This document shows positions 1 through 64,000 of a DNA stretch of 64,000 nt, piece by piece. The notes under the pieces are model-generated. The model saw only the letters and a list, made by a program, of their open reading frames with translations, ran no database searches and was not told the origin of the DNA. This DNA comes from Prochlorococcus marinus str. SB (GTDB taxonomy: Bacteria > Cyanobacteriota > Cyanobacteriia > PCC-6307 > Cyanobiaceae). A program made the position numbers and the translations under genes. The stretch's first letter is position 1. Each line of letters begins with the position of its first letter. Location of the stretch: NCBI RefSeq assembly GCF_000760115.1, contig NZ_JNAS01000001.1, positions 310,001 through 374,000 on the forward strand. Direction: 5' to 3'.

Positions 1-246
1 TTTAAAGAACCAAACACAGAAGAAAAACTATATTTAATTATTGAGCATCTTGATGAATTAATAAAAGAAAAAGGAAATCACGGATTGCTAATTGCAAGAA
101 AACATATCTCATGGACATGCAAAGACTTTAAAGGAGCATCAAAGTTGAGAAATAACTTGGTTAGAGCTGTTGATAAAAATGAAGTTAAAAATTTAATAAT
201 TAAAATGATTAAAACTTTGAATAATGAAAAAAATAGATTAGCTTAA
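1..246 (+). CDS. dusB: tRNA-dihydrouridine synthase, C-terminal fragment (5' end outside window)
   Basis: The reading frame is open from base 1 and ends with TAA at 244-246, giving the last 81 residues. The segment around LLIARKHISWTCKDF followed by GASKLRNNL resembles the C-terminal helical domain of DusB-type enzymes, where an (A/V)RKH-W-x-K-x2-P/GA-x3-R pattern is typical. These enzymes reduce uridine in the tRNA D-loop using FMN and NADPH. The catalytic TIM barrel is outside the window, so the call rests on the tail only. The gene ends 17 bases before the DUF2470 gene on the same strand. Confidence 0.7.
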   Translation, partial: FKEPNTEEKLYLIIEHLDELIKEKGNHGLLIARKHISWTCKDFKGASKLRNNLVRAVDKNEVKNLIIKMIKTLNNEKNRLA

Positions 247-263
247 AAAAAATTATTTTTTAA

Positions 264-521
264 ATGAAAATTATTAGTAAAGAAACAAGTAAAAGAGTTT
301 GTGATCACATGAACAATGATCACATAGATTCAGTGCACAAATATCTTACCCATTATGGGAAGATATCAACATTTGAGAATGCCTATATGGAAGAAATTAA
401 TAATAGTTATATAAAAATCAATTACGATGGCCAATCAGCAATTATCAATTTTAAAAATGAAATATCTGAAGAAGAAATTCATTCAACTTTAGTATCAATG
501 ATTAAAGACATTAAAGAATAA
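264..521 (+). CDS. DUF2470 / HugZ C-terminal-like small protein
   Basis: An 85-residue protein without membrane segments. The N-terminal stretch VCDHMNNDHIDSVHKYLTHYG matches the DUF2470 signature (C/A-x-H-M-N-x-D-H-x2-x2-x-Y), which is the C-terminal domain of HugZ-type haem-utilisation proteins and also occurs alone in cyanobacteria and plants. In HugZ the domain helps bind haem or an iron porphyrin, and the His residues at about 14 and 19 are the conserved ones. A haem- or tetrapyrrole-related role is inferred from the family only. It follows dusB on the same strand with a 17-base gap and may be cotranscribed. Confidence 0.6.
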   Translation: MKIISKETSKRVCDHMNNDHIDSVHKYLTHYGKISTFENAYMEEINNSYIKINYDGQSAIINFKNEISEEEIHSTLVSMIKDIKE

Positions 522-540
522 AATAATTTATAAAAAAATT

Positions 541-705
541 CTAATTTTTATTTTCATAGTAATCAGTTATCTTTTTACATTCTTCAAATGAAAGCATGCT
601 TAATCTAGATGTGGCTTTTATTTTTAAAATTGCACAAACAGCTAATAAATCAGCGCTATCCACAGTAAGTGCTTCAGAAAGTTCTAGGACCCTAAGACCT
701 TTCAT
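541..705 (-). CDS. 54-residue protein resembling the IF-2 N-terminal (IF2_N) subdomain
   Basis: This short minus-strand frame starts at ATG (703-705) and stops at TAG (541-543). The product contains LRVLELSEALTVDSADLLAVCAIL followed by K-x-TSRLSMLS. This resembles the small helical IF2_N module of translation initiation factor 2 (V/L-x-x-LA-x-x-L-x-x-x-x-x-LL-x-x-C), with little else attached. Such stand-alone modules are annotated in picocyanobacteria, but I know of no assigned function. It converges with the DUF2470 gene. The composition looks coding (balanced acidic and basic residues, a clear helical pattern), so I think the gene is real; the domain assignment is tentative. Confidence 0.6.
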   Translation of the reverse strand: MKGLRVLELSEALTVDSADLLAVCAILKIKATSRLSMLSFEECKKITDYYENKN

Positions 706-747
706 TAGTATTAAAAAATCTTTTTTACATTATCAAGAACCTTAAAA

Positions 748-984
748 TCAATGGGCTGCATTTTTCCCTAAACCTGCAACGAATGGAAAAGTTTGTTCAT
801 CACCAAATAAATCTTCTACCGAAGAATTAGAAATCTTATTTTTTTTATTATCAGGCTTAATTTCTTCAATTTCATTAGAAATATTATCTTTAATGTTATT
901 TTCAATTTCATTTGCTAATAAATTATTCGTATTAGAAAATATTGAAAAAACTAATACACATAAAAACAAAACAATTTTTTTCAT
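748..984 (-). CDS. Small secreted protein, unknown function
   Basis: A 78-residue protein with a classical signal peptide: MKK, a hydrophobic core at about residues 4-18, and a likely cleavage after LLA. The mature part is acidic, polar and rich in Asn and Lys. It ends in the distinctive block SVEDLFGDEQTFPFVAGLGKNAAH, whose composition contrasts with the low-complexity middle and probably holds the function. I do not recognise a domain. It is likely periplasmic or lumenal. It lies in a run of minus-strand small genes, 42 bases from the IF2_N-like gene. Confidence 0.6.
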   Translation of the reverse strand: MKKIVLFLCVLVFSIFSNTNNLLANEIENNIKDNISNEIEEIKPDNKKNKISNSSVEDLFGDEQTFPFVAGLGKNAAH

Positions 985-1085
985 AAAAAAAATTTATCTA
1001 ATACTATTTTTATATGCAAATAGTGTTATTTAGAAAAACTAGTTTATTTTAAAACAAATCTATATAAATCAAAATCAAAAAATAT

Positions 1086-1322
1086 TCATCTTCCCAACTT
1101 ATTTCTATTTTTAAATCTAATTAAAAAATAAAGACCTATTAACAAAAGAATTGCCAAGGAGTACTGATTAAGAAAAACATAAACCATATAGACGAGAAAG
1201 GGGAATAAGCACGCCCTCTTGAAATTTAATTTCTGTTCCTTTGACATATTTTTCCAATTTAAATATTCTTCCCATTGAAAAATCTTTTTCATTTTTCTAG
1301 TTTTATTTTTACGATTAAACAT
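1086..1322 (-). CDS. Small basic membrane protein, unknown function
   Basis: A 78-residue protein. The N-terminal 40 residues are strongly basic (MFNRKNKTRKMKKIF at the start) and are followed by two hydrophobic stretches at about residues 39-52 and 56-68, then a basic tail. This suggests one hairpin or two short membrane helices with both ends in the cytoplasm. The true start could be the internal Met at residue 11. No family is recognised. Confidence 0.5.
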   Translation of the reverse strand: MFNRKNKTRKMKKIFQWEEYLNWKNMSKEQKLNFKRACLFPFLVYMVYVFLNQYSLAILLLIGLYFLIRFKNRNKLGR

Positions 1323-1425
1323 AACTTTATAAATATAGTTTTGATGATTCTTATGTTAATAAATAAAATTAATCTAAAATATCAAAATATGTTTTTTCAT
1401 TGAAATAAAATTTTCTAAATAAAAG

Positions 1426-1845
1426 ATGAACTCAAAACCAGTTTGGAAAATAGAAAAAATTGTTTTACCTCAACATGCAGATCATGCAGGGGTAATGTGG
1501 CACGGTAAATATTTTAATTGGCTTGAAGAAAGCCGAATAAATGCGCTTTCAGAAGTAGGTATAAGTTATTTCGAACTAACTAAAAATGGATTAGATTTAC
1601 CTTTAATCAATACTTCTATAAAATATAAATCTCCTTTATTTCTTGGTGAAAAAATAACAATCGAGAGCGAATTCAATATTGATAAAAGTCCTAGGATTAA
1701 TGTAATTTCAAAATTTCATAACAAGAAAAATGAAATCTTAACGATTGCTGAAGTCAATTTAGTCTTAATAAATAAACTGAATTTTTCTATAATAAGAAAA
1801 AGACCAGATTTCCTATCAGAAGCCTTTAGTAAATTAAATGGTTGA
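1426..1845 (+). CDS. 4-hydroxybenzoyl-CoA-type (hotdog-fold) acyl-CoA thioesterase
   Basis: A 139-residue protein, the normal length for single hotdog-fold thioesterases. The segment QHADHAGVMWHGKYFNWLEESR near residues 16-37 fits the 4HBT signature, in which the Asp of HADHAGV aligns with the catalytic acid and the following WHGKY matches the V/M-x-H-x-x-Y block. Such enzymes hydrolyse acyl-CoA or acyl-ACP thioesters. In cyanobacteria a relative releases 1,4-dihydroxy-2-naphthoate for phylloquinone synthesis, and that substrate is possible here but not shown. The following small membrane-protein frame overlaps its 3' end by 8 bases if the upstream start is used. Confidence 0.75.
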   Translation: MNSKPVWKIEKIVLPQHADHAGVMWHGKYFNWLEESRINALSEVGISYFELTKNGLDLPLINTSIKYKSPLFLGEKITIESEFNIDKSPRINVISKFHNKKNEILTIAEVNLVLINKLNFSIIRKRPDFLSEAFSKLNG

Positions 1846-2077
1846 AATTATTATCCGCCAATTCAACGATTTAATGATTATGAATATATTTCAAGTTATT
1901 GATTCTTATCAATATGAAATGGAATCAAGATATCAAGAAAAATCAATGCTCACAAATCTTTTTACAGAGCACAAATTTATAGGATGGTTAGGGTTGTTTA
2001 TAGTATTTTTCTCTATCTTTGCAATTTTTGTTTTTCAATTTCTTGAGTGGGAAAGTAATGACAATAATAAAAGTTAA
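1838..2077 (+). CDS. Small single-pass membrane protein, unknown function
   Basis: A frame of up to 79 residues overlapping the thioesterase 3' end by 8 bases. An internal ATG at 1874 (MIMNIFQ) would avoid the overlap, so the start is uncertain. The C-terminal half has one strong membrane helix (WLGLFIVFFSIFAIFVFQFL, about residues 48-67) followed by a short polar tail. No domain is recognised. The position suggests cotranscription with the thioesterase. Confidence 0.5.
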   Translation: MVEIIIRQFNDLMIMNIFQVIDSYQYEMESRYQEKSMLTNLFTEHKFIGWLGLFIVFFSIFAIFVFQFLEWESNDNNKS

Positions 2078-2117
2078 GAAGATTTAATGCTTATAATTCA
2101 ATTGAAAGACTTAAAAA

Positions 2118-2369
2118 ATGGCTATCTACTTAAAAATAACTAACCCTACGGAGGTTGTTAAAAAAAAGACCTCAAAATGGCTTACAGATATTACACCTGA
2201 AAGAATTGATAGAAAATTGGTCGAGGATGAAGTAATAAAAGGCATTATCGAGCAATTAACATTAGAAGGCATAAAAGGAGAAATATCAGCAATTAATGGG
2301 TTTGAAGTAAATGAATCTTCAGTAATAACAAAAAATAATTTTGTTATTAGAAAAACAAAAACTTTTTAA
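2118..2369 (+). CDS. Small soluble protein, unknown function
   Basis: An 83-residue protein with no membrane segment and a mix of charged and hydrophobic residues typical of a folded domain (MAIYLKITNP, ITPERIDRKLVEDEVIKGIIEQL). The central part is probably helical and the two ends look like strands. I do not recognise the family. It lies 40 bases after the small membrane-protein gene and 20 bases before the Mrr-like nuclease gene on the same strand. Confidence 0.55.
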   Translation: MAIYLKITNPTEVVKKKTSKWLTDITPERIDRKLVEDEVIKGIIEQLTLEGIKGEISAINGFEVNESSVITKNNFVIRKTKTF

Positions 2370-2389
2370 ATAGAAAATAAAAATCTTTA

Positions 2390-3259
2390 ATGAAAATTTT
2401 TTTTATTTTAATTATTTTTATCATTTTTTTAATTTTTAGAATTGTAAGAGATTATCAAATTAAAAAGAAAAAATTAAAAATAAATAATGCCTTAAATTCC
2501 AATTTTTTTATTCAAACAATTAATAATTTAATAGACGAGAACAAATACAATTTGTTAGAGGAGAGGATCAGATTAAGGGAAATAGATGCTTACGGTAACG
2601 AGGATTATAAAAAATGGATTGGTAATCCACCTCTTGATGAAAAAGCCATTGAGAAAAATATATTTAATGGGTCTAAGAGATTTAAAGAGGGTATACCATA
2701 CTTCTGGGAAAGAGTAATTCTAAAAAAATTTGGTAGTATGGAATTATTTTTCGAAAAGTGGAGATCATATTGTATTGAAAATCCTACTATTGATGATGAG
2801 ATAGTTGGATCTATTAGAAAGCTCGAGACTGAAGATTGGTTTGTTTTCATAGCTAGTCAAATTGAGAAATCATGCTTAAACCTAATAGAAAAAAACTACT
2901 CAAGTAAAAGCAAGGGAAACTACAAAAAAGGTATTAGATTTGAAAATCATTGTATGGAAATTCTCAAACAAAATGGCTGGGAAGTAAAAGAAACCCCTAA
3001 TACAGGAGATCAAGGGGTTGACTTAATTGCGTCCGTAAATGATTTGAGAATATGTATACAATGCAAAGATCATGAAAAAGCCATTGGCAATAAAGCAGTT
3101 CAGGAAATTTCAGCTGGTAAATTATTTTGGAAAGGTACACATGCAATAATAATCTCAAGATCTGGCTTTACAAAGTCTGCGCATCAACTAGCAAAATCAA
3201 ATAAAGTGGAACTAATTAATGAATATCAAATAAAAGATTTAGAAAAATTTATTGTTTAA
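2390..3259 (+). CDS. Membrane-anchored Mrr-type restriction-endonuclease-like protein
   Basis: A 289-residue protein. Residues 3-17 form a hydrophobic N-terminal anchor. Residues 180-289 match the Mrr_cat (PD-(D/E)xK) nuclease fold: E185 in GIRFENHCMEIL, D211 in GDQGVDLIA, and the Q224-C-K226 variant of the (D/E/Q)xK motif, followed by the strand HAIIISRSGFTKSA typical of Mrr proteins. Mrr-type enzymes cleave DNA, often modified DNA. No methyltransferase or specificity subunit is nearby, so this is an orphan and could act in repair or defence. Residues 20-175 are a linker or helical region that I do not recognise. It converges with the MAPEG gene, 5 bases away. Confidence 0.75.
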   Translation: MKIFFILIIFIIFLIFRIVRDYQIKKKKLKINNALNSNFFIQTINNLIDENKYNLLEERIRLREIDAYGNEDYKKWIGNPPLDEKAIEKNIFNGSKRFKEGIPYFWERVILKKFGSMELFFEKWRSYCIENPTIDDEIVGSIRKLETEDWFVFIASQIEKSCLNLIEKNYSSKSKGNYKKGIRFENHCMEILKQNGWEVKETPNTGDQGVDLIASVNDLRICIQCKDHEKAIGNKAVQEISAGKLFWKGTHAIIISRSGFTKSAHQLAKSNKVELINEYQIKDLEKFIV

Positions 3260-3264
3260 ATACT

Positions 3265-3669
3265 TTATATCAATTGAGTTAAGCCCTCTTTGTAAAGCAA
3301 AAGAGTTGAAAAAATTCCTGAGGCCCACATTAAACCTCTAGCTGTGGGGATATTAAATACATAGGCACCAATATATAAAAAACGAAAAATAGGATGAATC
3401 AATGCTGCAATTATTGCAATATTAGAGTCAGTTAAAGTAATCAAACAAAGAAGACATGCGGGTGCATGTAGGGAAATACTTTCCCAACAATTTTGATGAC
3501 ACCAAACTGCTCTCTTTCCAAAAGAAGGTAATTCATCGAATAAAGCCCTTGGAGCAGACATATTTTCAACAGAATATCCCGCTTTAACTCGCCCTATAGT
3601 TAATGGAATAATCGATAATAAAACAACACCAACTGATAGACAAAGGCTCCAGGCAAAAGCTACTTGCAT
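3265..3669 (-). CDS. MAPEG-family membrane protein
   Basis: A 134-residue protein with four hydrophobic segments (about residues 5-25, 65-85, 85-105 and 110-125). The conserved stretch RALFDELPSFGKRAVWCHQNCWESISLHAPA fits the MAPEG family, in which an R-A/K-x-x-H-x-N-x-x-E motif between helices 1 and 2 marks the glutathione-binding region. Members include microsomal glutathione transferases, and bacterial ones are mostly uncharacterised. The length matches the family norm. It is encoded alone on the minus strand. Confidence 0.7.
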   Translation of the reverse strand: MQVAFAWSLCLSVGVVLLSIIPLTIGRVKAGYSVENMSAPRALFDELPSFGKRAVWCHQNCWESISLHAPACLLCLITLTDSNIAIIAALIHPIFRFLYIGAYVFNIPTARGLMWASGIFSTLLLYKEGLTQLI

Positions 3670-3786
3670 ATGATTTAAATAATATTATTAGCTTAATAAT
3701 TGAAGCTCGTTATCGTGATAAATGAAAAATCATTACCATAGATAAAACTTTGCAAAAAATGTTGTAATTTATAAAAAAAATCATTT

Positions 3787-3912
3787 ATGGATATTTCAAA
3801 GATTTTTTTAATTTTTGGCATAAGTTTACTAATATATTCTGCTTTTCTGTTTTTAGGATTTTTTCTTAAGAATAAAAATTTAAAGGCACAGAATCTAAAA
3901 AAAGAAGAATAG
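3787..3912 (+). CDS. 41-residue single-pass membrane protein
   Basis: A short frame from ATG 3787 to TAG 3910-3912. It encodes MDISKIFLIFGISLL followed by a continued hydrophobic segment to about residue 27, then a basic and polar tail (KNKNLKAQNLKKEE). The single helix with a charged cytoplasmic tail is typical of the many tiny thylakoid or plasma-membrane proteins of Prochlorococcus. The opposite strand also has an open frame, but its product is a Phe/Lys-rich shadow. No family is assigned. Confidence 0.5.
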   Translation: MDISKIFLIFGISLLIYSAFLFLGFFLKNKNLKAQNLKKEE

Positions 3913-4043
3913 ATTATTAATGCCAAGAAAATTTTCTATTTTCTCAATATTTTTATATCTTTTTGAATATATTTCATGGAAATAAAGTTTGATCCAAATA
4001 ATAATGAGGGATATTTGAAATCAAATAAGACAGTTGCTGGTAT

Positions 4044-4337
4044 ATGAAAAAATTTTATAAATTTCTTAAAAGTTTTCTATTTATATCACTTTGGCTTATT
4101 TTATCCTCATTTTTAAACCAATATTGGAATACCTTTCATTGGGAATATATTTACTTAAACTTCAGAATTATATTTGATAAAGAATTTTGGTTTGTTGTCG
4201 AAAAAATTCTTTTAGGATTTGATATTGGTTACTGGTTAGAAGAAGCACTAAAATTCTTAAGTTATGAAATACCTAAAGAATCATTTAAATATTTACCAAT
4301 TTATTTCGTATTAAAGTCTATTTGGATAAAGAATTAA
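4044..4337 (+). CDS. Small membrane-associated protein, unknown function
   Basis: A 97-residue protein rich in aromatic residues. One clear hydrophobic helix at about residues 10-26 (FLFISLWLILSSFL) is followed by an amphipathic region with many Trp, Phe and Tyr residues. No recognised domain. A very short frame (3976-4047) ends across its start codon in an ATGA overlap, which could mean translational coupling but may be chance. Confidence 0.5.
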   Translation: MKKFYKFLKSFLFISLWLILSSFLNQYWNTFHWEYIYLNFRIIFDKEFWFVVEKILLGFDIGYWLEEALKFLSYEIPKESFKYLPIYFVLKSIWIKN

Positions 4338-4346
4338 TTTATTTTT

Positions 4347-4889
4347 TTAATAGATTTTAATAAATTCCTTGAAATTCTTGAATAAAGTAGGTGAATTTAT
4401 TTTTCTTAAAACAAATAAAGTTCCTTTATCACCTCTACAGATTCTAAGCTTATTACTTAAATAAGTTATTTCTAACCACCCTAATTGTTCATTATTTATT
4501 TCTTTCATAGCCTTTATATTTTTTCTTCCAAATTTAGGACCAATAACACCAGCATGTGTAAATTTGACCCCAATTTTTTTTTCATTTATGTAATTAAGTC
4601 TTATTAAAATGCCAGTACCAATAATTGATTTTATTCCTCTAGGTTTAAGTAAATTAAGACCATTTAAATTTAAGGGATCAAGAATTTGAAGGTTATCAAT
4701 AAAAGGAGAATATTTTAAAAAAGGGCTATTAGAACTACTCCACCTAAGCTCCCAAACACCCTGCAAATCATTTCTATCTTTGGTAAAGGAAAAATTATGA
4801 TCAATTTCAAGTTGTTCGGCAATAGTACGTATACTCTCTGAATTTGGAGATTTAAGAAGTAAATTTAATAAATCATTTTCGGTTTCCAT
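4347..4889 (-). CDS. PAP/fibrillin-family protein (plastid lipid-associated type)
   Basis: A 180-residue protein. The block LQGVWELRWSSSNSPFLKYSPF at about residues 41-62 is the hallmark N-terminal strand of the PAP_fibrillin domain (L-x-G-x-W-x-L-x-Y/W-(T/S)). The C-terminal part (GWLEITYLSNKLRICRGDKGTLFVLRK) fits the last strands of this lipocalin-like fold, which usually ends in R-x-x-x-G-x-x-F-V. Cyanobacterial and plastid fibrillins bind lipids or quinones at thylakoids. A second member is encoded at 7319-8089. Confidence 0.75.
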   Translation of the reverse strand: METENDLLNLLLKSPNSESIRTIAEQLEIDHNFSFTKDRNDLQGVWELRWSSSNSPFLKYSPFIDNLQILDPLNLNGLNLLKPRGIKSIIGTGILIRLNYINEKKIGVKFTHAGVIGPKFGRKNIKAMKEINNEQLGWLEITYLSNKLRICRGDKGTLFVLRKINSPTLFKNFKEFIKIY

Positions 4890-4965
4890 TTAATAAACAC
4901 TAGAGTATATAGCTAAGGATAAATACTTACCTCCATGTGCTATATTCTACCCAGAATATGTTGAT

Positions 4966-5253
4966 TTGATGACAAAGAGCTATTGGCTAAAGAAAATTTC
5001 AATTCCAAATGCTGATTTATTTCTGGAATATATAAGGACAGTATTGCCTTGGATTAAATCTGTGGGAGGAGTAATAGTAAAAAGAGATTTAATACAAGAA
5101 TCAACCTCAAATGAATGGGATGGAGGGCAGCTTGGATTAGTAATTGAATTCGAATCAAAATTTGCTGCTAAAAAAGCATTTTATTCTGAAGTATTTCAAA
5201 AATATCTGCAGTCCAGAGACTTAATGGAATTAGTTACTATAAGTACTCTTTAA
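4966..5253 (+). CDS. DUF1330-family protein
   Basis: A 95-residue protein with the DUF1330 layout (dimeric alpha-beta barrel): an early strand, a helix containing LFLEYIRTVLPWIKSVGG, a strand IVKRDLIQE, then LVIEFESKFAAKKAFYSEVFQKYLQSR, which matches the family V-I-E-F-P-S-x-x-A-A-x-x-W/F-Y-x-S-x-x-Y-x-x-x-x-x-x-R pattern. The function of the family is unknown. The start could be either Met 1 or Met 2. It is divergent from the fibrillin gene. Confidence 0.7.
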   Translation: MMTKSYWLKKISIPNADLFLEYIRTVLPWIKSVGGVIVKRDLIQESTSNEWDGGQLGLVIEFESKFAAKKAFYSEVFQKYLQSRDLMELVTISTL

Positions 5254-5389
5254 AAAATCAACCAATAGCGATCTCACACAAACAATTTATAAGTATTTAT
5301 TCCTATTAAATTATTTATGTAATATTTATAACTTCACTAGCAATAGCATATTTTGCAAAATTTAAATGTAAAAGTAATCCGTTAATCAA

Positions 5390-5569
5390 ATGAACTATTC
5401 AACAGAAAAGGACGATTATTTGATGACAACTCCATATACAAAAAAAATTCAGCAAAAATTTGAAAAGGTTAAATCTTTTTTAGAGCAAAATGGATTTAAT
5501 CCTTCATCAGAGAGCTTAATGCAAGATATAGTTAGCTCAGAAGAATATATTGCTAAAAATGGCTTATAA
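5390..5569 (+). CDS. 59-residue hypothetical protein
   Basis: The frame runs from ATG 5390 to TAA 5567-5569. The product is polar and likely helical (YTKKIQQKFEKVKSFLEQNGF, then SESLMQDIVSSEEYIAKNGL), with a residue balance typical of a real soluble protein. No membrane segment, Cys cluster or known domain. An internal Met at residue 12 is an alternative start. It converges with the Psb34-like gene only 4 bases away, which supports both being real. Confidence 0.55.
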   Translation: MNYSTEKDDYLMTTPYTKKIQQKFEKVKSFLEQNGFNPSSESLMQDIVSSEEYIAKNGL

Positions 5570-5573
5570 AATA

Positions 5574-5753
5574 TCAGAATATATTCAGAGTCCTTAAATA
5601 ATAAAAACCACCTATTAGAAAAGGTAATAATATTCCAATAAATAAAAATATGGATTTCTTTGATTCGCCTTCTGATATGGGGTTAATTTCCGGTTCAATT
5701 GCAAAACCATTTTGTCTACCACCGCTTTCGGTTGTATAACCTTTTTTATTCAT
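5574..5753 (-). CDS. Psb34-like (ssl1498-family) light-harvesting-like membrane protein
   Basis: A 59-residue protein that starts MNKKGYTTESGGRQNGFAIEP. This matches the cyanobacterial ssl1498/Psb34 signature (YTTE-x-GGR-x-N-x-FA-x-EP), in which a long conserved N-terminal arm precedes a single membrane helix, here about residues 34-53. Psb34 binds a photosystem II assembly intermediate near CP47 at the position used by high-light-inducible proteins. The family is recognised from the motif, so a PSII-assembly role in this organism is inferred. The helix lacks the usual Hlip chlorophyll-binding ExxNGR motif. Confidence 0.65.
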   Translation of the reverse strand: MNKKGYTTESGGRQNGFAIEPEINPISEGESKKSIFLFIGILLPFLIGGFYYLRTLNIF

Positions 5754-5838
5754 AAGAAAAATAATCTAAGCAGATTATCTCATGTAAAAACTTATTTAAA
5801 AAAATTTTTTACATTTAGAATTAAAATAATTTTAAGAT

Positions 5839-5973
5839 CTAATAATTGATTTCTATCTGAGATTTCAATTTGGCAGCTTTTTTTAAAAGACTTACAACTT
5901 CCTTACGGCCATTAGCAAACTCAGCCTTATTAAGTAACTCGCTATATTTTTTTGTGATTTCTCTATGATTCAT
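5839..5973 (-). CDS. 44-residue basic helical protein, unknown
   Basis: The frame runs from ATG 5971-5973 to TAG 5839-5841. The product, MNHREITKKYSELLNKAEFA followed by NGRKEVVSLLKKAAKLKSQIEINY, looks like two amphipathic helices joined by a Gly-Arg turn. No domain is recognised. The amphipathic pattern and low Asn content relative to noncoding frames favour a genuine small gene. Confidence 0.45.
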   Translation of the reverse strand: MNHREITKKYSELLNKAEFANGRKEVVSLLKKAAKLKSQIEINY

Positions 5974-6059
5974 TTTGAGTATTATTATAAATAAATTATA
6001 AAGTTACTAAAAAAAATTTTTGTATAAAAGATATCAAAAAAGACTTTAAGTACCTTTAC

Positions 6060-6362
6060 CTATTTAAACCAACCTTTATTCTTTGGTTTAATCTCTTCTT
6101 TAATAACTTCTTTTTTTCTCCCAAATAATCCCTTTTTTTGGACTGTTAAATTCTCTTCAACAGGTTTAGATTTTCTGCTAAATAAGCCTTTTTTAGGTTC
6201 TTTTTTAATTGATTCTTTTTTGTCGGAAATCTTTGTTTTTTTAGGATTAGATTTTGAATTTTTGGGTTTGCTATCTGCAAATAAAGTTTGATACACAAAA
6301 AAAGCAAAAACAGCAAAGAAACCTAATGCCTGTACTAAAGCAGTTCCAAGATTATCAAACAT
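6060..6362 (-). CDS. Single-pass membrane protein with Lys-rich cytoplasmic tail
   Basis: A 100-residue protein. Residues 6-28 form one membrane helix (ALVQALGFFAVFAFFVYQTLF). The rest is highly basic and repetitive, with variants of the unit KKGLFSRK / KKGLFGRKK / KNKGWFK recurring about every 22 residues (positions 58, 76 and 94). The repeat suggests a membrane-tethered tail binding an acidic partner, such as nucleic acid or a membrane surface; this is inference only. It directly follows the next gene upstream on the minus strand with no gap, so the two are probably an operon. Confidence 0.55.
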   Translation of the reverse strand: MFDNLGTALVQALGFFAVFAFFVYQTLFADSKPKNSKSNPKKTKISDKKESIKKEPKKGLFSRKSKPVEENLTVQKKGLFGRKKEVIKEEIKPKNKGWFK

Positions 6363-6548
6363 TTAGGCCTCAACTTTGTATAGTGATTCTTTTTCTTTCG
6401 CTTCTATACATTTTTTATCATCAGACAAGCATTCAATTTCTGCCTTCTTCTCAGTATGAGAACTGCAGCCACCTGCATTTGCATTAGATATCGAAAACAA
6501 AGTTAGTACCCCTAAAATTAAGGCGAATGAGATGTTAATCGGTTTCAT
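6363..6548 (-). CDS. Small secreted Cys-containing protein (GGCxxH type)
   Basis: The best start is the Met that gives MKPINISFALILGVLTLF, a clear signal peptide ending in NANA; the frame is also open for 12 residues upstream. The mature part is about 39 residues: GGCSSHTEKKAEIECLSDDKKCIEAKEK. It has three Cys and a His just after the predicted cleavage site. A second small secreted protein (25898-26119) has the same GGCxxH start and a similar later Cys pair. Metal binding or a disulfide is possible. The stop codon abuts the start of the Lys-rich membrane-protein gene. Confidence 0.55.
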   Translation of the reverse strand: MKPINISFALILGVLTLFSISNANAGGCSSHTEKKAEIECLSDDKKCIEAKEKESLYKVEA

Positions 6549-6632
6549 GAATTTTATTTTTATTATGGAAAAATAATTTTGCAACTGCGAAGATAATCTT
6601 CTTTTCTGCTAAAAGTATCCCCTTTTATATAT

Positions 6633-6812
6633 CTATTTGTAGTAATTAACTAAATCGATAATTAATATTGCTAATAATGAAAAACCTAAAATGAAAGGTA
6701 AATAAGGATATTTATTTAAAATTTTGTTTAGTTGATTTTTCGATGTTTGTTTTTCCTTTTTCTTTTCTCTAGGTGGTAAGCCTAACTCTTCCCTTCTCTT
6801 AGCTTCTCCCAT
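6633..6812 (-). CDS. DUF2839-like small membrane protein
   Basis: A 59-residue protein from ATG 6810-6812 to TAG 6633-6635. It begins MGEAKRREELGLPPREKKK. The MGEAKRR-x-x-LGLPPR start is typical of a cyanobacterial family I know as DUF2839. It is followed by a basic linker and one membrane helix at about residues 38-55 (YLPFILGFSLLAILIIDLV). No function is known. The start is well supported because the conserved block begins right at Met 1. Confidence 0.6.
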   Translation of the reverse strand: MGEAKRREELGLPPREKKKEKQTSKNQLNKILNKYPYLPFILGFSLLAILIIDLVNYYK

Positions 6813-6938
6813 AATTTTTAAACTGTTTATGACTATTCTATATATCTAGTAGTCGTAGTGTATTGTTCTAAATTTAAATTATTAACGGTTAAATTAATTT
6901 AAATTTTGGATATATTAAAAATATATAAAAAAAATTAC

Positions 6939-7046
6939 ATGATAGAAGTAGTTTGGTCAGTAAATATGATGATTGCAATTCTTATTATTGGTGTTGCCTG
7001 GGTTCTTTATTACATATTTACTTATGATCAAAAATTTACTTCCTAG
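6939..7046 (+). CDS. 35-residue single-pass membrane protein
   Basis: The frame runs from ATG 6939 to TAG 7044-7046. The product MIEVVWSVNMMIAILIIGVA continues WVLYYIFTYDQKFTS: a single helix with a short polar C-terminus. The size and composition resemble the tiny subunits of photosynthetic complexes, but I cannot match it to a named one. It ends 4 bases before the Nif11-like gene, so the two may be cotranscribed. Confidence 0.5.
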   Translation: MIEVVWSVNMMIAILIIGVAWVLYYIFTYDQKFTS

Positions 7047-7050
7047 ATAA

Positions 7051-7233
7051 ATGTCAGATAAAGATCTAAGTAATTTTCTAAAAAAAATAGAGCAACTTAA
7101 TCAAATTGCTGAGCTAATAAAAAATAATCCTAGTAAAAAGTTATCCCTTTCAAAATGCAAGAATCATGATGAAGTAATTAAATTAACCACTGAATGGGGT
7201 TTTGATATTGGTAAAAGGTGGGGAGAATATTAA
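7051..7233 (+). CDS. Nif11-like small protein
   Basis: A 60-residue protein with the Nif11 domain pattern: LSNFLKKIEQLNQIAELIKN is the first helix pair and VIKLTTEWGFDIGKRWGE fits the family A-x-x-x-G-F-x-I/F-x-x-x-(D/E) ending. Nif11 domains serve as leader segments of ribosomal peptide natural products (prochlorosins and others) but also occur as free proteins. Here there is no Gly-Gly cleavage site and no core peptide, and no lanthionine synthetase is nearby, so a free regulatory or structural protein is more likely than a precursor. Confidence 0.55.
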   Translation: MSDKDLSNFLKKIEQLNQIAELIKNNPSKKLSLSKCKNHDEVIKLTTEWGFDIGKRWGEY

Positions 7234-7318
7234 TTGATTTTATTACCAGCATTATTAAAATTGCCATCAACATCAAATTAAATTCCTAATATTAATTAGT
7301 ATTTCTTGTATTGGAGTT

Positions 7319-8089
7319 ATGAAAGAAATTAGAGAGATAAAGTCAAATATATATAAAATAGCTGCTGTTACAGATAGGGGGCAAAGATTAAATAAATTAA
7401 TTTCGCCAATGTATGAGGAAAAAGCTAATGAAATGGATGAATTGATTGATGCTCTTAAAAACTTTAGTTTTGAAATATCAGAAAAATTATTGTCTGGAGA
7501 GTGGGAATTGATTTTTTCTAATGTTGAATTATTTCGAAGTTCCCCTTTCTTCCTTGCTATTGAAAAGGCATTAAATGATGAATTTAAAAGTAATCTTTTT
7601 TTTAAATTACATCAATTGCAAGTAGGATCCTTTGGCATTTCAACTATTGGGAGAATTGCTCAAAAGATTGATTTTGAAAAAAAAGAATTTATATCTACTT
7701 TTGACACTACAATATTTGGGCTTACAACTATTCCTATCTTAGGTTGGTTCAAACTATTGCCTACTTTTGGTGGAAGAGTAATAACCCTAGCAAGTGATTT
7801 AGTTTTAAGAAATAATTTACTTGATATGAACTTACAAAAGACAAAAGTTTCCAAAGTTGATGGACTTAATAAGATTCCATTATTTAGTGAATTACTTATG
7901 AATCGATGGTATCCAGTTAAAGAGGTATGGAATAAGTTACCTTGGAATAAAGATTCGCCAAATTGCCAGGTTTCAATTGTATATTTAGACGATGAAATGA
8001 GAATTATGCAGGATATGTATGGGTCTATTTTTATTTATATAAGGCCTTCAATTTCCTTGTTGAATTCAAATTCAATCTCTAATGATTAA
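7319..8089 (+). CDS. PAP/fibrillin-family protein
   Basis: A 256-residue protein. LLSGEWELIFSNVELFRSSPFFLAIEKAL (about residues 58-86) matches the PAP_fibrillin start (L-x-G-x-W-x-L-x-(Y/F)-(T/S)) with the family F-x-x-S-P-F region. The C-terminal CQVSIVYLDDEMRIMQDMYGSIFIYIRP fits its closing strands (Y-L-D-E-x-L-R-I-x-R-x-x-x-G-x-x-F-V). Plant and cyanobacterial relatives associate with thylakoids. It is longer than the member at 4347-4889. Confidence 0.75.
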   Translation: MKEIREIKSNIYKIAAVTDRGQRLNKLISPMYEEKANEMDELIDALKNFSFEISEKLLSGEWELIFSNVELFRSSPFFLAIEKALNDEFKSNLFFKLHQLQVGSFGISTIGRIAQKIDFEKKEFISTFDTTIFGLTTIPILGWFKLLPTFGGRVITLASDLVLRNNLLDMNLQKTKVSKVDGLNKIPLFSELLMNRWYPVKEVWNKLPWNKDSPNCQVSIVYLDDEMRIMQDMYGSIFIYIRPSISLLNSNSISND

Positions 8090-8122
8090 TTAAAACACTG
8101 AAAATACTGCCATGAGTTAAAT

Positions 8123-8284
8123 TCAAGATAATAATCCAGATCCTTTCAAATAAAATTTAAATAAAAGAATCACTAAAAGATTTACTATTGCTAAGGCTAC
8201 TAAGCCATTTCTGTTTTTTACATCTAATTTCTTGATTACCTTAGAAAGGTAAACTACTGGATTTTCTGGCTCTTTATTATCCAA
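8123..8284 (-). CDS. 53-residue membrane protein with TTG start (tentative)
   Basis: A minus-strand frame ending in TGA at 8123-8125. The most plausible start is TTG at 8282-8284, giving (M)DNKEPENPVVYLSKVIKKL followed by DVKNRNGLVALAIVNLLVILLFKFYLKGSG. It has one membrane helix at about residues 28-43. The sequence looks genuinely coding, but no ATG is present, which lowers confidence. No family is recognised. Confidence 0.45.
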   Translation of the reverse strand: MDNKEPENPVVYLSKVIKKLDVKNRNGLVALAIVNLLVILLFKFYLKGSGLLS

Positions 8285-8380
8285 ATTTTATTTAAATTTT
8301 AATTTGACAAAAAAATATCACAGTTTCATTTGAAGAATCAAAATTGTAAAGATGAATATCCAAAAAGAAATAAATAATTT

Positions 8381-8755
8381 TTAACCCATAATTCCTGCAT
8401 TTCTTAAAAACGCTTTACCCATATTGCCAATTACAAAAAATAGAGACAGGTTAATTAAAAGGACTATTAATAATGCCAACATTTTATAGTTTGGATTAGA
8501 TGAAATGCCATCAAATCCATTATTAAGAAATCTTTTAAAAAGTGATTTGTCAATTTTTAGTTTTTGTCGCTCAGAATCAAGTTTTACTTTTTCTTCTGAA
8601 GAATCTTGATTACTTGCTTTCTCTAGAAATTCTGTAAATGCCTTAACATTTTCTTCTTTTTTATTCCCCTCATTAAGATCTTTATTGTCTTCATTCAAAT
8701 TGGGGGACGATTCGATTGAATTATTTTCCTCAGGATTAAGTTTTGAATCTTCCAA
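8381..8755 (-). CDS. Tail-anchored acidic protein, unknown function
   Basis: A 124-residue protein. Residues 1-75 are highly charged and probably disordered (Glu-, Asn- and Lys-rich). A membrane helix lies at about residues 92-112 (MLALLIVLLINLSLFFVIGNM), followed by a short tail ending FLRNAGIMG. It resembles a C-terminally anchored membrane protein. No domain is recognised. A minus-strand terminator-like hairpin lies just upstream (8790-8824), so its transcription must start between that hairpin and the ATG. Confidence 0.55.
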   Translation of the reverse strand: MEDSKLNPEENNSIESSPNLNEDNKDLNEGNKKEENVKAFTEFLEKASNQDSSEEKVKLDSERQKLKIDKSLFKRFLNNGFDGISSNPNYKMLALLIVLLINLSLFFVIGNMGKAFLRNAGIMG

Positions 8756-8789
8756 ATTAATAGTAAATGCTAGGAGTATATTACACCAT

Positions 8790-8824
8790 AAAAAAAACCC
8801 ACTCGATCAATTGAAGAGAGGGTT
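8790..8824 (-). terminator. Rho-independent terminator-like hairpin (minus strand)
   Basis: On the minus strand, AACCCTCTC and GAGTGGGTT form a 9-base stem (one mismatch) around an 11-base loop, followed by eight T residues. It would end a minus-strand transcript coming from above 8824, where I see no minus-strand gene, so it may mark a small RNA from about 8830-8930. Confidence 0.5.
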
Positions 8825-8934
8825 AGCTAAGGTTAAAGTTCTTGTCTTGATAATAATTTATTTTAATTAAATTTGCGGTTGCAGCATAATGAAGTTTTAA
8901 TTTAGATTATATTCGAGGTAATTTTTTCTTACAC

Positions 8935-9141
8935 ATGTTAGATGCAAATACTAAAAAAGCATGTAAAGATGATCCCTCAATAAGAGAAATTAAAATTAGA
9001 AATATAGAACATGCTATTGAACAAGCAGAATTGATTATAAAAGAATCAAAAATGAGCCAAGAAGAATTAATCTTTTTAAAAAGAAAAATATCGGACTCAA
9101 GACAAGATTTAGAGATACTTTATTTAATGAAAATTCAATGA
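8935..9141 (+). CDS. 68-residue helical protein, unknown
   Basis: A charged, predicted all-helical protein (REIKIRNIEHAIEQAELIIK, then SQEELIFLKRKISDSRQDLEILYLM), probably a short helical hairpin or coiled coil. There is one Cys and no membrane segment or known domain. It is encoded alone on the plus strand downstream of a noncoding gap. Confidence 0.5.
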   Translation: MLDANTKKACKDDPSIREIKIRNIEHAIEQAELIIKESKMSQEELIFLKRKISDSRQDLEILYLMKIQ

Positions 9142-9256
9142 AAATAAATTTGTTAATCTTTAAAAGGATTGAATATATGCAAAGAAAATTAATTTGTATA
9201 TTTGAAGACTTATAAAGTTATAAGGGAATGTAATTATTTGTATAAAGGTTCTAGTT

Positions 9257-9358
9257 ATGTCTAAAAATAATCTATATATACCTTTAAAGGTTGTTCCATA
9301 CATTTTCATATCAATTACTGCCATAGCAATAACAGCAGCTACATATGTAATTACTTAG
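9257..9358 (+). CDS. 33-residue single-pass membrane protein
   Basis: The frame runs from ATG 9257 to TAG 9356-9358. It encodes MSKNNLYIPLKVVPYIFISI followed by TAIAITAATYVIT. There is a short polar start, then one Ile/Ala-rich helix reaching the C-terminus. The size and layout resemble small photosystem or cytochrome b6f subunits, but I cannot assign it to one. The composition is quite unlike random AT-rich sequence. Confidence 0.5.
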   Translation: MSKNNLYIPLKVVPYIFISITAIAITAATYVIT

Positions 9359-9422
9359 TTCTATAAGCTATGTAAAGCTTTTAGATATTAAATAAATTAA
9401 AATATTTGTAATAACTAATTAT

Positions 9423-9665
9423 ATGAATAAATTCAAAATAGCAATTTTTACAATATCAATAATCATATTTTCCCTAATTGGGATTAAAAAATTAATTTAT
9501 ATAAATCAAATTAAAGATATAAAAAATAAAGAAGAATCATTTTTAAATGAATCTATACGTGTTTTAAATGCATGTTTCGATCTAGAAAATAAAAATAAAA
9601 GAACTCTTAATAAATCAATTGAATTAATTGAGTATTGCTTAGAAGAATATGGATATAAAAACTGA
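9423..9665 (+). CDS. Small N-terminally anchored protein, unknown
   Basis: An 80-residue protein with a hydrophobic N-terminal segment (KIAIFTISIIIFSLIGI, residues 5-21) that could be an uncleaved anchor or signal. The rest is a charged helical domain with two Cys (LNACFDLE and EYCLEEYG, about residues 51 and 73). No domain is recognised. Confidence 0.5.
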   Translation: MNKFKIAIFTISIIIFSLIGIKKLIYINQIKDIKNKEESFLNESIRVLNACFDLENKNKRTLNKSIELIEYCLEEYGYKN

Positions 9666-9792
9666 TTTCAAAACTTGAATGAAGAATTTCCTTAATACTC
9701 CACTAATATGCAAATAAAAATTTCTCATCAATAATCTTGTTATGTTCCATGATTTTTATTTAATAATATTTTCCTAATTTAATTTTTTTAAA

Positions 9793-10200
9793 ATGACTAA
9801 AGTTAAATGTTCTTATTTAGGAAATTTAAACTGTGAGGCTATTCATCTACAATCTGGAAGTCTTATTAGAACTGATGCACCTTTAGATCACTGCGGTAAA
9901 GGTGAAAGTTTTTCCCCAACTGATTTATTAGCAACATCTCTAGGTACTTGCCTGTTAACCATCATGGCAATCAAAACCAAATCGAAAGGATATGATTTGA
10001 AAGGTATATATTTAAATATTGAAAAAGTAATGACACAAAATAGCGAAAGGAAGATAAAAGAACTAATAATAGATATTTTTATACCAGAGAGCACTTCTAA
10101 TGAAACTATTGATTTTTTGAAAAAAGCTTCCAAAGAATGTCCAGTTACAAGAAATTTATCTCAAGAAATAGATATTAAAATTAGTTGGCATCATGAATAA
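9793..10200 (+). CDS. OsmC/Ohr-family peroxidase-like protein
   Basis: A 135-residue protein, the usual OsmC length. GKGESFSPTDLLATSLGTCLLTIMAIK holds the family P-x-x-L-L-x-x-(A/S)-L-x-x-C block with C53, and KECPVTRNLS supplies the second conserved Cys at C116. In OsmC and Ohr these two cysteines form the redox pair that reduces organic hydroperoxides. It most resembles the YhfA/SACOL-type OsmC-like branch; the exact substrate is unknown. It is encoded alone, 127 bases after the preceding gene. Confidence 0.8.
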   Translation: MTKVKCSYLGNLNCEAIHLQSGSLIRTDAPLDHCGKGESFSPTDLLATSLGTCLLTIMAIKTKSKGYDLKGIYLNIEKVMTQNSERKIKELIIDIFIPESTSNETIDFLKKASKECPVTRNLSQEIDIKISWHHE

Positions 10201-10229
10201 ACCTAAAATATAGTAATTACAAAAATATA

Positions 10230-10340
10230 ATGAAATACTTTATTGGAATAATCATTCTTTTATTTGGAATATATATAATTACAGACTTGGCATTAAAGAC
10301 TAGGTATACAAGAAAAAGACTTTCAAAAGGAAAAAAATAA
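10230..10340 (+). CDS. 36-residue single-pass membrane protein
   Basis: The frame runs from ATG 10230 to TAA 10338-10340. MKYFIGIIILLFGIYIITDL forms a membrane helix, followed by the strongly basic tail KTRYTRKRLSKGKK. One helix with a positive tail suggests an N-out, C-in membrane peptide. It lies 29 bases downstream of osmC on the same strand. No family is recognised. Confidence 0.5.
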   Translation: MKYFIGIIILLFGIYIITDLALKTRYTRKRLSKGKK

Positions 10341-10410
10341 ATCTTTTAAATTTTTAATACTGCAGATAAAGTTAATAGATTTATTTTTGAAATAAGAATT
10401 AAGTCATATT

Positions 10411-10701
10411 TTAGTCAAATTTTTTCACTATTTTTTGGTCAATCAAACTAATTAAAGGGATCATGAAATTTACATTTATTCCAACAGTGCACCATGCATA
10501 AATAATAAGAAAAAATATTTTTATAAATAAATTAGGGGGTAAGGTGAAAAATATTTTGAAAAACCCGCCAATGAATAATACTAATATTCCAATTTGAAAA
10601 AGACCTTTGATTATCCATTTCAGTCCATTTTTTTTAATGTTTTTATAAAACCAGAAAAAAACAAAACAAAATAATAAAAAATATATAAAATTTATGATCA
10701 T
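10411..10701 (-). CDS. Small polytopic membrane protein, unknown
   Basis: A 96-residue protein with about three hydrophobic helices (residues 2-19, 30-50 and 58-85) and short basic loops. No domain is recognised. A 12-base perfect palindrome TGATAATTATCA (10747-10758) lies about 46 bases upstream of the start codon and could be a Fur- or Zur-type operator. Confidence 0.5.
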   Translation of the reverse strand: MIINFIYFLLFCFVFFWFYKNIKKNGLKWIIKGLFQIGILVLFIGGFFKIFFTLPPNLFIKIFFLIIYAWCTVGINVNFMIPLISLIDQKIVKKFD

Positions 10702-10744
10702 CGTTTTTGGAGAAAATCTAATAAATTCGCCATTATCAAGGCAT

Positions 10745-10760
10745 GATGATAATTATCACT
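10745..10760 (-). promoter_or_regulatory. Possible Fur/Zur-type palindrome
   Basis: TGATAATTATCA is a perfect even palindrome in AT-rich DNA upstream of the membrane-protein gene at 10411-10701. It shares the GATAAT half with the Zur-type sites elsewhere in the window but lacks their central-base spacing, so the assignment is weak. Confidence 0.3.
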
Positions 10761-10841
10761 TTTTTATCTTCTAATTTTTTTTAAAAAAAGAAAAAGTTAT
10801 ACAAAAAACAATAAAAACAAATTATTTTTTAACTTTTTATC

Positions 10842-11225
10842 TTAAAACATTTTGGATTTTAGTAAATCAACTCTTTTTTGATTCACTCCCAAATCACTTT
10901 CTCCAACTCTTGATTCTGATCTTATTGATAAGATGTTTGATTCATTTGAAAAGGATACTTCTAAGTCGTCTACATACTTCATCCATTTACTGGTTGCCTC
11001 TGCATGAAGATAATCGCCATCAATTTCTACAATCTCAGTTCTTGGAGTGTTTTCGATAAATGTTTTAATCTCTTCAAAAGGTTTCTCAATATTATTTACT
11101 TCCCATTCTTCTCGTACACAATGAGCAATCTCTACACAAGGTTTTAGTTCTACATGTGAGGCAAATGATGAAGAAGGGAATATAAAGCTTGAACAAATTA
11201 AAATTGCTAAAAAAAGTATTTGCAT
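10842..11225 (-). CDS. DUF1499-family secreted protein
   Basis: A 127-residue protein with a signal peptide (MQILFLAILICSSFIFPSSSFA). The mature part matches DUF1499: the early LKPCVEIAHCVRE Cys pair (family C-P-x-S-P-N-C), DYLHAEATSKWMKYVDDLEV (family Y-L-x-A-x-x-x-S-x-x-x-x-F-x-D-D), and the closing IRSESRVGESDLGVNQKRVDLL (family R-S-A-S-R-x-G-x-S-D-x-G-x-N-x-x-R). The function is unknown; homologues are common in cyanobacteria and chloroplasts, so a lumenal or periplasmic site is likely. Confidence 0.8.
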   Translation of the reverse strand: MQILFLAILICSSFIFPSSSFASHVELKPCVEIAHCVREEWEVNNIEKPFEEIKTFIENTPRTEIVEIDGDYLHAEATSKWMKYVDDLEVSFSNESNILSIRSESRVGESDLGVNQKRVDLLKSKMF

Positions 11226-11354
11226 TAACAGAAGAATTTAACGACTCATAATCTAACGAATTAAATTACTAATTTGTAATGAAGACCTAATTATTTTGTA
11301 AGAAAGCATATTTATTTTTATATTCAGAATTTAATATGTACTTCTAATAATCCC

Positions 11355-11387
11355 AAAAAAAAAGATCCCTCAAAGAGAGATCTTTTT
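11355..11387 (-). terminator. Rho-independent terminator of the candidate small RNA
   Basis: Minus strand: AAAGATCTCTC and GAGGGATCTTT pair (one G-T wobble) around a 3-base loop and run into nine T residues. The plus strand has only five T residues, so the minus strand is the likely direction. Confidence 0.65.
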
Positions 11388-11455
11388 AAAATTGATTTAT
11401 AACAAGTGTTTCCTTGTTTCCACTGAAATAAATCAATTCCTCCTACACACAATCT
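11355..11455 (-). ncRNA. Candidate small RNA with motif complementary to the Yfr1/Yfr2 element
   Basis: Minus strand. It contains GTGTGTAGGAGG (11439-11450 on the plus strand as CCTCCTACACAC), then a long hairpin in which AATTGATTTAT pairs perfectly with ATAAATCAATT around an inner AACAAG/CTTGTT stem. It ends in a terminator (11355-11387) with an 8-base stem and nine T residues. The 5' end near 11455 is a guess. GTGTGTAGGAGG is nearly the reverse complement of CTCCTCACACAC in the neighbouring RNA. It could instead be a short mRNA: AGGAGG precedes TTG by 2 bases and a 16-codon frame follows. Confidence 0.5.
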
Positions 11456-11521
11456 TAATATCACACCTAAATTCAAAATATGAAATGCCCAATAGACCTC
11501 TATCTTAACTGTCACAAGGCA

Positions 11522-11632
11522 AAAAATACAAAAAGTACTCAAACATCAAGGTCGAGTACTTTTAAAGTTATCAGAAAAAAGTGTGTGAGGAGTTTCTGAT
11601 GTATTAAATCTACTCCGTAGGGAATTTAAAAG
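11522..11632 (-). ncRNA. Yfr2-family-like (cyano-1) small RNA
   Basis: Minus strand. A TATACT-like -10 lies near 11637-11642. The RNA then has a CTAC-GGA-GTAG mini-hairpin, a stem ATCAGAAA/TTTCTGAT (11593-11600 with 11570-11577) whose loop displays ACTCCTCACACAC, and a terminator stem AAAAGTACTC/GAGTACTTTT (11531-11563) followed by a T-rich run. The 11-base ACTCCTCACAC motif in an unpaired loop is the hallmark of the Yfr1 and Yfr2 small RNAs of marine cyanobacteria; the motif in a terminal loop fits Yfr2. Ends are approximate. Confidence 0.7.
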
Positions 11633-11716
11633 GCTACAGTATAAATTACTAATTATTTAAATCTTTCAGAAAAATTGGGCGTTGATTAAAAAAATAATCA
11701 AAAACATAAAAAATTC

Positions 11717-11851
11717 ATGAAAAGCATTTACAAAAAAATCATTTTTATTATTTCGGCAATTGCTCTTTTTTCAGTAATAGTAAGTGTTGTCAAATATTCG
11801 CTTACTTATATTGAAAATAATCCCGAAAAATACTTACCTACACAAAAGTAA
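11717..11851 (+). CDS. 44-residue single-pass membrane protein
   Basis: The frame runs from ATG 11717 to TAA 11849-11851. The hydrophobic segment IIFIISAIALFSVIVSVV (residues 8-25) has a basic N-terminal flank and a polar C-terminal tail (ENNPEKYLPTQK). The topology is probably N-in, C-out. No family is recognised. Confidence 0.5.
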   Translation: MKSIYKKIIFIISAIALFSVIVSVVKYSLTYIENNPEKYLPTQK

Positions 11852-11929
11852 GAAAAAAAATTAAGTATAAATTCACTTCAAAAAATCTATAAAGTGTCTT
11901 AAATATGTCCTACATAGACAGCTTGAGTC

Positions 11930-12073
11930 ATGAAAATCCAAAATACTTCAGTTCTTAATCAGAATAATATTCATTTAACTCAATTCAAAAATAAGCATAA
12001 ATATCAAATACTTGAGAATTACTGGAAGAAAAGAAAGAAAGAATGTGAAAAAAATCTTTCAAAATTTTGCTAA
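11930..12073 (+). CDS. 47-residue basic protein, unknown
   Basis: The frame runs from ATG 11930 to TAA 12071-12073. The C-terminal half, HKYQILENYWKKRKKECEKN then LSKFC, is strongly basic and helical with two Cys. Without a recognisable family, coding status rests on composition and on its tidy position 9 bases before the next gene. Confidence 0.4.
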   Translation: MKIQNTSVLNQNNIHLTQFKNKHKYQILENYWKKRKKECEKNLSKFC

Positions 12074-12082
12074 TCGATAATT

Positions 12083-12331
12083 ATGAATTTTATTTTTTCT
12101 TTTTTATTAGCATCTGTGATGTGGGTACAAGTTCCACAGTGGGAAGCTGACTGGTCAAAATGTGCTGTAGATGTTCCCGATTCATCATGTCACTGGTACG
12201 TAGCTGCTCCCGATAATACTTTTGGGGAAGGATTTAATTGGGAAAATGCTCCTTGGTTTGATGCTAATGGATTACAGGATGTAGCTAAAATTGAGAAAGA
12301 ATCTGTAGTAGAAAAACTTCAAAATAACTAA
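12083..12331 (+). CDS. Small secreted Trp-rich protein, unknown
   Basis: An 82-residue protein. The first 15 residues (MNFIFSFLLASVMWV) look like a signal peptide. The mature part is Trp- and Asp-rich with two Cys, for example WEADWSKCAVDVPDSSCHWYVAAPDNTFGEGFNWENAPWF. The Cys pair could form a disulfide in the periplasm or lumen. The composition is unlike the neighbours and clearly protein-like. No family is recognised. Confidence 0.6.
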   Translation: MNFIFSFLLASVMWVQVPQWEADWSKCAVDVPDSSCHWYVAAPDNTFGEGFNWENAPWFDANGLQDVAKIEKESVVEKLQNN

Positions 12332-12415
12332 AGTTTCTATTTCATCAATTAACTTTTAAAAGTATTTAAATCTAGTTGCTTAGTGGTTAACTTTTGATTA
12401 ATTAAAAAAATTTTT

Positions 12416-12562
12416 ATGCGTTTCAAAGTAAATCTCAAAAAAAATGGAAAGGAATTTGATGAAGTTGTCATAGCTAATAATAAAAAAGAGGCAATGCAAT
12501 TAGCCTTAAAAAACAATCCTGAAGCTCAAGCATTAAACTCTGACTGGACGTTTAAGATTTAA
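12416..12562 (+). CDS. 48-residue soluble protein, unknown
   Basis: The frame runs from ATG 12416 to TAA 12560-12562. MRFKVNLKKNGKEFDEVVIA followed by NNKKEAMQLALKNNPEAQALNSDWTFKI reads as a beta hairpin plus a helix plus a strand, a compact small fold. The stop codon abuts the znuB stop codon on the other strand. A picocyanobacterial hypothetical; no function known. Confidence 0.55.
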   Translation: MRFKVNLKKNGKEFDEVVIANNKKEAMQLALKNNPEAQALNSDWTFKI

Positions 12563-13348
12563 TTAATTGCGAAGTTTAGGAATCAAAAGAGATGCAACGC
12601 AAATGACACTTATTGCAGGCCCAGGCGATAGATTAAAGACTAGGGAGAGAATAAAGCCCAGAAGTGAGATGCATAAACCAAAAAATGAAGACCTCATCAT
12701 TGCAATTCTTAAACTATGAGCCTTATTTAGGCCTAACAAAGTTGGGGTAGAGAGAAGAGCAATTACAAGAATTACTCCTACTGCTGACATTGAACTAACA
12801 ATTACTAATGCTGTTGTAAAACTAAGAGCAAGATTTAATAAAGAAACATTTATACCACTCGCAGATGCACCTTCTGGATCCAGTCCAACGTAAACAACCT
12901 TTTCATATCCAAAAGTTATCAAGATCATAAATACTAAAAATGCAATTATTGTCCTAAGTAAATCCCCAAAATTTGCTGTCAATAAATCGCCAAATAGTAC
13001 TGCTTCCAAATCAATCCTTATTCCGAGTAAAGGAATAATAAGTACTCCAAACCCAAGCATTCCAGCGAGAATAGTGTTCATAACTGCTTCATAATTTTCA
13101 CTTTTTCTATTAGTTAAACTTTCCGCAATTACAGAGCCTAAAAGACCACTTATAACACCACCAATTGAGGGGTGAACTCCAAGCGCTAATGCGAGAGCAA
13201 GTCCAGGCAACACACAATGAGAGATTAAATTAACTTGTAATAATCTTTTATGAGTAATTAATACAGTCCCCATTGCTGGACATAAGATCCCTGAAAAAAT
13301 TGTTATTATTAATGGAACAAGCCACCAGTTGTTATAAATAAAAGACAT
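12563..13348 (-). CDS. znuB: Zinc ABC transporter permease
   Basis: A 261-residue polytopic protein of the ABC-3 family, which imports zinc or manganese across the inner membrane. It has about seven to eight hydrophobic segments and the family landmarks GTVLITHKRLLQVNLISHCVLPGLALALALG and VVYVGLDPEGASASGINV (the F/L-D-P-E-x-A-x-x-x-G block). Identification as zinc-specific rests on context with znuC, a long His-rich ZnuA and a Fur-family regulator. It starts 17 bases from the divergent regulator gene, or 56 if zur starts at 13405. znuC lies upstream on the same strand with zur wedged between on the opposite strand. Confidence 0.85.
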   Translation of the reverse strand: MSFIYNNWWLVPLIITIFSGILCPAMGTVLITHKRLLQVNLISHCVLPGLALALALGVHPSIGGVISGLLGSVIAESLTNRKSENYEAVMNTILAGMLGFGVLIIPLLGIRIDLEAVLFGDLLTANFGDLLRTIIAFLVFMILITFGYEKVVYVGLDPEGASASGINVSLLNLALSFTTALVIVSSMSAVGVILVIALLSTPTLLGLNKAHSLRIAMMRSSFFGLCISLLGFILSLVFNLSPGPAISVICVASLLIPKLRN

Positions 13349-13365
13349 TATTCGAATGATTCGGT

Positions 13366-13800
13366 ATGATCAGAAATACGGGCCATAAAAAGATCTCGAA
13401 AACAATGGTAACTAAGTCTGACATTACCAAAAGACAAGAACAACTTCTTGAAGAACTGAATAATTGTGATGATGAATTGAGCGGACAAGAGTTGCATAGG
13501 CAGCTGATGATTAAAGGTAAATCTATGGGTTTGACAACTGTTTATAGAAATCTGCAAGTCTTGATAAAACATGGCTTAATTCGTTCTAGACATCTACCAA
13601 ATGGAGAAGTTCTCTATACTCCCGTTGATAGAGATATTCATCATTTGACCTGCGTTCAATGCGGAGAGACTTCGAAAATGGAAGGTTGTCCTGTTAAAGA
13701 TATTCATACGCCAAAAAAAAATTCCCAAAAGTTTCAACTTTTGTTTCATACACTCGAATATTTCGGACTTTGCCAAAACTGTTACCAAGCTCAAAATTAA
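13366..13800 (+). CDS. zur: Fur-family zinc uptake regulator
   Basis: A protein of up to 144 residues; the second Met (residue 14, base 13405) is an equally good start and matches usual Fur lengths. Residues 20-85 form the winged helix (ELHRQLMIKGKSMGLTTVYRNLQVLIKHGLI carries the Fur recognition helix). HHLTCVQCGE (C96, C99) and LCQNC (C136, C139) are the structural-zinc pairs of Fur/Zur. With zinc bound, such repressors block zinc import. Placement inside znuB-znuC and the Zur-type palindrome between znuC and znuA make Zur the best call over Fur or PerR. Confidence 0.85.
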   Translation: MIRNTGHKKISKTMVTKSDITKRQEQLLEELNNCDDELSGQELHRQLMIKGKSMGLTTVYRNLQVLIKHGLIRSRHLPNGEVLYTPVDRDIHHLTCVQCGETSKMEGCPVKDIHTPKKNSQKFQLLFHTLEYFGLCQNCYQAQN

Positions 13801-13826
13801 GAGAGAAAATTTTTTAACCACGGAAA

Positions 13827-14582
13827 TTATTTATTGATAGAGCTTATATTTATTGCCTCTAATTTATCTTTTATTAAATCGGGACTACCAACTGCTAAAA
13901 CAGTTTTATCGAGAACTATTACTTGATCGTAATTATTTAGAGACTCTCCCCAATCATGGCTACTAACAACTAAAGAAAGACCTACATCCGCCAGTTGACG
14001 AACAATTTTTAGAAAATCCTCTTTTGCAGGTGGATCCAAAGCCGCGCAAGGTTCATCAAGAAGAAAGATTTTTGCAGGGGACATAAGAGTCTTTGCCAAT
14101 AGAGCTCTTTGCTGTTGACCTCCAGAAAGAGAATCAAGTCTTCTATTAGCTAAATTAGCGATACCGACCCTCTGCATTGTCGCCTCTAATTCGCAACATT
14201 TATTAATCCAAGCATTAGGATATGCGAGAAGAGTTTTGATTTGAAAAGGAGTATTACTTTTAGATTTTGAATACTTTATTTGCCCAAGAGATACCAATTT
14301 TTCTACTGTAATTGGAAACTTCCAATTCATGGAACTTCTTTGTGGCATAAGAGCGACTAGGGATCTAGATCTATGTAAATTCTCACCATCAATTTTTATT
14401 TCGCCTTTATCTGGAGCATTCTGTCCTTGCAATATCTTTAATAAAGTAGATTTCCCTGCGCCGTTTGGGCCAACTAACGCTGTTAGAGTTCCAGGTTTAA
14501 TCTCAATCGATACTTTATTTAAAGCTGGCTTACTTTTTTTTGTGTATGAATAGGTTAAATTTTCAGCAACTAAAGTAGCCAT
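13827..14582 (-). CDS. znuC: Zinc ABC transporter ATP-binding protein
   Basis: A 251-residue ATPase with Walker A GPNGAGKST (about residues 38-46), Q-loop in LMPQRSSMNW, signature LSGGQQQRALLAK, Walker B IFLLDEPCAALD and H-loop in VVSSHDW. The family drives metal import through ZnuB. The ATG at 14580-14582 is well placed. It is divergent from znuA and shares a 134-base intergenic region with one Zur-type palindrome, so both sides are probably repressed together. Its 3' end converges with zur; reading on would run antisense through zur into znuB. Confidence 0.85.
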   Translation of the reverse strand: MATLVAENLTYSYTKKSKPALNKVSIEIKPGTLTALVGPNGAGKSTLLKILQGQNAPDKGEIKIDGENLHRSRSLVALMPQRSSMNWKFPITVEKLVSLGQIKYSKSKSNTPFQIKTLLAYPNAWINKCCELEATMQRVGIANLANRRLDSLSGGQQQRALLAKTLMSPAKIFLLDEPCAALDPPAKEDFLKIVRQLADVGLSLVVSSHDWGESLNNYDQVIVLDKTVLAVGSPDLIKDKLEAINISSINK

Positions 14583-14678
14583 TAATCAATTTTTTAAAAA
14601 TCCATTTTATAAGCTTACCAATAATGCAAGCTTCGTATTATTTTCATAACATTTGATACTTTTGGTTGCCAGTAAAAA

Positions 14679-14699
14679 TGAAAATGATTATCATTTTGA
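14679..14699. promoter_or_regulatory. Zur-type operator between znuC and znuA
   Basis: AAAATGAT-T-ATCATTTT (14681-14697) is a perfect 8-1-8 palindrome that fits the cyanobacterial Zur-site pattern. It ends 20 bases before the znuA ATG and lies about 100 bases from the znuC start, well placed to control both divergent genes. Confidence 0.8.
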
Positions 14700-14716
14700 A
14701 ATGTCTTTAATTTTTT

Positions 14717-16558
14717 ATGTCTATTTTCCAAAAAGTTTTATTTAATAAAAAAGCTCCATCAAAGTCAATTATCAAAAACTCCTTAATCGCAGGATCCTTA
14801 ATATTTTCTGGTTTTGGGTATGAAGTATTGGCTAAAGGCAAATCATATATTGCAGTAGAACCACTAGTTTGTGATTTAGTTAAATCAATTGCACTACCCT
14901 CTGACAAAGTTACATGCTTAGTAGATAGAAAACAGGATGTTCATGACTTAAAGATCAATCCAAGGCAAGCTCAATTATTAAATAGCGCAGACAAAGTTTT
15001 CACTTTAGGTAAAGAAATGACTCCCACTATGAAAAACTGGGAAGATAAGTCAAATACTGTTGTGGTTGGTGTTAGTGCCATCGAAGTTGAGAATCCTTCT
15101 AGCGAAGAAGGAGGAGCTTTTGAATGGGCTGGCCTATTCGAACTTACAGCAGGAAATTATAAATGGTCATTTGCGAAGGTTGATGGTGAATATGCAGACC
15201 CCGCCATGAAAATGGTCATTCTTGAATCAGATGACATTGAATTATCTGAAGAATTAGCAGAAGAGCTATTGGGATCTGATCAAAATATTGAAAAAAGCAA
15301 TAATGGTATTCTTTCTGCAAGTGACAAAGCCTTCGTTTTAAATTTTGATCAAAAGAAAGATATCACGGAATTTAATGTAGAAATCAAAAAAGATGGTAAG
15401 TATGCTTTCTTTACAGAACATATGCCTTTTGAATTTGAAGCAGATGAACACTTCTTCAAAGATCTAGCTAAAAATGATATCGAACCAGTCGCTCAAGAAC
15501 CTGATATGGGAGGCCATAGTGAACATGGCACAGAAGGCTTTGAATGGGCAGGAACTTTTGATCTTAAGGAAGGATCATACAAATGGTCATTTGCAAAAGT
15601 CGATGGGGAATATGCAGATCCTGCTATGAAAATGGTTATCCTCAAATCTGGCGATATTGAAGAATCTGAAGAACTTGCAAAGGAACTTTTAGATTCCGAT
15701 GACTCTATCTACAAGGCTGATAATGATGTTTTATTAGCAAGTTCAAAAGCAATATCACTTAATTTTGATCAAGGTAAAGAAAGTACAGTATTTAATGTAG
15801 AAATTAAAAAAAGTGGTAAATATACATTCTTTACAGAACATATGCCTTTTGAATTTGAGGCAGATGAACACTTCTTTAAAGATGTATCCAACAATGATGT
15901 AGAGCCTATTGCGCAAGTTCCAGATGAGGGAGATGGGCATCACCACCATCATCATCATGGACATGGAAGTTTAGACCCTCATGTATGGCATGATCCAGCC
16001 AATATTATAAAAATGAGTAAAGTAATCTCAAAAAACTTAAAAAAGGATATCTCTATTTTTAACAGAAAAGATAGAAAATCCATAAATGAAAGAATTGATT
16101 CAACTGAATCTTTACTCAGTGGCCTAAATGAATGGATTCTTGACCAGGTAACAACAATACCTGAGCAAGACAGGGTGCTTGTCTCAAAACACAAAGCTAT
16201 GGATTATTATGGTGCTGCATTCGGATTTGAGACAGTTAGTTTACTAGACTTCCTTGGCGATTCATCAAGCTTAAGACCTGAAAACATTAGTTCAACTTTG
16301 AATATGCTAAAGGAAGAAAATGTTAAGGCAATATTTCCAGAACAAATACCAGCGTCTAAGTTATTAAAAAACTTAAGTAGGCAAAGTTCTGTACCTTTAG
16401 CTTCTAATCAAATATTTGTTGATGGTTTAATGATGAAAGGAAATACTATAAGCGTTGCAGTTCACAACACTTGTACTATTGTTGATTCATTAGGTGGAAG
16501 TTGTGATAAAGAATCTGGCTCCAGTCTTGAGTCTGAATGGTACAAACTTTCAGATTAA
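14717..16558 (+). CDS. znuA: Zinc ABC transporter substrate-binding protein with two inserted copies of a novel domain
   Basis: A 613-residue protein, about twice the normal ZnuA length. Residues 1-40 look like a signal or membrane anchor. Residues 43-130 and 420-600 are the two halves of a cluster A-I metal-binding protein; the likely zinc ligands are H76 (in QDVHDL), H422/H425 (in SLDPHVWHDP), H492 (in SKHKAMDYYG) and an acidic residue in FPEQIP. Between the halves are two tandem repeats (about residues 135-263 and 275-400), each starting FEWAG and ending near FFTEHMPFEFEADEHFF, then a run of seven His (408-414). The adjacent CobW protein carries a similar domain. Such His-rich loops buffer zinc in ZnuA. 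The protein should work with ZnuB and ZnuC in the periplasm. Confidence 0.85.
   Translation: MSIFQKVLFNKKAPSKSIIKNSLIAGSLIFSGFGYEVLAKGKSYIAVEPLVCDLVKSIALPSDKVTCLVDRKQDVHDLKINPRQAQLLNSADKVFTLGKEMTPTMKNWEDKSNTVVVGVSAIEVENPSSEEGGAFEWAGLFELTAGNYKWSFAKVDGEYADPAMKMVILESDDIELSEELAEELLGSDQNIEKSNNGILSASDKAFVLNFDQKKDITEFNVEIKKDGKYAFFTEHMPFEFEADEHFFKDLAKNDIEPVAQEPDMGGHSEHGTEGFEWAGTFDLKEGSYKWSFAKVDGEYADPAMKMVILKSGDIEESEELAKELLDSDDSIYKADNDVLLASSKAISLNFDQGKESTVFNVEIKKSGKYTFFTEHMPFEFEADEHFFKDVSNNDVEPIAQVPDEGDGHHHHHHHGHGSLDPHVWHDPANIIKMSKVISKNLKKDISIFNRKDRKSINERIDSTESLLSGLNEWILDQVTTIPEQDRVLVSKHKAMDYYGAAFGFETVSLLDFLGDSSSLRPENISSTLNMLKEENVKAIFPEQIPASKLLKNLSRQSSVPLASNQIFVDGLMMKGNTISVAVHNTCTIVDSLGGSCDKESGSSLESEWYKLSD
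15119..15940 (+). repeat. Tandem duplication inside znuA (two units of about 420 bases)
   Basis: Phe 135 and Phe 275 begin equivalent FEWAG blocks, a 140-residue period. The two units share SFAKVDGEYADPAMKMVI unchanged and nearly identical FFTEHMPFEFEADEHFF ends, while the middle parts have diverged (ESDDIELSEELAEELL against KSGDIEESEELAKELL). The duplication is in frame and both copies look intact. Confidence 0.85.
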
Positions 16559-16635
16559 ATTTTTCTAATAAAAACGGTTTTCATTTCTTATTATTACTAT
16601 TATTAGACTATTGTTTATTTAGTAAAAATCAGTAA

Positions 16636-17985
16636 ATGAGCATCAAAGATAAAGTTCCCGTAACCATCCTCACTGGATTTTTAGGCTCAGGGAAGACTAC
16701 TTTGCTTAATAGGATATTGAGTGAAGAGCACGGGAAAAGAATAGCCGTAATTGAAAATGAATACGGTGAAGTTGGTATAGATCAAGGACTCGTAATAAAT
16801 GCAGATGAAGAAGTTTTTGAGATGTCAAACGGGTGCATTTGTTGCACTGTTCGCGGTGATTTAATAAGAGTCCTTGGCAACCTTATGAAGAGAAGAGATA
16901 AGTTTGACTATGTCTTAGTAGAAACGACAGGATTAGCAGATCCAGGGCCAGTTGCTCAGACTTTTTTCATGGATGAAGAGATTAGTTCTGAATTTACTCT
17001 CGATGGAATTGTGACTTTAGTTGATGCTGCTCATATTGATCAGCAACTAGGAAGGAGTGATGAAAGTTCAGAACAAGTAGCATTTGCTGATGTTCTTGTC
17101 CTCAATAAAACTGATTTAGTCTCTGATGATGCACTAGATACTCTTGAATCAAGATTGAGAGATATGAATCGAATGACTCGAATTATTCGAGCCGAGAATG
17201 CCAAAGTGCCAATTGAAACAGTCTTAAATCTAAGTGCATTTGATCTTGATCAGATCCTTAAACGCAGGCCAACATTCCTTGAACCAGAATATCCTTTTGA
17301 ATGGACAGGTGTTTACAATCTTGATGCAGGTAAATATGAATTAATGCTGGAAGAAGGACCAGATCCAGAAATGTCCCTAGTAGCTCTTTTTAACCAAGGT
17401 GAGAGTGAGGAGGAACTTAAAGATGGTGCTGAATCCTCCGTAAGACTTTATGCAGAAAAAGCTAATACTTTAGAGCCTGGGAATACTATTCCATATGGAG
17501 ATCATATAAATCTCAAATTGGATGGTAAAGGAAATAAATCCTTCATCTTGAATATAGAAAAACCAACAAAAATAGGTTTATTTACACAACATACTGCTGA
17601 AGAATTCAATATGAAAGTCATTAAAAGTGACGAAAATAAAGAGGTTCCATTTAATACTGAAAGGTTCTGGCAAGCAGAGCATGAACATGATGATGAAGTT
17701 GGCTCAATTGCTATTGAGCGTTTTGGAGATGTTGACCCAGAAAAACTAAATACCTGGATGGGAAGGCTTCTCTCAGAAAAAGGAGTGGATATATTCAGAA
17801 CTAAAGGTTTCATAAGTTACTCGGGGAACCCAAGGAGAATAGTTTTCCAAGGAGTACACATGTTATTTACTGCTCAACCTGACAAAGAATGGGGTAATGA
17901 ACCTCGTAGAAATCAACTTGTTTTTATCGGTAGAAATCTAAATGAAAAAGAGATGCAAGAAGGCTTTGATAAATGCCTGATATAG
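16636..17985 (+). CDS. CobW/COG0523-family zinc-related GTPase with inserted FEW domain
   Basis: A 449-residue G3E GTPase. Walker A is GFLGSGKTT (14-22), the metal-binding C-x-C-C is CICC (67-70), then VETTGLADP and NKTD. Residues about 221-330 are an insert not found in ordinary CobW proteins: FEWTGVYNLDAGKYEL, DPEMSLVAL, IGLFTQHTAEEF, matching in order the repeats in the adjacent ZnuA. HEHDDEVGS (about 348) and the C-terminal CobW domain follow. COG0523 proteins insert or chaperone zinc, cobalt or other metals; beside znuA a zinc chaperone is likely. It lies 77 bases after znuA and overlaps the WD40 gene by 13 bases. Confidence 0.85.
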   Translation: MSIKDKVPVTILTGFLGSGKTTLLNRILSEEHGKRIAVIENEYGEVGIDQGLVINADEEVFEMSNGCICCTVRGDLIRVLGNLMKRRDKFDYVLVETTGLADPGPVAQTFFMDEEISSEFTLDGIVTLVDAAHIDQQLGRSDESSEQVAFADVLVLNKTDLVSDDALDTLESRLRDMNRMTRIIRAENAKVPIETVLNLSAFDLDQILKRRPTFLEPEYPFEWTGVYNLDAGKYELMLEEGPDPEMSLVALFNQGESEEELKDGAESSVRLYAEKANTLEPGNTIPYGDHINLKLDGKGNKSFILNIEKPTKIGLFTQHTAEEFNMKVIKSDENKEVPFNTERFWQAEHEHDDEVGSIAIERFGDVDPEKLNTWMGRLLSEKGVDIFRTKGFISYSGNPRRIVFQGVHMLFTAQPDKEWGNEPRRNQLVFIGRNLNEKEMQEGFDKCLI

Positions 17986-19046
17986 AACCATTTAGCCCAA
18001 GAGGCATGTTCCATGAAGGATGGACAGCTGAAGTTAACGATTATGCCATAGCATGTGGTTGGGCTCTTAAAGGTAAACAATTTATTGTTGGTGACGTGGC
18101 AGGAGGTATTTTTGCATTCGAAGGAGATACTGGAAAAATTATTTGGGAAAAAGAAAATACACACTCTGGTGGTCTACTAGCAATGGCCATTCATCCAGAG
18201 GGTGAAATTTTTGCAACATCAGGTCAGGATGGAAATGTTCAAATTTGCAATTGCCATGAAGGTAAAGTTATTAAAACACTTTATCTCGGCAAAGGTTGGG
18301 TAGAACACCTCAAGTGGTCTAATGACGGTTTATTTCTAGCGATAGCTTCCTCAAAAAAAGTATATGTTTTTAATGAAATTGGTGAAGAGAAATGGATCTC
18401 AGAAGACCATCCAAGCACAGTAAGTGCAATAACATGGTCAAATAAAAATGAGCTGGCAACTGCTTGCTATGGAAGAGTGACATTCTTTGACATAGTTAAT
18501 AATAAAACGAATCAAAAACTTGAATGGCAAGGATCATTGGTATCTATGGAATTAAGTCCTGATGGAGATATAGTTGCCTGCGGTAGTCAAGACAATTCAG
18601 TTCATTTTTGGAGAAGATCAACAGGAATGGATGCTGAAATGACGGGGTATCCTGGGAAACCAAGTCACCTTTCTTTTGATGACAGTGGAAAATTACTAGC
18701 AACTAGTGGCAGCGAAAGAATTACTGTATGGAGTTTTTTAGGGAATGGTCCAGAGGGGACTATGCCAGGAGAGCTATGTCACCATACAGAACCCATTTCG
18801 AGTCTTGCCTTCTCAAATAAAGGTATGCTTGTAGCCTCAGGATCTAGAGATGGTTCTGTTGTCGCAAGTTTTCTAAAAAAAGACGGCAATGGAGACCCTG
18901 TTGGGGCTGCATTCGCGGGAGATTTAGTAGGGGCAATATCCTGGAGACCTGACGATTGTGCACTTGCAGCAGTTAATGCAAAAGGTGTTGTAAATGTATG
19001 GAAATTTAAAGTTCGTTCAAACCTTTTTTCTAAAGGGTTTAAGTAA
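17973..19046 (+). CDS. WD40-repeat protein linked to the zinc locus
   Basis: A 357-residue protein made of about seven WD40-type repeats; typical motifs are LLAMAIHPEGEIFATSGQDGNVQI, VSMELSPDGDIVACGSQDNSVHFW and ISSLAFSNKGMLVASGSRDGSVV. It should form a beta propeller, a platform for protein contacts, with no signal peptide. The start overlaps the CobW gene by 13 bases in a different frame, which implies translational coupling and joint function. The role with CobW (for example binding a zinc client protein) is inference. The Met at 17973 is the only start that preserves the first blade (MFHEGWTAEVNDYAIACGW). Confidence 0.85.
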   Translation: MPDIEPFSPRGMFHEGWTAEVNDYAIACGWALKGKQFIVGDVAGGIFAFEGDTGKIIWEKENTHSGGLLAMAIHPEGEIFATSGQDGNVQICNCHEGKVIKTLYLGKGWVEHLKWSNDGLFLAIASSKKVYVFNEIGEEKWISEDHPSTVSAITWSNKNELATACYGRVTFFDIVNNKTNQKLEWQGSLVSMELSPDGDIVACGSQDNSVHFWRRSTGMDAEMTGYPGKPSHLSFDDSGKLLATSGSERITVWSFLGNGPEGTMPGELCHHTEPISSLAFSNKGMLVASGSRDGSVVASFLKKDGNGDPVGAAFAGDLVGAISWRPDDCALAAVNAKGVVNVWKFKVRSNLFSKGFK

Positions 19047-19064
19047 AATTAGAAATTTATAAAA

Positions 19065-19220
19065 TTACCAATAGTTAGCTTTTAAATGTCTTTCCATACA
19101 AATGACTTCACAGTCATTATCAATACCTTTTGGGTGAATATCACAATATGAGAGGCATTGAAAATATTCGTCTATAGGATTAGATTGATCAGTTTTCCTA
19201 ACTTCTTTCGAATGATTCAT
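19065..19220 (-). CDS. 51-residue Cys-pair protein (twin Cx3C)
   Basis: The minus-strand frame runs from ATG 19218-19220 to TAA 19065-19067. It contains two C-x3-C pairs: FQCLSYCDIHP (C22, C26) and NDCEVICMER (C37, C41), spaced like small metal-binding or twin-Cys disulfide folds. It has no membrane segment. It converges with the WD40 gene. Its Cys content and position suggest a metal link, but no family is recognised. Confidence 0.55.
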   Translation of the reverse strand: MNHSKEVRKTDQSNPIDEYFQCLSYCDIHPKGIDNDCEVICMERHLKANYW

Positions 19221-19778
19221 AAAAGAGTTTCTCAATTATTTAGAATCAAGATAGTCGAATTAAATATCAAAAGAAATAAGCAAAACTTACTAAAAATATC
19301 CCAAAAAAATTAACACAATTGATTACCACTCTCGGACATTTTTAATAAAAAAGCAATGCGTATAAAAACGGATTGTCTTTAGAGAAATATTTTCCTAATT
19401 TTATATTGTTGAGTTCTAGGAGGTCTTTCAAAATGATCGATAGCCTGCCTGAAATTTCGGAATAAACCGAACTAATTTAATTAACTGCTCCAATTATTTT
19501 TTATCAATGTCTAAGCTTCCTTCTTCTGCATCGTTTAGGTGCCCTTTAAGAAACAAGCTTAATTCTAGAGTTTTTGCCCCAGTTAAAGACAATTAGTTAA
19601 TTTTGGTGAGCATTAGCTTAAAAGAAGTTAACAACAAGGATCCATGATTTAGGTACGTTATTAACTTCAGTAAAAATATAAGGAAGAGATAAAAGAGGGC
19701 TTAAATTAGCCCTCTTTTTTTAATAGGATGACTTTCTTCTAGTTTTATAGATAATTATTAAAATAATTAAATTTAAAA
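19221..19778 (+). other. 558-base stretch without a clear gene; probable noncoding RNA or long leader
   Basis: No frame longer than about 29 codons looks coding. A strong Shine-Dalgarno-like TAGGAGGT (19417-19424) precedes a 10-codon frame (19433-19465, MIDSLPEISE), and a 29-codon frame lies at 19507-19596. The stretch ends in a good plus-strand terminator (19693-19721). Together this suggests a transcript ending there that is not the neighbouring protein mRNA. Confidence 0.4.
19693..19721 (+). terminator. Rho-independent terminator
   Basis: AAGAGGGCT and AGCCCTCTT pair perfectly around a short A/T loop and are followed by a run of T residues. It lies 58 bases before the zinc-ribbon gene and 647 bases after the WD40 stop, so it more likely ends a separate RNA than the zinc operon. 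Confidence 0.75.
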
Positions 19779-20057
19779 ATGGTTCGATATTATTGCCCAT
19801 ATTGCAATCCTAAATATCAATTTCAAAAACAATCCTCAAAAGGTAATTTGATTTGTGGCTTGTGCGGAGAGGATCTTGTAAAAAAACCATTTATTAGATT
19901 AAACCAGATAATCGCTTTAGTTGCTGCTTCATCATTACTTTTACCGTTGATATATACTTTTATTTTTTTAATTAAAAATCAATTAAATCCTCCTAATAAA
20001 AATTATCAAGCAAATAGTCGTTTGATGATAGTTATCAAAGAAAAGTTTTTTAAATAA
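19779..20057 (+). CDS. Zinc-ribbon membrane protein
   Basis: A 92-residue protein. Residues 6-30 hold a C-x2-C ... C-x2-C zinc ribbon (YCPYCNP and CGLCGED), and residues 42-66 form a membrane helix (IIALVAASSLLLPLIYTFIFLI). It would place a small cytoplasmic zinc ribbon at the membrane. It lies between a terminator and the twin Zur-type sites upstream of cynA. The function is unknown; the metal motif fits the surroundings. Confidence 0.6.
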   Translation: MVRYYCPYCNPKYQFQKQSSKGNLICGLCGEDLVKKPFIRLNQIIALVAASSLLLPLIYTFIFLIKNQLNPPNKNYQANSRLMIVIKEKFFK

Positions 20058-20093
20058 AATTGAAAAATTTATGTATATCAGCTTTTATCAAAA

Positions 20094-20117
20094 TGAAAAT
20101 GATAATCATTTTTATCA
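20094..20117. promoter_or_regulatory. Zur-type operator 1 upstream of cynA
   Basis: AAAATGAT-A-ATCATTTT (20096-20112) is a perfect 8-1-8 palindrome, flanked by TGA on the left and TATCA on the right. Its centre is 43 bases from the next site, about four helical turns, so two dimers would sit on the same face of the DNA. Confidence 0.75.
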
Positions 20118-20138
20118 AAAAGAACACTTACTTATATG

Positions 20139-20157
20139 AAAATGATAATCATTTTTA
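20139..20157. promoter_or_regulatory. Zur-type operator 2 upstream of cynA
   Basis: A second perfect AAAATGAT-A-ATCATTTT (20139-20155), 179 bases before the cynA ATG and 30 bases upstream of the 21-base element that also occurs at the Cys-rich gene. Confidence 0.75.
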
Positions 20158-20184
20158 TAATTAAATAATTTTTAAGCTAATTAA

Positions 20185-20206
20185 TATGATTGATTTCTTA
20201 AGCTAT
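20185..20206 (+). promoter_or_regulatory. Conserved 21-base element after the Zur sites (copy 1)
   Basis: ATGATTGATTTCTTAAGCTA plus T at 20186-20206 matches 25032-25052 at 19 of 21 positions. TATGAT at 20185-20190 could be a -10 hexamer. Alternatively the ATG opens a leader peptide MIDFLSYFFI of 25 codons. Confidence 0.5.
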
Positions 20207-20266
20207 TTTTTTATAGTTTGCGAAATATCTTTATTCAAAAATATTTATACTTATTGTTTTTAAATA

Positions 20267-20280
20267 GTATTTATTTATAC
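20267..20280 (+). promoter_or_regulatory. NtcA-type site and promoter of the cyanate operon
   Basis: GTA-TTTATTTA-TAC is an exact GTA-N8-TAC NtcA site. TAAATA and TAATTT lie 20-24 bases downstream as candidate -10 elements, the usual spacing of NtcA-activated class II promoters. The cynA ATG follows at 20334. This predicts induction by nitrogen limitation. Confidence 0.7.
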
Positions 20281-20333
20281 ATATCAAAAACAATTCTAGA
20301 TAAATAATTTAAGCAATCAAAAAAAATTATTAA

Positions 20334-22019
20334 ATGATTATTCCAGCTAGTAATTTCACTCAAAAATATAACTTCGAATGTAAGACTTCAGATCAAATTT
20401 CAGAGAATAATCCCTCAAGTAATAAAACATTTCTTAAAAATAACTTTTTAAATCCATCAAACGATCATGGTTACTTCTGTGCATGCATAGAATGTAAGCC
20501 AATAGGAAATGATCATGAAAATTTTATGGCTGACATGCCAGATGACCCTGCTGAAATAATTTCAGATTTTTCTAGGATGGGGCTCATCAAAAATGAAGCT
20601 TATGAAATTGCTGATGCTATTTCAACTGCAGAAATGAGAGATCTTTTATTTTATAAAAATGCTTCTAATGGTGACCCTTATAAAGAGCAATTGCTTAGAG
20701 AATTAGCTAAAGAAGCTGGTGGATTAGATCAAGCCTTTCAAGCAGCATTTGGACCTCAAGCAGGTAAGTTCTTCGCTAAAACAAAAGCCTCTTCGCCAAT
20801 GGGTAGAAGACAATTTTTATCTAGCTTGGCTGCAGGTGCAGCACTAATTACAGTTGCTTGTTCCAACCAAAATAAACCTGCTAAACAACCAATTGATGAT
20901 ACCCCTATCAATGTAAATAATTTAGAGAAACAAACCTTAAGAGTTGGTTTCATACCTATAACTTGTGCTTCTCCCATCATTATGGCCGAACCAATGGGTT
21001 TCTATAACAAGTTTGGTATGGATGTAAAAGTTGTCAAAATGCCAAGTTGGGGAGCAGTAAGGGATTCAGCAATTGCTGGTGAATTAGATGCTTACCATAT
21101 GCTAGCTCCAATGCCAATTTCCATGACACTTGGATTGGGAACTGCACCATTTAGTGTAAAACTAGCAAGCATTGAAAATATAAATGGACAAGCTATTACT
21201 GTTGCTAACCGTCATAAAGGAAAAGTTAATGGTCCTGCTGACATGAAAGGATTCGTTTTTGGGGTTCCATTCCCATATTCAATGCATAATCTTTTATTAA
21301 GATATTATCTAGCCAAAGGTGGAGTTGATCCAGATAAAGACGTTCAGATTCGTCCTGTTCCACCACCAGATAGTATTGCACAGTTAGTTGCTGGAGATAT
21401 TGACGCATACTTAATGCCTGATCCGTTTAATCAAAGGGCGGTTTACGAAGATGCAGGTTTTATACATCTTCTTACTAAAGAATTATGGCCAGGGCATCCA
21501 TGTTGTGCTTTTGCAGCAGGGGAACCATGGATAAAAGAACATCCTGAAACTTTCAGAGCTCTAAATAAATCTATTATTGATGCTGCCGCTTATGTCTCAA
21601 CTCCTTCTAATAGAAAAGAAGTTGCAAAAGCTATTTCTGGAAGAGGATTTTTAAACCAACCTACAGAAGTAGTTGAAGCTGTTCTTACAGGCAAATTTGA
21701 TGATGGATTAGGTAAAAAACAAAATGTCCCCGACAGAATTGACTTTAAGCCTTATCCTTGGCAAAGTTTCTCTCATTGGATCCAATCTCAATTAATTCGT
21801 TGGGATTTAGGAGGCGCAGTTGCTGCAATTCAAGCAGGCGATTTTAATCCTAATAGTGCTTCAATATTTTTGACTGACGAAGCTCAAGCTTTAGAAAGAG
21901 AAATGGGGGGCAATCCACCAACTGCGAGATTTAGAAAAGAAATCTTAGCTTATGATGAATTTGATCCAAGTAACCCAATGCAATACATTAAAGATCAAAT
22001 TAAAAGGGACGGTTTTTAA
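20334..22019 (+). CDS. cynA: Cyanate ABC transporter substrate-binding lipoprotein with long N-terminal extension
   Basis: A 561-residue NrtA/CmpA/CynA-family protein. Residues 200-560 are the binding domain (LRVGFIPITCASPIIMAEPMGFYNKFG is the typical start). A Tat signal begins only at residue 156 (GRRQFLSSLAAGAALITVAC) with a lipoprotein-type Cys at 176. Residues 1-155 are extra: an N-terminal Cys cluster (C49, C51, C54 in YFCACIEC) and an acidic helical region. The frame is fully open and reads as protein, so the upstream ATG seems real, but translation from M156 would give a normal protein. Cyanate is inferred from cynS downstream. It has an NtcA site and two Zur-type sites upstream. Confidence 0.8.
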   Translation: MIIPASNFTQKYNFECKTSDQISENNPSSNKTFLKNNFLNPSNDHGYFCACIECKPIGNDHENFMADMPDDPAEIISDFSRMGLIKNEAYEIADAISTAEMRDLLFYKNASNGDPYKEQLLRELAKEAGGLDQAFQAAFGPQAGKFFAKTKASSPMGRRQFLSSLAAGAALITVACSNQNKPAKQPIDDTPINVNNLEKQTLRVGFIPITCASPIIMAEPMGFYNKFGMDVKVVKMPSWGAVRDSAIAGELDAYHMLAPMPISMTLGLGTAPFSVKLASIENINGQAITVANRHKGKVNGPADMKGFVFGVPFPYSMHNLLLRYYLAKGGVDPDKDVQIRPVPPPDSIAQLVAGDIDAYLMPDPFNQRAVYEDAGFIHLLTKELWPGHPCCAFAAGEPWIKEHPETFRALNKSIIDAAAYVSTPSNRKEVAKAISGRGFLNQPTEVVEAVLTGKFDDGLGKKQNVPDRIDFKPYPWQSFSHWIQSQLIRWDLGGAVAAIQAGDFNPNSASIFLTDEAQALEREMGGNPPTARFRKEILAYDEFDPSNPMQYIKDQIKRDGF

Positions 22020-22090
22020 TTTATAAAAATTGTTTTTATTAGTATTTATTAATACAACAATTCTGAATTTCTAATTAAATAATCTAGGAG

Positions 22091-22873
22091 ATGAACAAAG
22101 CTATTTCTACTCGGCTTACTTTTGCAGTAGCAATTTTGAGCCTCTTAATTTTTATCATTCTTTGGCAAGTAATTGCTCAACAAGGATTATTAGTCAAGAA
22201 TTTCCCAGGTTCATTTAAAACAATAGGATCATTAATTTGGTGGGTATCAGATCCATTTTTTGATAATGGTCCAAATGATTTAGGAATTGGAACTAACTTA
22301 CTTATAAGCTTAAGAAGAGTATTAATTGGATATAGCTTAGCTGTTTTAGTCGCTGTTCCTTTGGGGGTTTTTATGGGGATGTCGAAATTAGCTCAGTCCT
22401 CTTTAAATCCATATGTGCAACTTTTAAAACCCGTTTCCCCTTTAGCATGGCTTCCTGTAGGACTTTTTGTTTTTAGAAACTCAGAGATAACAGGCATTTT
22501 CGTTATTTTCATAACAAGTATTTGGCCAACATTAATTAATACTGCTTTTGGTGTAGCTAGTATTAATCCTGATTATTTGAGAGTTTCTAAATCTTTAGGA
22601 GCAAGTAAATCAACAACTATCAGGAGGGTTATTTTGCCAGCAATCATGCCAAACATTCTTGCAGGGATGAGAATATCAATGGGAACAGCTTGGCTTGTGA
22701 TTGTTGCTGCAGAAATGCTATTGGGTACAGGAATTGGTTATTTTATTTGGAATGAATGGAATAATTTATCTCTTGAAAATATATTTGTTGCAATAATAAT
22801 AATTGGATTTACAGGATTTATTTTGGATCAATTTTTTGGATTTCTTCAAGATAAATTCGACTACAGTATCTAA
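22091..22873 (+). CDS. cynB: Cyanate ABC transporter permease
   Basis: A 260-residue integral membrane protein of the NrtB/SsuC/TauC type, with about six helices. The coupling loop contains LRVSKSLGASKSTTIRRVILPAIMPNILAGMRISMGTAW (the EAA-x3-G region that contacts the ATPase). It sits 71 bases after cynA and 13 bases before the ATPase gene. The family moves nitrate, bicarbonate, cyanate or sulfonates; the neighbouring cyanase favours cyanate. Confidence 0.82.
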   Translation: MNKAISTRLTFAVAILSLLIFIILWQVIAQQGLLVKNFPGSFKTIGSLIWWVSDPFFDNGPNDLGIGTNLLISLRRVLIGYSLAVLVAVPLGVFMGMSKLAQSSLNPYVQLLKPVSPLAWLPVGLFVFRNSEITGIFVIFITSIWPTLINTAFGVASINPDYLRVSKSLGASKSTTIRRVILPAIMPNILAGMRISMGTAWLVIVAAEMLLGTGIGYFIWNEWNNLSLENIFVAIIIIGFTGFILDQFFGFLQDKFDYSI

Positions 22874-22886
22874 ACTTATTGATTAA

Positions 22887-23753
22887 ATGAATAAAAAATC
22901 ATCAAAAAAATCATCCTCTATTGAAAATTATTCTCACCTTGAATTATTCAATTTAGGTAAGATTTTTTTTAAAGAAAAGAAGTTTATTGATTTTCGTTCC
23001 AAAGGAAATAGAAGTGGATTTGAAGCTATCAAAGATATTAACCTAAAGATAGAGAAGAACACATTTGTATCAATAATAGGTCCTTCTGGTTGTGGCAAAT
23101 CAACATTACTAAATTTAATAGCAGGCTTACAAGCTCCAACATCTGGGAAAATTGTTATTGACGGACAAGCCATAAAAGGTCCAGGTCCCGATAGAGGTGT
23201 AATTTTTCAAAATTACGCTTTGATGCCGTGGTTAACAACTATTCAAAATATTGAGTTTGCCTTAAATACTGTTTTCCCAGCGAAAACAAAAGCTGATGTT
23301 AAAGAAAGAGCTAGAAAATATTTAAGAATGGTTGGTTTAGAAAAAGCTTCAAATAAATTCCCAAAAGAATTATCTGGAGGAATGAAACAAAGAGTTGCAA
23401 TTGCCAGAGCCTTATCTATTAATCCAAATATTTTGTTGATGGATGAACCCTTTGGGGCTCTGGATGCATTAACCAGATCCTATTTACAAGATGAATTATT
23501 ATCCATTTGGAGAAAAAATAAAGTAACTGTTGTTTTAATTACTCATAGTATTGAAGAAGCATTGCTTTTATCTGACAAGATAGTTTTGATGTCAAGCGGT
23601 CCTTCAGCCATAATTTCTGAGGAAATTTCAGTTGATTTAGAAAGACCAAGAGATCGAGAAAAAATAGAACAAGACCCTAATTATTTAAAAATAAAAATGC
23701 GTTTGGAAAAACATCTATTAAGAGAAACAAGAGCTGTAGAAGAGGTTACCTAG
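22887..23753 (+). CDS. cynD: Cyanate ABC transporter ATP-binding protein
   Basis: A 288-residue ATPase of the NrtD/SsuB/TauB family. It has Walker [10 protein letters not shown] (about residues 69-77), signature [14 protein letters not shown], Walker [13 protein letters not shown] and H-loop ITHSIEEAL. An N-terminal stretch of about 35 residues precedes the usual fold. It is single-domain, unlike NrtC, which carries an extra binding domain. The gene sits between cynB and cynS, 35 bases before the latter. Confidence 0.83.
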
Positions 23754-23788
23754 ACTTCTTCTGCACTAAAAAAACACAACAATTAATT

Positions 23789-24232
23789 ATGACTTTACCC
23801 TCATTTACACAAATACTATTAAAAGCAAAAAAAGAAAAAAAATTATCCTTTGAAGATTTAGGTAAATTGATTAATAGAGATGAAGTATGGGTTGCAAGCT
23901 TATTTTATGGGCAAGCTACAGCTTCTGAAGGAGAAGCTAATATTTTAATTAATACTCTTGATTTGCAATCAGAACTAGAAGATCAATTAACAACACCGCC
24001 AGTAAAAGGCTGCCTAGATCCTGTTATTCCTACAGATCCTCTTATTTACAGATTCTATGAAATAATGCAAGTATACGGGCTGCCAATGAAGGATGTAATA
24101 CAAGAGAAATTTGGTGATGGAATTATGAGTGCAATTGACTTTTCAATCGAAGTCGATAAGGTTGAAGACCCAAAAGGGGATAGGGTTTTAGTAAAAATGT
24201 GTGGTAAATTCTTGCCCTATAAAAAGTGGTAG
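23789..24232 (+). CDS. cynS: Cyanate hydratase (cyanase)
   Basis: A 147-residue enzyme. The catalytic residues are all present: R88 and E91 in [12 protein letters not shown] and S114 in [10 protein letters not shown], with exactly the spacing of R96, E99 and S122 in the E. coli enzyme. It converts cyanate and bicarbonate to ammonia and carbon dioxide, as a decamer in the cytoplasm, giving nitrogen and protecting against cyanate. Last gene of the cynABDS operon; convergent with tatA 39 bases away. The length is close to the E. coli protein (156). Confidence 0.92.
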
Positions 24233-24271
24233 AAAACTTTTTCTTTTTTTAACCATAAAAAACAGAAATTA

Positions 24272-24463
24272 TTAGTCATCATTTTCATTAAGTTTGAGAG
24301 TCTTATTTATTTCATTCTCGAATTCTTTAGAAGCAGTTTGTAATCCTTTTAAGGTCTTACCTATAGTTTTCCCGAGTTGAGGCAAACGTTTTGGGCCAAA
24401 AATTAGCAATGCAAGAATAACAATTACTGCAATTTCTGGTATTCCGATTCCAAAAATGTTCAT
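24272..24463 (-). CDS. tatA: Sec-independent (Tat) translocase subunit TatA/E
   Basis: A 63-residue protein with the TatA layout: a short N-terminus, one membrane helix (IPEIAVIVILALLIFG), the FGPKRLPQLGKTIGK hinge and amphipathic helix, then an acidic tail. TatA oligomers form the pore that exports folded proteins with twin-Arg signals. CynA encoded nearby has a Tat-type signal, but Tat has many other clients (for example the Rieske protein). Confidence 0.88.
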   Translation of the reverse strand: MNIFGIGIPEIAVIVILALLIFGPKRLPQLGKTIGKTLKGLQTASKEFENEINKTLKLNENDD

Positions 24464-24556
24464 TAAAAATTTAGTATTGAATTATTTTAAAAAATTTTTC
24501 TTCTTCTAAAGGTAATTAAAGTCACACATTTATTTTTATTAATCAACCAATTAATA

Positions 24557-24880
24557 ATGGAAAGAAGCTGGGATCCCTATTATAAATATTTCAAAGAATT
24601 TGAATTTAATCTTTTTGAGATTTTTATATTTTTAGAATTTCAACAAGAAATTATTGATTTAGGATATATCGGACAAAGTCAAATTAACCAAAATGTTCTT
24701 AATCCTGGACAGTTTTGTGTTGTTGATGGATTAATAAAGGTAGTTCATGATTTACCAAAATTTTTACATGATGAAAAATTTAAAAATAATTTGGATATAG
24801 AAAAATGGAAAAAAGATTCTTATAAATTACTTTCGTTAGATATAAAGTGGATAAAAAAATCATCAATAAAAATAATTTAA
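24557..24880 (+). CDS. 107-residue soluble protein, unknown function
   Basis: An acidic, aromatic-rich protein (SWDPYYKYFKEFEFNLFEIFIFLEF, NPGQFCVVDGLIKVVHDLPKFLHD) with no membrane segment or signal. No known domain. An imperfect NtcA-like site GTA-N8-CAC (24512-24525) and a TAATAAT -10 candidate lie just upstream. Its position just after the cyanate genes would fit a nitrogen-stress role, which is inference. Confidence 0.55.
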   Translation: MERSWDPYYKYFKEFEFNLFEIFIFLEFQQEIIDLGYIGQSQINQNVLNPGQFCVVDGLIKVVHDLPKFLHDEKFKNNLDIEKWKKDSYKLLSLDIKWIKKSSIKII

Positions 24881-24968
24881 TACTTAATGAATATTCATTT
24901 TAAATTATAGTTTTAGAATATAATTTTTAATTTCTAAATATTACTTTAGAACTAGTATTTACCTTACA

Positions 24969-24985
24969 ATAATGATAATCATTTT
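24969..24985. promoter_or_regulatory. Zur-type operator upstream of the Cys-rich peptide gene
   Basis: TAATGAT-A-ATCATTT with CA beyond keeps the core AATGATAATCATT palindrome and differs from the cynA sites at one outer base. It lies 100 bases upstream of the ATG at 25085, with the shared 21-base element between. Confidence 0.7.
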
Positions 24986-25030
24986 CAAGATATAGTTATT
25001 AATTTTTTTTTGAAATTTTAAAATCAATAC

Positions 25031-25052
25031 TATGATTGATTTTATAAGCTAT
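25031..25052 (+). promoter_or_regulatory. Conserved 21-base element after the Zur site (copy 2)
   Basis: ATGATTGATTTTATAAGCTA plus T at 25032-25052, 19 of 21 identical to the copy upstream of cynA. TATGAT (25031-25036) may be a -10 hexamer, putting the start of transcription about 40 bases before the Cys-rich gene. As a frame it would encode MIDFISYIVNN and stop. Confidence 0.5.
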
Positions 25053-25084
25053 ATTGTTAATAATTAATCATCAAATTTATTATC

Positions 25085-25222
25085 ATGATTACTAATAAAC
25101 CAAATATATTACTAACAAACATTTCTATTTCTAATGAGAAAAATAACTGTCCCAGTTGCGGTTGCACTTGTCCTTGTGAATGTACAGATTGTGAAGAATG
25201 TTCACCTTGCAAAGATAATTAA
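25085..25222 (+). CDS. Metallothionein-like nine-cysteine peptide
   Basis: A 45-residue peptide from ATG 25085 to TAA 25220-25222. The first 21 residues have no Cys. Residues 22-42 are CPSCGCTCPC then ECTDCEECSPC: nine Cys at 22, 25, 27, 29, 31, 33, 36, 39 and 42, in C-x-C and C-x2-C spacing, with acidic residues and no His. This is the composition of a metallothionein or metal chaperone binding about two to four zinc, copper or cadmium ions. It is not the cyanobacterial SmtA/BmtA type, which contains His. A Zur-type site upstream implies expression under zinc shortage, odd for a storage protein. Confidence 0.75.
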   Translation: MITNKPNILLTNISISNEKNNCPSCGCTCPCECTDCEECSPCKDN

Positions 25223-25328
25223 TCCTCTAAATCAAATAAATAATAAGTTTAAATTTCAGTAAATTTTTCAAAATTTGAACTATCAACTGATATTAAAGAT
25301 TTTCTATTTCAATTGATATTCATTAATT

Positions 25329-25796
25329 TTAAAGACCAAGTTCTGTAAGGCCAGGAAAATCATCCGGTCGAGGACCCTCTCCCCATGTAAAAAGACGATC
25401 TTTTTTATCTATTGGAATATCATTTATACTTGCTTCTCTTCTCCGCATTAAACCAGTTTCAGAAAATTCCCAATTTTCGTTACCATGTGCTCGAAAATAA
25501 TTATATTCTTCGTCATGCCATTCATATTGAAATCTAACAGCAATTCGATTTGAATCATATGCCCATAATTCTTTAATTAGTTTATAGCCAATTTCTCTAT
25601 TCCATTTTCTTTTTAAAAATTCCACAATTTCTTCTCTCCCTCTTATAAATTCGCTTCTGTTTCTCCAAAAACTATCTTCTGTATAGGCAAGTGATACAGT
25701 AACGGGATCTTTAGTATTCCACGCATTTTCAGCTAATCTCACTTTTTTTATAGCTGTCTCTTCATTAAAAGGAGGTAAAGGAGGTTTTGTTGACAT
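25329..25796 (-). CDS. DUF1348 (NTF2-like) protein with Zur-type operator
   Basis: A 155-residue protein. [44 protein letters not shown] and the closing [15 protein letters not shown] match the DUF1348 family, an NTF2-like cone fold of about 150 residues, function unknown, usually cytoplasmic. A Zur-type palindrome (25843-25860) lies 47 bases before the ATG, so it probably belongs to the zinc regulon. Confidence 0.85.
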
Positions 25797-25842
25797 TTTT
25801 CTAATTAAATTAATTTGGTTTTTTAAAAGTTAAAAAACTTAC

Positions 25843-25860
25843 TCAATGATAATCATTTAA
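25843..25860. promoter_or_regulatory. Zur-type operator upstream of the DUF1348 gene
   Basis: AATGAT-A-ATCATT (25845-25857) is a perfect palindrome with the same core as the znuA and cynA sites, placed 47 bases upstream of the DUF1348 start on the minus strand and downstream of the 25898-26119 gene. Confidence 0.7.
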
Positions 25861-25897
25861 GATCCAATTTAAAAAAATTTGGAAATTTTTTAGGTTA

Positions 25898-26119
25898 TCA
25901 TCCTCTGCAAAGAGATTTATTTAAACAAGAATTTTTACTCTCAATATTAATTTGGTCATCAATATTTTTTAATTTGTTTTTATTACTTATTACTTTAACT
26001 TTTTGCCCACAATGTTCTTTGCAACCACCATTAAATAAATTATGTGCATGTAAACTGGAACTATTCGTAAGTAATAAAAGAAAAATTATTTTATAAATTT
26101 GATTAAAATAAGAATTCAT
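25898..26119 (-). CDS. Small secreted Cys/His protein (GGCxxH type)
   Basis: A 73-residue protein with a signal peptide ending near SLHA. The mature start is HNLFNGGCKEHCGQKVKV, with two Cys and two His, and a second Cys pair at the end (SCLNKSLCRG). It shares the GGCxxH start and C-x5/6-C tail with the protein at 6363-6548, so the two may be a small paralogous family. Binding of a metal in the periplasm or lumen is plausible. It lies upstream of the DUF1348 gene on the same strand, with a Zur-type site in between. Confidence 0.55.
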   Translation of the reverse strand: MNSYFNQIYKIIFLLLLTNSSSLHAHNLFNGGCKEHCGQKVKVISNKNKLKNIDDQINIESKNSCLNKSLCRG

Positions 26120-26163
26120 TTTTTATTATTATTTTCCCAGACTTAGTAAATAAATAATATCAG

Positions 26164-26400
26164 TTAATTCCAAGGAGTGTTTATAAGTCCCCAGATATCG
26201 AAGAAAAAAAATAAAACTGCAATAACAACAAGATCCCATGCTCTTTCCCTAAAAGCCCAAGGCGCAATAAAAACTTCCCCAAGTCCGTGAAGTGCCGCCC
26301 CTACTGGTAGATGATCAAGAACTAGCAAACTATGAGAGAGGATAAAAAGAAAGCTTGCAAAATATCTAAAAAAAACAAATTGCCAATTACTAGAACTCAT
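26164..26400 (-). CDS. Small membrane protein, unknown
   Basis: A 78-residue protein with two hydrophobic segments (about residues 8-28 and 56-73) around a polar loop with His residues (LDHLPVGAALHGLGE). The sequence is well conserved in character (Gly, Pro and Trp at turns), suggesting a real folded membrane protein. No domain is recognised. Confidence 0.55.
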   Translation of the reverse strand: MSSSNWQFVFFRYFASFLFILSHSLLVLDHLPVGAALHGLGEVFIAPWAFRERAWDLVVIAVLFFFFDIWGLINTPWN

Positions 26401-26476
26401 GCCTTTTAGATTTTTAAAAAATATACTTCAATGATCAAAATAATGATATAGATCTAATCAAGAGATATTATTTTTG

Positions 26477-26490
26477 GTAGCCATAAATAC
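26477..26490 (+). promoter_or_regulatory. NtcA-type site upstream of the ATP-grasp operon
   Basis: GTA-GCCATAAA-TAC is an exact GTA-N8-TAC match, 36 bases before the ATG at 26526. A TAAAAG hexamer follows after 22 bases, the spacing expected for NtcA-activated promoters, though it is a weak -10 and would leave almost no leader. Confidence 0.5.
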
Positions 26491-26525
26491 GAATAAAGAT
26501 ATAAAGCTAAAGTAAAAGTTACTAA

Positions 26526-27971
26526 ATGATGAAATATATGTTTTCAAATTATCTGCCTAAAAATAGTTTTGATGAATACTTTAAGGATAATGTTAACTCT
26601 GCAAGAGAAATATTGATTCCACTTCTTTCTTCATTAGATAATATGGGTCTTGAAGAATTAAACAGGAATCATTCTGCAGCAAAAAAATTATTACTAAGAC
26701 ACGGTGCAACTTTTAGATTAAACGATACTGGTTTAAAAGGTACTGAGAGAATATTACCTTTTGATCCACTTCCTAGAATAATTAGTAAAGATGATTGGGT
26801 AACGTTAGAAAAAGGCCTAAAACAAAGGCTTGAGGCAATTGATTTATTCCTAGATGATATTTATAATTCTCAAAAAATAATTAATGATGGAATCATTCCA
26901 AGGGAATTAATAGAGAGTTCAGAAGGTTGGAGACCTCAGATGATAGGTTTCAAACCTCCACTAAATAAATGGTGTCAAATATCAGGACTTGATTTAATAA
27001 GAGACAGGGCTGGAGATTGGCATGTTTTAGAAGATAATTTAAGGTGCCCTTCTGGGGTTGCTTATTTTTTAGAAAATAGATTAGTTATGAAGAATATTTT
27101 TCCTAATCTTTTCTCTGGCAGAATAGTAAAACCAATCGATGAATATCCATCATATCTTTTAAAAACTCTTCAAGAACTTGCAGTTTGGACAGATACTCCC
27201 AAGATAGTTCTACTTACTCCTGGAATTTTTAATAGTGCTTATTTTGAACATAGTTATTTAGCTCAAGAAATGGGTATTCAATTAGTCCAGGGTCATGACT
27301 TAGTTTGTAATGATGATTATGTATATTTAAAAACTACCTCAGGATTAAAAAGAGTAGATGTCATTTACAGACGAATTGATGATGATTTCTTAGATCCTCT
27401 TAATTTCAGAAAAGATTCTTGCCTTGGTGTTAGCGGATTACTTGATGTTTTTAAGGCAGGTCATGTTGCTTTAGCAAATGCTCCTGGGACTGGAATAGCA
27501 GATGACAAAATGATTTATTCTTTTGTTCCAAAAATGATTAAATATTATCTTGATGAAGAAATTATTATTAAAAATGTAGAAACGTATATTTGTCATTATC
27601 AAAAGGATCGAGAATATGTTCTAGAAAATTTATCAAAACTTGTTGTTAAGTCTGTCGCAGAAGCTGGGGGGTATGGAATGTTAATTGGCCCTCACTCAAC
27701 AACGAGTGAAATAGAAGAATTCGCTCATAAAATTAAAAAAAATCCTAGAAATTTCATAGCACAACCAACATTAGAATTATCTACTGTGCCATCGTTATGT
27801 GAAGGAGAACTATATCCATGTCATGTTGATTTAAGACCATATATCTTAAGAGGAAAAGATTCATGGGTTAGCCCAGGCGGGCTTACGCGGGTAGCCTTAA
27901 AAAAAGGATCATTAGTCGTTAATTCTTCTCAAGGCGGAGGATGCAAAGATACATGGGTTGTAGGTGAATAA
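26526..27971 (+). CDS. Circularly permuted ATP-grasp protein (COG2308)
   Basis: A 481-residue protein matching the DUF404/DUF407 or CP_ATPgrasp family. Landmarks are the N-terminal RPQMIGFKPPLNKWCQISGLDLIRDRAGDWHVLEDNLRCPSGVAY, VIYRRIDDDFLDPL, ALANAPGTGIADDKMIYSFVP and VVKSVAEAGGYGMLIGP. The family is predicted to ligate amino acids or peptides, using ATP. Neighbouring alpha-E and transglutaminase genes repeat a widespread conserved trio. The gene is followed within 1-2 bases by the alpha-E gene. The start may be Met 2. Confidence 0.85.
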   Translation: MMKYMFSNYLPKNSFDEYFKDNVNSAREILIPLLSSLDNMGLEELNRNHSAAKKLLLRHGATFRLNDTGLKGTERILPFDPLPRIISKDDWVTLEKGLKQRLEAIDLFLDDIYNSQKIINDGIIPRELIESSEGWRPQMIGFKPPLNKWCQISGLDLIRDRAGDWHVLEDNLRCPSGVAYFLENRLVMKNIFPNLFSGRIVKPIDEYPSYLLKTLQELAVWTDTPKIVLLTPGIFNSAYFEHSYLAQEMGIQLVQGHDLVCNDDYVYLKTTSGLKRVDVIYRRIDDDFLDPLNFRKDSCLGVSGLLDVFKAGHVALANAPGTGIADDKMIYSFVPKMIKYYLDEEIIIKNVETYICHYQKDREYVLENLSKLVVKSVAEAGGYGMLIGPHSTTSEIEEFAHKIKKNPRNFIAQPTLELSTVPSLCEGELYPCHVDLRPYILRGKDSWVSPGGLTRVALKKGSLVVNSSQGGGCKDTWVVGE

Positions 27972-27972
27972 T

Positions 27973-28914
27973 ATGCTTTTAAGTCGTGTAGCAGAATCTC
28001 TTTATTGGATCAATCGTTATTTAGAACGTGCAGAAAACATATCTCGTTTCGTGGAAGTAAGTGAAGCAATGTCATTAGATTGTCCACCAGGAAGTGCAGA
28101 GCCTTGGCTCCCCTTAATTGATGCTTCGAGTGACAGAGAATCTTTTGATAAGAGATTCCCAGAGAAAAAACCAGATGACGTTATTAATTTTTTAATAAGA
28201 GATCGATTAAACCCAAATAGTATAATTTCTTGCATTCAAATGGCAAGAGAAAATGCAAGACAAATCAGAGATGTCATGACCACAGAAATGTGGGAACAGA
28301 TAAATATTTTATATTGGAATATGCAAGAAGGAGAGGCAATATGGAATAAACCAAGACAAGAACAATTAAGTGAAATAAGGAGGGAATGTCAGCTTTTTTA
28401 TGGAATTACAGATGCGACTCTAAGCAAAGATCTTGCATGGAGATTTAGCATTCTTGGAAGATTAATCGAAAGAGCTGACAAAACATCAAGAATTTTAGAT
28501 GTTAAATATTATTTACTCCTACCCAGCTTAGATGAGCTTGGAGGAGTTCTTGATGAGCTGCAATGGATAGCACTATTACGTTCAGCTGGAGCTTATCAAA
28601 TGTTTAGGAAAGCAGTACAAAATTCTATAAAGCCTAATTCAGTTGCGAGATTTCTTTTACTTGATCCAATTTTCCCTAGATCAGTAAGATACTGTCTTGA
28701 TGGGATAAGCAATACACTTAAAACGATAGATACCTCACCATCTACTGAAAATCCTTCAGAATTAGAATGTATGAGAGGTTTGCTTAAAGCAAAGTGGAGT
28801 TATATCAGAATTGAAGATATAATCAATGATGGTTTACATGAGGCAATCGATTCATTGCAAATGGATTTAAATAAATTAAATGATCTCATTCAAGAAAAAT
28901 ATTTTATTAATTAA
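27973..28914 (+). CDS. Alpha-E domain protein (DUF403, COG2307)
   Basis: A protein of about 313 residues. The conserved start MLLSRVAESLYWINRYLERAENISRFVEV begins at the ATG at 27973, so this is preferred to the upstream GTG at 27964, which would overlap the ATP-grasp gene by 8 bases. The rest is helical, with ENARQIRDVMTTEMWEQIN and SILGRLIERADKTSRILDVKYYLLLPS as family blocks. The alpha-E fold is nearly always partnered with the ATP-grasp protein; its role is unproven. Confidence 0.85.
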   Translation: MLLSRVAESLYWINRYLERAENISRFVEVSEAMSLDCPPGSAEPWLPLIDASSDRESFDKRFPEKKPDDVINFLIRDRLNPNSIISCIQMARENARQIRDVMTTEMWEQINILYWNMQEGEAIWNKPRQEQLSEIRRECQLFYGITDATLSKDLAWRFSILGRLIERADKTSRILDVKYYLLLPSLDELGGVLDELQWIALLRSAGAYQMFRKAVQNSIKPNSVARFLLLDPIFPRSVRYCLDGISNTLKTIDTSPSTENPSELECMRGLLKAKWSYIRIEDIINDGLHEAIDSLQMDLNKLNDLIQEKYFIN

Positions 28915-28925
28915 TAAGTTTATTA

Positions 28926-29783
28926 ATGAGAATTAAATACATTCACAAACTTGAATATAAATACGAAGACCCTGTTCAATTAGGCGAGCATAGATTATGT
29001 ATAAAGCCAAGGTCAAATGGATTCCAAAAGCTAAAGAATTTTGAACTAAAAATAACTCCAGAACCAGAAATTATTTATCCATTACTTGCTGCCAGCGGAG
29101 AAGAGATTAATAGAATCAGATTCAATGGATTAACAGATAATTTAACTATTGAATCAATCAGCGAAGTTGAAACTATTAAACATCCAAACATTATTGATGG
29201 AGTTAAAAATAGAGATTTAACATTACCTTTTTGTAGAAGCATTATTAACAGAGATTTACAGGGAGCATTAGAAGGATGGATGCCAAATGGACAACACGAT
29301 CCTTCTGCAGTAGAACTTGCCCAAGAAGCCTTAGCAGGAAGCATTAATAACGCATTATCATTTACATACCAACTGATAGAAATTATTCAAGATCGGGTTA
29401 AATATACCAAAAGACATACTGGTCCAGCATGGCCGGCTAGCAGAACGCTTAGAGAACGTATAGGTTCATGCAGAGATTTAGCAATGCTAATGGTTGAAGC
29501 TTGCAGGTCTATAGGTATCCCAAGTAGGTTTGTAAGTGGTTATCATTTTGAAGACCCCTTACCCCCTGAATTGGATTTACACGCTTGGGCTGAATTATAT
29601 ATTCCAGGTGCTGGTTGGAGAGGTTTTGATCCAAGCGGAAAAGGATTAATAGATGATAGATATTTAACATTGGTATCCTCTTCAAAATCTAATTTAACCT
29701 CTGTAATTACAGGAAACTTTATAGGAAAAAATAATTTAGAAAATACTTTATCCTGGGAAATTAAACCTCTTGAAATTAAATAA
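28926..29783 (+). CDS. Transglutaminase-like cysteine protease (COG1305)
   Basis: A 285-residue protein. The catalytic triad is visible: C182 in RIGSCRDLAMLMVEACRSIGIPSRFVSGY, H219 in DLHAWAELYIPGAGW and D235 in GFDPSGKG. The N-terminal strand-rich domain (MRIKYIHKLEYKYEDPVQLGEHRLCIKPR) is typical of the bacterial transglutaminase group. It starts 11 bases after the alpha-E gene and completes the ATP-grasp/alpha-E/transglutaminase operon, proposed to build and trim small peptides or peptide tags. Confidence 0.85.
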   Translation: MRIKYIHKLEYKYEDPVQLGEHRLCIKPRSNGFQKLKNFELKITPEPEIIYPLLAASGEEINRIRFNGLTDNLTIESISEVETIKHPNIIDGVKNRDLTLPFCRSIINRDLQGALEGWMPNGQHDPSAVELAQEALAGSINNALSFTYQLIEIIQDRVKYTKRHTGPAWPASRTLRERIGSCRDLAMLMVEACRSIGIPSRFVSGYHFEDPLPPELDLHAWAELYIPGAGWRGFDPSGKGLIDDRYLTLVSSSKSNLTSVITGNFIGKNNLENTLSWEIKPLEIK

Positions 29784-29908
29784 ACACTAAATTTTTAATC
29801 TTTTAAAAATAACAAAAAAATAAATAATAATATGTTTCTTTTTTAGTGTTAATTGATACGTTCTTGGATATATATATCTGTTTTCATTTGTTTAATCTTT
29901 AAAGAAAA

Positions 29909-30430
29909 TTGAACTCAAGTTTAGAAATTCCAGTTATCAAATCAAACAAATCGAAAATGTTTGAATTGATAAGTTATGAAAAATTTCGCGATACAAAAGA
30001 TGTAAGATTTTTTGATATTAGTGTTAATGAATCAAACTATAGAGATCTAGTTATTCACAGTGGGCCTGCAGTTAGTCCTCCAAATGATGAAGAATTTAAG
30101 AATTGGCAATTTTACATACATCACAATCAAGAAGATAATCTACTGGCTATCTCCGGGGGAAGAACATTTTTTCTTGTCAATTTTGGCTGGGATTATCCTT
30201 TTTATAAAGTTAGATTAGAATCTTGCGGATACATTTTAAGAATACCTAGAGGAACTTTTCATAGATCAGTATCTGACGAAAACGGTTCCATAGTTTTAAA
30301 TCAAGCTATAAGAGACAAAGGCGGTACAGTTGAATCTGAATTCAAGGTTACGAATAGCAAAGATAACAAAAAACTTCTAGATTGTATAACTAATTTAGAG
30401 CCTAGATTCAAAATTTATAGTGTTAAATAA
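29909..30430 (+). CDS. Cupin-like protein, unknown function
   Basis: A protein of up to 173 residues from TTG at 29909; a downstream ATG at 29957 (residue 17) would give a shorter form and is at least as likely. The region LLAISGGRTFFLVNFGWDYPFYKVRLESCGYILRIPRGTFHRSVSDENGSIVL reads like the two cupin motifs (G-x-x-x-F-x-L and P-x-G-x-x-H). The expected metal-ligand His pair of motif 1 is missing. It follows the transglutaminase operon after a 125-base gap. Confidence 0.5.
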   Translation: MNSSLEIPVIKSNKSKMFELISYEKFRDTKDVRFFDISVNESNYRDLVIHSGPAVSPPNDEEFKNWQFYIHHNQEDNLLAISGGRTFFLVNFGWDYPFYKVRLESCGYILRIPRGTFHRSVSDENGSIVLNQAIRDKGGTVESEFKVTNSKDNKKLLDCITNLEPRFKIYSVK

Positions 30431-30513
30431 CTTTAAAAAGGAGTTCCAAATTTAGTCATCAATTTTAAAAATTATCTAATTGTTATAAAATAATAATATT
30501 CGAATTATCTAGT

Positions 30514-31032
30514 ATGAAATTTTTCAGATTTTTAAAATATTTTTTATGCATAACTTTTTCTTTCTTAGTTTTATCCTCTCCAGTTTTTGCTGGGGCAAAT
30601 GTAGCTGTTAAGGGCGAAGGAGATGAAGTTCCAAGTTATGTAAGATCTAATATTACTGGATTTGATTTCCATGGAGAGGATCTTCATTTGTCATCTATAG
30701 CTGGAGCAGTTGCCAGAGATGCTGATTTTAGTGACGTTGATTTACATGGGACAACCTTAACCCTATCTGATTTAAAAGGTTCTAATTTAAATGGAATCGA
30801 CCTGACCGATACTCTTTCTGATCGAGTTAATTTCCAAAAAACAGATCTTAGAAATGCTGTTTTAATAAATATGATCGCATCAGGTAGCAGTTTTGCAGGA
30901 GCTCAAATAGAAGGAGCAGATTTTTCTTACGCTATTCTTGACAGCGAAGATCAAAGAAATCTTTGTGAAATTGCTGATGGGATCAATCCAACTACAGGCG
31001 TTTCAACAAGAGAAAGTCTTGAGTGTAGTTAG
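30514..31032 (+). CDS. Pentapeptide-repeat protein, probably lumenal
   Basis: A 172-residue protein with a signal peptide (residues 1-28: [20 protein letters not shown], cleavage near VFA). The mature part holds pentapeptide repeats of the A(D/N)LXX type: [54 protein letters not shown]. These build a right-handed square helix. Cyanobacterial lumenal members are common; roles are mostly unknown. A C-terminal Cys pair (LCEIADG and LECS) may form a disulfide, as in the lumenal RfrA/TLP family. Confidence 0.8.
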
Positions 31033-31055
31033 AACAAAAACCATAAGTAAAGTTA

Positions 31056-31409
31056 TTATAAATAAACTTTTTTACCATTATTAAATTTATAAATCCTTTG
31101 ATCATCATCTTGAAATATCATTTCACCATTTAATTTGGATTTCTTAAATTTTGAAAGCCTTGCTCTGTGTATATTGGATTTTCTATTTATATTTTCTTCT
31201 TTATCATGAATTCCAATATAAATATTTATATTAGGATTTGAAAAGGTTTTTTCTTCCTCTCTTAAAAAAATTCTGTCAATATTTGTTTGCGTGCTCTGCA
31301 GTTTATTTTTAAATTTAGCTAATTTTAGATTCTTTGGTTTTTTAGAATTAATTTTTTTGTAGCAAAAAAAAATAACTCCTAAAATTAGAAAAACTAAAAA
31401 TATTTTCAT
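31056..31409 (-). CDS. Small basic membrane protein, unknown
   Basis: A 117-residue protein with an N-terminal membrane helix (MKIFLVFLILGVIFFCYKK) and a basic polar domain ending in DDQRIYKFNNGKKVYL. No domain is recognised. Its start overlaps the stop of the upstream small gene by 1 base, so the two are translationally coupled. Confidence 0.5.
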   Translation of the reverse strand: MKIFLVFLILGVIFFCYKKINSKKPKNLKLAKFKNKLQSTQTNIDRIFLREEEKTFSNPNINIYIGIHDKEENINRKSNIHRARLSKFKKSKLNGEMIFQDDDQRIYKFNNGKKVYL

Positions 31410-31600
31410 TACTTAATTTTTATTTTAATATCTACGCCTAAGTCACTTTTATTAGTTAATATTTCTTTTTTTATGATTCCGTAAGTAAAAATTTTAGATA
31501 AAGTTTTTAAAGATTTAAAAACTAAAAAAACAGTAAATAAAAAGAAAATAATAATGTTTTCTACAAGTAGATTTTTATTTTTGTTTTCTAAATTACTCAT
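31409..31600 (-). CDS. Small membrane protein coupled to the downstream gene
   Basis: A 63-residue protein with one hydrophobic helix (about residues 13-28: VENIIIFFLFTVFLVF) and basic flanks. The stop overlaps the next start by one base. No family is recognised. Confidence 0.45.
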   Translation of the reverse strand: MSNLENKNKNLLVENIIIFFLFTVFLVFKSLKTLSKIFTYGIIKKEILTNKSDLGVDIKIKIK

Positions 31601-31622
31601 ATAAATCTTAAATCAATTATTT

Positions 31623-32486
31623 TTAGTGGCTATTTGCATATGGGCCGAAAAATTCACTTGCGTCTCTTCCCATTACTTTAGCAAGATGTAAACTTTTATC
31701 TATATCCCATTTTGATGCCATTCCATAAATAATACCAGCCGCAAAAGAATCGCCACATCCATAAGAATCAACCTTTAATTTTTTGTTTTTAAGAGCCTTA
31801 TATCTTCCTCCAGGGAATAGTATGCCTCCATTCTCTCCCTCCGTTTTAATAGTATATTTAGGTTTTCTGGATAATTCAGAAAAAGAAAAAACTTCCCCTG
31901 GATCAAGATTACTGCCAATTAATCCATCTAAAAGGACATTTGATTCATTAATTGTATTTAATCCTACCCTTGGTGTTGTACACAGTATTGGAGCTGATCT
32001 AGCCATTTTAAAAATCTCTGAGTCAGATGCAGTAATAAAAATTCCATCCATTTTTTTTAAAATGTTCCATTCTAACTTGTCTTTATGAGTTGGAGCTAAC
32101 CTTTCTCCAATAACTGTTATTGCTCTTTCACCTTGAGAGTCAATTAAACTAAATCCTCTTCTAGTTGGTTTATCCCGCCAAGCTACATGCAACTTAATTC
32201 CCATATTTGAAAGAATCTTGAAACACTTATCTCCATAATCATCATTACCTAATGACGTAAAAAAATGAATTTGGTTTAAAGTTAAATCAGAAAGTATTTT
32301 CGCAATAATAGAGCCACCACCAGCTGGGTACTCAAGGGACTTTTCAGAATGAGAAATGACTCCTCTTTTTGGTAATTGATCGACCCTTAAAAAATTTATC
32401 CACTCAACATGACCAACTACAGCAAAATTTAAATTTCTTTTTTTAAATTTATAGTCTTCAACTTTATTATTCTTTTCAACAACCAT
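31623..32486 (-). CDS. PfkB/ribokinase-family sugar kinase
   Basis: A 287-residue kinase. It shows the family pattern: the glycine-rich YPAGGGSIIAKILSDL near residue 53 and the C-terminal signature KVDSYGCGDSFAAGIIYGMAS with the catalytic Asp in GCGDSF. Members phosphorylate sugars, nucleosides or related compounds. The substrate cannot be read from the sequence. It is encoded divergently from the DUF2834 gene. Confidence 0.8.
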   Translation of the reverse strand: MVVEKNNKVEDYKFKKRNLNFAVVGHVEWINFLRVDQLPKRGVISHSEKSLEYPAGGGSIIAKILSDLTLNQIHFFTSLGNDDYGDKCFKILSNMGIKLHVAWRDKPTRRGFSLIDSQGERAITVIGERLAPTHKDKLEWNILKKMDGIFITASDSEIFKMARSAPILCTTPRVGLNTINESNVLLDGLIGSNLDPGEVFSFSELSRKPKYTIKTEGENGGILFPGGRYKALKNKKLKVDSYGCGDSFAAGIIYGMASKWDIDKSLHLAKVMGRDASEFFGPYANSH

Positions 32487-32527
32487 AAGCTTTTAAATAC
32501 TATTATTAAAAGAAATATTTTTGAAAA

Positions 32528-32899
32528 GTGAATTCATTTCTTATTTTAAAAGATAATAAACAGATACTATCTTATCTTTACCTTTTTCTATCAATTTTAG
32601 GTGCTATCCTGCCAATGTTGGCAAATTTCGAATTTGCCAGGGAATATGGGAATAGCTTTGATATAAATAACTTCATTTCTTTAGCGAATGCAAACCCTGC
32701 AGCTCAGTCAATTTCTAGAGACTTATTAGTAGGTGCAAGCGCTATTTTTATATGGATAGTTAATGAATCAAAAAAACTAAACATGAAGAATATGTGGGTT
32801 GTATACATTGGAACTTTTCTTATAGCCTTCGCATTCTCTGCACCTTTTTTCTTATTTCTAAGAGAAAGAAGAATTATTGAATTAGAAAAGATTAATTAA
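32528..32899 (+). CDS. DUF2834 membrane protein
   Basis: A 123-residue protein from a GTG start at 32528. It has three hydrophobic helices and the family pattern LFLSILGAILPMLANFEFAREYG, ANPAAQSISRDLLVGASAIFIWIVNESKKL, MWVVYIGTFLIAFAFSAPFFLFLRER, matching DUF2834. The function is unknown. The 3' end overlaps the convergent MFS gene by 4 bases. Confidence 0.7.
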   Translation: MNSFLILKDNKQILSYLYLFLSILGAILPMLANFEFAREYGNSFDINNFISLANANPAAQSISRDLLVGASAIFIWIVNESKKLNMKNMWVVYIGTFLIAFAFSAPFFLFLRERRIIELEKIN

Positions 32900-34125
32900 A
32901 ATAATCTCTTAAATAGAACTGCAAATACAATAAAGCAACAACATGAAATTGAAAGCCAGATTATTGAAGCATAACCAAATAGATCTAATATGCGCCCTGA
33001 AATAAATGGGCCAAAAAAATAACCCATAGCGAAACATTGTGATAGAAGAGCAAGTGCAAACCCTTTTTTATTTGAAGGAGCTATTCTGAAAACGACATCA
33101 GTTGATGTTGGAAGAAATGAAGCAGTCCCTAAACTTACTAAAATCAATGAAAAAGAAATTAAATAAAAAGCTGGCATATTTAAATAGCTAGAAATAAATA
33201 ATAAAAATGAAGCGAAAGAGAAATTTATTAAACTAAATTTTAAGCCAAATAATCTTCCTTTCTTAGATATCCAAGAACCGACAGGCCATTGTAAAAACAA
33301 TAATAAAATTAACTGAATAGAAATTATAAAACTAATAATTTCTTTGCTTAATGCATCGCGATATACTCCACCTTTAACAAGGTCCAGAGGCAAAGTTACT
33401 TGAATCAAAGCTAAAGAGGTAGTAATCAATAAAATAGAAAAAATTATTATCGTTGAATTTTTATTCCATTTCAATTGCCCCTGATTGGTTGGATCTACTA
33501 ATTTTTTTTGGAAATTTTCTAAATTTCTTTTAATAGAAGAACTATTTCTAGATATATAATATGTGATAACTAACATGCAAAATATATCATTAATAAATAT
33601 TGATTTAGAATACAAAAAATTAGTCATAAAGCCCCCTAATAAAACACCTAGAAATATTCCTAAAGCCTCCGAACTTCTAACTAGAGCATAAGCTTTGCGT
33701 GTTTCAATAGGATGGCAAAAATAGGGGACACCAAACTCCGCAGCAGGCCAATATATTCCTGCAGCCGCGCCAACAAATGATTGTCCAATTATGTACAAAA
33801 AGGTATCTCTTGAAAAAATGAGGCATAAGCTAGCGGCAATACTTAGTATTGAAGAAGTAACTATTGGAAATTGTATTTTCCCTGTTTTATTAAGATAATT
33901 ACCTGTAAAGATTCTTGTTATGGTTCCAATTATTGCTGAAATGGTAAAACCCAAGCCAATATCTGTTGCCGATAATCCTATGTTATTAAAAATAAGTGAT
34001 GTTAAATAAATAACACCTCCTGCACCAAATGAAGCGTAAAATCTTATCTTGGTTATTAACCTCAAATGATATGGAAATTTAATCCACCAATTTTGGCTAA
34101 TTTGTAAACTATTTGGACTAATCAC
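32896..34125 (-). CDS. Major facilitator superfamily transporter
   Basis: A 409-residue protein with about twelve hydrophobic helices in the MFS arrangement. Typical landmarks are GFTISAIIGTITRIFTGNYLNKTG between helices 2 and 3 and VRSSEALGIFLGVLLGGF. It resembles drug or small-molecule exporters (MFS_1), but the substrate is unknown. It starts 2 bases from the divergent hydrolase gene, so the two share a promoter region inside coding or no-gap DNA. Confidence 0.78.
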   Translation of the reverse strand: MISPNSLQISQNWWIKFPYHLRLITKIRFYASFGAGGVIYLTSLIFNNIGLSATDIGLGFTISAIIGTITRIFTGNYLNKTGKIQFPIVTSSILSIAASLCLIFSRDTFLYIIGQSFVGAAAGIYWPAAEFGVPYFCHPIETRKAYALVRSSEALGIFLGVLLGGFMTNFLYSKSIFINDIFCMLVITYYISRNSSSIKRNLENFQKKLVDPTNQGQLKWNKNSTIIIFSILLITTSLALIQVTLPLDLVKGGVYRDALSKEIISFIISIQLILLLFLQWPVGSWISKKGRLFGLKFSLINFSFASFLLFISSYLNMPAFYLISFSLILVSLGTASFLPTSTDVVFRIAPSNKKGFALALLSQCFAMGYFFGPFISGRILDLFGYASIIWLSISCCCFIVFAVLFKRLF

Positions 34126-34127
34126 AA

Positions 34128-35678
34128 GTGAAATACATTTTTATAATTTTTTTTAGTTTTTGTGGTTTATTTTTAAATAATGGTTTAAAGGCTGCTGAAA
34201 AAATAAATATTAAATTTGAAGAGATGGAAATCCCTCTTACTATAGAACAATTATCAAAATTAGAAAAATACAAAGATGATTCAACAGAATTAGTAGATTG
34301 GTTAAAAAAAAATAGATTAATAAGAGTTTTTGAATTATCAAAATTTTTAGAATTTCCAGTTTTCAAGGAAGAGGGATTAAATAGAGAAATATTAAGAAGT
34401 TGGATAGGGCGTAAAATTCTTACAGAATTAAGCAGAAGCATTAAAGTTCCAAATGACAATAATGGAACAGAAATTTATAACACTATAGAAAATTTATTAG
34501 ATCAAAAAAAAGAAGTTTCAACTTTAGAAATCATCAAGGCATTACCATCAGAGGAAATTTCACTAGATATTGATAATTTAATTTTAATAATTTCATCTTG
34601 GAAAAATGAATTATCAATGCAACAAGAACTTTTATCCAAATTAAACAGACTTGAAAGAACGAACCATAATGTCTTTAAAAATAAGGAAAAAAAATCAACT
34701 CAAGATCTATTAAAAATTGATAAAAAAATTTATGCTCCTCACCGAGTGAAACCTTTTGAAATTGAAATATGGAAAAGAAATAAAACAAATGATGATAAAG
34801 AACTGATAATTTTTATGCCAGGACTTGGAGGCGAAATTAGTAATTTCAAATGGATAGGCAACGAATTGGCTAAAAGAGGTTGGCCAATATTATTCATAGA
34901 TCATAGAGGGAGTAATTTAGAATCATTCTTAGAAGTACTCGACGGGAAGGAGACAATACCAGGAAGTGCAGACTTTTTCTTATATAGAATTAAAGATTTA
35001 GATGCTGTATTAAAAGCTCATAAAAATGGAGAATTTGGTTTACCTAATGATTCTTATATTTTAATGGGGCATTCACTAGGTGCTTTAATAGCACTTTTAT
35101 ATGAAGGTAATAAACCTGCTGATCAACTAGAGGATAAATGCGATTCGGCATTAAAAGACTTTGCGGTAACAAATTTATCTAAATTACTTCAATGTCAGTT
35201 GAGCGAAATACCATTCCATAATAAAAATAACACTCATAAGGCCAGTGCTATTATAGGTTTCAATTCATTTGGCAGTTTAGTATGGCCAAAAGAAAATAGT
35301 ACAGGCATTAAGACACCAACTCTTCTAATAGGTGGAACGTATGACCTTATTACACCTTTAATGAATGAGCAATTTAAAGTTTTTTCTGCTTTAAATAATC
35401 CATCAAATAGATTTCTAATTATTGAAGGAGCAAGTCATTTTTCTCCAATCAGAATAAATAAAAGCCATGAAGGAAATAATGACGTGTTCAAAATAAGTAA
35501 ATCTTTTATTGGTTCAGAGCCAATATTAGTACAAGATTTATCTATGAAATTTATAATTGAATTTTTAAAAAATATTAAAGAAAATAAGATCCCTAAAGTA
35601 GTTAAAAACCAAAGAGATTTGGGACTTAATTACCATCTTTTAGATATTAAAACTTTAAAAGAGCTTTCAAAAAATTAG
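34128..35678 (+). CDS. Alpha/beta hydrolase with N-terminal DUF1400-type domain
   Basis: A 516-residue protein. A signal-type N-terminus (MKYIFIIFFSFCGLFLNNGLKA) is followed by a helical domain of about residues 24-170 (ITIEQLSKLEKY... RSWIGRKILTELSRS) that fits DUF1400, known from cyanobacterial secreted lipase-like hydrolases. The alpha/beta hydrolase fold follows: LIIFMPGLGGEISNFKW (oxyanion strand) and MGHSLGALIALLYEG with the nucleophilic Ser near residue 315. A His near VIEGASHFSP is the likely catalytic His. Probably periplasmic or lumenal; substrate unknown. Confidence 0.75.
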   Translation: MKYIFIIFFSFCGLFLNNGLKAAEKINIKFEEMEIPLTIEQLSKLEKYKDDSTELVDWLKKNRLIRVFELSKFLEFPVFKEEGLNREILRSWIGRKILTELSRSIKVPNDNNGTEIYNTIENLLDQKKEVSTLEIIKALPSEEISLDIDNLILIISSWKNELSMQQELLSKLNRLERTNHNVFKNKEKKSTQDLLKIDKKIYAPHRVKPFEIEIWKRNKTNDDKELIIFMPGLGGEISNFKWIGNELAKRGWPILFIDHRGSNLESFLEVLDGKETIPGSADFFLYRIKDLDAVLKAHKNGEFGLPNDSYILMGHSLGALIALLYEGNKPADQLEDKCDSALKDFAVTNLSKLLQCQLSEIPFHNKNNTHKASAIIGFNSFGSLVWPKENSTGIKTPTLLIGGTYDLITPLMNEQFKVFSALNNPSNRFLIIEGASHFSPIRINKSHEGNNDVFKISKSFIGSEPILVQDLSMKFIIEFLKNIKENKIPKVVKNQRDLGLNYHLLDIKTLKELSKN

Positions 35679-36700
35679 TACTCTATTCTTGGGTCTAAAT
35701 AAGCGATTAAAATATCCACGAAGAGATTCAAAGAAACTATGAGCATAGAAGTAAAAATTACAATTCCTTGAACTAAGGTATAGTCTCTCTGAGAAATTGC
35801 TTCATATAATCTTAAAGCAATACCTGGCCATGAAAAAGTTACTTCGAACAATAGAGTACCTCCTGCTAATGACGCCATAGTTAAGCCAGAGATGGTGAAA
35901 ATTGGCAATAGAGCATTAGGCAATGCATGGTTTACAAAAATTTTTTTCCTCGATATCCCTCTACATAAAGCAGCATTTACATAATCACTTTTTAATGACT
36001 TATCCAAATTTACTCTAAAAGAACGACTGAATATACCACTCAAAAGAAAGCCCAGTGTAATGGAAGGAAGTGCGAGATGAAAAAGGCTATCATTCAAAGA
36101 AATAATATTATTTGAAAGAATACTATCTAAAACTAGAAAACCTGTAATTTGAGGTTGTTGCTGAAATATTGGAAATCTACCTCCAATTGGGGAAATATTA
36201 AAAAATACAGAAAATAATAATTGCGCTAACATCGCACCCCAAAAAGGAGGAATAGCATATGTGGCAATCCCTAATATTCTTGCAATATAATCACTCTTTT
36301 TACCTCTATTTCTCAAGCCAATTAATCCCAATGGGAATCCTATTAGTGTGGCACTTAATATTGAAAAGAATCCAAGCTCAAGACTTGCAGGCAAGGACTT
36401 AAAAATAATATTTAGGACTGGCTCTTCAGTACTAAGAGATTGGCCAAAATCTAAGTGCGATATATTTTTGATATATGAAAAATATTGATTTATAAAAGGT
36501 TCATTTAGCCCCAATTTATTTCTTAGAAATTCTCTTGAAACCTCATCGGCTCCAGATCCAAGTATGGCATCGACAGGATCGCCGGGAGCAACTCTCAATA
36601 AAATAAATACTAGTGAAGAAATTATCCATATCATTATTGGTATTAATGAAATTTTTAATAAGGAGTAATTTAATAGTTTATTTAAATTTCTACTCATCAA
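35675..36700 (-). CDS. Peptide-type ABC transporter permease (DppB/OppB family)
   Basis: A 341-residue permease. The start of the fold has the family block LLRVAPGDPVDAILG, and the EAA loop is YVNAALCRGISRKKIFVNHALPNALLPIFTISGL. ATP hydrolysis subunits and a second permease are not encoded nearby. Its start overlaps the binding-protein stop by 11 bases. Substrates of this family are peptides, nickel or similar; nothing here decides between them. The 3' end overlaps the hydrolase gene by 4 bases (convergent). Confidence 0.85.
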   Translation of the reverse strand: MMSRNLNKLLNYSLLKISLIPIMIWIISSLVFILLRVAPGDPVDAILGSGADEVSREFLRNKLGLNEPFINQYFSYIKNISHLDFGQSLSTEEPVLNIIFKSLPASLELGFFSILSATLIGFPLGLIGLRNRGKKSDYIARILGIATYAIPPFWGAMLAQLLFSVFFNISPIGGRFPIFQQQPQITGFLVLDSILSNNIISLNDSLFHLALPSITLGFLLSGIFSRSFRVNLDKSLKSDYVNAALCRGISRKKIFVNHALPNALLPIFTISGLTMASLAGGTLLFEVTFSWPGIALRLYEAISQRDYTLVQGIVIFTSMLIVSLNLFVDILIAYLDPRIEY

Positions 36701-38261
36701 TTAACTTAAGATCACTCAATGAAATTATTCCTGCACCATTAAAAATAGGTTTTGATATTTTATTTTGAGACCATGCTTTTTGAGAGGATATCCAAATAGG
36801 AATATAAGGAATTGCATTTGCTGCTATTTTTTCAATTTCATCAAGTTTTTCTAATCTTTTAATTCCACTTATTTTTTCACTCTCAAGGAATAAACCTTCC
36901 ACTTTATTAGATCCCCAAAAACTACCGCTGAAAACTGATTCTCCTTTTTTACATATGCCATCAACTATTTCATTACAACTTAAAAGAGGAGTGAGATAGG
37001 CTTCTGGATCTGAATAAGCTCCAGTCCAATCGAGAATAACTGCTGTATAAAATCCTAAACTTAGATTCTTATAAATTGTTGTAGATTCAACCCCATTGAG
37101 TTCAATATCAAGACAATCTTTCAAAGATTTTTTAACTTCTTCCTGCCATGTCAGGGCAATAAGCTTGTCAGCTGGTACATTCGATCTATAAGTAAGAGGT
37201 ATTTTCAGAATATTTCCATTACAATAATTTTCCTTTTGCAATAACCTTCTCGCTTCTGAATAGTCATATTTAGGCCACAAATCTTGATTATCTTTTTTTA
37301 ATATCGGAGGAATAATTGATCTAGCAGGCTTCCTTAATCCATAACTTACTTTATCACTAATTAATTTTCTATTAAGACTTTTTGCCAAAGCCAGTCTTAA
37401 ATTAAGATTACTTAAGGGATAAGAACTAGTTTTAAGACTTATAAAACTTAATTCAGTGAAAGGGCTATTACCTTCTTTAAACTGTTTATTTTGGCTTAAA
37501 TTACTTAGACTTTTTCTCTGACTATCATCAATTGAATTTGATAAGAGTACATCAATTTGTTTACTTTTTAAAGCCCCAAAAAGAGAAGATGAATTTGAAT
37601 ATCCCACAAAACTAATACCCTTATTTAGAACCTTTTCACCCCAATAGTTCAAATTTGGTTCAATTAATTGAACTTCATTAGAAAAGCTTTTCAGGACATA
37701 CTTGCCAGTACCAACGAATTTTTCATTTAAAAACTTTTCAGAATATTTTTTATAAAATGTTGGAGATATTGGAGTTAAATTTACTGATGTAAGTAAACCA
37801 TTTAAAGAACTTGATGGTTTATTTAAATTTATAATGACTGAATATTCACTTGGGGTTTCTATTGATTTAATCTTATTTCCTAAAATGTAATTCATAGTTC
37901 CAATTCTTTTAAATCTATCAAAAGTAAACTTTATTGCATTTGAATTTAATGAAGTTCCATCATGAAAAAAAACATTCTTTCTTAAATTGATAGTTATTTG
38001 AAGTCTATCCTTTGAAATAATTGGCATCCCTGATGCCAATTCAGGGATTAATTCCCCTTTGGAATTTAATTCATATAAAGTGTCTCCCAGAGAACTGATT
38101 AATTGAATTGCTTTAAGAGTATTAGCTCTCGCTGGATCTAAAGATTCAATTTTTCCAGAACTTGCTACTATGATTTTTTTAGATATTCTTTTTGAGCCGC
38201 AAGAATTCTGAAAAAAAGAAATTAAAATAATGAATATTGATAAAAAAACTTTTTTTTTCAT
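36690..38261 (-). CDS. Peptide-type ABC transporter substrate-binding lipoprotein
   Basis: A 523-residue SBP_bac_5 (DppA/OppA-type) protein. A lipoprotein signal precedes the Cys in FQNSCGSKR (about residue 21). Family blocks are LDPARANTLKAIQLISSLGDTLYEL and FFHDGTSLNSNAIKFTFDR, and the C-terminal KIAANAIPYIPIWIS. Size and fold fit a peptide or metal-chelate binder. It overlaps the permease gene by 11 bases in an operon. It begins 18 bases after the 90-residue protein gene. Confidence 0.85.
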   Translation of the reverse strand: MKKKVFLSIFIILISFFQNSCGSKRISKKIIVASSGKIESLDPARANTLKAIQLISSLGDTLYELNSKGELIPELASGMPIISKDRLQITINLRKNVFFHDGTSLNSNAIKFTFDRFKRIGTMNYILGNKIKSIETPSEYSVIINLNKPSSSLNGLLTSVNLTPISPTFYKKYSEKFLNEKFVGTGKYVLKSFSNEVQLIEPNLNYWGEKVLNKGISFVGYSNSSSLFGALKSKQIDVLLSNSIDDSQRKSLSNLSQNKQFKEGNSPFTELSFISLKTSSYPLSNLNLRLALAKSLNRKLISDKVSYGLRKPARSIIPPILKKDNQDLWPKYDYSEARRLLQKENYCNGNILKIPLTYRSNVPADKLIALTWQEEVKKSLKDCLDIELNGVESTTIYKNLSLGFYTAVILDWTGAYSDPEAYLTPLLSCNEIVDGICKKGESVFSGSFWGSNKVEGLFLESEKISGIKRLEKLDEIEKIAANAIPYIPIWISSQKAWSQNKISKPIFNGAGIISLSDLKLIDE

Positions 38262-38278
38262 GTTTCTTAAATAGTTAA

Positions 38279-38551
38279 TTATTCTGAAGAATTATTTGAA
38301 CAAAGAATTTGCATAGTAATATGACCAATTTCTAAAGGAAATGTTTTTTTAGAATTACAGGCGAAAGGCCACTCTCTCACCCAACAAATTTCTTTACCTA
38401 TATTTATTCCAATTACTTGAAAAGTCTTTTTACTATTTTTAATTTTTACACAAGCCCCTTTGTAAAGGTTTTCAGAACAAATTAAATTACTATTTTCATG
38501 TTTGTTTTCAAATAGTTTGGGATGGATCATGAAAGTGCTTAAACCAAACAT
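38279..38551 (-). CDS. Small Cys-containing protein, unknown
   Basis: A protein of up to 90 residues; the second Met (residue 8, MIHPKLF) may be the true start. It is strand-rich with several Cys (ICSENLYKGACVKI, ICWVREWPFACNSK, ILCSNN). No domain is recognised. It sits between hom and the transporter genes on the same strand. Confidence 0.5.
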   Translation of the reverse strand: MFGLSTFMIHPKLFENKHENSNLICSENLYKGACVKIKNSKKTFQVIGINIGKEICWVREWPFACNSKKTFPLEIGHITMQILCSNNSSE

Positions 38552-38600
38552 TTACTTTCTTCGGTTTAACAGGCTATAAAGAAATTTGCAAACTTTTTTT

Positions 38601-39902
38601 TTAAATACAACTTAATTGACTTGCAATAATTTTGACTTCATTTAGCGAATTTATTTCATATTTTGATTTCTCAAAATCTCCATTATTCACTTCATGAGTA
38701 ATAACGACAATTTCAGCTTTGTCCTCACTTGCATCTAGTTGAACGATAGATTCGATTGATACATTATTCTTTCCAAAAATATCTCCAATTTTTCCTATAA
38801 CACCTGGACTATCAAGACAAATAATTCTAAGGTAATTTTTTTTATTTATTTGTGAGCTTCCTATGATATGACAGTTTCTCCAGAAATCAAAAGATAATAA
38901 TGGATCGATTGAATTATTATTTTTTACTGAAGCGGCATGAAGGTTTAATATATCTGATACTACTGATGCAGCCGTTGGACCACTCCCTGCACCTGGACCA
39001 TACAACATTATCTCTCCAAGAGGATCAGCCTCTATCAATAAGGCATTGTTAACTCCCTTAACTGTTGCCAATGGATGAGATTTTGGAATCAAAGAGGGTC
39101 CTACCCAAATATTTAAAGCAAGTGAATCATTATTATTAATTAGTCCCCTTTCGGAGAGCGCTAATAGTTTTATTTCAAATCCTAATTTATTGGCATATTC
39201 GATATCCTTAAGATTTATTTTACTTATGCCCTCAGAATGTATCTCCTCTCTTTTGATTTTCCCTCCAAATGCAAGTTCACTAAGAATTGAAATTTTATCA
39301 GCCGCATCATGGCCCTCAACATCTGCAGTTGGATCAAATTCAGCATACCCAAGGCTTTGAGCCAATTTTAAAGTTTCCTTATAATCAGCTTTTTCATTTG
39401 TCATTTTTGAAAGAATAAAATTTGTTGTCCCATTTATTATCCCAACCATTTTTTTTATACTATTACTTTTTAATGATCTTTTTAAGGGTTCAATTATAGG
39501 AATCCCCCCGCAAACTGCCGCCTCTGACAATATATAAACTCCTTCTTTAGATGCGGTTCTATATATCTCTTCTCCGTATCTTGCAATAACTGCTTTATTT
39601 GCTGTAACAACAGATTTCCCTAATTTTAATGATTGCAGAATAATATCTTTCGCTAAATCAACCCCACCCATTACTTCAACAATTACATCTATGGTGGGGT
39701 CATTAATTAATTTAAATGGATCATCTGTTAATAAATTATTATCTAGCTCAATATCTCTTTTTTTATTAAGATCTTTAACTGCTATTTTTGCAATTTCTAT
39801 TTCTTTTAGAATTGGATGCGAATCAACTTCAGAGCTTAATATTTTATAAATTCCTGAACCTACAGTTCCAAAACCTACAATCCCAATTTTGCATTTTCTC
39901 AT
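38601..39902 (-). CDS. hom: Homoserine dehydrogenase
   Basis: A 433-residue enzyme. The nucleotide-binding GFGTVGSGIYKIL is at residues 10-22, the substrate region has EAAVCGGIPIIEPLKRSL, GTTNFILSKM and AEFDPTADVEGHDAADKISILSELAFG, and the C-terminal quarter holds an ACT domain (IDSPGVIGKIGDIFGKNNVSIESIVQ). It reduces aspartate semialdehyde to homoserine for threonine and methionine synthesis; the ACT domain suggests feedback control by threonine. It is at the end of the chlI-ruvC-5FCL-sufE-hom run. Confidence 0.92.
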   Translation of the reverse strand: MRKCKIGIVGFGTVGSGIYKILSSEVDSHPILKEIEIAKIAVKDLNKKRDIELDNNLLTDDPFKLINDPTIDVIVEVMGGVDLAKDIILQSLKLGKSVVTANKAVIARYGEEIYRTASKEGVYILSEAAVCGGIPIIEPLKRSLKSNSIKKMVGIINGTTNFILSKMTNEKADYKETLKLAQSLGYAEFDPTADVEGHDAADKISILSELAFGGKIKREEIHSEGISKINLKDIEYANKLGFEIKLLALSERGLINNNDSLALNIWVGPSLIPKSHPLATVKGVNNALLIEADPLGEIMLYGPGAGSGPTAASVVSDILNLHAASVKNNNSIDPLLSFDFWRNCHIIGSSQINKKNYLRIICLDSPGVIGKIGDIFGKNNVSIESIVQLDASEDKAEIVVITHEVNNGDFEKSKYEINSLNEVKIIASQLSCI

Positions 39903-39945
39903 TTTTTATTTCTTTAACTTTGAGTTTAATTTTATATTATTAGAC

Positions 39946-40365
39946 CTACAAATATTCATTTGCTTGAGACTGCATTTTCAATAAAATGTTTAAAAAACCA
40001 TTTGATCTTGAAGGCGTTAAGCTTGCTTTTAAACCAGTATCTTCTATAAATTTCTTATCTATTTTTACAACATCATTTGGTGTTAATTCATTTAACCCAG
40101 TAATTAAAAATGCCAACAAACCCTTTGTTATGAGAGCATCAGAATATCCTTCCCAAAATAATTTACCGGCTTTAATAGTTGCCTTAACAAAAACTTCTGA
40201 AACGCATCCTTTAACTTTATTCTCTTCAACAAGGATTTCACTACCTGGTTCTTTTAATTTTTTGCCTAACCACAAAATGTATTCATATTTTCTTTTTGGA
40301 TCTTCTGATTTCTGCAACTTTTCTACTAATTTTGATAAATTATTGTACTTTTCCTTATTTTCCAT
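39946..40365 (-). CDS. sufE: Cysteine desulfurase sulfur acceptor SufE
   Basis: A 139-residue SufE-family protein. The conserved acceptor Cys lies in EENKVKGCVSEVFVKA (about residue 50), and the rest has the family DALITKGLLAFLITGLNELTP block. SufE takes sulfur from SufS for iron-sulfur cluster assembly. It lies 43 bases after the hom start and 36 bases before the 5-FCL gene on the same strand. Confidence 0.88.
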   Translation of the reverse strand: MENKEKYNNLSKLVEKLQKSEDPKRKYEYILWLGKKLKEPGSEILVEENKVKGCVSEVFVKATIKAGKLFWEGYSDALITKGLLAFLITGLNELTPNDVVKIDKKFIEDTGLKASLTPSRSNGFLNILLKMQSQANEYL

Positions 40366-40401
40366 TTAATAATACAAATTAATAACTTTATGAGGTTCTT
40401 A

Positions 40402-40959
40402 TTATACAAATATTTCTTTTTCTGTGATGAAGCCCGATAAAGGAATATCCCACTCAGCTCTGGTTAAAGGAATTGTACTAACACAATTAGAAGTTAATAC
40501 TCCAATGCATGGAACATTTCTCCAATCACTATCTCTCCTTAATTTATCAAAATAACCTCCTCCATAACCCAATCTTGTTAATTTTTTATCAACGGAAAGA
40601 CATGGTACAAATATCATGTTTATCTGCGAATGACTTAATGGGGAAGAGTTATTTGGACTTAGTATCCCCTCAGAATCTTTGGTAAGAGTTTTTTCGTCCC
40701 ATGGATAAAATAACAACTCTTTTTTTTCTTTACATCTAGGCAAAGCTAAAGTAAATTCTTTCTTGAGACTTCTTATATCAACTTCATTTTTTAGAGGCCA
40801 ATATATGGCTATATAACCAATATTTTTATATCCCTTAACAAATTCATCAACATATAATCTTACATTCTTTTCTACGTTTTCTCTTTGATTAAGAGAAATC
40901 CTATCTCTTAGTTTTCTAAACATTTCCCTCTCCAATTTCTTATTTTCAAAGATCGTCAT
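40402..40959 (-). CDS. 5-formyltetrahydrofolate cyclo-ligase
   Basis: A 185-residue protein of the 5-FCL family. It starts MTIFENKKLEREMFRKLRDR and shows IAIYWPLKNEVDIRSL and the signature NMIFVPCLSVDKKLTRLGYGGGYFDKLR with the GYGGGYYDR-like block. It converts 5-formyl-THF to 5,10-methenyl-THF with ATP, feeding folate-dependent one-carbon reactions; FolD of the same pathway is encoded at 56.4 kb. It starts 9 bases after ruvC ends. Confidence 0.85.
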   Translation of the reverse strand: MTIFENKKLEREMFRKLRDRISLNQRENVEKNVRLYVDEFVKGYKNIGYIAIYWPLKNEVDIRSLKKEFTLALPRCKEKKELLFYPWDEKTLTKDSEGILSPNNSSPLSHSQINMIFVPCLSVDKKLTRLGYGGGYFDKLRRDSDWRNVPCIGVLTSNCVSTIPLTRAEWDIPLSGFITEKEIFV

Positions 40960-40968
40960 ATTAAATTT

Positions 40969-41442
40969 TCAGTTAAAGCCTTCCTCATTTAGTTTTGTGA
41001 GTGCTATGGCCAATGCATCTGCTGAATCATCAGGTTTTGGAGGTTTGTTAAGATCTAAGTCATACATAACAGCGTCAAGAATATCTTTCTTAGATGCCTT
41101 TCCAGACCCTGCAATTGTTAATTTTATCTGAGCAGGTGAATACTCACTAACATGAATTTTTTTAGATGCCAATACCATCATAATCACGCCTCTGGCCTGC
41201 ACCACACTAATGGTAGTGCTTGACCTGTAAAAGAAAAATTTTTCTACTGCAGCTGCAGTTGGGTTCCAATGATTTATTAATTCATTAAGATCTTGGAATA
41301 TCTCATAAAGTCTATCTTCTTCTTTCTTATCTTTACCTGTCTCAATAACGCCGCAGTCCAATAATATCTTTCTTTCATTTTCTATCTCAATTATTCCATA
41401 ACCAACTCTAGCTAATCCAGGGTCAATCCCAATTATTCTCAC
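40969..41442 (-). CDS. ruvC: Holliday junction resolvase RuvC
   Basis: A 157-residue nuclease. Its N-terminus [19 protein letters not shown] contains the first catalytic Asp, [13 protein letters not shown] the catalytic Glu, and the C-terminal [13 protein letters not shown] the last two Asp residues. It cleaves Holliday junctions made by RecA and RuvAB. It lies between 5-FCL and chlI with gaps of 9 and 5 bases. Confidence 0.93.
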
Positions 41443-41447
41443 TTTTA

Positions 41448-42536
41448 TTAAGCTTCAGCAGACAATTGAAATTTTGAAAGATTTTCTTTTTCATCTAAAT
41501 CAAATACTTTACAAAAAGCTTGAACAACTCTTTCACCTGAATCAACTTGTTCTAATGGATCTTTTCTAAGTCTATGTCTTAAAGAACAAGAAATAACCCT
41601 TGCTATGTCATCTTCTTGCACTTCAGTTCTGCCCTCAAATGCTGCAATTGCCCTAGCAGACCTATTTGTAACAATATCCCCCCGTAAACCATCCACATCT
41701 AGTTCTCCGCAGATTGCAGAAATATTCAATCTTAAGTCATCGTCCATTTGAACTGAATTTAATATTTCTTGTGCATTAATAACTTTTTGTTGAAGTTCAA
41801 CCTGTTGTTTCTCAACACTCAATGAAAACTCATCAGGATTATCATCAAAAGAAGTTCTTTGATCAACTACTTGAACTCTTAATTCAGCATCTCTAACTGT
41901 CTTAACTTCAACACTCATTCCAAACCTGTCCAATAGTTGAGGCCTTAATTCACCTTCTTCTGGATTTCCTGAACCAATAAGGACAAACCGCGCAGGATGT
42001 CGAACAGATACTCCCTCCCTTTCAACAGTATTCCATCCGGAAGCTGCCGAATCTAAAAGTACATCAACTAAGTGATCATCAAGTAAATTCACTTCATCAA
42101 CGTATAGTAAACCCCTATTAGCTTTTGCTAATAGACCCGGTTCGAATGCCTTAACACCTTCGCTCAAAGCCTTCTCTATATCAATGGTGCCACAAAGCCT
42201 GTCTTCAGTAGCCCCTAAAGGCAAGTCAACCATAGGTACTTGTTTTTGAATACTCTCTAGATTTTCTCCTTGAGTAATCTTTTCCAGAACTTCTTTACTT
42301 TGTAAGTCAGGATCAACTAGTGAACTATTATATGGATCGTCTTTAACAACATCGATTGCAGGCAACAAATCAGCTAAGGCTCTAATGGTAGTAGACTTTC
42401 CAGTCCCTCTATCACCCATTATCATCACTCCTCCAATTCTTGGATCAATAACATTTAACAAGAGAGCCAATTTCATTTCTTCTTGTCCAATTACAGCTGT
42501 AAAAGGAAAAACTCTTCTTTTCTTTGTTGTAGGCAC
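41448..42536 (-). CDS. chlI: Magnesium chelatase ATPase subunit ChlI
   Basis: A 362-residue AAA+ protein. Walker A is GDRGTGKST (about residue 42), Walker [17 protein letters not shown], sensor [23 protein letters not shown], and a helical lid with [12 protein letters not shown]. With ChlD and ChlH it inserts magnesium into protoporphyrin IX, the first step of chlorophyll synthesis. The length agrees with cyanobacterial ChlI. It is first in a tight cluster with ruvC, 5-FCL, sufE and hom. Confidence 0.95.
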
Positions 42537-42653
42537 AGTTTTAGTTTTCTTAAATATTCAAATAATCAATAGATGCTACTTCAGAAAATGTTTTTAGTAA
42601 ATATCCCTATCAAATTAAAACAAGTTGCCAAAAATAGCTAATCAAATTTATAC

Positions 42654-43406
42654 TTACCTATTTTTTTTTGAATTGTTCAAAAACCAGTTTATTTGATGGA
42701 CAATTCCTCTTAAAACATTTATTTCTTTCATTGATGTATTTGCCCTCAAAATAAAATTTTTAAATTTACTGATTTTTGCCTTTGAGGTGTGTTTTAAGAG
42801 ATATCCAACTCGCAAAAGCATTTCTTCTAACTCCACAAATGTATCATGTACTTCTTTCGATGATGCCAAGTTAAAAACTTTTAATTCATTATTTAAATTC
42901 TTTTTTGAAGACTTATTTAATTCATACAAAACTATTGAAACAGCATGTGAAAGATTTAATGAAGGATTATTCTCAGAAGTTGGAATATTAAAAGTTTTAT
43001 TTGCCTGAAGTAATTCACTGTTAGTTAAACCTCTATTTTCTCTTCCAAATATAATTGCTAAATTATTTATCTTCTCAAAAGATAAAGTCCAATCAAATAT
43101 ATCTTCCGAAGATACAAAAAATAGATCTTTATTAAAATCAATCCTTCCACAAGATGCTAGAACCAAATCACAATCAAAAATTGCTTTTTGAAGATCATCA
43201 TAAACCTTACAATTTTTAAGAAATTTTTGGCCTTTAAGAGCCATTTTTTTTGCTTCTAAAGAAAATATGTCGCATTTAGGAGAAACAATTCTTAATTCAT
43301 CAACGTCAAAATTACTGCATAATCTAGCAACACTTCCTACATTTAAAGGACCATTTGGTTCAACTAAAATTATCTTTAGATTAGAAAAATTTTTTCCCAA
43401 AATCAT
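42654..43406 (-). CDS. TrmH/SpoU-family RNA methyltransferase (TrmJ-like)
   Basis: A 250-residue SPOUT methyltransferase. IILVEPNGPLNVGSVARLCSNFDVDELRIVSP is motif 1 and LAIIFGRENRGLTNSELLQANKTFNIPTSENNPSLNLSHAVSIVLYEL is the knotted SAM site of the TrmJ/LasT branch. TrmJ 2'-O-methylates tRNA position 32; this substrate is likely but not proved. Its start overlaps the stop of the cytochrome gene in an ATGA arrangement. Confidence 0.82.
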   Translation of the reverse strand: MILGKNFSNLKIILVEPNGPLNVGSVARLCSNFDVDELRIVSPKCDIFSLEAKKMALKGQKFLKNCKVYDDLQKAIFDCDLVLASCGRIDFNKDLFFVSSEDIFDWTLSFEKINNLAIIFGRENRGLTNSELLQANKTFNIPTSENNPSLNLSHAVSIVLYELNKSSKKNLNNELKVFNLASSKEVHDTFVELEEMLLRVGYLLKHTSKAKISKFKNFILRANTSMKEINVLRGIVHQINWFLNNSKKNR

Positions 43407-43789
43407 TCAAGACTATGAAGATATTTCAATAAATTGGACATATTTTCAGGATCAATTTCAAAACTTGGCATCGGAGGAGTTAGGCCTCCAGTAACTTGTT
43501 TTATTATCTCTTTATCATTCAAGCGTTGAGTTATTGAGTGCAAGTCTGGGCCCACTAATCCTCTTGCTGTAATTCCATGACATCCAACGCAATTTATCTT
43601 AAAAAGAGCATCTCCTTCCTCAGCAGAGCCATTAAGCTCAAGAGTTTCAATAATATATTTGTTATTTTCATGATGATTTAACCAAAATATTGAAAAACAA
43701 ATCAATAAAACTCCAAATACAACAAAAACAATTTTTAAGATTTCTCTCTTAAAGTCTCTTTCTGCTGCAGTTGATGAAGATGTTGACAC
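43403..43789 (-). CDS. cytM: Membrane-anchored cytochrome c, probably cytochrome cM
   Basis: A 128-residue protein. One membrane helix (about residues 18-36) anchors a class I cytochrome c domain with the haem site CVGCH (C67, C70, H71), a [11 protein letters not shown] block and the Met ligand region [11 protein letters not shown]. This resembles cyanobacterial CytM, which may carry electrons in respiration or stress in the thylakoid or plasma membrane. It overlaps the TrmJ-like gene by 4 bases and diverges from petG across about 55 bases. Confidence 0.68.
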
Positions 43790-43844
43790 AAAAAATATTC
43801 TCTATGTAACAATTGTGAGTAAGAAATTCAAAAAAGGCAAAAAA

Positions 43845-43964
43845 ATGATCGAGCCTCTTCTATGTGGAATTGTTTTAGGATTGGTTCCAATAACTCTTCT
43901 TGGACTATTCGTAAGTGCATGGAATCAATACAGAAGAGGTTCAGGGATGCTGGACATTGATTAA
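43845..43964 (+). CDS. petG: Cytochrome b6f complex subunit PetG
   Basis: A 39-residue protein, [20 protein letters not shown] then [19 protein letters not shown]. The M-x-E-P-L-L-x-G-I-V-L-G-L start and Q-Y-R-R-G end are the PetG signature. It is a single-helix subunit needed for assembly or stability of the b6f complex in the thylakoid. The frame is short and its 3' end overlaps the convergent rsmD gene by 24 bases. Confidence 0.92.
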
Positions 43965-44540
43965 AAATGTTAATCTTGATTGCCCATAATTTCTTACATC
44001 TATAGTTTCCCACAAAGTACTTTTTTTAATAAAAAGTTTTGGAGAATGTTCACAAATAACTGTTGAATCTTTTTTTAAAAGATTACAATTAAATAATTGA
44101 TTTAAAACTATTTCATGGAAATCCAGATCATATGGAGGATCTAGATAAACAAAATCAAATTTTAGTTTGTTTAAATCGATATTTTTAGATGATAAGTTTC
44201 TCTCATAATTAGGTTTTGTCCATTTCAAAACGTCTTTACAAATAACTTCGATATCATTTCTCCTATTCTCTATATTCTCCAAGGAGAGTAAATTTTCTAA
44301 GCAAATTTTTGAGTTGATTTTGCTTTTTTCAATTGCAATTATTTTGCTTGCCCCGTGATTATAGGCTTCACAAGATATTGCCCCTGTTCCACTAAATAAA
44401 TCTAGCCAGTTACTATTTTCAACTCTTTTGTTCAATATATTAAATATGGCCTCTCTCACTCTCAAAGTTGTGGGTCTGGTGTAAGAATTATTTGGAGTTT
44501 GTAGTTTTTTACCACCTATTAATCTTAAGTTAGTCTTCAT
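43941..44540 (-). CDS. rsmD: 16S rRNA m2G966 methyltransferase RsmD
   Basis: A 199-residue SAM enzyme. [15 protein letters not shown] is the substrate-binding start, [29 protein letters not shown] is motif I, and [12 protein letters not shown] the catalytic D/N-P-P-Y. It methylates G966 of 16S rRNA. It lies 13 bases after hisH ends and converges with petG with an overlap. Confidence 0.88.
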
Positions 44541-44553
44541 CCCTAAGCATCTG

Positions 44554-45171
44554 TTATGGAATATTACTCAGCCATCTTCTCAAAAGTTTTTCACCGGTTT
44601 TTCCAGATTTTTCCGGATGAAATTGACAGGCCAATAAATTATCATTCTCAATCATTGCAGTTAATTTTTCAGAGCCATAATCTACCTGAGCTGCAATAAT
44701 ATTTAAGTCATCTGGGATTGCATGATAAGAATGTACAAAATAGACCCAATTATCTAATTCTTCAATCCCAAATAAAGTATTTTTTTTGGTAGGTAAAAGT
44801 TGGCACCAACCCATGTGTGGGATTCTTTGGTTAACAATATTAGGAATTTTTTGTATTTTTCCTTTCAAAATTCCCAGCCCTTGAATTTTTCCTTCATCAC
44901 TAGATTCAAAAAGGAGTTGGAGACCTAAACATATTCCAAAAAAGGATTTCCCACTTTTAATCCAATTTTTCAAATCAGTTATCAAATCTGTATTTATGAG
45001 ATTATCCATCGCTGGATCAAATGCTCCAACACCTGGAAGTATTATCGCCTTACAAAACTTGGAATCATTAAAGTTTTTAATCAATATAATTTCTTCTCCA
45101 AGACTTTCTAGAGATTTTGTTACGGAATGAATATTACCCATTCCATAGTCTATTAGTCCAATTTTATGCAA
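44554..45171 (-). CDS. hisH: Imidazole glycerol phosphate synthase glutaminase subunit HisH
   Basis: A 205-residue type I glutamine amidotransferase. The nucleophile is C81 in FFGICLGLQLLFESS; the His and Glu are in CQFHPEKSG near the end. With HisF it makes IGP for histidine. HisH starts with GLIDYGMGNIHSV as usual. It follows trxA on the same strand after 11 bases. Confidence 0.94.
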   Translation of the reverse strand: MHKIGLIDYGMGNIHSVTKSLESLGEEIILIKNFNDSKFCKAIILPGVGAFDPAMDNLINTDLITDLKNWIKSGKSFFGICLGLQLLFESSDEGKIQGLGILKGKIQKIPNIVNQRIPHMGWCQLLPTKKNTLFGIEELDNWVYFVHSYHAIPDDLNIIAAQVDYGSEKLTAMIENDNLLACQFHPEKSGKTGEKLLRRWLSNIP

Positions 45172-45182
45172 AGCTTTTAAAT

Positions 45183-45506
45183 TTATAAATGCTTAGTTAA
45201 AGTGCTTGAGAGAGTAGCTTTTGGTACAGCACCAACAACGGTATCAACCTTTTGACCTCCTTTAAAGATCATTAATGTAGGAATACTTCTAATCCCGTAT
45301 TGACTGGCTACATTTGGATTCTCATCTGTGTTTAATTTGAAAACTTTAATTTTGCCTTCAAAGTCTTTTGAGATTTCTTCTACAACAGGAGCGACCATCC
45401 TACATGGACCGCACCATGGTGCCCAAAAATCAACCAATACTGGTAGATCACTTTGCAGTACATCTTTGTCAAATGAAGAATCAGTTACGGCGGGAGCTGA
45501 TGACAT
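45183..45506 (-). CDS. trxA: Thioredoxin
   Basis: A 107-residue protein with the active site [10 protein letters not shown] (C32, C35) and the typical fold elements [39 protein letters not shown] with the cis-Pro. It reduces disulfides of target enzymes, including Calvin-cycle proteins. It is flanked by yfr1 upstream and hisH downstream. Confidence 0.95.
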
Positions 45507-45597
45507 AATTTAAGTATTCCTTTTTGAAAATTTAGCAGGCAATTCTTTTAAGTGATGATTTCATTACAGATTAAATAATATAAGTAACAAAATATCT

Positions 45598-45654
45598 AAA
45601 AAAGCCCGATTAATCGGGCGATTTAGTGTGTGAGGAGTATGGGGTTTCCCCCAT
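45598..45654 (-). ncRNA. yfr1: Small RNA Yfr1
   Basis: Minus strand, in the guaB3-trxA spacer, its known place in marine cyanobacteria. It has a 5' hairpin GGGG-GAAA-CCCC, the conserved single-stranded ACTCCTCACAC (45628-45638), then the perfect terminator stem GCCCGATTAATCGGGC (45604-45619) and six T residues. Yfr1 is about 54 nt and represses outer-membrane protein mRNAs through the ACUCCUCACAC motif. Ends are approximate. Confidence 0.92.
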
Positions 45655-45736
45655 CATTTCATAATAACTCCTAATTAGAAAATTTTTCAAATTAATACTT
45701 AATTCACTAATGATTTATAATTTTGCTCTAAGTGAA

Positions 45737-46900
45737 CTACTTACCCATCCCAAGCTGCTGAGCTTTTTGATAAACCTTACCTTCTGTAAGAAGCGATGGT
45801 GCGATAACTATTTCAACTTCTTGCATTTCTTTAATATTTTTTGCCCCAAGAGTACTCATTGAGGTTCTAATGGCTCCTAATAAGTTATGTGTCCCATCAT
45901 CAAGCAAGGCAGGACCTTTAATTATTCTTTCTAAGGATCCTGTAGAACCAACTTCAATTCTTGTGCCCCTTGGCAATAATGGACTTGGAGTAGCCATACC
46001 CCAGTGAAATCCTTTACCGGGAGCGTTTGAGGATTTAGCTATTGGGGATCCAATCATTACAGCATCTGCTCCACATGCTAAACATTTGCAGATATCTCCG
46101 CCAGTAACAATTCCTCCATCACCAATAATAGGAATATAACGACCTCTTTCTTTAAAGTAATCATTTCTTGCCGCACTACAATCAGCAATTGCAGTTGCTT
46201 GAGGGATTCCAATTCCCAATACTCCTCTTGATGTACATGCAGCTCCAGGTCCTATCCCAACCATCAATCCTGCAACTCCAGCATCCATAAGAAGTTTGGC
46301 AACATCGTAAGTAACACAATTACCTGCAACAACTGGGACGTTCATAGATTGACAGAGATTTTTAATATTTAAGGTTTCCTTACCTTCCATGCCAAGATGT
46401 TCAGTGGAAACAACTGTTCCTTGAAGAAAAAATAAATCAATTTTGGAATTATTAAGTGTTTCTTTAAACTTAATGGCAGCTTGAGGAGTCCCACTGAAAG
46501 CTGCTATACCTCCTCTCTCTTTGACCTCATTTATTCTTTGTAAAATCAATCCCTCCTTGACCGGTTCACTGTATATTTTCTGCATTAATGGAACGAAATC
46601 ATTCTTCCCGACTGATGCTATTTTGTTCAATATTTCATCAGGGTTTTGATATCTTGTTTGTATACCCTCCATATTAATAACCCCTAGGGAACCTAATTTT
46701 GTAAGTTCTACAGCCGTATTGACATCGACAACACTATCCATGGCACTAGCGACAATAGGAACTTCTCTTTTGAAATCACCTATTGACCAAGAAGGATCAG
46801 TCAAATCGTAATCAACTGTTCTTTTACCAGGAACTAAAGCTATTTCATCGATGCCATAAGCCCGTCTGACTTTTTTATTTAAACCAAGTTCAATATTCAC
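45737..46900 (-). CDS. guaB3: GuaB3-type IMP dehydrogenase family protein
   Basis: A 387-residue IMPDH/GMPR barrel lacking the CBS domains found in full-length IMPDH. It begins MNIELGLNKKVRRAYGIDEIALVPGKRTVDY, the usual GuaB3 start. The active-site loop is GIGPGAACTSRGVLGIG with the catalytic Cys. GuaB3 is conserved in cyanobacteria and actinobacteria and oxidises IMP to XMP in guanine nucleotide synthesis. It diverges from gyrA across 179 bases. Confidence 0.9.
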   Translation of the reverse strand: MNIELGLNKKVRRAYGIDEIALVPGKRTVDYDLTDPSWSIGDFKREVPIVASAMDSVVDVNTAVELTKLGSLGVINMEGIQTRYQNPDEILNKIASVGKNDFVPLMQKIYSEPVKEGLILQRINEVKERGGIAAFSGTPQAAIKFKETLNNSKIDLFFLQGTVVSTEHLGMEGKETLNIKNLCQSMNVPVVAGNCVTYDVAKLLMDAGVAGLMVGIGPGAACTSRGVLGIGIPQATAIADCSAARNDYFKERGRYIPIIGDGGIVTGGDICKCLACGADAVMIGSPIAKSSNAPGKGFHWGMATPSPLLPRGTRIEVGSTGSLERIIKGPALLDDGTHNLLGAIRTSMSTLGAKNIKEMQEVEIVIAPSLLTEGKVYQKAQQLGMGK

Positions 46901-47079
46901 GATAATTTCCTTTTATTCTGATTAAATTAACAACTAAAGGGGTAATAAGCCAAGATTTATTCAAAAACAACAGGTTTTATTTTGATTTGTGCGTAAATGT
47001 TAGTATTTGGGAATTAAATAAATCTTTTTTTTTATTCATTATGACAATCAGCGATTATTATTAAAGAAAGGATTTTTGT

Positions 47080-49677
47080 ATGTCTGATATTTTAGATTCC
47101 AATAACTCAGGATTAAGCGAAAATAACGACCGAATTATTCAGACTGACCTAAGAAATGAGATGTCTCGTTCATACCTTGAGTATGCAATGAGCGTTATAG
47201 TTGGACGTGCTCTTCCAGATGCAAGAGATGGATTAAAACCAGTTCACAGAAGAATTCTTTATGCAATGTATGAACTTGGTTTAACTAGCAGCAGACCATA
47301 CAGAAAATGTGCAAGAGTTGTAGGAGAAGTACTTGGTAAATACCACCCTCATGGCGATACTGCTGTTTATGATGCTTTGGTTAGGATGGCCCAGGATTTC
47401 TCTATGAGGATGCCACTTATAGATGGTCATGGAAACTTTGGTTCTGTTGATAACGACCCTCCAGCAGCAATGAGGTATACAGAATCTCGTTTACAGTCCC
47501 TTACGGATGAAAGTTTATTAGAGGATATTGAATCTGAAACAGTAGATTTCGCGGATAATTTTGACGGTTCCCAGCAAGAGCCTACAGTTTTACCTGCTAG
47601 GATCCCTCAACTACTTCTAAATGGTTCATCTGGAATAGCAGTAGGAATGGCAACCAATATTCCACCTCATAACTTGGGGGAATTAATTAATGGTCTTAAA
47701 TCAATAATCAAAAACCCTTCAATTGAAGATAGAGAACTTTTTGAAATAATTAAGGGTCCTGATTTTCCAACAGGTGGTCAAATCTTAGGCAGAGAAGGTA
47801 TTAGAGAAACTTTCAAAACAGGAAGGGGGTCAATAACCATGAGAGGGGTAGCAAATATTGAGCAAATTAAATCAATTGGTAGAGCAGAGAAAGATGCAGT
47901 AATAATTACAGAGCTTCCATTTCAAACCAATAAAGCGGCATTGATTGAAAGAATTGCTGACTTGGTTAATGAAAAAAAATTAGAAGGTATTTCTGATATT
48001 AGAGATGAAAGTGATAGAGATGGGATGAGGGTTGTTATTGAACTAAAGAGAGATGCCTACCCACAAGTAGTTTTAAATAATTTATTTAAGTTAACACCTC
48101 TACAAAATAACTTTAGTGCTAATATCCTTGCTTTAGTAAAAGGAGAGCCCACAACACTTTCACTCAGGAAAATGTTAGACGTTTTTCTAGATTTTAGGGT
48201 TGAGACAATAAGGAGAAGAACAGCATTTTTATTAAAAAAGGCAGAAGAAAGAGATCATATTGTGAAGGGTCTTCTATTAGCCTTAGATGCTATGGATGAA
48301 ATTATAAATTTAATAAGATCAGCGAAAGATTCAATATCAGCTCGAGAAAAATTACAAAACGACCATAAATTATCTGCCATACAGGCAGATGCAATTCTGC
48401 AAATGCAATTAAGAAGATTAACAGCACTTGAAGCTGATAAAATCAAAGGGGAACATAATGAGTTAACCCGAAAAATCAACCTATATCAGCAAATATTAAA
48501 TAGTAAAGAAAGAATTTTTGAAATTATTCTTGAAGAAATTAATAAAATCGATGAAAGATTCTCTTCTCCTAGGAAAACAGAAATACTGGATTTAGGCGGC
48601 GGATTAGATGATATTGATCTCATAGCTAATGACAGATCCGTAGTTCTATTAACTGAAGCAGGTTATTTAAAAAGAATGCCTATTAATGATTTTGAATCTA
48701 CCAGTCGTGGTTCAAGGGGTAAAGCCGGCACAAAAACCAAAGAAGATGATGATGTGAAATTATTTATAAGCTGTAACGATCATGATACTCTTTTGCTTTT
48801 CAGCGATAGAGGAGTGGCTTACGCTCTCCCAGCATATAGGGTTCCTATGAGTAGCAGAACAGCAAAAGGAACTCCATCAGTTCAACTTCTCCCAATTCCA
48901 AGAGAAGAAAAAATAACTTCATTAGTTGCTGTGGATTCTTTTGTTGACGATCATTATTTATTAATGCTCACCAAAGCTGGCTTTATAAAAAGAACTGCAC
49001 TTTCTGCTTTCTCAAAAATTCGCTCAAATGGACTAATAGCAATTAATCTTGAGGATGGAGATGCCCTAACCTGGGTCAGGTTATCAAAAGAAGGTGATAG
49101 TGTTTTAATTGGATCTAAAACAGGAATGGCGATTCATTTCAGACTAGATATTAATGAATTAAGACCTCTTGGTAGAACAGCAAGAGGGGTTAAATCAATG
49201 AACTTGAGAGAAGGAGACAATCTAGTTTCTATGGATGTTTTAACATCTAATTTGGTTGATCAATTAGCTAAAATTGACGATCTCACAGAAGATCTTGATG
49301 ATGATGTTGAGGAAAACTCTTCAGATGGTCCATGGGTATTAATAGCCAGCGCATTTGGACTAGGAAAGAGAGTACCTGTAGCTCAGTTTAGATTACAAAA
49401 AAGAGCAGGCATGGGTTTGAGAGCAATAAAATTTAGAATTAAAGATGATCAGCTAGTTTGTTTGAAGGTCCTTGGCGAGGGAGAAGAATTACTACTTGTG
49501 ACCGAAAAAGGTGTAATAGTAAGAACAAACGCAGATAAAATCTCTCAGCAATCCAGGGCAGCTACAGGAGTAAAATTACAAAGATTAGATGACGGTGATC
49601 ATTTATCGGAAGTGGTATTGGTACCTCGTGAACAAATAGAGGAAAAAGATCAACCTAGCTCAATTGAACAAAATTAA
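47080..49677 (+). CDS. gyrA: DNA gyrase subunit A
   Basis: An 865-residue topoisomerase subunit. The catalytic Tyr is Y133 in [10 protein letters not shown]; the quinolone-determining region reads [20 protein letters not shown] with Thr 94 at the position of Ser 83 in E. coli. The C-terminal domain shows the repeats of the beta-pinwheel, including the GyrA-box-like SRGSRGKAG. With GyrB it introduces negative supercoils. The start is well supported by the conserved ITPTDLRNEM-like start (here [10 protein letters not shown]). Confidence 0.95.
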
Positions 49678-49701
49678 AAGCCTTATAGTTACCTAAATAA
49701 T

Positions 49702-50913
49702 ATGGAAATACTTGATATTTTAATTTTAGGTTCAGGTCCTGCGGCATTATGTTTAGCTTCAGAATTAGCCAAGCAAGATCTAAATATTAAGGGAATATCA
49801 ACAAAATCTCCAAATGAAAAATGGGAGAATACATATGGTATTTGGGCGTCTGAGTTAGAGGAATTAGGGTTAGAGTCCTTGTTATCTCACAGATGGTGTA
49901 AAACAGTTAGTTTTTTTGGAGACGGGGAAAATAAAAAAGGGGATACTCCTACAAAACACAACTACGATTATGGTTTAATAAACCAAGAAGCCTTTCAAAA
50001 TGAACTTTTAAAAAAATGTAAAGGGATTGAATGGTTGAATGAGACAGCAAAAGAAATAAAAGAAAAAAACAAACTATCTGAGGTAATATGTTTTTCAGGT
50101 CTCAAAATAAAAGCGAGATTAGTCATTGACGCAAGTGGTCATAAAAGTAATTTTGTAAAAAGACCAGTTCAAAATGAAATCGCTCAACAAGCTGCCTATG
50201 GAATTGTAGGTAAATTTACATCACCACCTGTTAATAAAGAACAATTTGTTCTAATGGATTTTCGTCCAAATCATTTAAACAATAAAGAAAAGTTATCATC
50301 TCCTTCCTTTCTTTATGCAATGGATCTTGGCAACAACACTTTTTTTGTTGAAGAAACCTCATTAGCTAGTTATCCTGCATTATCCCAAGAAAATCTAAAA
50401 AAAAGACTTTATAAAAGACTTAATAGTAAGGGTATTGAGGTAAGTGAAATTTTTCATGAAGAGAATTGCCTTTTCCCTATGAATTTACCCCTCCCATTTA
50501 AAAAACAATTTGTACTTGGTTTTGGAGGGGCTGCAAGTATGGTTCATCCTGCATCAGGATACATGGTTGGATCTTTATTAAGAAGGGCTCCACTCCTTGC
50601 ACAAAAATTAGCAATCTTTTTAAAAGAACCTCATCTAAGTTCACTAGAGTTAGCTTCAAAAGGTTGGGAAATTCTGTGGCCTTACGAGTTAACACAAAGA
50701 CATAAACTTTACCAATACGGTCTAAGAAGATTAATGAGTTTTGACGAAAGTAGATTAAGAAGCTTTTTCTCAAATTTCTTTAGATTATCGACTAATGAAT
50801 GGGTAGGTTTTCTTACTAATACACTTCCACTTCCAAAACTAATTTACGTGATGAGTAAGATGTTTATAAATTCACCTCTAAAAGTAAAACTAGGAATGCT
50901 CAAGTTAAATTAG
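49702..50913 (+). CDS. crtL: Lycopene cyclase
   Basis: A 403-residue FAD-dependent cyclase of the CrtL/LCY family. The dinucleotide-binding motif is ILGSGPAALCLASELA near residue 8; NTYGIWASELEEL and VIDASGHKS are family blocks, followed by GFGGAASMVHPASGYMVGSLLRRAP, the typical C-terminal FAD motif. It makes the beta-ring of beta-carotene; Prochlorococcus has two CrtL enzymes, and this one looks like the beta type, not proved. It follows gyrA by 24 bases. Confidence 0.88.
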   Translation: MEILDILILGSGPAALCLASELAKQDLNIKGISTKSPNEKWENTYGIWASELEELGLESLLSHRWCKTVSFFGDGENKKGDTPTKHNYDYGLINQEAFQNELLKKCKGIEWLNETAKEIKEKNKLSEVICFSGLKIKARLVIDASGHKSNFVKRPVQNEIAQQAAYGIVGKFTSPPVNKEQFVLMDFRPNHLNNKEKLSSPSFLYAMDLGNNTFFVEETSLASYPALSQENLKKRLYKRLNSKGIEVSEIFHEENCLFPMNLPLPFKKQFVLGFGGAASMVHPASGYMVGSLLRRAPLLAQKLAIFLKEPHLSSLELASKGWEILWPYELTQRHKLYQYGLRRLMSFDESRLRSFFSNFFRLSTNEWVGFLTNTLPLPKLIYVMSKMFINSPLKVKLGMLKLN

Positions 50914-50918
50914 TATTT

Positions 50919-52502
50919 TTATTTACGCCAATCATCAATATTAATATTTTGGAAAACTTTATCCTCTTCCTCAATATCTTCAAGAAATTTTAAATTAATA
51001 TCACTATGGGTTTTAATCATTTCAACCAATTTCCAGAACCTGAATAAGTGTCTTTCTATTCTCTCTTTTGCGAGTTCTGTTGTGGTTCCAGCTCTTAGAA
51101 TAAAACTCCAATCAGAAGACTCAGAAAGAAGTAGTTCTCTTGCAGCTTGCTTAAAGAGTCTTAGAGATAAATCATTATTAAAATTTTCCAAGCACAAATC
51201 TACAAATGTTGAGCCTGCCTTTGTAATTTCTGGAACGATCCATGCATTTGCATCATTAATCCAGTAATTATGGTAACCACCCTGTCCCCAGCTTGATGGC
51301 GATGGATCACAAATCTGAAGATTTGGTTTTTGCACTAAGAATTCTTTTAAATTTGTAAGCTTAATTGAATATTTACTAGAGTTCTTTAGTATATTTTCAA
51401 TAAAAAAAGGGCCCTCATACCACCAATGACCAAATAACTCTGCATCAAATGGAGCTACCAATAAAGGCTTAAAGGAAGAGGATAAAGTCAATTTTTCTAG
51501 TTGTTTGGATCTCGCTAGAAGATAGGTATCAGCATGTTCTGCCGCCTTAATTTTGGCTTCATTTTCAAGGTAAAACTCTTTTCCCCCTAAAGGAATGTTT
51601 TCATCTGTAATCTTATGAAACTTTAAACCCAAAGGTCTTCTTGATGAAATACCCTTATTTTGGAGCTTTGAGAGAGGTAATTCCCACCCCAAATCTTTAT
51701 GAAATTCCCTATATACTTTGTCGCCCGGGAACCCATCCTTAGCGGACCAAACGGGTAAGGTTGACTCACTATCTCTTCCGAAAAATGCAACTCCTTTTTT
51801 CGAGCATATTGGAGCGTATACACCATACCTAGGCCTTGGTGTGGAGTTTAGAATCCCGTGTCCGTCTAAGATTGTATATCTAATTCCAGAATTAAATAGT
51901 ATTTCATCTAAACCCTCATAATATGCGCATTCAGGTAACCAAATACCTAAAGGCTTTGTTTCAAAAATATTTTCATGGCTCCTAATAGCTGTATTGATTT
52001 GTCCTTTTACAGTTTCAGGATTCTCCCTTAAAATTGGCAGATATCCATGAGTAGCAGCACAAGTAAGAATATCTAAATTTCCAGAGTTTTTTAAAACCCT
52101 AAACTTCTCAATTAAGTTTCCAGAACAATTTTGCCAGTATAAGTATTTATCATTAAGGTTATTCTTTAAAAATGCAGATGCATTTTTTTCTTGAAGTGGC
52201 AGTTCGTTCAGGAAATCATTCCTTGTTTTAATCCAGCTTGGGAAAGTTTCTTTAATTTGTTTATCATTTAGAAGTGATAATAATGTTGGAGACAAACTAA
52301 TAGTAAGTTTTGTATTTTCAGGATTTTCATTTTTGGAAGATTCTATTGATTGAAGTAGTGGTATATAACATTCCAGAATCGCCTGAAATAACCAATCCTC
52401 TTCTAAGGAGTTTTTTTCGTTTTTTCTGACATAAGGTAGATGAGCGTGTAAAACTATCGCTAACCGGCCTAAAACATTATTCCTTGAGTATTGCCCATTC
52501 AT
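50919..52502 (-). CDS. Glycoside hydrolase family 57 / DUF1957-type alpha-glucan enzyme
   Basis: A 527-residue protein. The start LAIVLHAHLPYVRKNEKNSLEEDWLFQAI is the GH57 motif (HxHxPYV); GIWLPECAYYEGLD contains the nucleophile region of GH57 (W-L-P-E), and LLVAPFDAELFGHWWYEGPFF is the acid/base segment with DAELFGHWWYEG. This is the DUF1957 branch, including a thermophile glycogen branching enzyme. It probably acts in glycogen metabolism. It converges with crtL, 5 bases away. Confidence 0.88.
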   Translation of the reverse strand: MNGQYSRNNVLGRLAIVLHAHLPYVRKNEKNSLEEDWLFQAILECYIPLLQSIESSKNENPENTKLTISLSPTLLSLLNDKQIKETFPSWIKTRNDFLNELPLQEKNASAFLKNNLNDKYLYWQNCSGNLIEKFRVLKNSGNLDILTCAATHGYLPILRENPETVKGQINTAIRSHENIFETKPLGIWLPECAYYEGLDEILFNSGIRYTILDGHGILNSTPRPRYGVYAPICSKKGVAFFGRDSESTLPVWSAKDGFPGDKVYREFHKDLGWELPLSKLQNKGISSRRPLGLKFHKITDENIPLGGKEFYLENEAKIKAAEHADTYLLARSKQLEKLTLSSSFKPLLVAPFDAELFGHWWYEGPFFIENILKNSSKYSIKLTNLKEFLVQKPNLQICDPSPSSWGQGGYHNYWINDANAWIVPEITKAGSTFVDLCLENFNNDLSLRLFKQAARELLLSESSDWSFILRAGTTTELAKERIERHLFRFWKLVEMIKTHSDINLKFLEDIEEEDKVFQNINIDDWRK

Positions 52503-52723
52503 ACTTTTTATATTTATGCCTGTAGTTCTATAAAAAATCGAAATTTTTTTATAAAAAAGGCTTTAATCCTAAAACAATACTTTAAAAATTTAAGTATTTG
52601 ATTTTTTTTATCAGAATTTTAACCAATATTATTTAAGTTATAAACTTTCAGCAAATTTTTATTGAACTAAATCTAGTCAAATTTTTTTAATTAGCTTAAT
52701 ATAAGTCTAAGTTATTCTCTCTG

Positions 52724-54364
52724 ATGTCAAAAGATCCTGGAAGAATTTTGATATTTGACACAACTCTTCGAGATGGAGAGCAATCTCCTGGTGCAAGTTT
52801 AAATCTTGAAGAAAAGCTTGCTATTGCTCATCAATTAGCAAGATTAGGAGTAGATGTTATTGAAGCTGGATTCCCTTTCGCAAGTCCAGGAGATTTTAAA
52901 GCTGTTAATAAAATTGCTAATGTAGTAGGGAAAGAAAATGGCCCTATAATTTGCGGTTTAGCTAGGGCGTCTAAAGGAGATATAAAAGCATGTTATGAAG
53001 CAATAAGTCCTGCTCCCAAGAAAAGAATACATACTTTTATTGCGACAAGCGATATTCATCTTGAACACAAACTAAAAAAATCCAGAAAAGATGTTCTTCA
53101 AATAGTTCCAGAAATGGTAAATTATGCGAAATCCTTAGTAGATGATATCGAGTTTTCTTGTGAAGATGCCTCAAGGAGTGATCCTGAATTTTTATACGAA
53201 GTTATTCAACTAGCAATTACTGCAGGAGCGACAACAATAAATATCCCTGATACTGTTGGGTTTACAACTCCTAGTGAATTTGGCAACCTAATTGCCGATA
53301 TAAATAAAAATGTTCCAAATATTGATGAGGCAGTAATCTCGGTTCATGGTCATAATGATTTAGGTTTAGCAGTAGCCAATTTTCTTGAGGCAGTAAAAAA
53401 TGGAGCAAGACAATTAGAATGTACTATTAATGGAATTGGAGAAAGAGCCGGGAATGCCTCTTTAGAAGAATTAGTAATGGCACTTCATGTTAGGAAAAGT
53501 TTTTTTAATAGTTTTTTCAAAAGAAATCCAGATTCCCCAACTCCTCTTACGGCTATAAGAACAGAAGAAATAACAAAAACCTCTAGACTTGTTTCTAACC
53601 TAACCGGAATGACTGTACAACCTAATAAAGCAATTGTGGGAGCTAACGCTTTTGCTCATGAATCAGGCATTCATCAGGATGGTGTTTTAAAAAATAGACT
53701 AACTTACGAAATTATCGATGCAAAAACTGTTGGTTTGAGTGACAACAAAATATCTTTAGGAAAACTGAGTGGAAGAAGTGCGGTAAGAGCAAGATTAGAA
53801 GAAATGGGATATGACTTAAGCCGAGAAGATTTAAATGATGCTTTTGCTCGTTTTAAGGATCTAGCTGACAGGAAAAGAGAAATTACTGATAGAGACTTAG
53901 AAGCAATTGTTAGTGAACAAGTTCAGCTACCAGAAGCTAAATTTCAATTAAGTCTTGTACAAGTAAGTTGTGGTAACGCCTCTAAACCTACTGCAACCAT
54001 TTCGCTTCTAAACACAGAAGATAATAGTGAGGATACTGCTGTATCAATAGGGACTGGGCCAGTTGATGCTGTATGCGAGGCTTTAAATAAATTAGCTAAA
54101 GTTCCTAACGAACTAATTGAATTTTCTGTTAAGTCGGTAACAGAAGGAATTGATGCTTTAGGCGAAGTAACAATAAGAATAAGAAGGGATAATAAAATAT
54201 ATTCTGGTCATTCTGCTGACACTGACGTTGTAGTTGCTGCAGCAAATGCTTACGTTAATGCTTTAAATAGACTTGTATTTTCTGAGAAAAAAAATTCAAT
54301 TCATCCACAATTTGATAGTTTAGAGAATTCTGATAATAAATTTCTATCTAATCCTGCAAATTAA
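52724..54364 (+). CDS. leuA: 2-isopropylmalate synthase
   Basis: A 546-residue enzyme. [14 protein letters not shown] is the N-terminal substrate and metal motif, [17 protein letters not shown] holds the metal-binding His pair, and HESGIHQDG is the C-terminal signature. A LeuA regulatory domain follows (residues 400-520) and allows leucine feedback. It condenses 2-oxoisovalerate with acetyl-CoA, the first step of leucine synthesis. The upstream 220 bases hold no evident leader peptide or gene. Confidence 0.95.
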
Positions 54365-54446
54365 ATTATTTTCATAGGATTATTAAGTAGCATTAAAAAA
54401 AGTCTCTCAATAATGTAGATTTAACTAATAGTCAAAGCAGGGAATA

Positions 54447-54839
54447 ATGAGAGAAAGGATACTTGGATATTGGGCACTTTCGTGGATTGGCTTAATCGGC
54501 AATATAATTGCACTTCCAATAATCGCATTAATAATAAGTTATGGACCTCCACTAAAAGTTGCGAATATAACTCTTGCAATAAGTCTTGGATGGCCTGCTG
54601 CAATTGTTGGAATAGTTTCTTCAGCAGCTCTTTTAGCAGAGAGAAAATGGGGAGTAACTTTAACTCTGGTATCTTTATCAATGGTAATCTCTGGTATGGG
54701 TCCTTATTCAATTGTAAGGCTCATAACTCTTCAAGACATTTATGGAGTTGGTGGGTTTACTCTTTTAACAACATTATTAAGTACGCTAGCTCTTCTTTAT
54801 TGGTGTAATCCGAAACATCGAAGAAGTATTAGGTTATAA
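54447..54839 (+). CDS. Four-helix membrane protein, unknown
   Basis: A 130-residue protein with four hydrophobic segments (about residues 10-35, 40-65, 72-90 and 98-118). The start MRERILGYWALSWIG and the closing LLYWCNPKHRRSIRL are well formed. No family is recognised. Another frame inside it is open but encodes an Asn/Ser/Cys-rich shadow without membrane character. Confidence 0.6.
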   Translation: MRERILGYWALSWIGLIGNIIALPIIALIISYGPPLKVANITLAISLGWPAAIVGIVSSAALLAERKWGVTLTLVSLSMVISGMGPYSIVRLITLQDIYGVGGFTLLTTLLSTLALLYWCNPKHRRSIRL

Positions 54840-54848
54840 AATTTAAAA

Positions 54849-56324
54849 TTAAGAAAAAGTATTATTCTTGCCAGTTGGATACTGAATTCTTCTGTGTCTA
54901 ATCCTTTTCCATACATTCAAGAATGCCCTTTTTATTAGAAAAATTTCTCCTTTAGATAAATTGCTATCATCTAATTGTCCATCTTTTTTACGAGAGTAGA
55001 TAATATTAGAAATTGTTTTCAAAGCTTCTTTATCAGATGCATTAATATTCATAGCTCTAAGTGCAGCTTCACATCCATCGGCAAGCATTAAAATAGCTGT
55101 TTCTTTGGACTGAGGAATAGGGCCTTTGTATCTAAAATAATATTCATTAATGTCGAGATTTTTTTCTTTAGCTTTTTGAAAAAAATATCCCATTTTAAGG
55201 GTACCTTGATGTTCAGGAATAAAATTAGCTATCAGCTTAGGTAGTCTATTTTTTCTTGCAAATTTCAACCCTTCATCAACATGAGCTTGTAATACTTCGG
55301 CACTTTTAATCGGATCATCTAATTCGTCATGCGGATTTTTTGAACCATCCTGATTTTCAATAAACCAATTAGGTGCATGTAATTTGCCAACGTCATGATA
55401 TAACGCTCCAGTTTTAATAAGATCAATATCACCACCAATCATTCTTGTCGCCTCCTCTGCTAAACCACATATAAGTAAGGTATGTTCAAAAGTACCCGGA
55501 GCTTCTAGAGACAATCTTCTAATTAGAGGCTTTTCCTTATCAGCCAATTCGAGCAATCTTGCTTTAGTTAATAATCCGAATATCGATTCAAAAATAGGAA
55601 TAAATAAAATTGTAAAAAGCATAGCTATCGCCAATAGCAAGGAATCAGAAAATATATCCCCATTAGCTAAAATAAAATCTTGATTATTATTAATAAGAGA
55701 TATTTTATCTTTACCTATCAATATCCATTGACTCAAGAAAGATCCTATTGGCACAAAAATTGATAATTGAAGTAACTGAGCTCTACTTCTTATTCTTCCT
55801 CCAAGAAGAGATACTATTGAAGCACAAACTAATAAAATAAAAAATAAATTGTTATTGATAACAATTTCTGGGTCAGGCCAAATAAGACTCGCTATTGATA
55901 CCCAAGCTAAAGCTGTTATGGTTCCCATTCCTTGAGATATTATTAATGCCGGTGGAATTATCATAGATAATGGACTTATAGTTGAAGCTAAGGTTAATTT
56001 CGTAACTTGTACTGCTAAAAGAAGAGTAATGATTAAGAAGATCTGTCTTGAGGAAATTGTAGGATTCTCTTTTTTTGAAACTAATATCAAAACTCCAGAA
56101 CTAATAAGTATTTCAATAAAGTTCAAAAACCAAGAAAAAAAATCTGCGATTTTTAAAGGCGAAATAAGAAGTAGTTTATAAGAAGAAATTATTGAAATTA
56201 AAATGCATACTAAAAAAATTATGAGATTATCAATTCTTGAAATTTTAATTGGTTGTTTTACTGGGACTTGACTTCGCCTCCACAGATAAAACAATTTTTT
56301 TAAGGTAGTTATGATGTTTTGCAC
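54849..56324 (-). CDS. Membrane-associated HD phosphohydrolase (PgpH-like, short form)
   Basis: A 491-residue protein. About six or seven hydrophobic segments fill residues 30-260. The HD domain follows: APGTFEHTLLICGLAEEAT, the HD motif in LIKTGALYHDVGKL, and NFIPEHQG. PgpH-type proteins hydrolyse c-di-AMP; they normally carry a large extracellular 7TMR-HDED domain, which is absent here. A c-di-AMP phosphodiesterase role is likely but not shown. It is convergent with the 130-residue membrane protein. Confidence 0.78.
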   Translation of the reverse strand: MQNIITTLKKLFYLWRRSQVPVKQPIKISRIDNLIIFLVCILISIISSYKLLLISPLKIADFFSWFLNFIEILISSGVLILVSKKENPTISSRQIFLIITLLLAVQVTKLTLASTISPLSMIIPPALIISQGMGTITALAWVSIASLIWPDPEIVINNNLFFILLVCASIVSLLGGRIRSRAQLLQLSIFVPIGSFLSQWILIGKDKISLINNNQDFILANGDIFSDSLLLAIAMLFTILFIPIFESIFGLLTKARLLELADKEKPLIRRLSLEAPGTFEHTLLICGLAEEATRMIGGDIDLIKTGALYHDVGKLHAPNWFIENQDGSKNPHDELDDPIKSAEVLQAHVDEGLKFARKNRLPKLIANFIPEHQGTLKMGYFFQKAKEKNLDINEYYFRYKGPIPQSKETAILMLADGCEAALRAMNINASDKEALKTISNIIYSRKKDGQLDDSNLSKGEIFLIKRAFLNVWKRIRHRRIQYPTGKNNTFS

Positions 56325-56398
56325 AGAATATAGATAAATCTATTTGAATAATTTAAAATTATAGGCATGCTAGGTGTAAAAAGGAGAAGTTTTTCTAA

Positions 56399-57295
56399 AT
56401 GTCATTAAAATTAGACGGTAAAAAATTATCTCTTGAAATTGAACAAAGATTATCTAACTATATCTCGGGTAATAAAAAAATTGCAAAAAGAGATCCTGGT
56501 TTAGCTTTAATAAGAATAGGTGAAGACCCCGCGAGTGGTGTTTACGTTAATAATAAGGAAAAAGCATGTTCAAGGGTTGGAGTAAAGAGCTTTATCTTTC
56601 ATCTAGAAGATAGTGTAGAGCAAAAAGAAGTTGAACAATTAATAATCAAACTTAATTCTGATAAAGATATTGATGGAATGTTACTACAACTTCCCATCCC
56701 AAAGAAGTTTGACGAGCAAAAACTGATAAGCCATATTAATCCAAGCAAAGATGTAGATGGACTAAATGAGATAAACATCGGCAAACTAGTAAAAAATGAG
56801 CCTGCTATGAGATCATGCACACCGGCAGGAATTATTAATTTATTAAGGTCCCAAAATATTACAATTGAAGGCAAGAAAATCGTTGTCATTGGAAGAAGTT
56901 TACTTGTTGGTAAACCCCTATCGCTTATGTTGTTGAATCTAAATGGCACGGTAACAATTACTCACTCTAAAACAATAAATTTGAAAAAAATTTGTAGAGA
57001 AGCCGATATTCTAATTGCGGCTGCAGGAAAACCCAATCTTGTAGATTCGAGTTTTGTCAAAGAAGGTGCAGTAATTATTGATGTTGGTATACATAGATTA
57101 AAAAGTTCCGATAAAAATAAAACCAGATTATGTGGAGATGTATTATTAGGAGATGTTATTTCTAAAGTATTTGCTTACACTCCTGTTCCAGGAGGTGTTG
57201 GGCCAATGACAGTAACAATGTTACTTGTAAATACTATTTTTAGCTGGCAAAAACAATTTGGTTTATCATCAACTCTTAATGACCTTTTGCCATAA
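56399..57295 (+). CDS. folD: Bifunctional methylenetetrahydrofolate dehydrogenase / cyclohydrolase
   Basis: A 298-residue enzyme. [12 protein letters not shown] has the catalytic Tyr/Lys region (YVNNKEKAC), [11 protein letters not shown] the substrate block, [14 protein letters not shown], and [14 protein letters not shown] the NADP site. It interconverts 5,10-methylene-, methenyl- and 10-formyl-THF. crtE follows 36 bases later on the same strand. Confidence 0.95.
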
Positions 57296-57331
57296 ACTCC
57301 ATGATGAAATTTTTTTTACTAAAGGTATAAA

Positions 57332-58234
57332 ATGACTGAAGTTATAAATAGTATTTCTGAATTTGAAAAATATCTTAAAAACACAAAAAAGGTTGTAGAA
57401 GAAGCACTTGATTTTTCCTTGGGTCCAGAGAATCCAGAAATATTAAGAGAATCAATGAGATATTCACTCTTAGCTGGAGGGAAAAGAATACGTCCAATTT
57501 TATGTTTAGCATCTTGTGCATTGGCTGGAGGAGAACCCTCTCTTGCAGTTCCTACTGCGGTAGCTATAGAAATGATCCATACAATGTCCTTGATTCATGA
57601 TGATCTACCCGCCATGGATAATGATGACTTGAGGAGAGGCAGGGCGACAAATCATAAAGTATATGGAGATGCAATAGCTATTCTTGCAGGCGATGCTTTA
57701 TTAACAAGGGCCTTTGAAATGGTCTCTCTAAGAAGCCCTGGAGTCGATCCAAATAGATTATTAAATGTAGTTGGCGAATTATCTTTAGTTGCTGGTGCTC
57801 CAGGCTTAGTCGGGGGACAAGTTGTTGATTTGGAATGCGAAGGCAAAGTAGTCGACCTTGAAACTCTCGAATATATTCATCTTCACAAGACTGGGGCTTT
57901 ATTGAAGGCCTGCGTTAGAACAGGCGCTATGATCGCAGGAGCTAACGAAAAACTATTACAAGCCCTTACAACGTATGCAGAGGGAATTGGTTTAGCCTTC
58001 CAAATAATAGATGATATTCTTGATTTAACTTCCAGCAGTGAAAAGTTAGGTAAAACAGCTGGCAAAGATCTTTTGGCTGACAAAACTACTTACCCTAAAT
58101 TACTTGGAATGGAGGAGTCAAAGAAAAGGGCATTTGATTTAGTTGAAAAAGCAAAAAAAGCAATTGAACCTTGGGGTGCAGATGCAAAGTATTTAATATC
58201 TTTAGCTGACTTTATTACAAATAGAGATAGATAA
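57332..58234 (+). CDS. crtE: Geranylgeranyl diphosphate synthase
   Basis: A 300-residue trans-prenyltransferase. The first Asp-rich motif is [15 protein letters not shown] (about residue 91) and the second [13 protein letters not shown] (about 228), with GGKRIRP near the start. It makes GGPP for carotenoids, the chlorophyll tail and phylloquinone. It is followed 13 bases later by the PAP2-like gene. Confidence 0.93.
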
Positions 58235-58247
58235 TTTTTTTTAATTT

Positions 58248-58727
58248 ATGTCTGATTTTTTTTCTTTTTTTAATAATTCAGTTCTTTTCTGGAGCCTATT
58301 ATCCTGCTTGCTAGCTCAATTTTTAAAAATTGTATTCAATTTCTTTTCAACTGGAGAGTTAAGATTTGGAATTATGTTCGAGACGGGTGGAATGCCCTCA
58401 AGTCATTCCGCCTTAATAACTGGCGCTACATCTGGTATAGGTTATGAATTAGGATTTGATAGCTCAATATTCGCATTATCAGTTGCAGTTGCACTAATAG
58501 TTATGTATGACGCTAGTGGTGTTCGAAAATCAGCTGGGATTCACGCTGCAGAAATTAATAAACTATCAAAAAAACTAGACCCTCAATCTGAATTACTGTT
58601 AAAAGAAACCCTAGGCCATACAAAAATTGAGGTCATGGTGGGGAGTTTTTTAGGACCATTAATCACTTTGCCTGGAATGTTTTTTTTAGGTTCTCCTCTC
58701 AAAATATTTGATTTAGTAATAAATTAA
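58248..58727 (+). CDS. Divergent PAP2-family (DUF212) membrane protein
   Basis: A 159-residue protein with four to five hydrophobic helices. FETGGMPSSHSALITGATSGIGYELGFDS is the DUF212 signature (GGMPSSH-A) and VMYDASGVRKSAGIHA follows (D-A-x-G-V-R-x-x-x-G). Related to acid phosphatase and haloperoxidase-like PAP2 proteins. The tandem with crtE may reflect prenyl diphosphate metabolism; that is inference. The 3' end overlaps cobB by 4 bases (convergent). Confidence 0.85.
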   Translation: MSDFFSFFNNSVLFWSLLSCLLAQFLKIVFNFFSTGELRFGIMFETGGMPSSHSALITGATSGIGYELGFDSSIFALSVAVALIVMYDASGVRKSAGIHAAEINKLSKKLDPQSELLLKETLGHTKIEVMVGSFLGPLITLPGMFFLGSPLKIFDLVIN

Positions 58728-60115
58728 GAATGCTTTGAAAAAGTAATTTGGGTGGCATCTATAAAGTTTTTTGCGAGTTCTAGAGAACTTGGCAAATGTA
58801 AGTGAATCCAACTTGCATGTAATTTTTCATCAAAAAAGCCTTCATTTTTGTATTCAGTTTCCCAAGATTTAATTTTCCATGGGGAAGAAAGTTTCTTCTG
58901 ATGATAAGCCTTTCCAAAATCAAGTTCAGATAAATTATTTTCAATTTCCCAATAATGAAATTCATGGCCTCTAATTAATTGATTTTGTTTAATAATCGGA
59001 GTATCTTTTAAACCCTCTATGTATCTATAACCTACTGAAAGTTTACTTTTTTTTGATCTAAAAGGCAGTATGCCACTCATTTTATGATAATTACCATTTT
59101 CATCTTTTATGAAGTCCCCTAAAATCATCATCCCTCCGCACTCAGCATATATAAATCCATTTTTGCGGAATTTCCTTAACGAATTTAAGCTTTTTGTAGA
59201 GTTACTTATATGATCAGCATATTTTTCAGGGAATCCCCCGGGAATAATTAAAGAAGAAGCCTCATTAGGTATTTCTTCATTATCAAAAATACTCCATGAA
59301 ATTAATGGAATGCCTATTTCATTCAAAAACTCCTTAGTTTCAGGGTATTGAAAATGAAAGATTTTATCTTCTGCAATCGCGATAGGTTTACTTTTGTCAA
59401 TTTTAAAATCTTTAAAATTGACAGAATTAAATATTTTCTTTTTAGGAGATTTCAGAAATTTTATGAGAGAAAATACATCAAGGTTTCTTTCGGCGAAATT
59501 TGCAAAATATTCAACATTAATTTCTTTTTCTTTTTCCATTGGAGATATCAAACCTAAATTAGCTTTGTTTAAAGTTATTTTTGAATCAGATGGTAAAAAA
59601 CCAAGAATTTCGATTTCTTCATTTTTAAAAACCTCTTTGATCAATTTTTTATGTCTATCTGAATTAACGTTGTTAAATATAATTCCTGCTATTGACAAAT
59701 CACTATCAAAATCTCTAAAACCTCGAATAGTCGCCAGAAGAGAAGCTACTTGGCCTTTAGCATTAACAATAAAAATTATTGGAGCATTTAGAAGTTTAGA
59801 AATATTTGCTGTGCTGGAATAAGTTGTTGCCCCTAATCCATCAAATAGACCCATTGCCCCTTCAATTAGCGAGAATTCATATTTCAAAGAATGTTTAAAA
59901 AAACTTTCTTGAACCCATTCCTCACCACTTAAAAAAATATCTAAATTTCTACAAATAGGTTGGCCAATTGAACTAAGTTGTTGTTGATCAAGATAATCTG
60001 GGCCAACCTTGAAAGTTTGTAACTTTATACCTTTTGAGAACGCCCAACAAGATAGCAAAAGCGATAATGTAGTTTTTCCACTATCAGTAGAAGGAGAAGA
60101 TATTACACAAGGCAT
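58724..60115 (-). CDS. cobB: Cobyrinic acid a,c-diamide synthase
   Basis: A 463-residue CobB/CbiA protein. The ATP-binding N-terminus SSPSTDSGKTTLSLLL is at residue 6, and a C-terminal class I glutamine amidotransferase domain has its Cys in GFIYAECGGMMILG. It amidates cobyrinate side chains in cobalamin synthesis; Prochlorococcus makes a cobamide itself. It starts 3 bases after the opcA stop in the zwf-opcA-cobB run, an unexpected companion for pentose phosphate genes. Confidence 0.88.
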   Translation of the reverse strand: MPCVISSPSTDSGKTTLSLLLSCWAFSKGIKLQTFKVGPDYLDQQQLSSIGQPICRNLDIFLSGEEWVQESFFKHSLKYEFSLIEGAMGLFDGLGATTYSSTANISKLLNAPIIFIVNAKGQVASLLATIRGFRDFDSDLSIAGIIFNNVNSDRHKKLIKEVFKNEEIEILGFLPSDSKITLNKANLGLISPMEKEKEINVEYFANFAERNLDVFSLIKFLKSPKKKIFNSVNFKDFKIDKSKPIAIAEDKIFHFQYPETKEFLNEIGIPLISWSIFDNEEIPNEASSLIIPGGFPEKYADHISNSTKSLNSLRKFRKNGFIYAECGGMMILGDFIKDENGNYHKMSGILPFRSKKSKLSVGYRYIEGLKDTPIIKQNQLIRGHEFHYWEIENNLSELDFGKAYHQKKLSSPWKIKSWETEYKNEGFFDEKLHASWIHLHLPSSLELAKNFIDATQITFSKHS

Positions 60116-60118
60116 CTA

Positions 60119-61420
60119 TTAGTTATTAAAACCATTAAATATTTGAAGGGCTTTTTTAATAGAATTTTCAAAAAGAGGGCTTGTACTACCTCTACTACTT
60201 CCCAATAATTTACTAACATCGTACTCTGATGTAGAAAAAGAATTTGGAACAACTTGTTCTATTAATTCCATATTAGCCATTCCCCCTGCTTCAAGTCTCA
60301 TACACTCCACTGATTCACAACCAAGTATTACACAAGTATTATTTTTTTGAACCTCACTAATTTTTGAAATCAGCCTCAATCCAATAACTTGTCCTAAATG
60401 AATACTCGGCTTTCCCAAAGATAAAGGATTAATTGATGCAGAAATTATTTCGCCATTAATTCTTTTAAACTCTATTTTTATTGATTCTATATCCCTTTCA
60501 ACTCTTAGAAATGACCAACCAAGCTTATCGCTAATCCATGAAATCAAAAACAAAGCTTGAATCATATGATCTCCTGCAATATCAATGTCGATATCAGTAA
60601 TATGATCTAAAATTGGTCTCCTCGAAGGCGGATCAAAAATCATTGCCAATGATTCCCTCCAATTTTTCAATCTAACCCAATTCAAATCATTAATTGCTTT
60701 ATTTGAGTTATTTAATTGATCTAAAACTTTTAAACATCTTTGAGGCGATCCAAGAGCAGTATCAATTATTAACCTTAGACCATAATTAGTAAAAAATTCG
60801 AAAATTTCAGGCGATTCATCCAAGCTTCCATTCCACCACAACCATGAAGGTAATTCATCAATTGATAAACCATCAATTATTTTTAATCCTTTACTAGATA
60901 TTGATGCCGAGTCCCCCCTAATAACAACTAAATCCCCACATATAGGTTGCATAGCTGGAGCATCACTTAATGGACAGTAAGCTGATACAAAAGTTTTGAT
61001 ATCTGAATTTTTATTTAATGTTGGAGCTAGAGTTATTAATCTTCTTGGATTCAATGTACTTATTGATGATTCAAAAAATTGTCCTCTAAAATCTTCAAAG
61101 TCTCTATTAGATAAATTTTTCTTCAACAAATTCAATAATTCTTCACTATCAAGGGAAGTACTGATAGGAAGACCTTGATCTAATATAAATTTTTTAGCAA
61201 CTTCAATTATCTCTGGACTTAAATTTCCAGTAATTGGTCCATTTACTAATCCTTTTTGAACCAAACATTGTTCTAGCCAAGCCGGCTGCCAGACCATTAA
61301 TGTAAAAGTATTAGCTCCACTATTATCATTATCTTCTGAAAGCCATAATTTATTAAGGTAATTAGAAATTTCCTGATAAGGAAGCTCTAAAGGGGTTTGG
61401 AGTGTTAGTTGAGGTTTCAT
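60119..61420 (-). CDS. opcA: Glucose-6-phosphate dehydrogenase assembly protein OpcA
   Basis: A 433-residue protein following zwf by 2 bases, its usual partner in cyanobacteria. It has the OpcA family segments ANTFTLMVWQPAWLEQCL and RPILDHITDIDIDIAGDHMIQALFLISWISDKLGW. OpcA activates G6PDH, switching on the oxidative pentose phosphate path at night. Assignment rests on family likeness plus context. Confidence 0.88.
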   Translation of the reverse strand: MKPQLTLQTPLELPYQEISNYLNKLWLSEDNDNSGANTFTLMVWQPAWLEQCLVQKGLVNGPITGNLSPEIIEVAKKFILDQGLPISTSLDSEELLNLLKKNLSNRDFEDFRGQFFESSISTLNPRRLITLAPTLNKNSDIKTFVSAYCPLSDAPAMQPICGDLVVIRGDSASISSKGLKIIDGLSIDELPSWLWWNGSLDESPEIFEFFTNYGLRLIIDTALGSPQRCLKVLDQLNNSNKAINDLNWVRLKNWRESLAMIFDPPSRRPILDHITDIDIDIAGDHMIQALFLISWISDKLGWSFLRVERDIESIKIEFKRINGEIISASINPLSLGKPSIHLGQVIGLRLISKISEVQKNNTCVILGCESVECMRLEAGGMANMELIEQVVPNSFSTSEYDVSKLLGSSRGSTSPLFENSIKKALQIFNGFNN

Positions 61421-61422
61421 TT

Positions 61423-62946
61423 TTATGGTCTGCGCCAGAAAATATTATCTTTTGAAATTAATTGATCAGACTCAGGAGGTCCCCATGTCATAGATTCATA
61501 ACTATAAATAGGTAACTTCCAAGGAGAATTATCCATCAATTCTATTAATGGCGTATAAAGTTTCCAGGCTGCCTCTACTTCATCACTTCGAGTAAATAGG
61601 GTTGGGTCAGAAAGCATTGCATCAGCTAATAATCTTACATAACCTTCATCTGAGGGTTCTCCAAATGATTCATCATAAGAAAATTTCATCTCAACAGGTC
61701 TTGATTTCATTCCAGAACCAGGAGATTTTACCTCAAATTTGAAAGTAGCCCCTTCATTTGGCTGTATTCTAAGGATAAGTTGATTTGGGGCAGGATTTAT
61801 TATTGTTGATTCAAATAAATGAACAGGAACATCTTTAAAAGTCAAGACTATTTCTCCAAGTCTTTTAGGTAGTCTTTTACCTGTTCTCAAATAAAAAGGA
61901 ACCCCTTGCCAACGCCAGTTATCAACGAAAACTTTTGTCGCAATATAAGTTTCTGTTGTGCTATTACAATTAACACCATCTTCCTGCCTATATCCTTTTA
62001 GTCGATTTGAAATATTTCCTCCTTCTCCATATTGACCTCTTATACAACAATTCCACGGTTCATTTTCGTCAGCAAGTTTGGAAGCTTGAAGAACCTTAGC
62101 TTTTTCATTTCTTATTGCTTCTGGTTCAAACTTTCCAGGAGGTTCCATAGCAGTAACAGCAAGCATTTGCGTCATATGATTTTGAAGCATATCTCTTAAA
62201 GCACCAGAGCTTTCGTAATAACCTGCTCTATCTTCAACACCCACTGTTTCAGATGAAGTAATTTGAACACTTGATATATAATTTCTGTTCCAGATTGGTT
62301 CAAAAATAGTGTTAGCAAACCTCAAAACAAGAATGTTCTGAACTGTCTCTTTACCTAAATAATGGTCAATCCTATAAATCTGACTTTCTTCAGCGCAACT
62401 TTGGACGATCTTATTCAATTTTTTTGCACTTGAATAATCTCTTCCAAAGGGTTTTTCAATCACTAAACGACTTTTCTTAGGGTCATCTAAAAGGCCAGCT
62501 GCTTTTAGAGCTTTACATCCACTTGCATAGAAATTAGGAGATACTGATAAATAAAATGTCCTATTCCCATGAGTAGCTTGTGTTTTATCAATTTCATTTA
62601 ATCTCTTAGAAAGCCTTAAGACATGATCACTTTGTTGTAGATCAACTGGTTCATAGAAAAGATAATTAGAAAATTGTTCCCACTCCCTTTCTTTACCAGA
62701 TATTTGATTAGATAGCTTTGCTTTCATCTTTTCTCTAAATTCATTATCAGTCCAAGGTCTTCTAGCACAACCAACTATTCCAAATTCACTAGGAATTCTT
62801 CTTTGCAAATAGAGTTCAAATAAGGCTGGTATTAATTTTCTATGAGTAAGGTCTCCACTAGCACCAAAGATTACTAAGCATTGTGGAGATATAACTCTTT
62901 CTTGCCGTAAACCTAATCTTAGAGGATTACTTAAAGTTGAAGGCAT
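61423..62946 (-). CDS. zwf: Glucose-6-phosphate 1-dehydrogenase
   Basis: A 507-residue enzyme. The NADP motif is IFGASGDLTHRKLIPALFEL and the active site RIDHYLGKETVQNILVLRFAN. C-terminal landmarks match the family. It oxidises G6P and makes NADPH; in cyanobacteria it serves night metabolism. It lies 110 bases from the petH stop on the same strand; opcA and cobB follow. Confidence 0.95.
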   Translation of the reverse strand: MPSTLSNPLRLGLRQERVISPQCLVIFGASGDLTHRKLIPALFELYLQRRIPSEFGIVGCARRPWTDNEFREKMKAKLSNQISGKEREWEQFSNYLFYEPVDLQQSDHVLRLSKRLNEIDKTQATHGNRTFYLSVSPNFYASGCKALKAAGLLDDPKKSRLVIEKPFGRDYSSAKKLNKIVQSCAEESQIYRIDHYLGKETVQNILVLRFANTIFEPIWNRNYISSVQITSSETVGVEDRAGYYESSGALRDMLQNHMTQMLAVTAMEPPGKFEPEAIRNEKAKVLQASKLADENEPWNCCIRGQYGEGGNISNRLKGYRQEDGVNCNSTTETYIATKVFVDNWRWQGVPFYLRTGKRLPKRLGEIVLTFKDVPVHLFESTIINPAPNQLILRIQPNEGATFKFEVKSPGSGMKSRPVEMKFSYDESFGEPSDEGYVRLLADAMLSDPTLFTRSDEVEAAWKLYTPLIELMDNSPWKLPIYSYESMTWGPPESDQLISKDNIFWRRP

Positions 62947-63055
62947 ATTTTTAGTATTCTTTATTTAAAATCCTCTTTTTTTTAAATATTAGCTACTCAT
63001 TGTGTCTAAACCAAAAAGTATTTAATTGGGGAAACTTAATTCCAAATATAAAATT

Positions 63056-64000
<945 letters not shown>

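Follow-up and report, generated by a model that had tools for sequence, protein, structure and literature searches.

An unnamed beta-sandwich domain shared by ZnuA and an adjacent COG0523 GTPase of Prochlorococcus, a candidate metal-handling element of histidine-rich loops

Introduction

The ZinT part of the zinc receptor AdcA lies at its C-terminus, and ZinT otherwise occurs as a free protein; both ZnuA copies of the domain described here, in contrast, lie inside the receptor's histidine-rich loop. ZinT is not known from cytosolic GTPases. ZinT is fused to the receptor in AdcA (a ZnuA-ZinT fusion) and separate in the ZinT/ZnuA pair, and, as we propose for the present domain, it is an accessory fold that aids zinc capture by a ZnuA-like receptor (PMC6689063). 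The periplasmic zinc carrier AztD likewise acts together with a ZnuA-type receptor's loop, but it is a separate protein, and its structure is similar to those of beta-propeller enzymes and WD40 proteins, not to an inserted jelly roll (PMC6689063).

In cluster A-I zinc receptors, the histidine-rich loop is thought to raise the zinc available near the cleft (PMC8786288). This loop is the same slot of the same protein that the domain occupies in ZnuA, though it consists there of a histidine repeat rather than a folded domain of ~108 residues; picocyanobacterial and haloarchaeal ZnuA proteins carry either or both. COG0523 subfamily 5 is described as combining a GTPase domain, a GCICC motif and CobW_C, with znuABC and WD40 genes as neighbors (PMC2770081). 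ZepA, a Zur-linked cyanobacterial zinc protein, resembles the domain-bearing proteins in having a beta-sandwich part, but differs from the present domain in its two-domain build, its H-X2-9-H-F/Y-H site and its lack of archaeal homologs (PMC10957091). The way in which zinc receptors and COG0523 GTPases gather and pass on metal through their histidine-rich loops is difficult to study, in part because such loops are disordered.

One domain occurs three times in a zinc locus

We analyzed a 64,000-nucleotide stretch of Prochlorococcus marinus str. SB (hereafter the window; NZ_JNAS01000001.1, positions 310,001 to 374,000). On its forward strand, znuA (14717-16558) encodes a 613-residue zinc ABC transporter substrate-binding protein (PF01297, 139.7 bits, cut-off 29, in two stretches, the best at residues 384-589), whose histidine-rich loop, lying between the two halves of the receptor, is extended by two domain copies. 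It is followed on the same strand by a gene for a 449-residue COG0523/CobW-type GTPase (16636-17985; PF02492, 206.9 bits; PF07683, 86.1 bits), which is overlapped by a WD40 beta-propeller gene recognized by Pfam (17973-19046, forward strand). Upstream lie a forward-strand Fur-family regulator (13366-13800; PF01475 FUR, 69.2 bits), probably Zur judging by its position, and, on the reverse strand, open reading frames named by eye and position as znuC (ABC ATPase, 13827-14582) and znuB (ABC permease, 12563-13348). ZnuA looks exported from its N-terminus and CobW looks cytosolic, both as judged by eye.

The window CobW holds the GTPase domain, GCICC (a GCxCC motif) and CobW_C, and its top structural match is YjiA (Z 25.8, rmsd 4.1, 287 aligned). 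In these features and in its neighbors it is like subfamily 5, a placement based on gene order and motifs; it differs by an insert of ~110-120 residues before its HEHDD motif, which goes unmentioned in the available part of the subfamily description (PMC2770081).

A preliminary description of this DNA proposed that two segments of ZnuA and one of CobW are the same domain, each with shared sequence marks and a neighboring His/Asp-rich region. Our comparisons bear this out. The ZnuA copies, Z1 (15119-15505; core 15119-15442) and Z2 (15539-15925; core 15539-15862), both end in an extra tail of ~20 residues that is missing from the CobW copy, C, which lies between the GTPase domain and CobW_C (17296-17628); all three are on the forward strand. 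The FEW mark is found at ZnuA residues 135 and 275 and CobW residue 221, and F-T-(E/Q)-H at ZnuA 232 and 372 and CobW 316. The adjoining regions are likewise real: in the metal loop of ZnuA, Z2 is followed by the tract HHHHHHHGHG (15938-15967, forward strand), and HEHDD lies 3′ of the CobW insert (17680-17694, forward strand).

Z1 and Z2 are 74% identical (E 1e-69), whereas identity between the ZnuA and CobW copies is only ~30%. Such a value might point to resemblance by chance or low complexity, a reading whose probability we consider practically negligible and which several measures refute. One-against-one BLASTP with SEG masking on gave E values of 6e-8 (Z2) and 2e-4 (Z1) against the CobW copy, and the Smith-Waterman scores of 100 (Z2) and 88 (Z1) lie 13.5 and 10.1 SD above those of 2000 shuffled versions of the CobW segment, of which the largest were 55 and 59, so the match is not one of low complexity. 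Separately built profiles of the ZnuA and CobW copies align end to end (hhalign, 102 columns, E 6.1e-14). Across three separately built domain groups, this pair included, the profile-profile E values are 6e-14, 6e-15 and 2.5e-25, and strand order agrees between the Z2 model and that of the CobW copy. With a single copy as query, a search of the window's whole genome returned exactly these three places at E ≤ 4e-5, the fourth being at chance level (E 0.54).

The domain has a common fold and no family name

The preliminary description knew of no family name for the domain, and none emerged here: Pfam-A and NCBIfam contained no credible match covering it, nor did a sequence search of the PDB give a credible match over the domain. 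The CBM_35 match in ZnuA (E 0.015; 16 bits against a curated cut-off of 28) spans residues 202-235 only, and CBM35 was matched by one of 19 domain members (E 0.088). We took as chance the best-scoring name, NF005913 (best E 2.4e-4; three of 19 members at E ≤ 0.1), along with the STOP2 zinc finger, FAP42, CSF-1 and other weak Pfam or NCBIfam names of single members. Known zinc proteins also fail to supply an identity: no ZinT model matched whole ZnuA at E ≤ 1 in Pfam-A, the H-X2-9-H-F/Y-H motif of ZepA occurs in 0 of 215 distinct domain copies, and the diatom protein ZCRP-B is NikA-like (PMC9010474). The domain is undescribed in the literature searched, including the available text of a paper on haloarchaeal ZnuA (PMC8155600), though the ZnuA insert may have been mentioned in an earlier survey.

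In structural models, the domain is predicted to be a jelly-roll-like beta sandwich (AlphaFold2 model of Z2, pLDDT 88.6). The order of strands and helix is shared between the Z2 and CobW-copy models. Because the alignment behind the Z2 model included CobW rows, this model is not independent of the homology; that behind the CobW model consisted of CobW rows only. The model of the whole CobW protein (mean pLDDT 70.9, pTM 0.45) has low quality outside the insert, probably owing to a shallow alignment. Foldseek found no match to the domain in the PDB at E ≤ 0.001. The best VIA-align Z was 4.3, shared by four rows (rmsd 3.3-3.9, 86-92 aligned), and the weak jelly-roll matches include carbohydrate-binding modules, Flo adhesins and a GOLD domain. 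The solved CBM35-type members 2w1w and 2vzp (Z 3.7-3.8, rmsd 3.3-3.6, 80-83 aligned) are tied with many unrelated jelly rolls, and the many rows from haemagglutinins, Eph receptors and capsids show an arrangement that is widespread among jelly rolls. The fold, a common jelly roll, elsewhere binds sugars or proteins.

The domain is found in other known or probable metal-handling proteins of bacteria and archaea

Among 386 cyanobacterial genomes, 30 carry the domain, in CobW or ZnuA in every gene inspected and in CobW only in nine of the 30. A contig scan for relatives, comprising the best 80 of 370, yielded 79 titled Prochlorococcus and one Synechococcaceae. Outside cyanobacteria, the search covered plasmid records, with 11 of 72,556 positive; their hosts are ZnuA (4), histidine-rich lipoprotein-like proteins (3), CobW (3, one of them broken) and a putative permease (1), and a second domain place in one record is a broken second ZnuA. 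These hosts include haloarchaeal ZnuA and lipoprotein-like proteins, proteobacterial CobW proteins paired with WD40, and a putative Bacillota metal permease. Phage records gave no match to the CobW copy. The tie to metal handling extends beyond this locus. Against this, two of the three lipoprotein-like loci (L117 and L121) have no evident metal gene nearby. One haloarchaeal lipoprotein-like host adjoins urease genes; this neighbor, together with metal-sensitive repressor genes, suggests that some hosts handle a metal different from zinc.

The permease-like host, from Alicyclobacillus (L115), matched no Pfam or NCBIfam family. Its Acidithiobacillus relative (L230) reached 23 bits with PRK10019, whose cut-off is 195, and the matched stretch takes in the histidine repeat of L230. 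With the family match below the cut-off and spanning a histidine-rich stretch, we label L115 a putative permease and do not assign it to the RcnA-type nickel/cobalt exporters.

The domain lies in or beside histidine-rich segments of the hosts compared

Comparing four host types with their domain-less relatives, we found that the insertion slot is the histidine-rich loop or, in CobW, abuts the HxHD motif. For ZnuA, we counted loops by distinct sequence between anchors, using the 91 of 136 distinct domain-bearing ORF strings with both anchors; the 45 left out include three ORFs with runs of X (L017, L028 and L194, all of genome G221). The seven distinct loops of domain-less picocyanobacterial ZnuA are His/Asp repeats with 14-25 histidines. 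In the 63 one-copy loops, 4-20 histidines (median 14) precede the domain, and in all 23 two-copy loops there are zero histidines ahead of the first domain (9, 67 and 24 loops, respectively, when shortened copies of the same gene are included). The loops counted belong to related picocyanobacteria and do not represent independent events. As one-copy ZnuA retains histidine repeats beside the domain, the replacement is partial.

Similar exchanges are seen elsewhere. Haloarchaeal ZnuA relatives L261-L263 have a His/Asp/Glu-rich loop and no domain, whereas L116, L118, L122 and L125 carry the domain there, and the Acidithiobacillus protein has an (HP)n-HDHDHH loop, between alignable flanks, where its Alicyclobacillus relative has the domain. 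CobW behaves differently. We inspected 24 domain-less CobW loci, close cyanobacterial relatives in which the insert occurs in 0 of 24. In these, HxHD stands a short way past the GTPase part, no more than a few residues after PxFL, at the insertion point. Because HxHD is kept in CobW with and without the domain, there is no exchange in this host; a longer histidine run occurs in one of the 24 (L260).

ZnuA and CobW can each carry the domain without the other

In a tree of the domain, the ZnuA copies group with those of haloarchaeal ZnuA and lipoprotein-like proteins, not with the neighboring CobW copies. Borrowing of the ZnuA copies from the neighboring CobW was rejected by an AU test (p 0.0078), though long branches make this less than final. 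A WD40 gene comes next in 100 of 101 distinct domain-bearing CobW loci with room downstream (110/111 by ORF string), and CobW follows ZnuA in 84 of 87 cases by distinct domain sequence (125/131 by ORF string). The WD40 neighbor is also kept by 20 of the 24 domain-less CobW loci, and ZnuA has the same znuB and znuC neighbors whether it bears 0, 1 or 2 copies of the domain. In haloarchaeal loci L118 and L122, ZnuA carries the domain and nearby GTP-binding proteins have no match to it.

A candidate metal site and its alternatives

Six residues, E2, G12, D27, H101, E105 and F106 in the numbering of the ZnuA copy, never vary among the distinct full-length copies (215 of 215), which come from cyanobacteria, proteobacteria, Bacillota and haloarchaea; a further 22 copies, truncated by the ends of their loci, were not counted. 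Outside this set, the broken CobW of Pantoea soli (L123) has FGW and hence no E2. The four polar residues at positions 2, 27, 101 and 105 form our candidate site, corresponding to E136, D161, H235 and E239 in Z1, E276, D301, H375 and E379 in Z2, and E222, D243, H319 and E323 in the CobW copy. Judging by the modeled strand order, they may be located together at one end of the sandwich. Three carboxylates and one histidine would be unusual for a high-affinity zinc site, and the set would also suit a structural network or Ca/Mn.

Given the observed homology, strand order, insertion sites, invariance, exchange with histidine repeats and zinc-locus context, the domain probably helps its host proteins capture or hand over metal. 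On balance, we favor the reading that it is a mobile, independently folding beta sandwich that serves as a structured metal-handling element of histidine-rich loops and bears a candidate metal site. The domain would sit in or against the His/Asp-rich segment where importers, the putative permease and COG0523 GTPases collect their ion. There, the four invariant residues would meet in space and most likely bind Zn(II), or Ni/Co in some hosts, and the domain may hold the ion or pass it between the loop and the main metal site of the host. In ZnuA, it could raise the capture and local concentration of scarce periplasmic zinc, partly doing the job of poly-His; in CobW, it could act at the HEHDD end of the GTPase, loading the ion or releasing it.

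An unlikely alternative is that the domain binds no metal and is a folded spacer or scaffold that stiffens and displays the histidine-rich loop, its invariant polar residues holding the fold. It adjoins histidine-rich or HxHD segments in the hosts inspected, is added in CobW to an unaltered HxHD, and has no solved metal-binding relative in our structure and sequence searches, all as a spacer might. However, invariance of Glu, Asp, His and Glu throughout bacteria and archaea would, in our judgment, hardly be expected of a scaffold, and the loss of every N-side histidine repeat from two-copy ZnuA looks as if metal binding, not spacing, had been replaced. We find it highly improbable that the domain is a carbohydrate-binding-module-type jelly roll for cell-wall sugars or organic metal complexes: the weak jelly-roll (best VIA Z 4.3) and CBM_35 (E 0.015) matches that favor this are all below threshold, typical of a common arrangement, and a cell wall is out of reach for a CobW in the cytosol.

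The preliminary description also suggested docking of one partner protein as a link between zinc import and delivery. This proposal was not supported, as the compartments differ, each host occurs with the domain without the other, and the tree separates their copies; with ZnuA apparently exported and CobW cytosolic, a soluble partner could not serve both. A more general docking module, with partners such as ZnuB, an outer-membrane donor, the WD40 protein or client enzymes and with an indirect link to metal, is distinctly unlikely. It would fit the WD40 gene beside CobW and the zinc carriers ZinT and AztD, for which interaction with receptors of this kind and with their loops is known (PMC6689063). 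Yet the hosts lie in different compartments with different partners, ZnuA keeps the same znuB and znuC neighbors at any copy number, and the conserved set resembles metal ligands; since the WD40 pairing is also independent of the domain, one shared docking partner is unlikely.

The metal-handling reading can be extended, tentatively and with doubt slightly outweighing confidence, to an unnamed, ancient and mobile metal-transfer domain of archaea and bacteria, a folded counterpart of poly-His loops that entered import receptors, a permease, lipoproteins and cytosolic GTPases on separate occasions, and whose copy number in ZnuA (0, 1 or 2) picocyanobacteria of zinc-poor oceans tune against histidine-repeat length. 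A small, well-folded domain at such loops, with a fixed candidate site and swaps with histidine repeats, offers a tractable handle on loop function. Its profile also flags likely metal-handling proteins among hypotheticals, such as the haloarchaeal lipoprotein-like proteins and the Alicyclobacillus membrane protein, and it bears on how Prochlorococcus takes up zinc from very poor water.

The intergenic region between znuC and znuA holds a palindrome, AAATGATTATCATTT (14682-14696, no strand assigned), that is a candidate Zur box. An exact copy of its core lies upstream of 88 of 124 znuA-class ORFs inspected, and five of the six viewed among the remaining 36 show the core with one or two base changes.

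A shared domain in ZnuA and the adjacent CobW GTPase

The zinc locus of the window runs in the order znuB (-), Fur-family regulator (+), znuC (-), znuA (+), cobW (+), WD40 (+), with the names znuB and znuC assigned by eye. The metal loop of ZnuA (613 aa) holds two copies of a ~108-residue domain, Z1 and Z2, which are 74% identical; in CobW (449 aa), the GTPase and C-terminal domains flank a single copy. The CobW copy shares ~30% identity with the ZnuA copies, at z 10.1 and 13.5 above shuffled controls, a match that goes beyond low complexity. A one-copy query against the window's own genome returned these three places alone at E <= 4e-5 and none of the genome's four other PF02492 matches. Among the best 80 of 370 relatives, the closest domain matches bear Prochlorococcus titles and are 95-99% identical.

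Profiles built separately from ZnuA, CobW and haloarchaeal copies pair end to end (E 6.1e-14, 6.2e-15 and 2.5e-25). Z2 is modeled as a beta sandwich (pLDDT 88.6) with main strands at 3-9, 12-19, 29-36, 56-59, 71-75, 82-89 and 93-99 and a helix at 40-52. The CobW insert, modeled from an alignment of CobW rows only (block pLDDT 84-95), has the same element order: strands 223-229, 232-238, 245-252, 277-279, 290-294, 301-307 and 311-317, with a helix at 258-272. The preliminary description, which proposed the same unnamed domain twice in ZnuA and once in CobW, is thus borne out: the three segments are homologous, and the models of Z2 and the CobW copy do not fold differently. Scans of whole proteins and 19 single members found no credible Pfam-A or NCBIfam model over the domain, and a PDB sequence search gave nothing below E 0.45. 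Judged by their sequences, the copies in ZnuA, CobW and haloarchaea are one family without a name.

Six residues (E2, G12, D27, H101, E105 and F106 in ZnuA numbering) are unchanged in 215/215 distinct full-length copies, a set that excludes 22 partial copies cut by locus ends; four of the six have side chains capable of binding metal. Equivalents in the CobW copy include D23 (= D27), H99 (= H101), E103 (= E105) and F104 (= F106). In the Z2 model, E2 sits where strand 1 begins, D27 directly before strand 3, and H101 and E105 directly past strand 93-99. If the first and last strands adjoin, as in a jelly roll, E2, D27, H101 and E105 would meet at one end. A broken copy from Pantoea soli, outside the 215-copy set, reads FGW and hence lacks E2.

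The domain lies in or beside metal loops

In the four host types that we compared with domain-less relatives, the insertion slot is the metal loop or the loop's edge; these host types are the independent part of the comparison, as the counts within them rest on related sequences rather than independent trials. Counted as distinct sequences between fixed anchors, seven domain-less picocyanobacterial ZnuA loops consist of His/Asp repeats with 14-25 His. One-copy loops (63) have 4-20 His on the N-side of the domain (median 14) and 5-7 on the C-side, and two-copy loops (23) have 0 ahead of the first copy, 3-6 in the stretch separating the copies and 7-9 past the second. The extra domain therefore occupies the place of the former N-side His repeat. 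A search with the domain-bearing L116 retrieved three haloarchaeal ZnuA relatives that have no domain: L261, matching at 65% in two pieces, and L262 and L263, which match at 62-63% across the C-terminal third. In all three, a loop rich in His, Asp and Glu stands at the same place.

All 24 domain-less cyanobacterial CobW loci that were read lack the domain and have PxFL followed within a few residues by HxHD, the exact insertion point; HxHD reads HEHDD in several, and L260 has a longer His run. WD40 adjoins cobW in 20 of these 24, and the WD40 link is therefore independent of the domain.

In an Alicyclobacillus membrane protein, both domain flanks align with an unannotated Acidithiobacillus plasmid ORF, which has a (HP)n-HDHDHH loop at the domain position; the Alicyclobacillus protein also lacks a hydrophobic stretch present in that ORF at the slot. 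The ORF has a weak match to PRK10019, a model of nickel/cobalt efflux proteins (E 3.9e-5, 23 bits against 195), perhaps compositionally, because the matched stretch includes the His repeat; matches to Pfam Zip and Mntp are weaker still (E 0.006-0.008). Each of the two ORFs has a gene of the metal-sensitive repressor family PF02583 nearby.

Possible role of the domain

We consider it probable, with appreciable doubt, that the domain is a metal-handling element. A folded domain placed in the His-rich loop, with invariant Glu/Asp/His/Glu and exchangeable with His repeats, would most simply serve as a further metal-holding station, and the CobW copy beside HEHDD could load or unload the GTPase. 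Two papers view the His-rich loop of zinc receptors as raising available zinc near the cleft (PMC8786288) and as a participant in transfer from partner proteins, ZinT among them (PMC6689063). In AdcA, ZinT is a known accessory zinc domain on ZnuA, whereas the domain here lies inside the His loop itself. Our literature search, of incomplete coverage (one key survey fell outside it), returned no description of a His-loop domain common to ZnuA, a cytosolic GTPase and a putative permease.

Several observations count against metal handling: the Glu/Asp/His/Glu set is carboxylate-rich and E2 is missing from one broken copy; the fold is common; the ZnuA counts come from closely related sequences; two lipoprotein-like loci have no nearby metal genes; the putative permease naming is weak; and one-copy ZnuA retains its His repeat alongside the domain. 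The domain might instead be a spacer, which we regard as unlikely, or a docking module, which seems quite improbable.

Probable separate histories of the ZnuA and CobW copies

In a maximum-likelihood tree built for 51 representatives of the domain, from a short alignment and with some long branches (a tool warning), one branch (94/92) separates every CobW copy from the copies of ZnuA, haloarchaea and Alicyclobacillus. ZnuA copies of the Prochlorococcus type group with haloarchaeal copies (98/89). A tree uniting ZnuA copies with picocyanobacterial CobW copies was rejected (AU p 0.0078). Given that short alignment and those long branches, separate ZnuA and CobW histories are likely but not certain; the window's neighbors likely met by separate routes, one lineage of the domain being exported and the other cytosolic.

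Occurrence

Profile A3 places the domain in 30/386 sampled cyanobacterial genomes (narrower earlier samples: 22/291 genomes with profile A1, and 29/60 relatives). CobW carries it in 30/30, and 21 have a further match, in ZnuA wherever the gene was read; these 21 are all members of the window's family. Of the nine genomes with the domain in CobW only, five are of that family (two in the window's genus) and four come from elsewhere in the phylum.

Long domain-bearing ZnuA genes are common in Prochlorococcus, whereas a review describes this genus as nearly devoid of ZnuA cluster CK_2462 (PMC8786288); they may have been clustered apart from CK_2462. In some picocyanobacterial genomes (L210/L211 in G338, L212/L213 in G439, L214/L215 in G447, and G462), znuA-like genes come as a pair, one of domain-bearing and the other of domain-less length; L210 and L214 are domain-less on reading. 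An apparent 873-codon ZnuA frame (L017/L194, G221), with two near-identical halves split by an N run, may reflect assembly or masking.

The domain is present in 11 of 72,556 plasmid records. Four hosts are haloarchaeal zinc/metal ABC receptors, and three are small haloarchaeal proteins with His-rich ends and, by eye, a lipoprotein-like start. One of the latter (L124:4872-5423), stand-alone and mostly domain plus His-rich ends, is encoded directly 3' of a urease cluster and is a candidate nickel-related protein. Two are CobW genes followed by WD40 (Paraburkholderia, Pantoea), one is the broken CobW of Pantoea soli, and one is the Alicyclobacillus protein, clustered with a metal-sensitive repressor. 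The Pantoea soli gene (L123:5001-5333) appears interrupted, with short open frames and an internal stop; zigA and a gene for 6-carboxytetrahydropterin synthase lie close by. Rescanning the 11 records added one place, a broken second ZnuA locus copy of Haloarcula halophila (L273), which lies at the record end and shares its upstream genes with L118. A gene for a 73-aa DUF7511 protein (L116:6038-6259) sits between those for ZnuA and the ABC ATPase, and annotated genes of similar size occupy this position in L118, L122 and L261-L263.

Regulatory context

According to Haas et al. (PMC2770081), WD40- and znuABC-linked COG0523 proteins are subfamily 5, with Zur sites upstream of some of its genes; Mikhaylina et al. 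(PMC9337993) describe Zur repression of a Synechococcus cluster of znuA, znuC and two neighbors of unknown function. A palindrome between znuC and znuA (14682-14696) is a candidate Zur box, and its core is exact upstream of 88/124 znuA-class ORFs read. The window has 11 such matches (<=2 mismatches, both strands; 2.7 expected, maximum 7 in 100 shuffles), including 20097-20111, 20140-20154, 24970-24984 and 25844-25858. Given these like palindromes elsewhere, the znuC-znuA palindrome could also be a Fur-type site.

Two of these palindromes stand ahead of an ABC receptor (substrate-binding) gene (20334-22019), which suggests Fur/Zur-type control of it. By eye, the product has a ~150-residue extension ahead of a Tat-like RR motif (MGRRQFLSS), and permease, ATPase and cyanase-like (23789-24232) genes, also named by eye, lie downstream.
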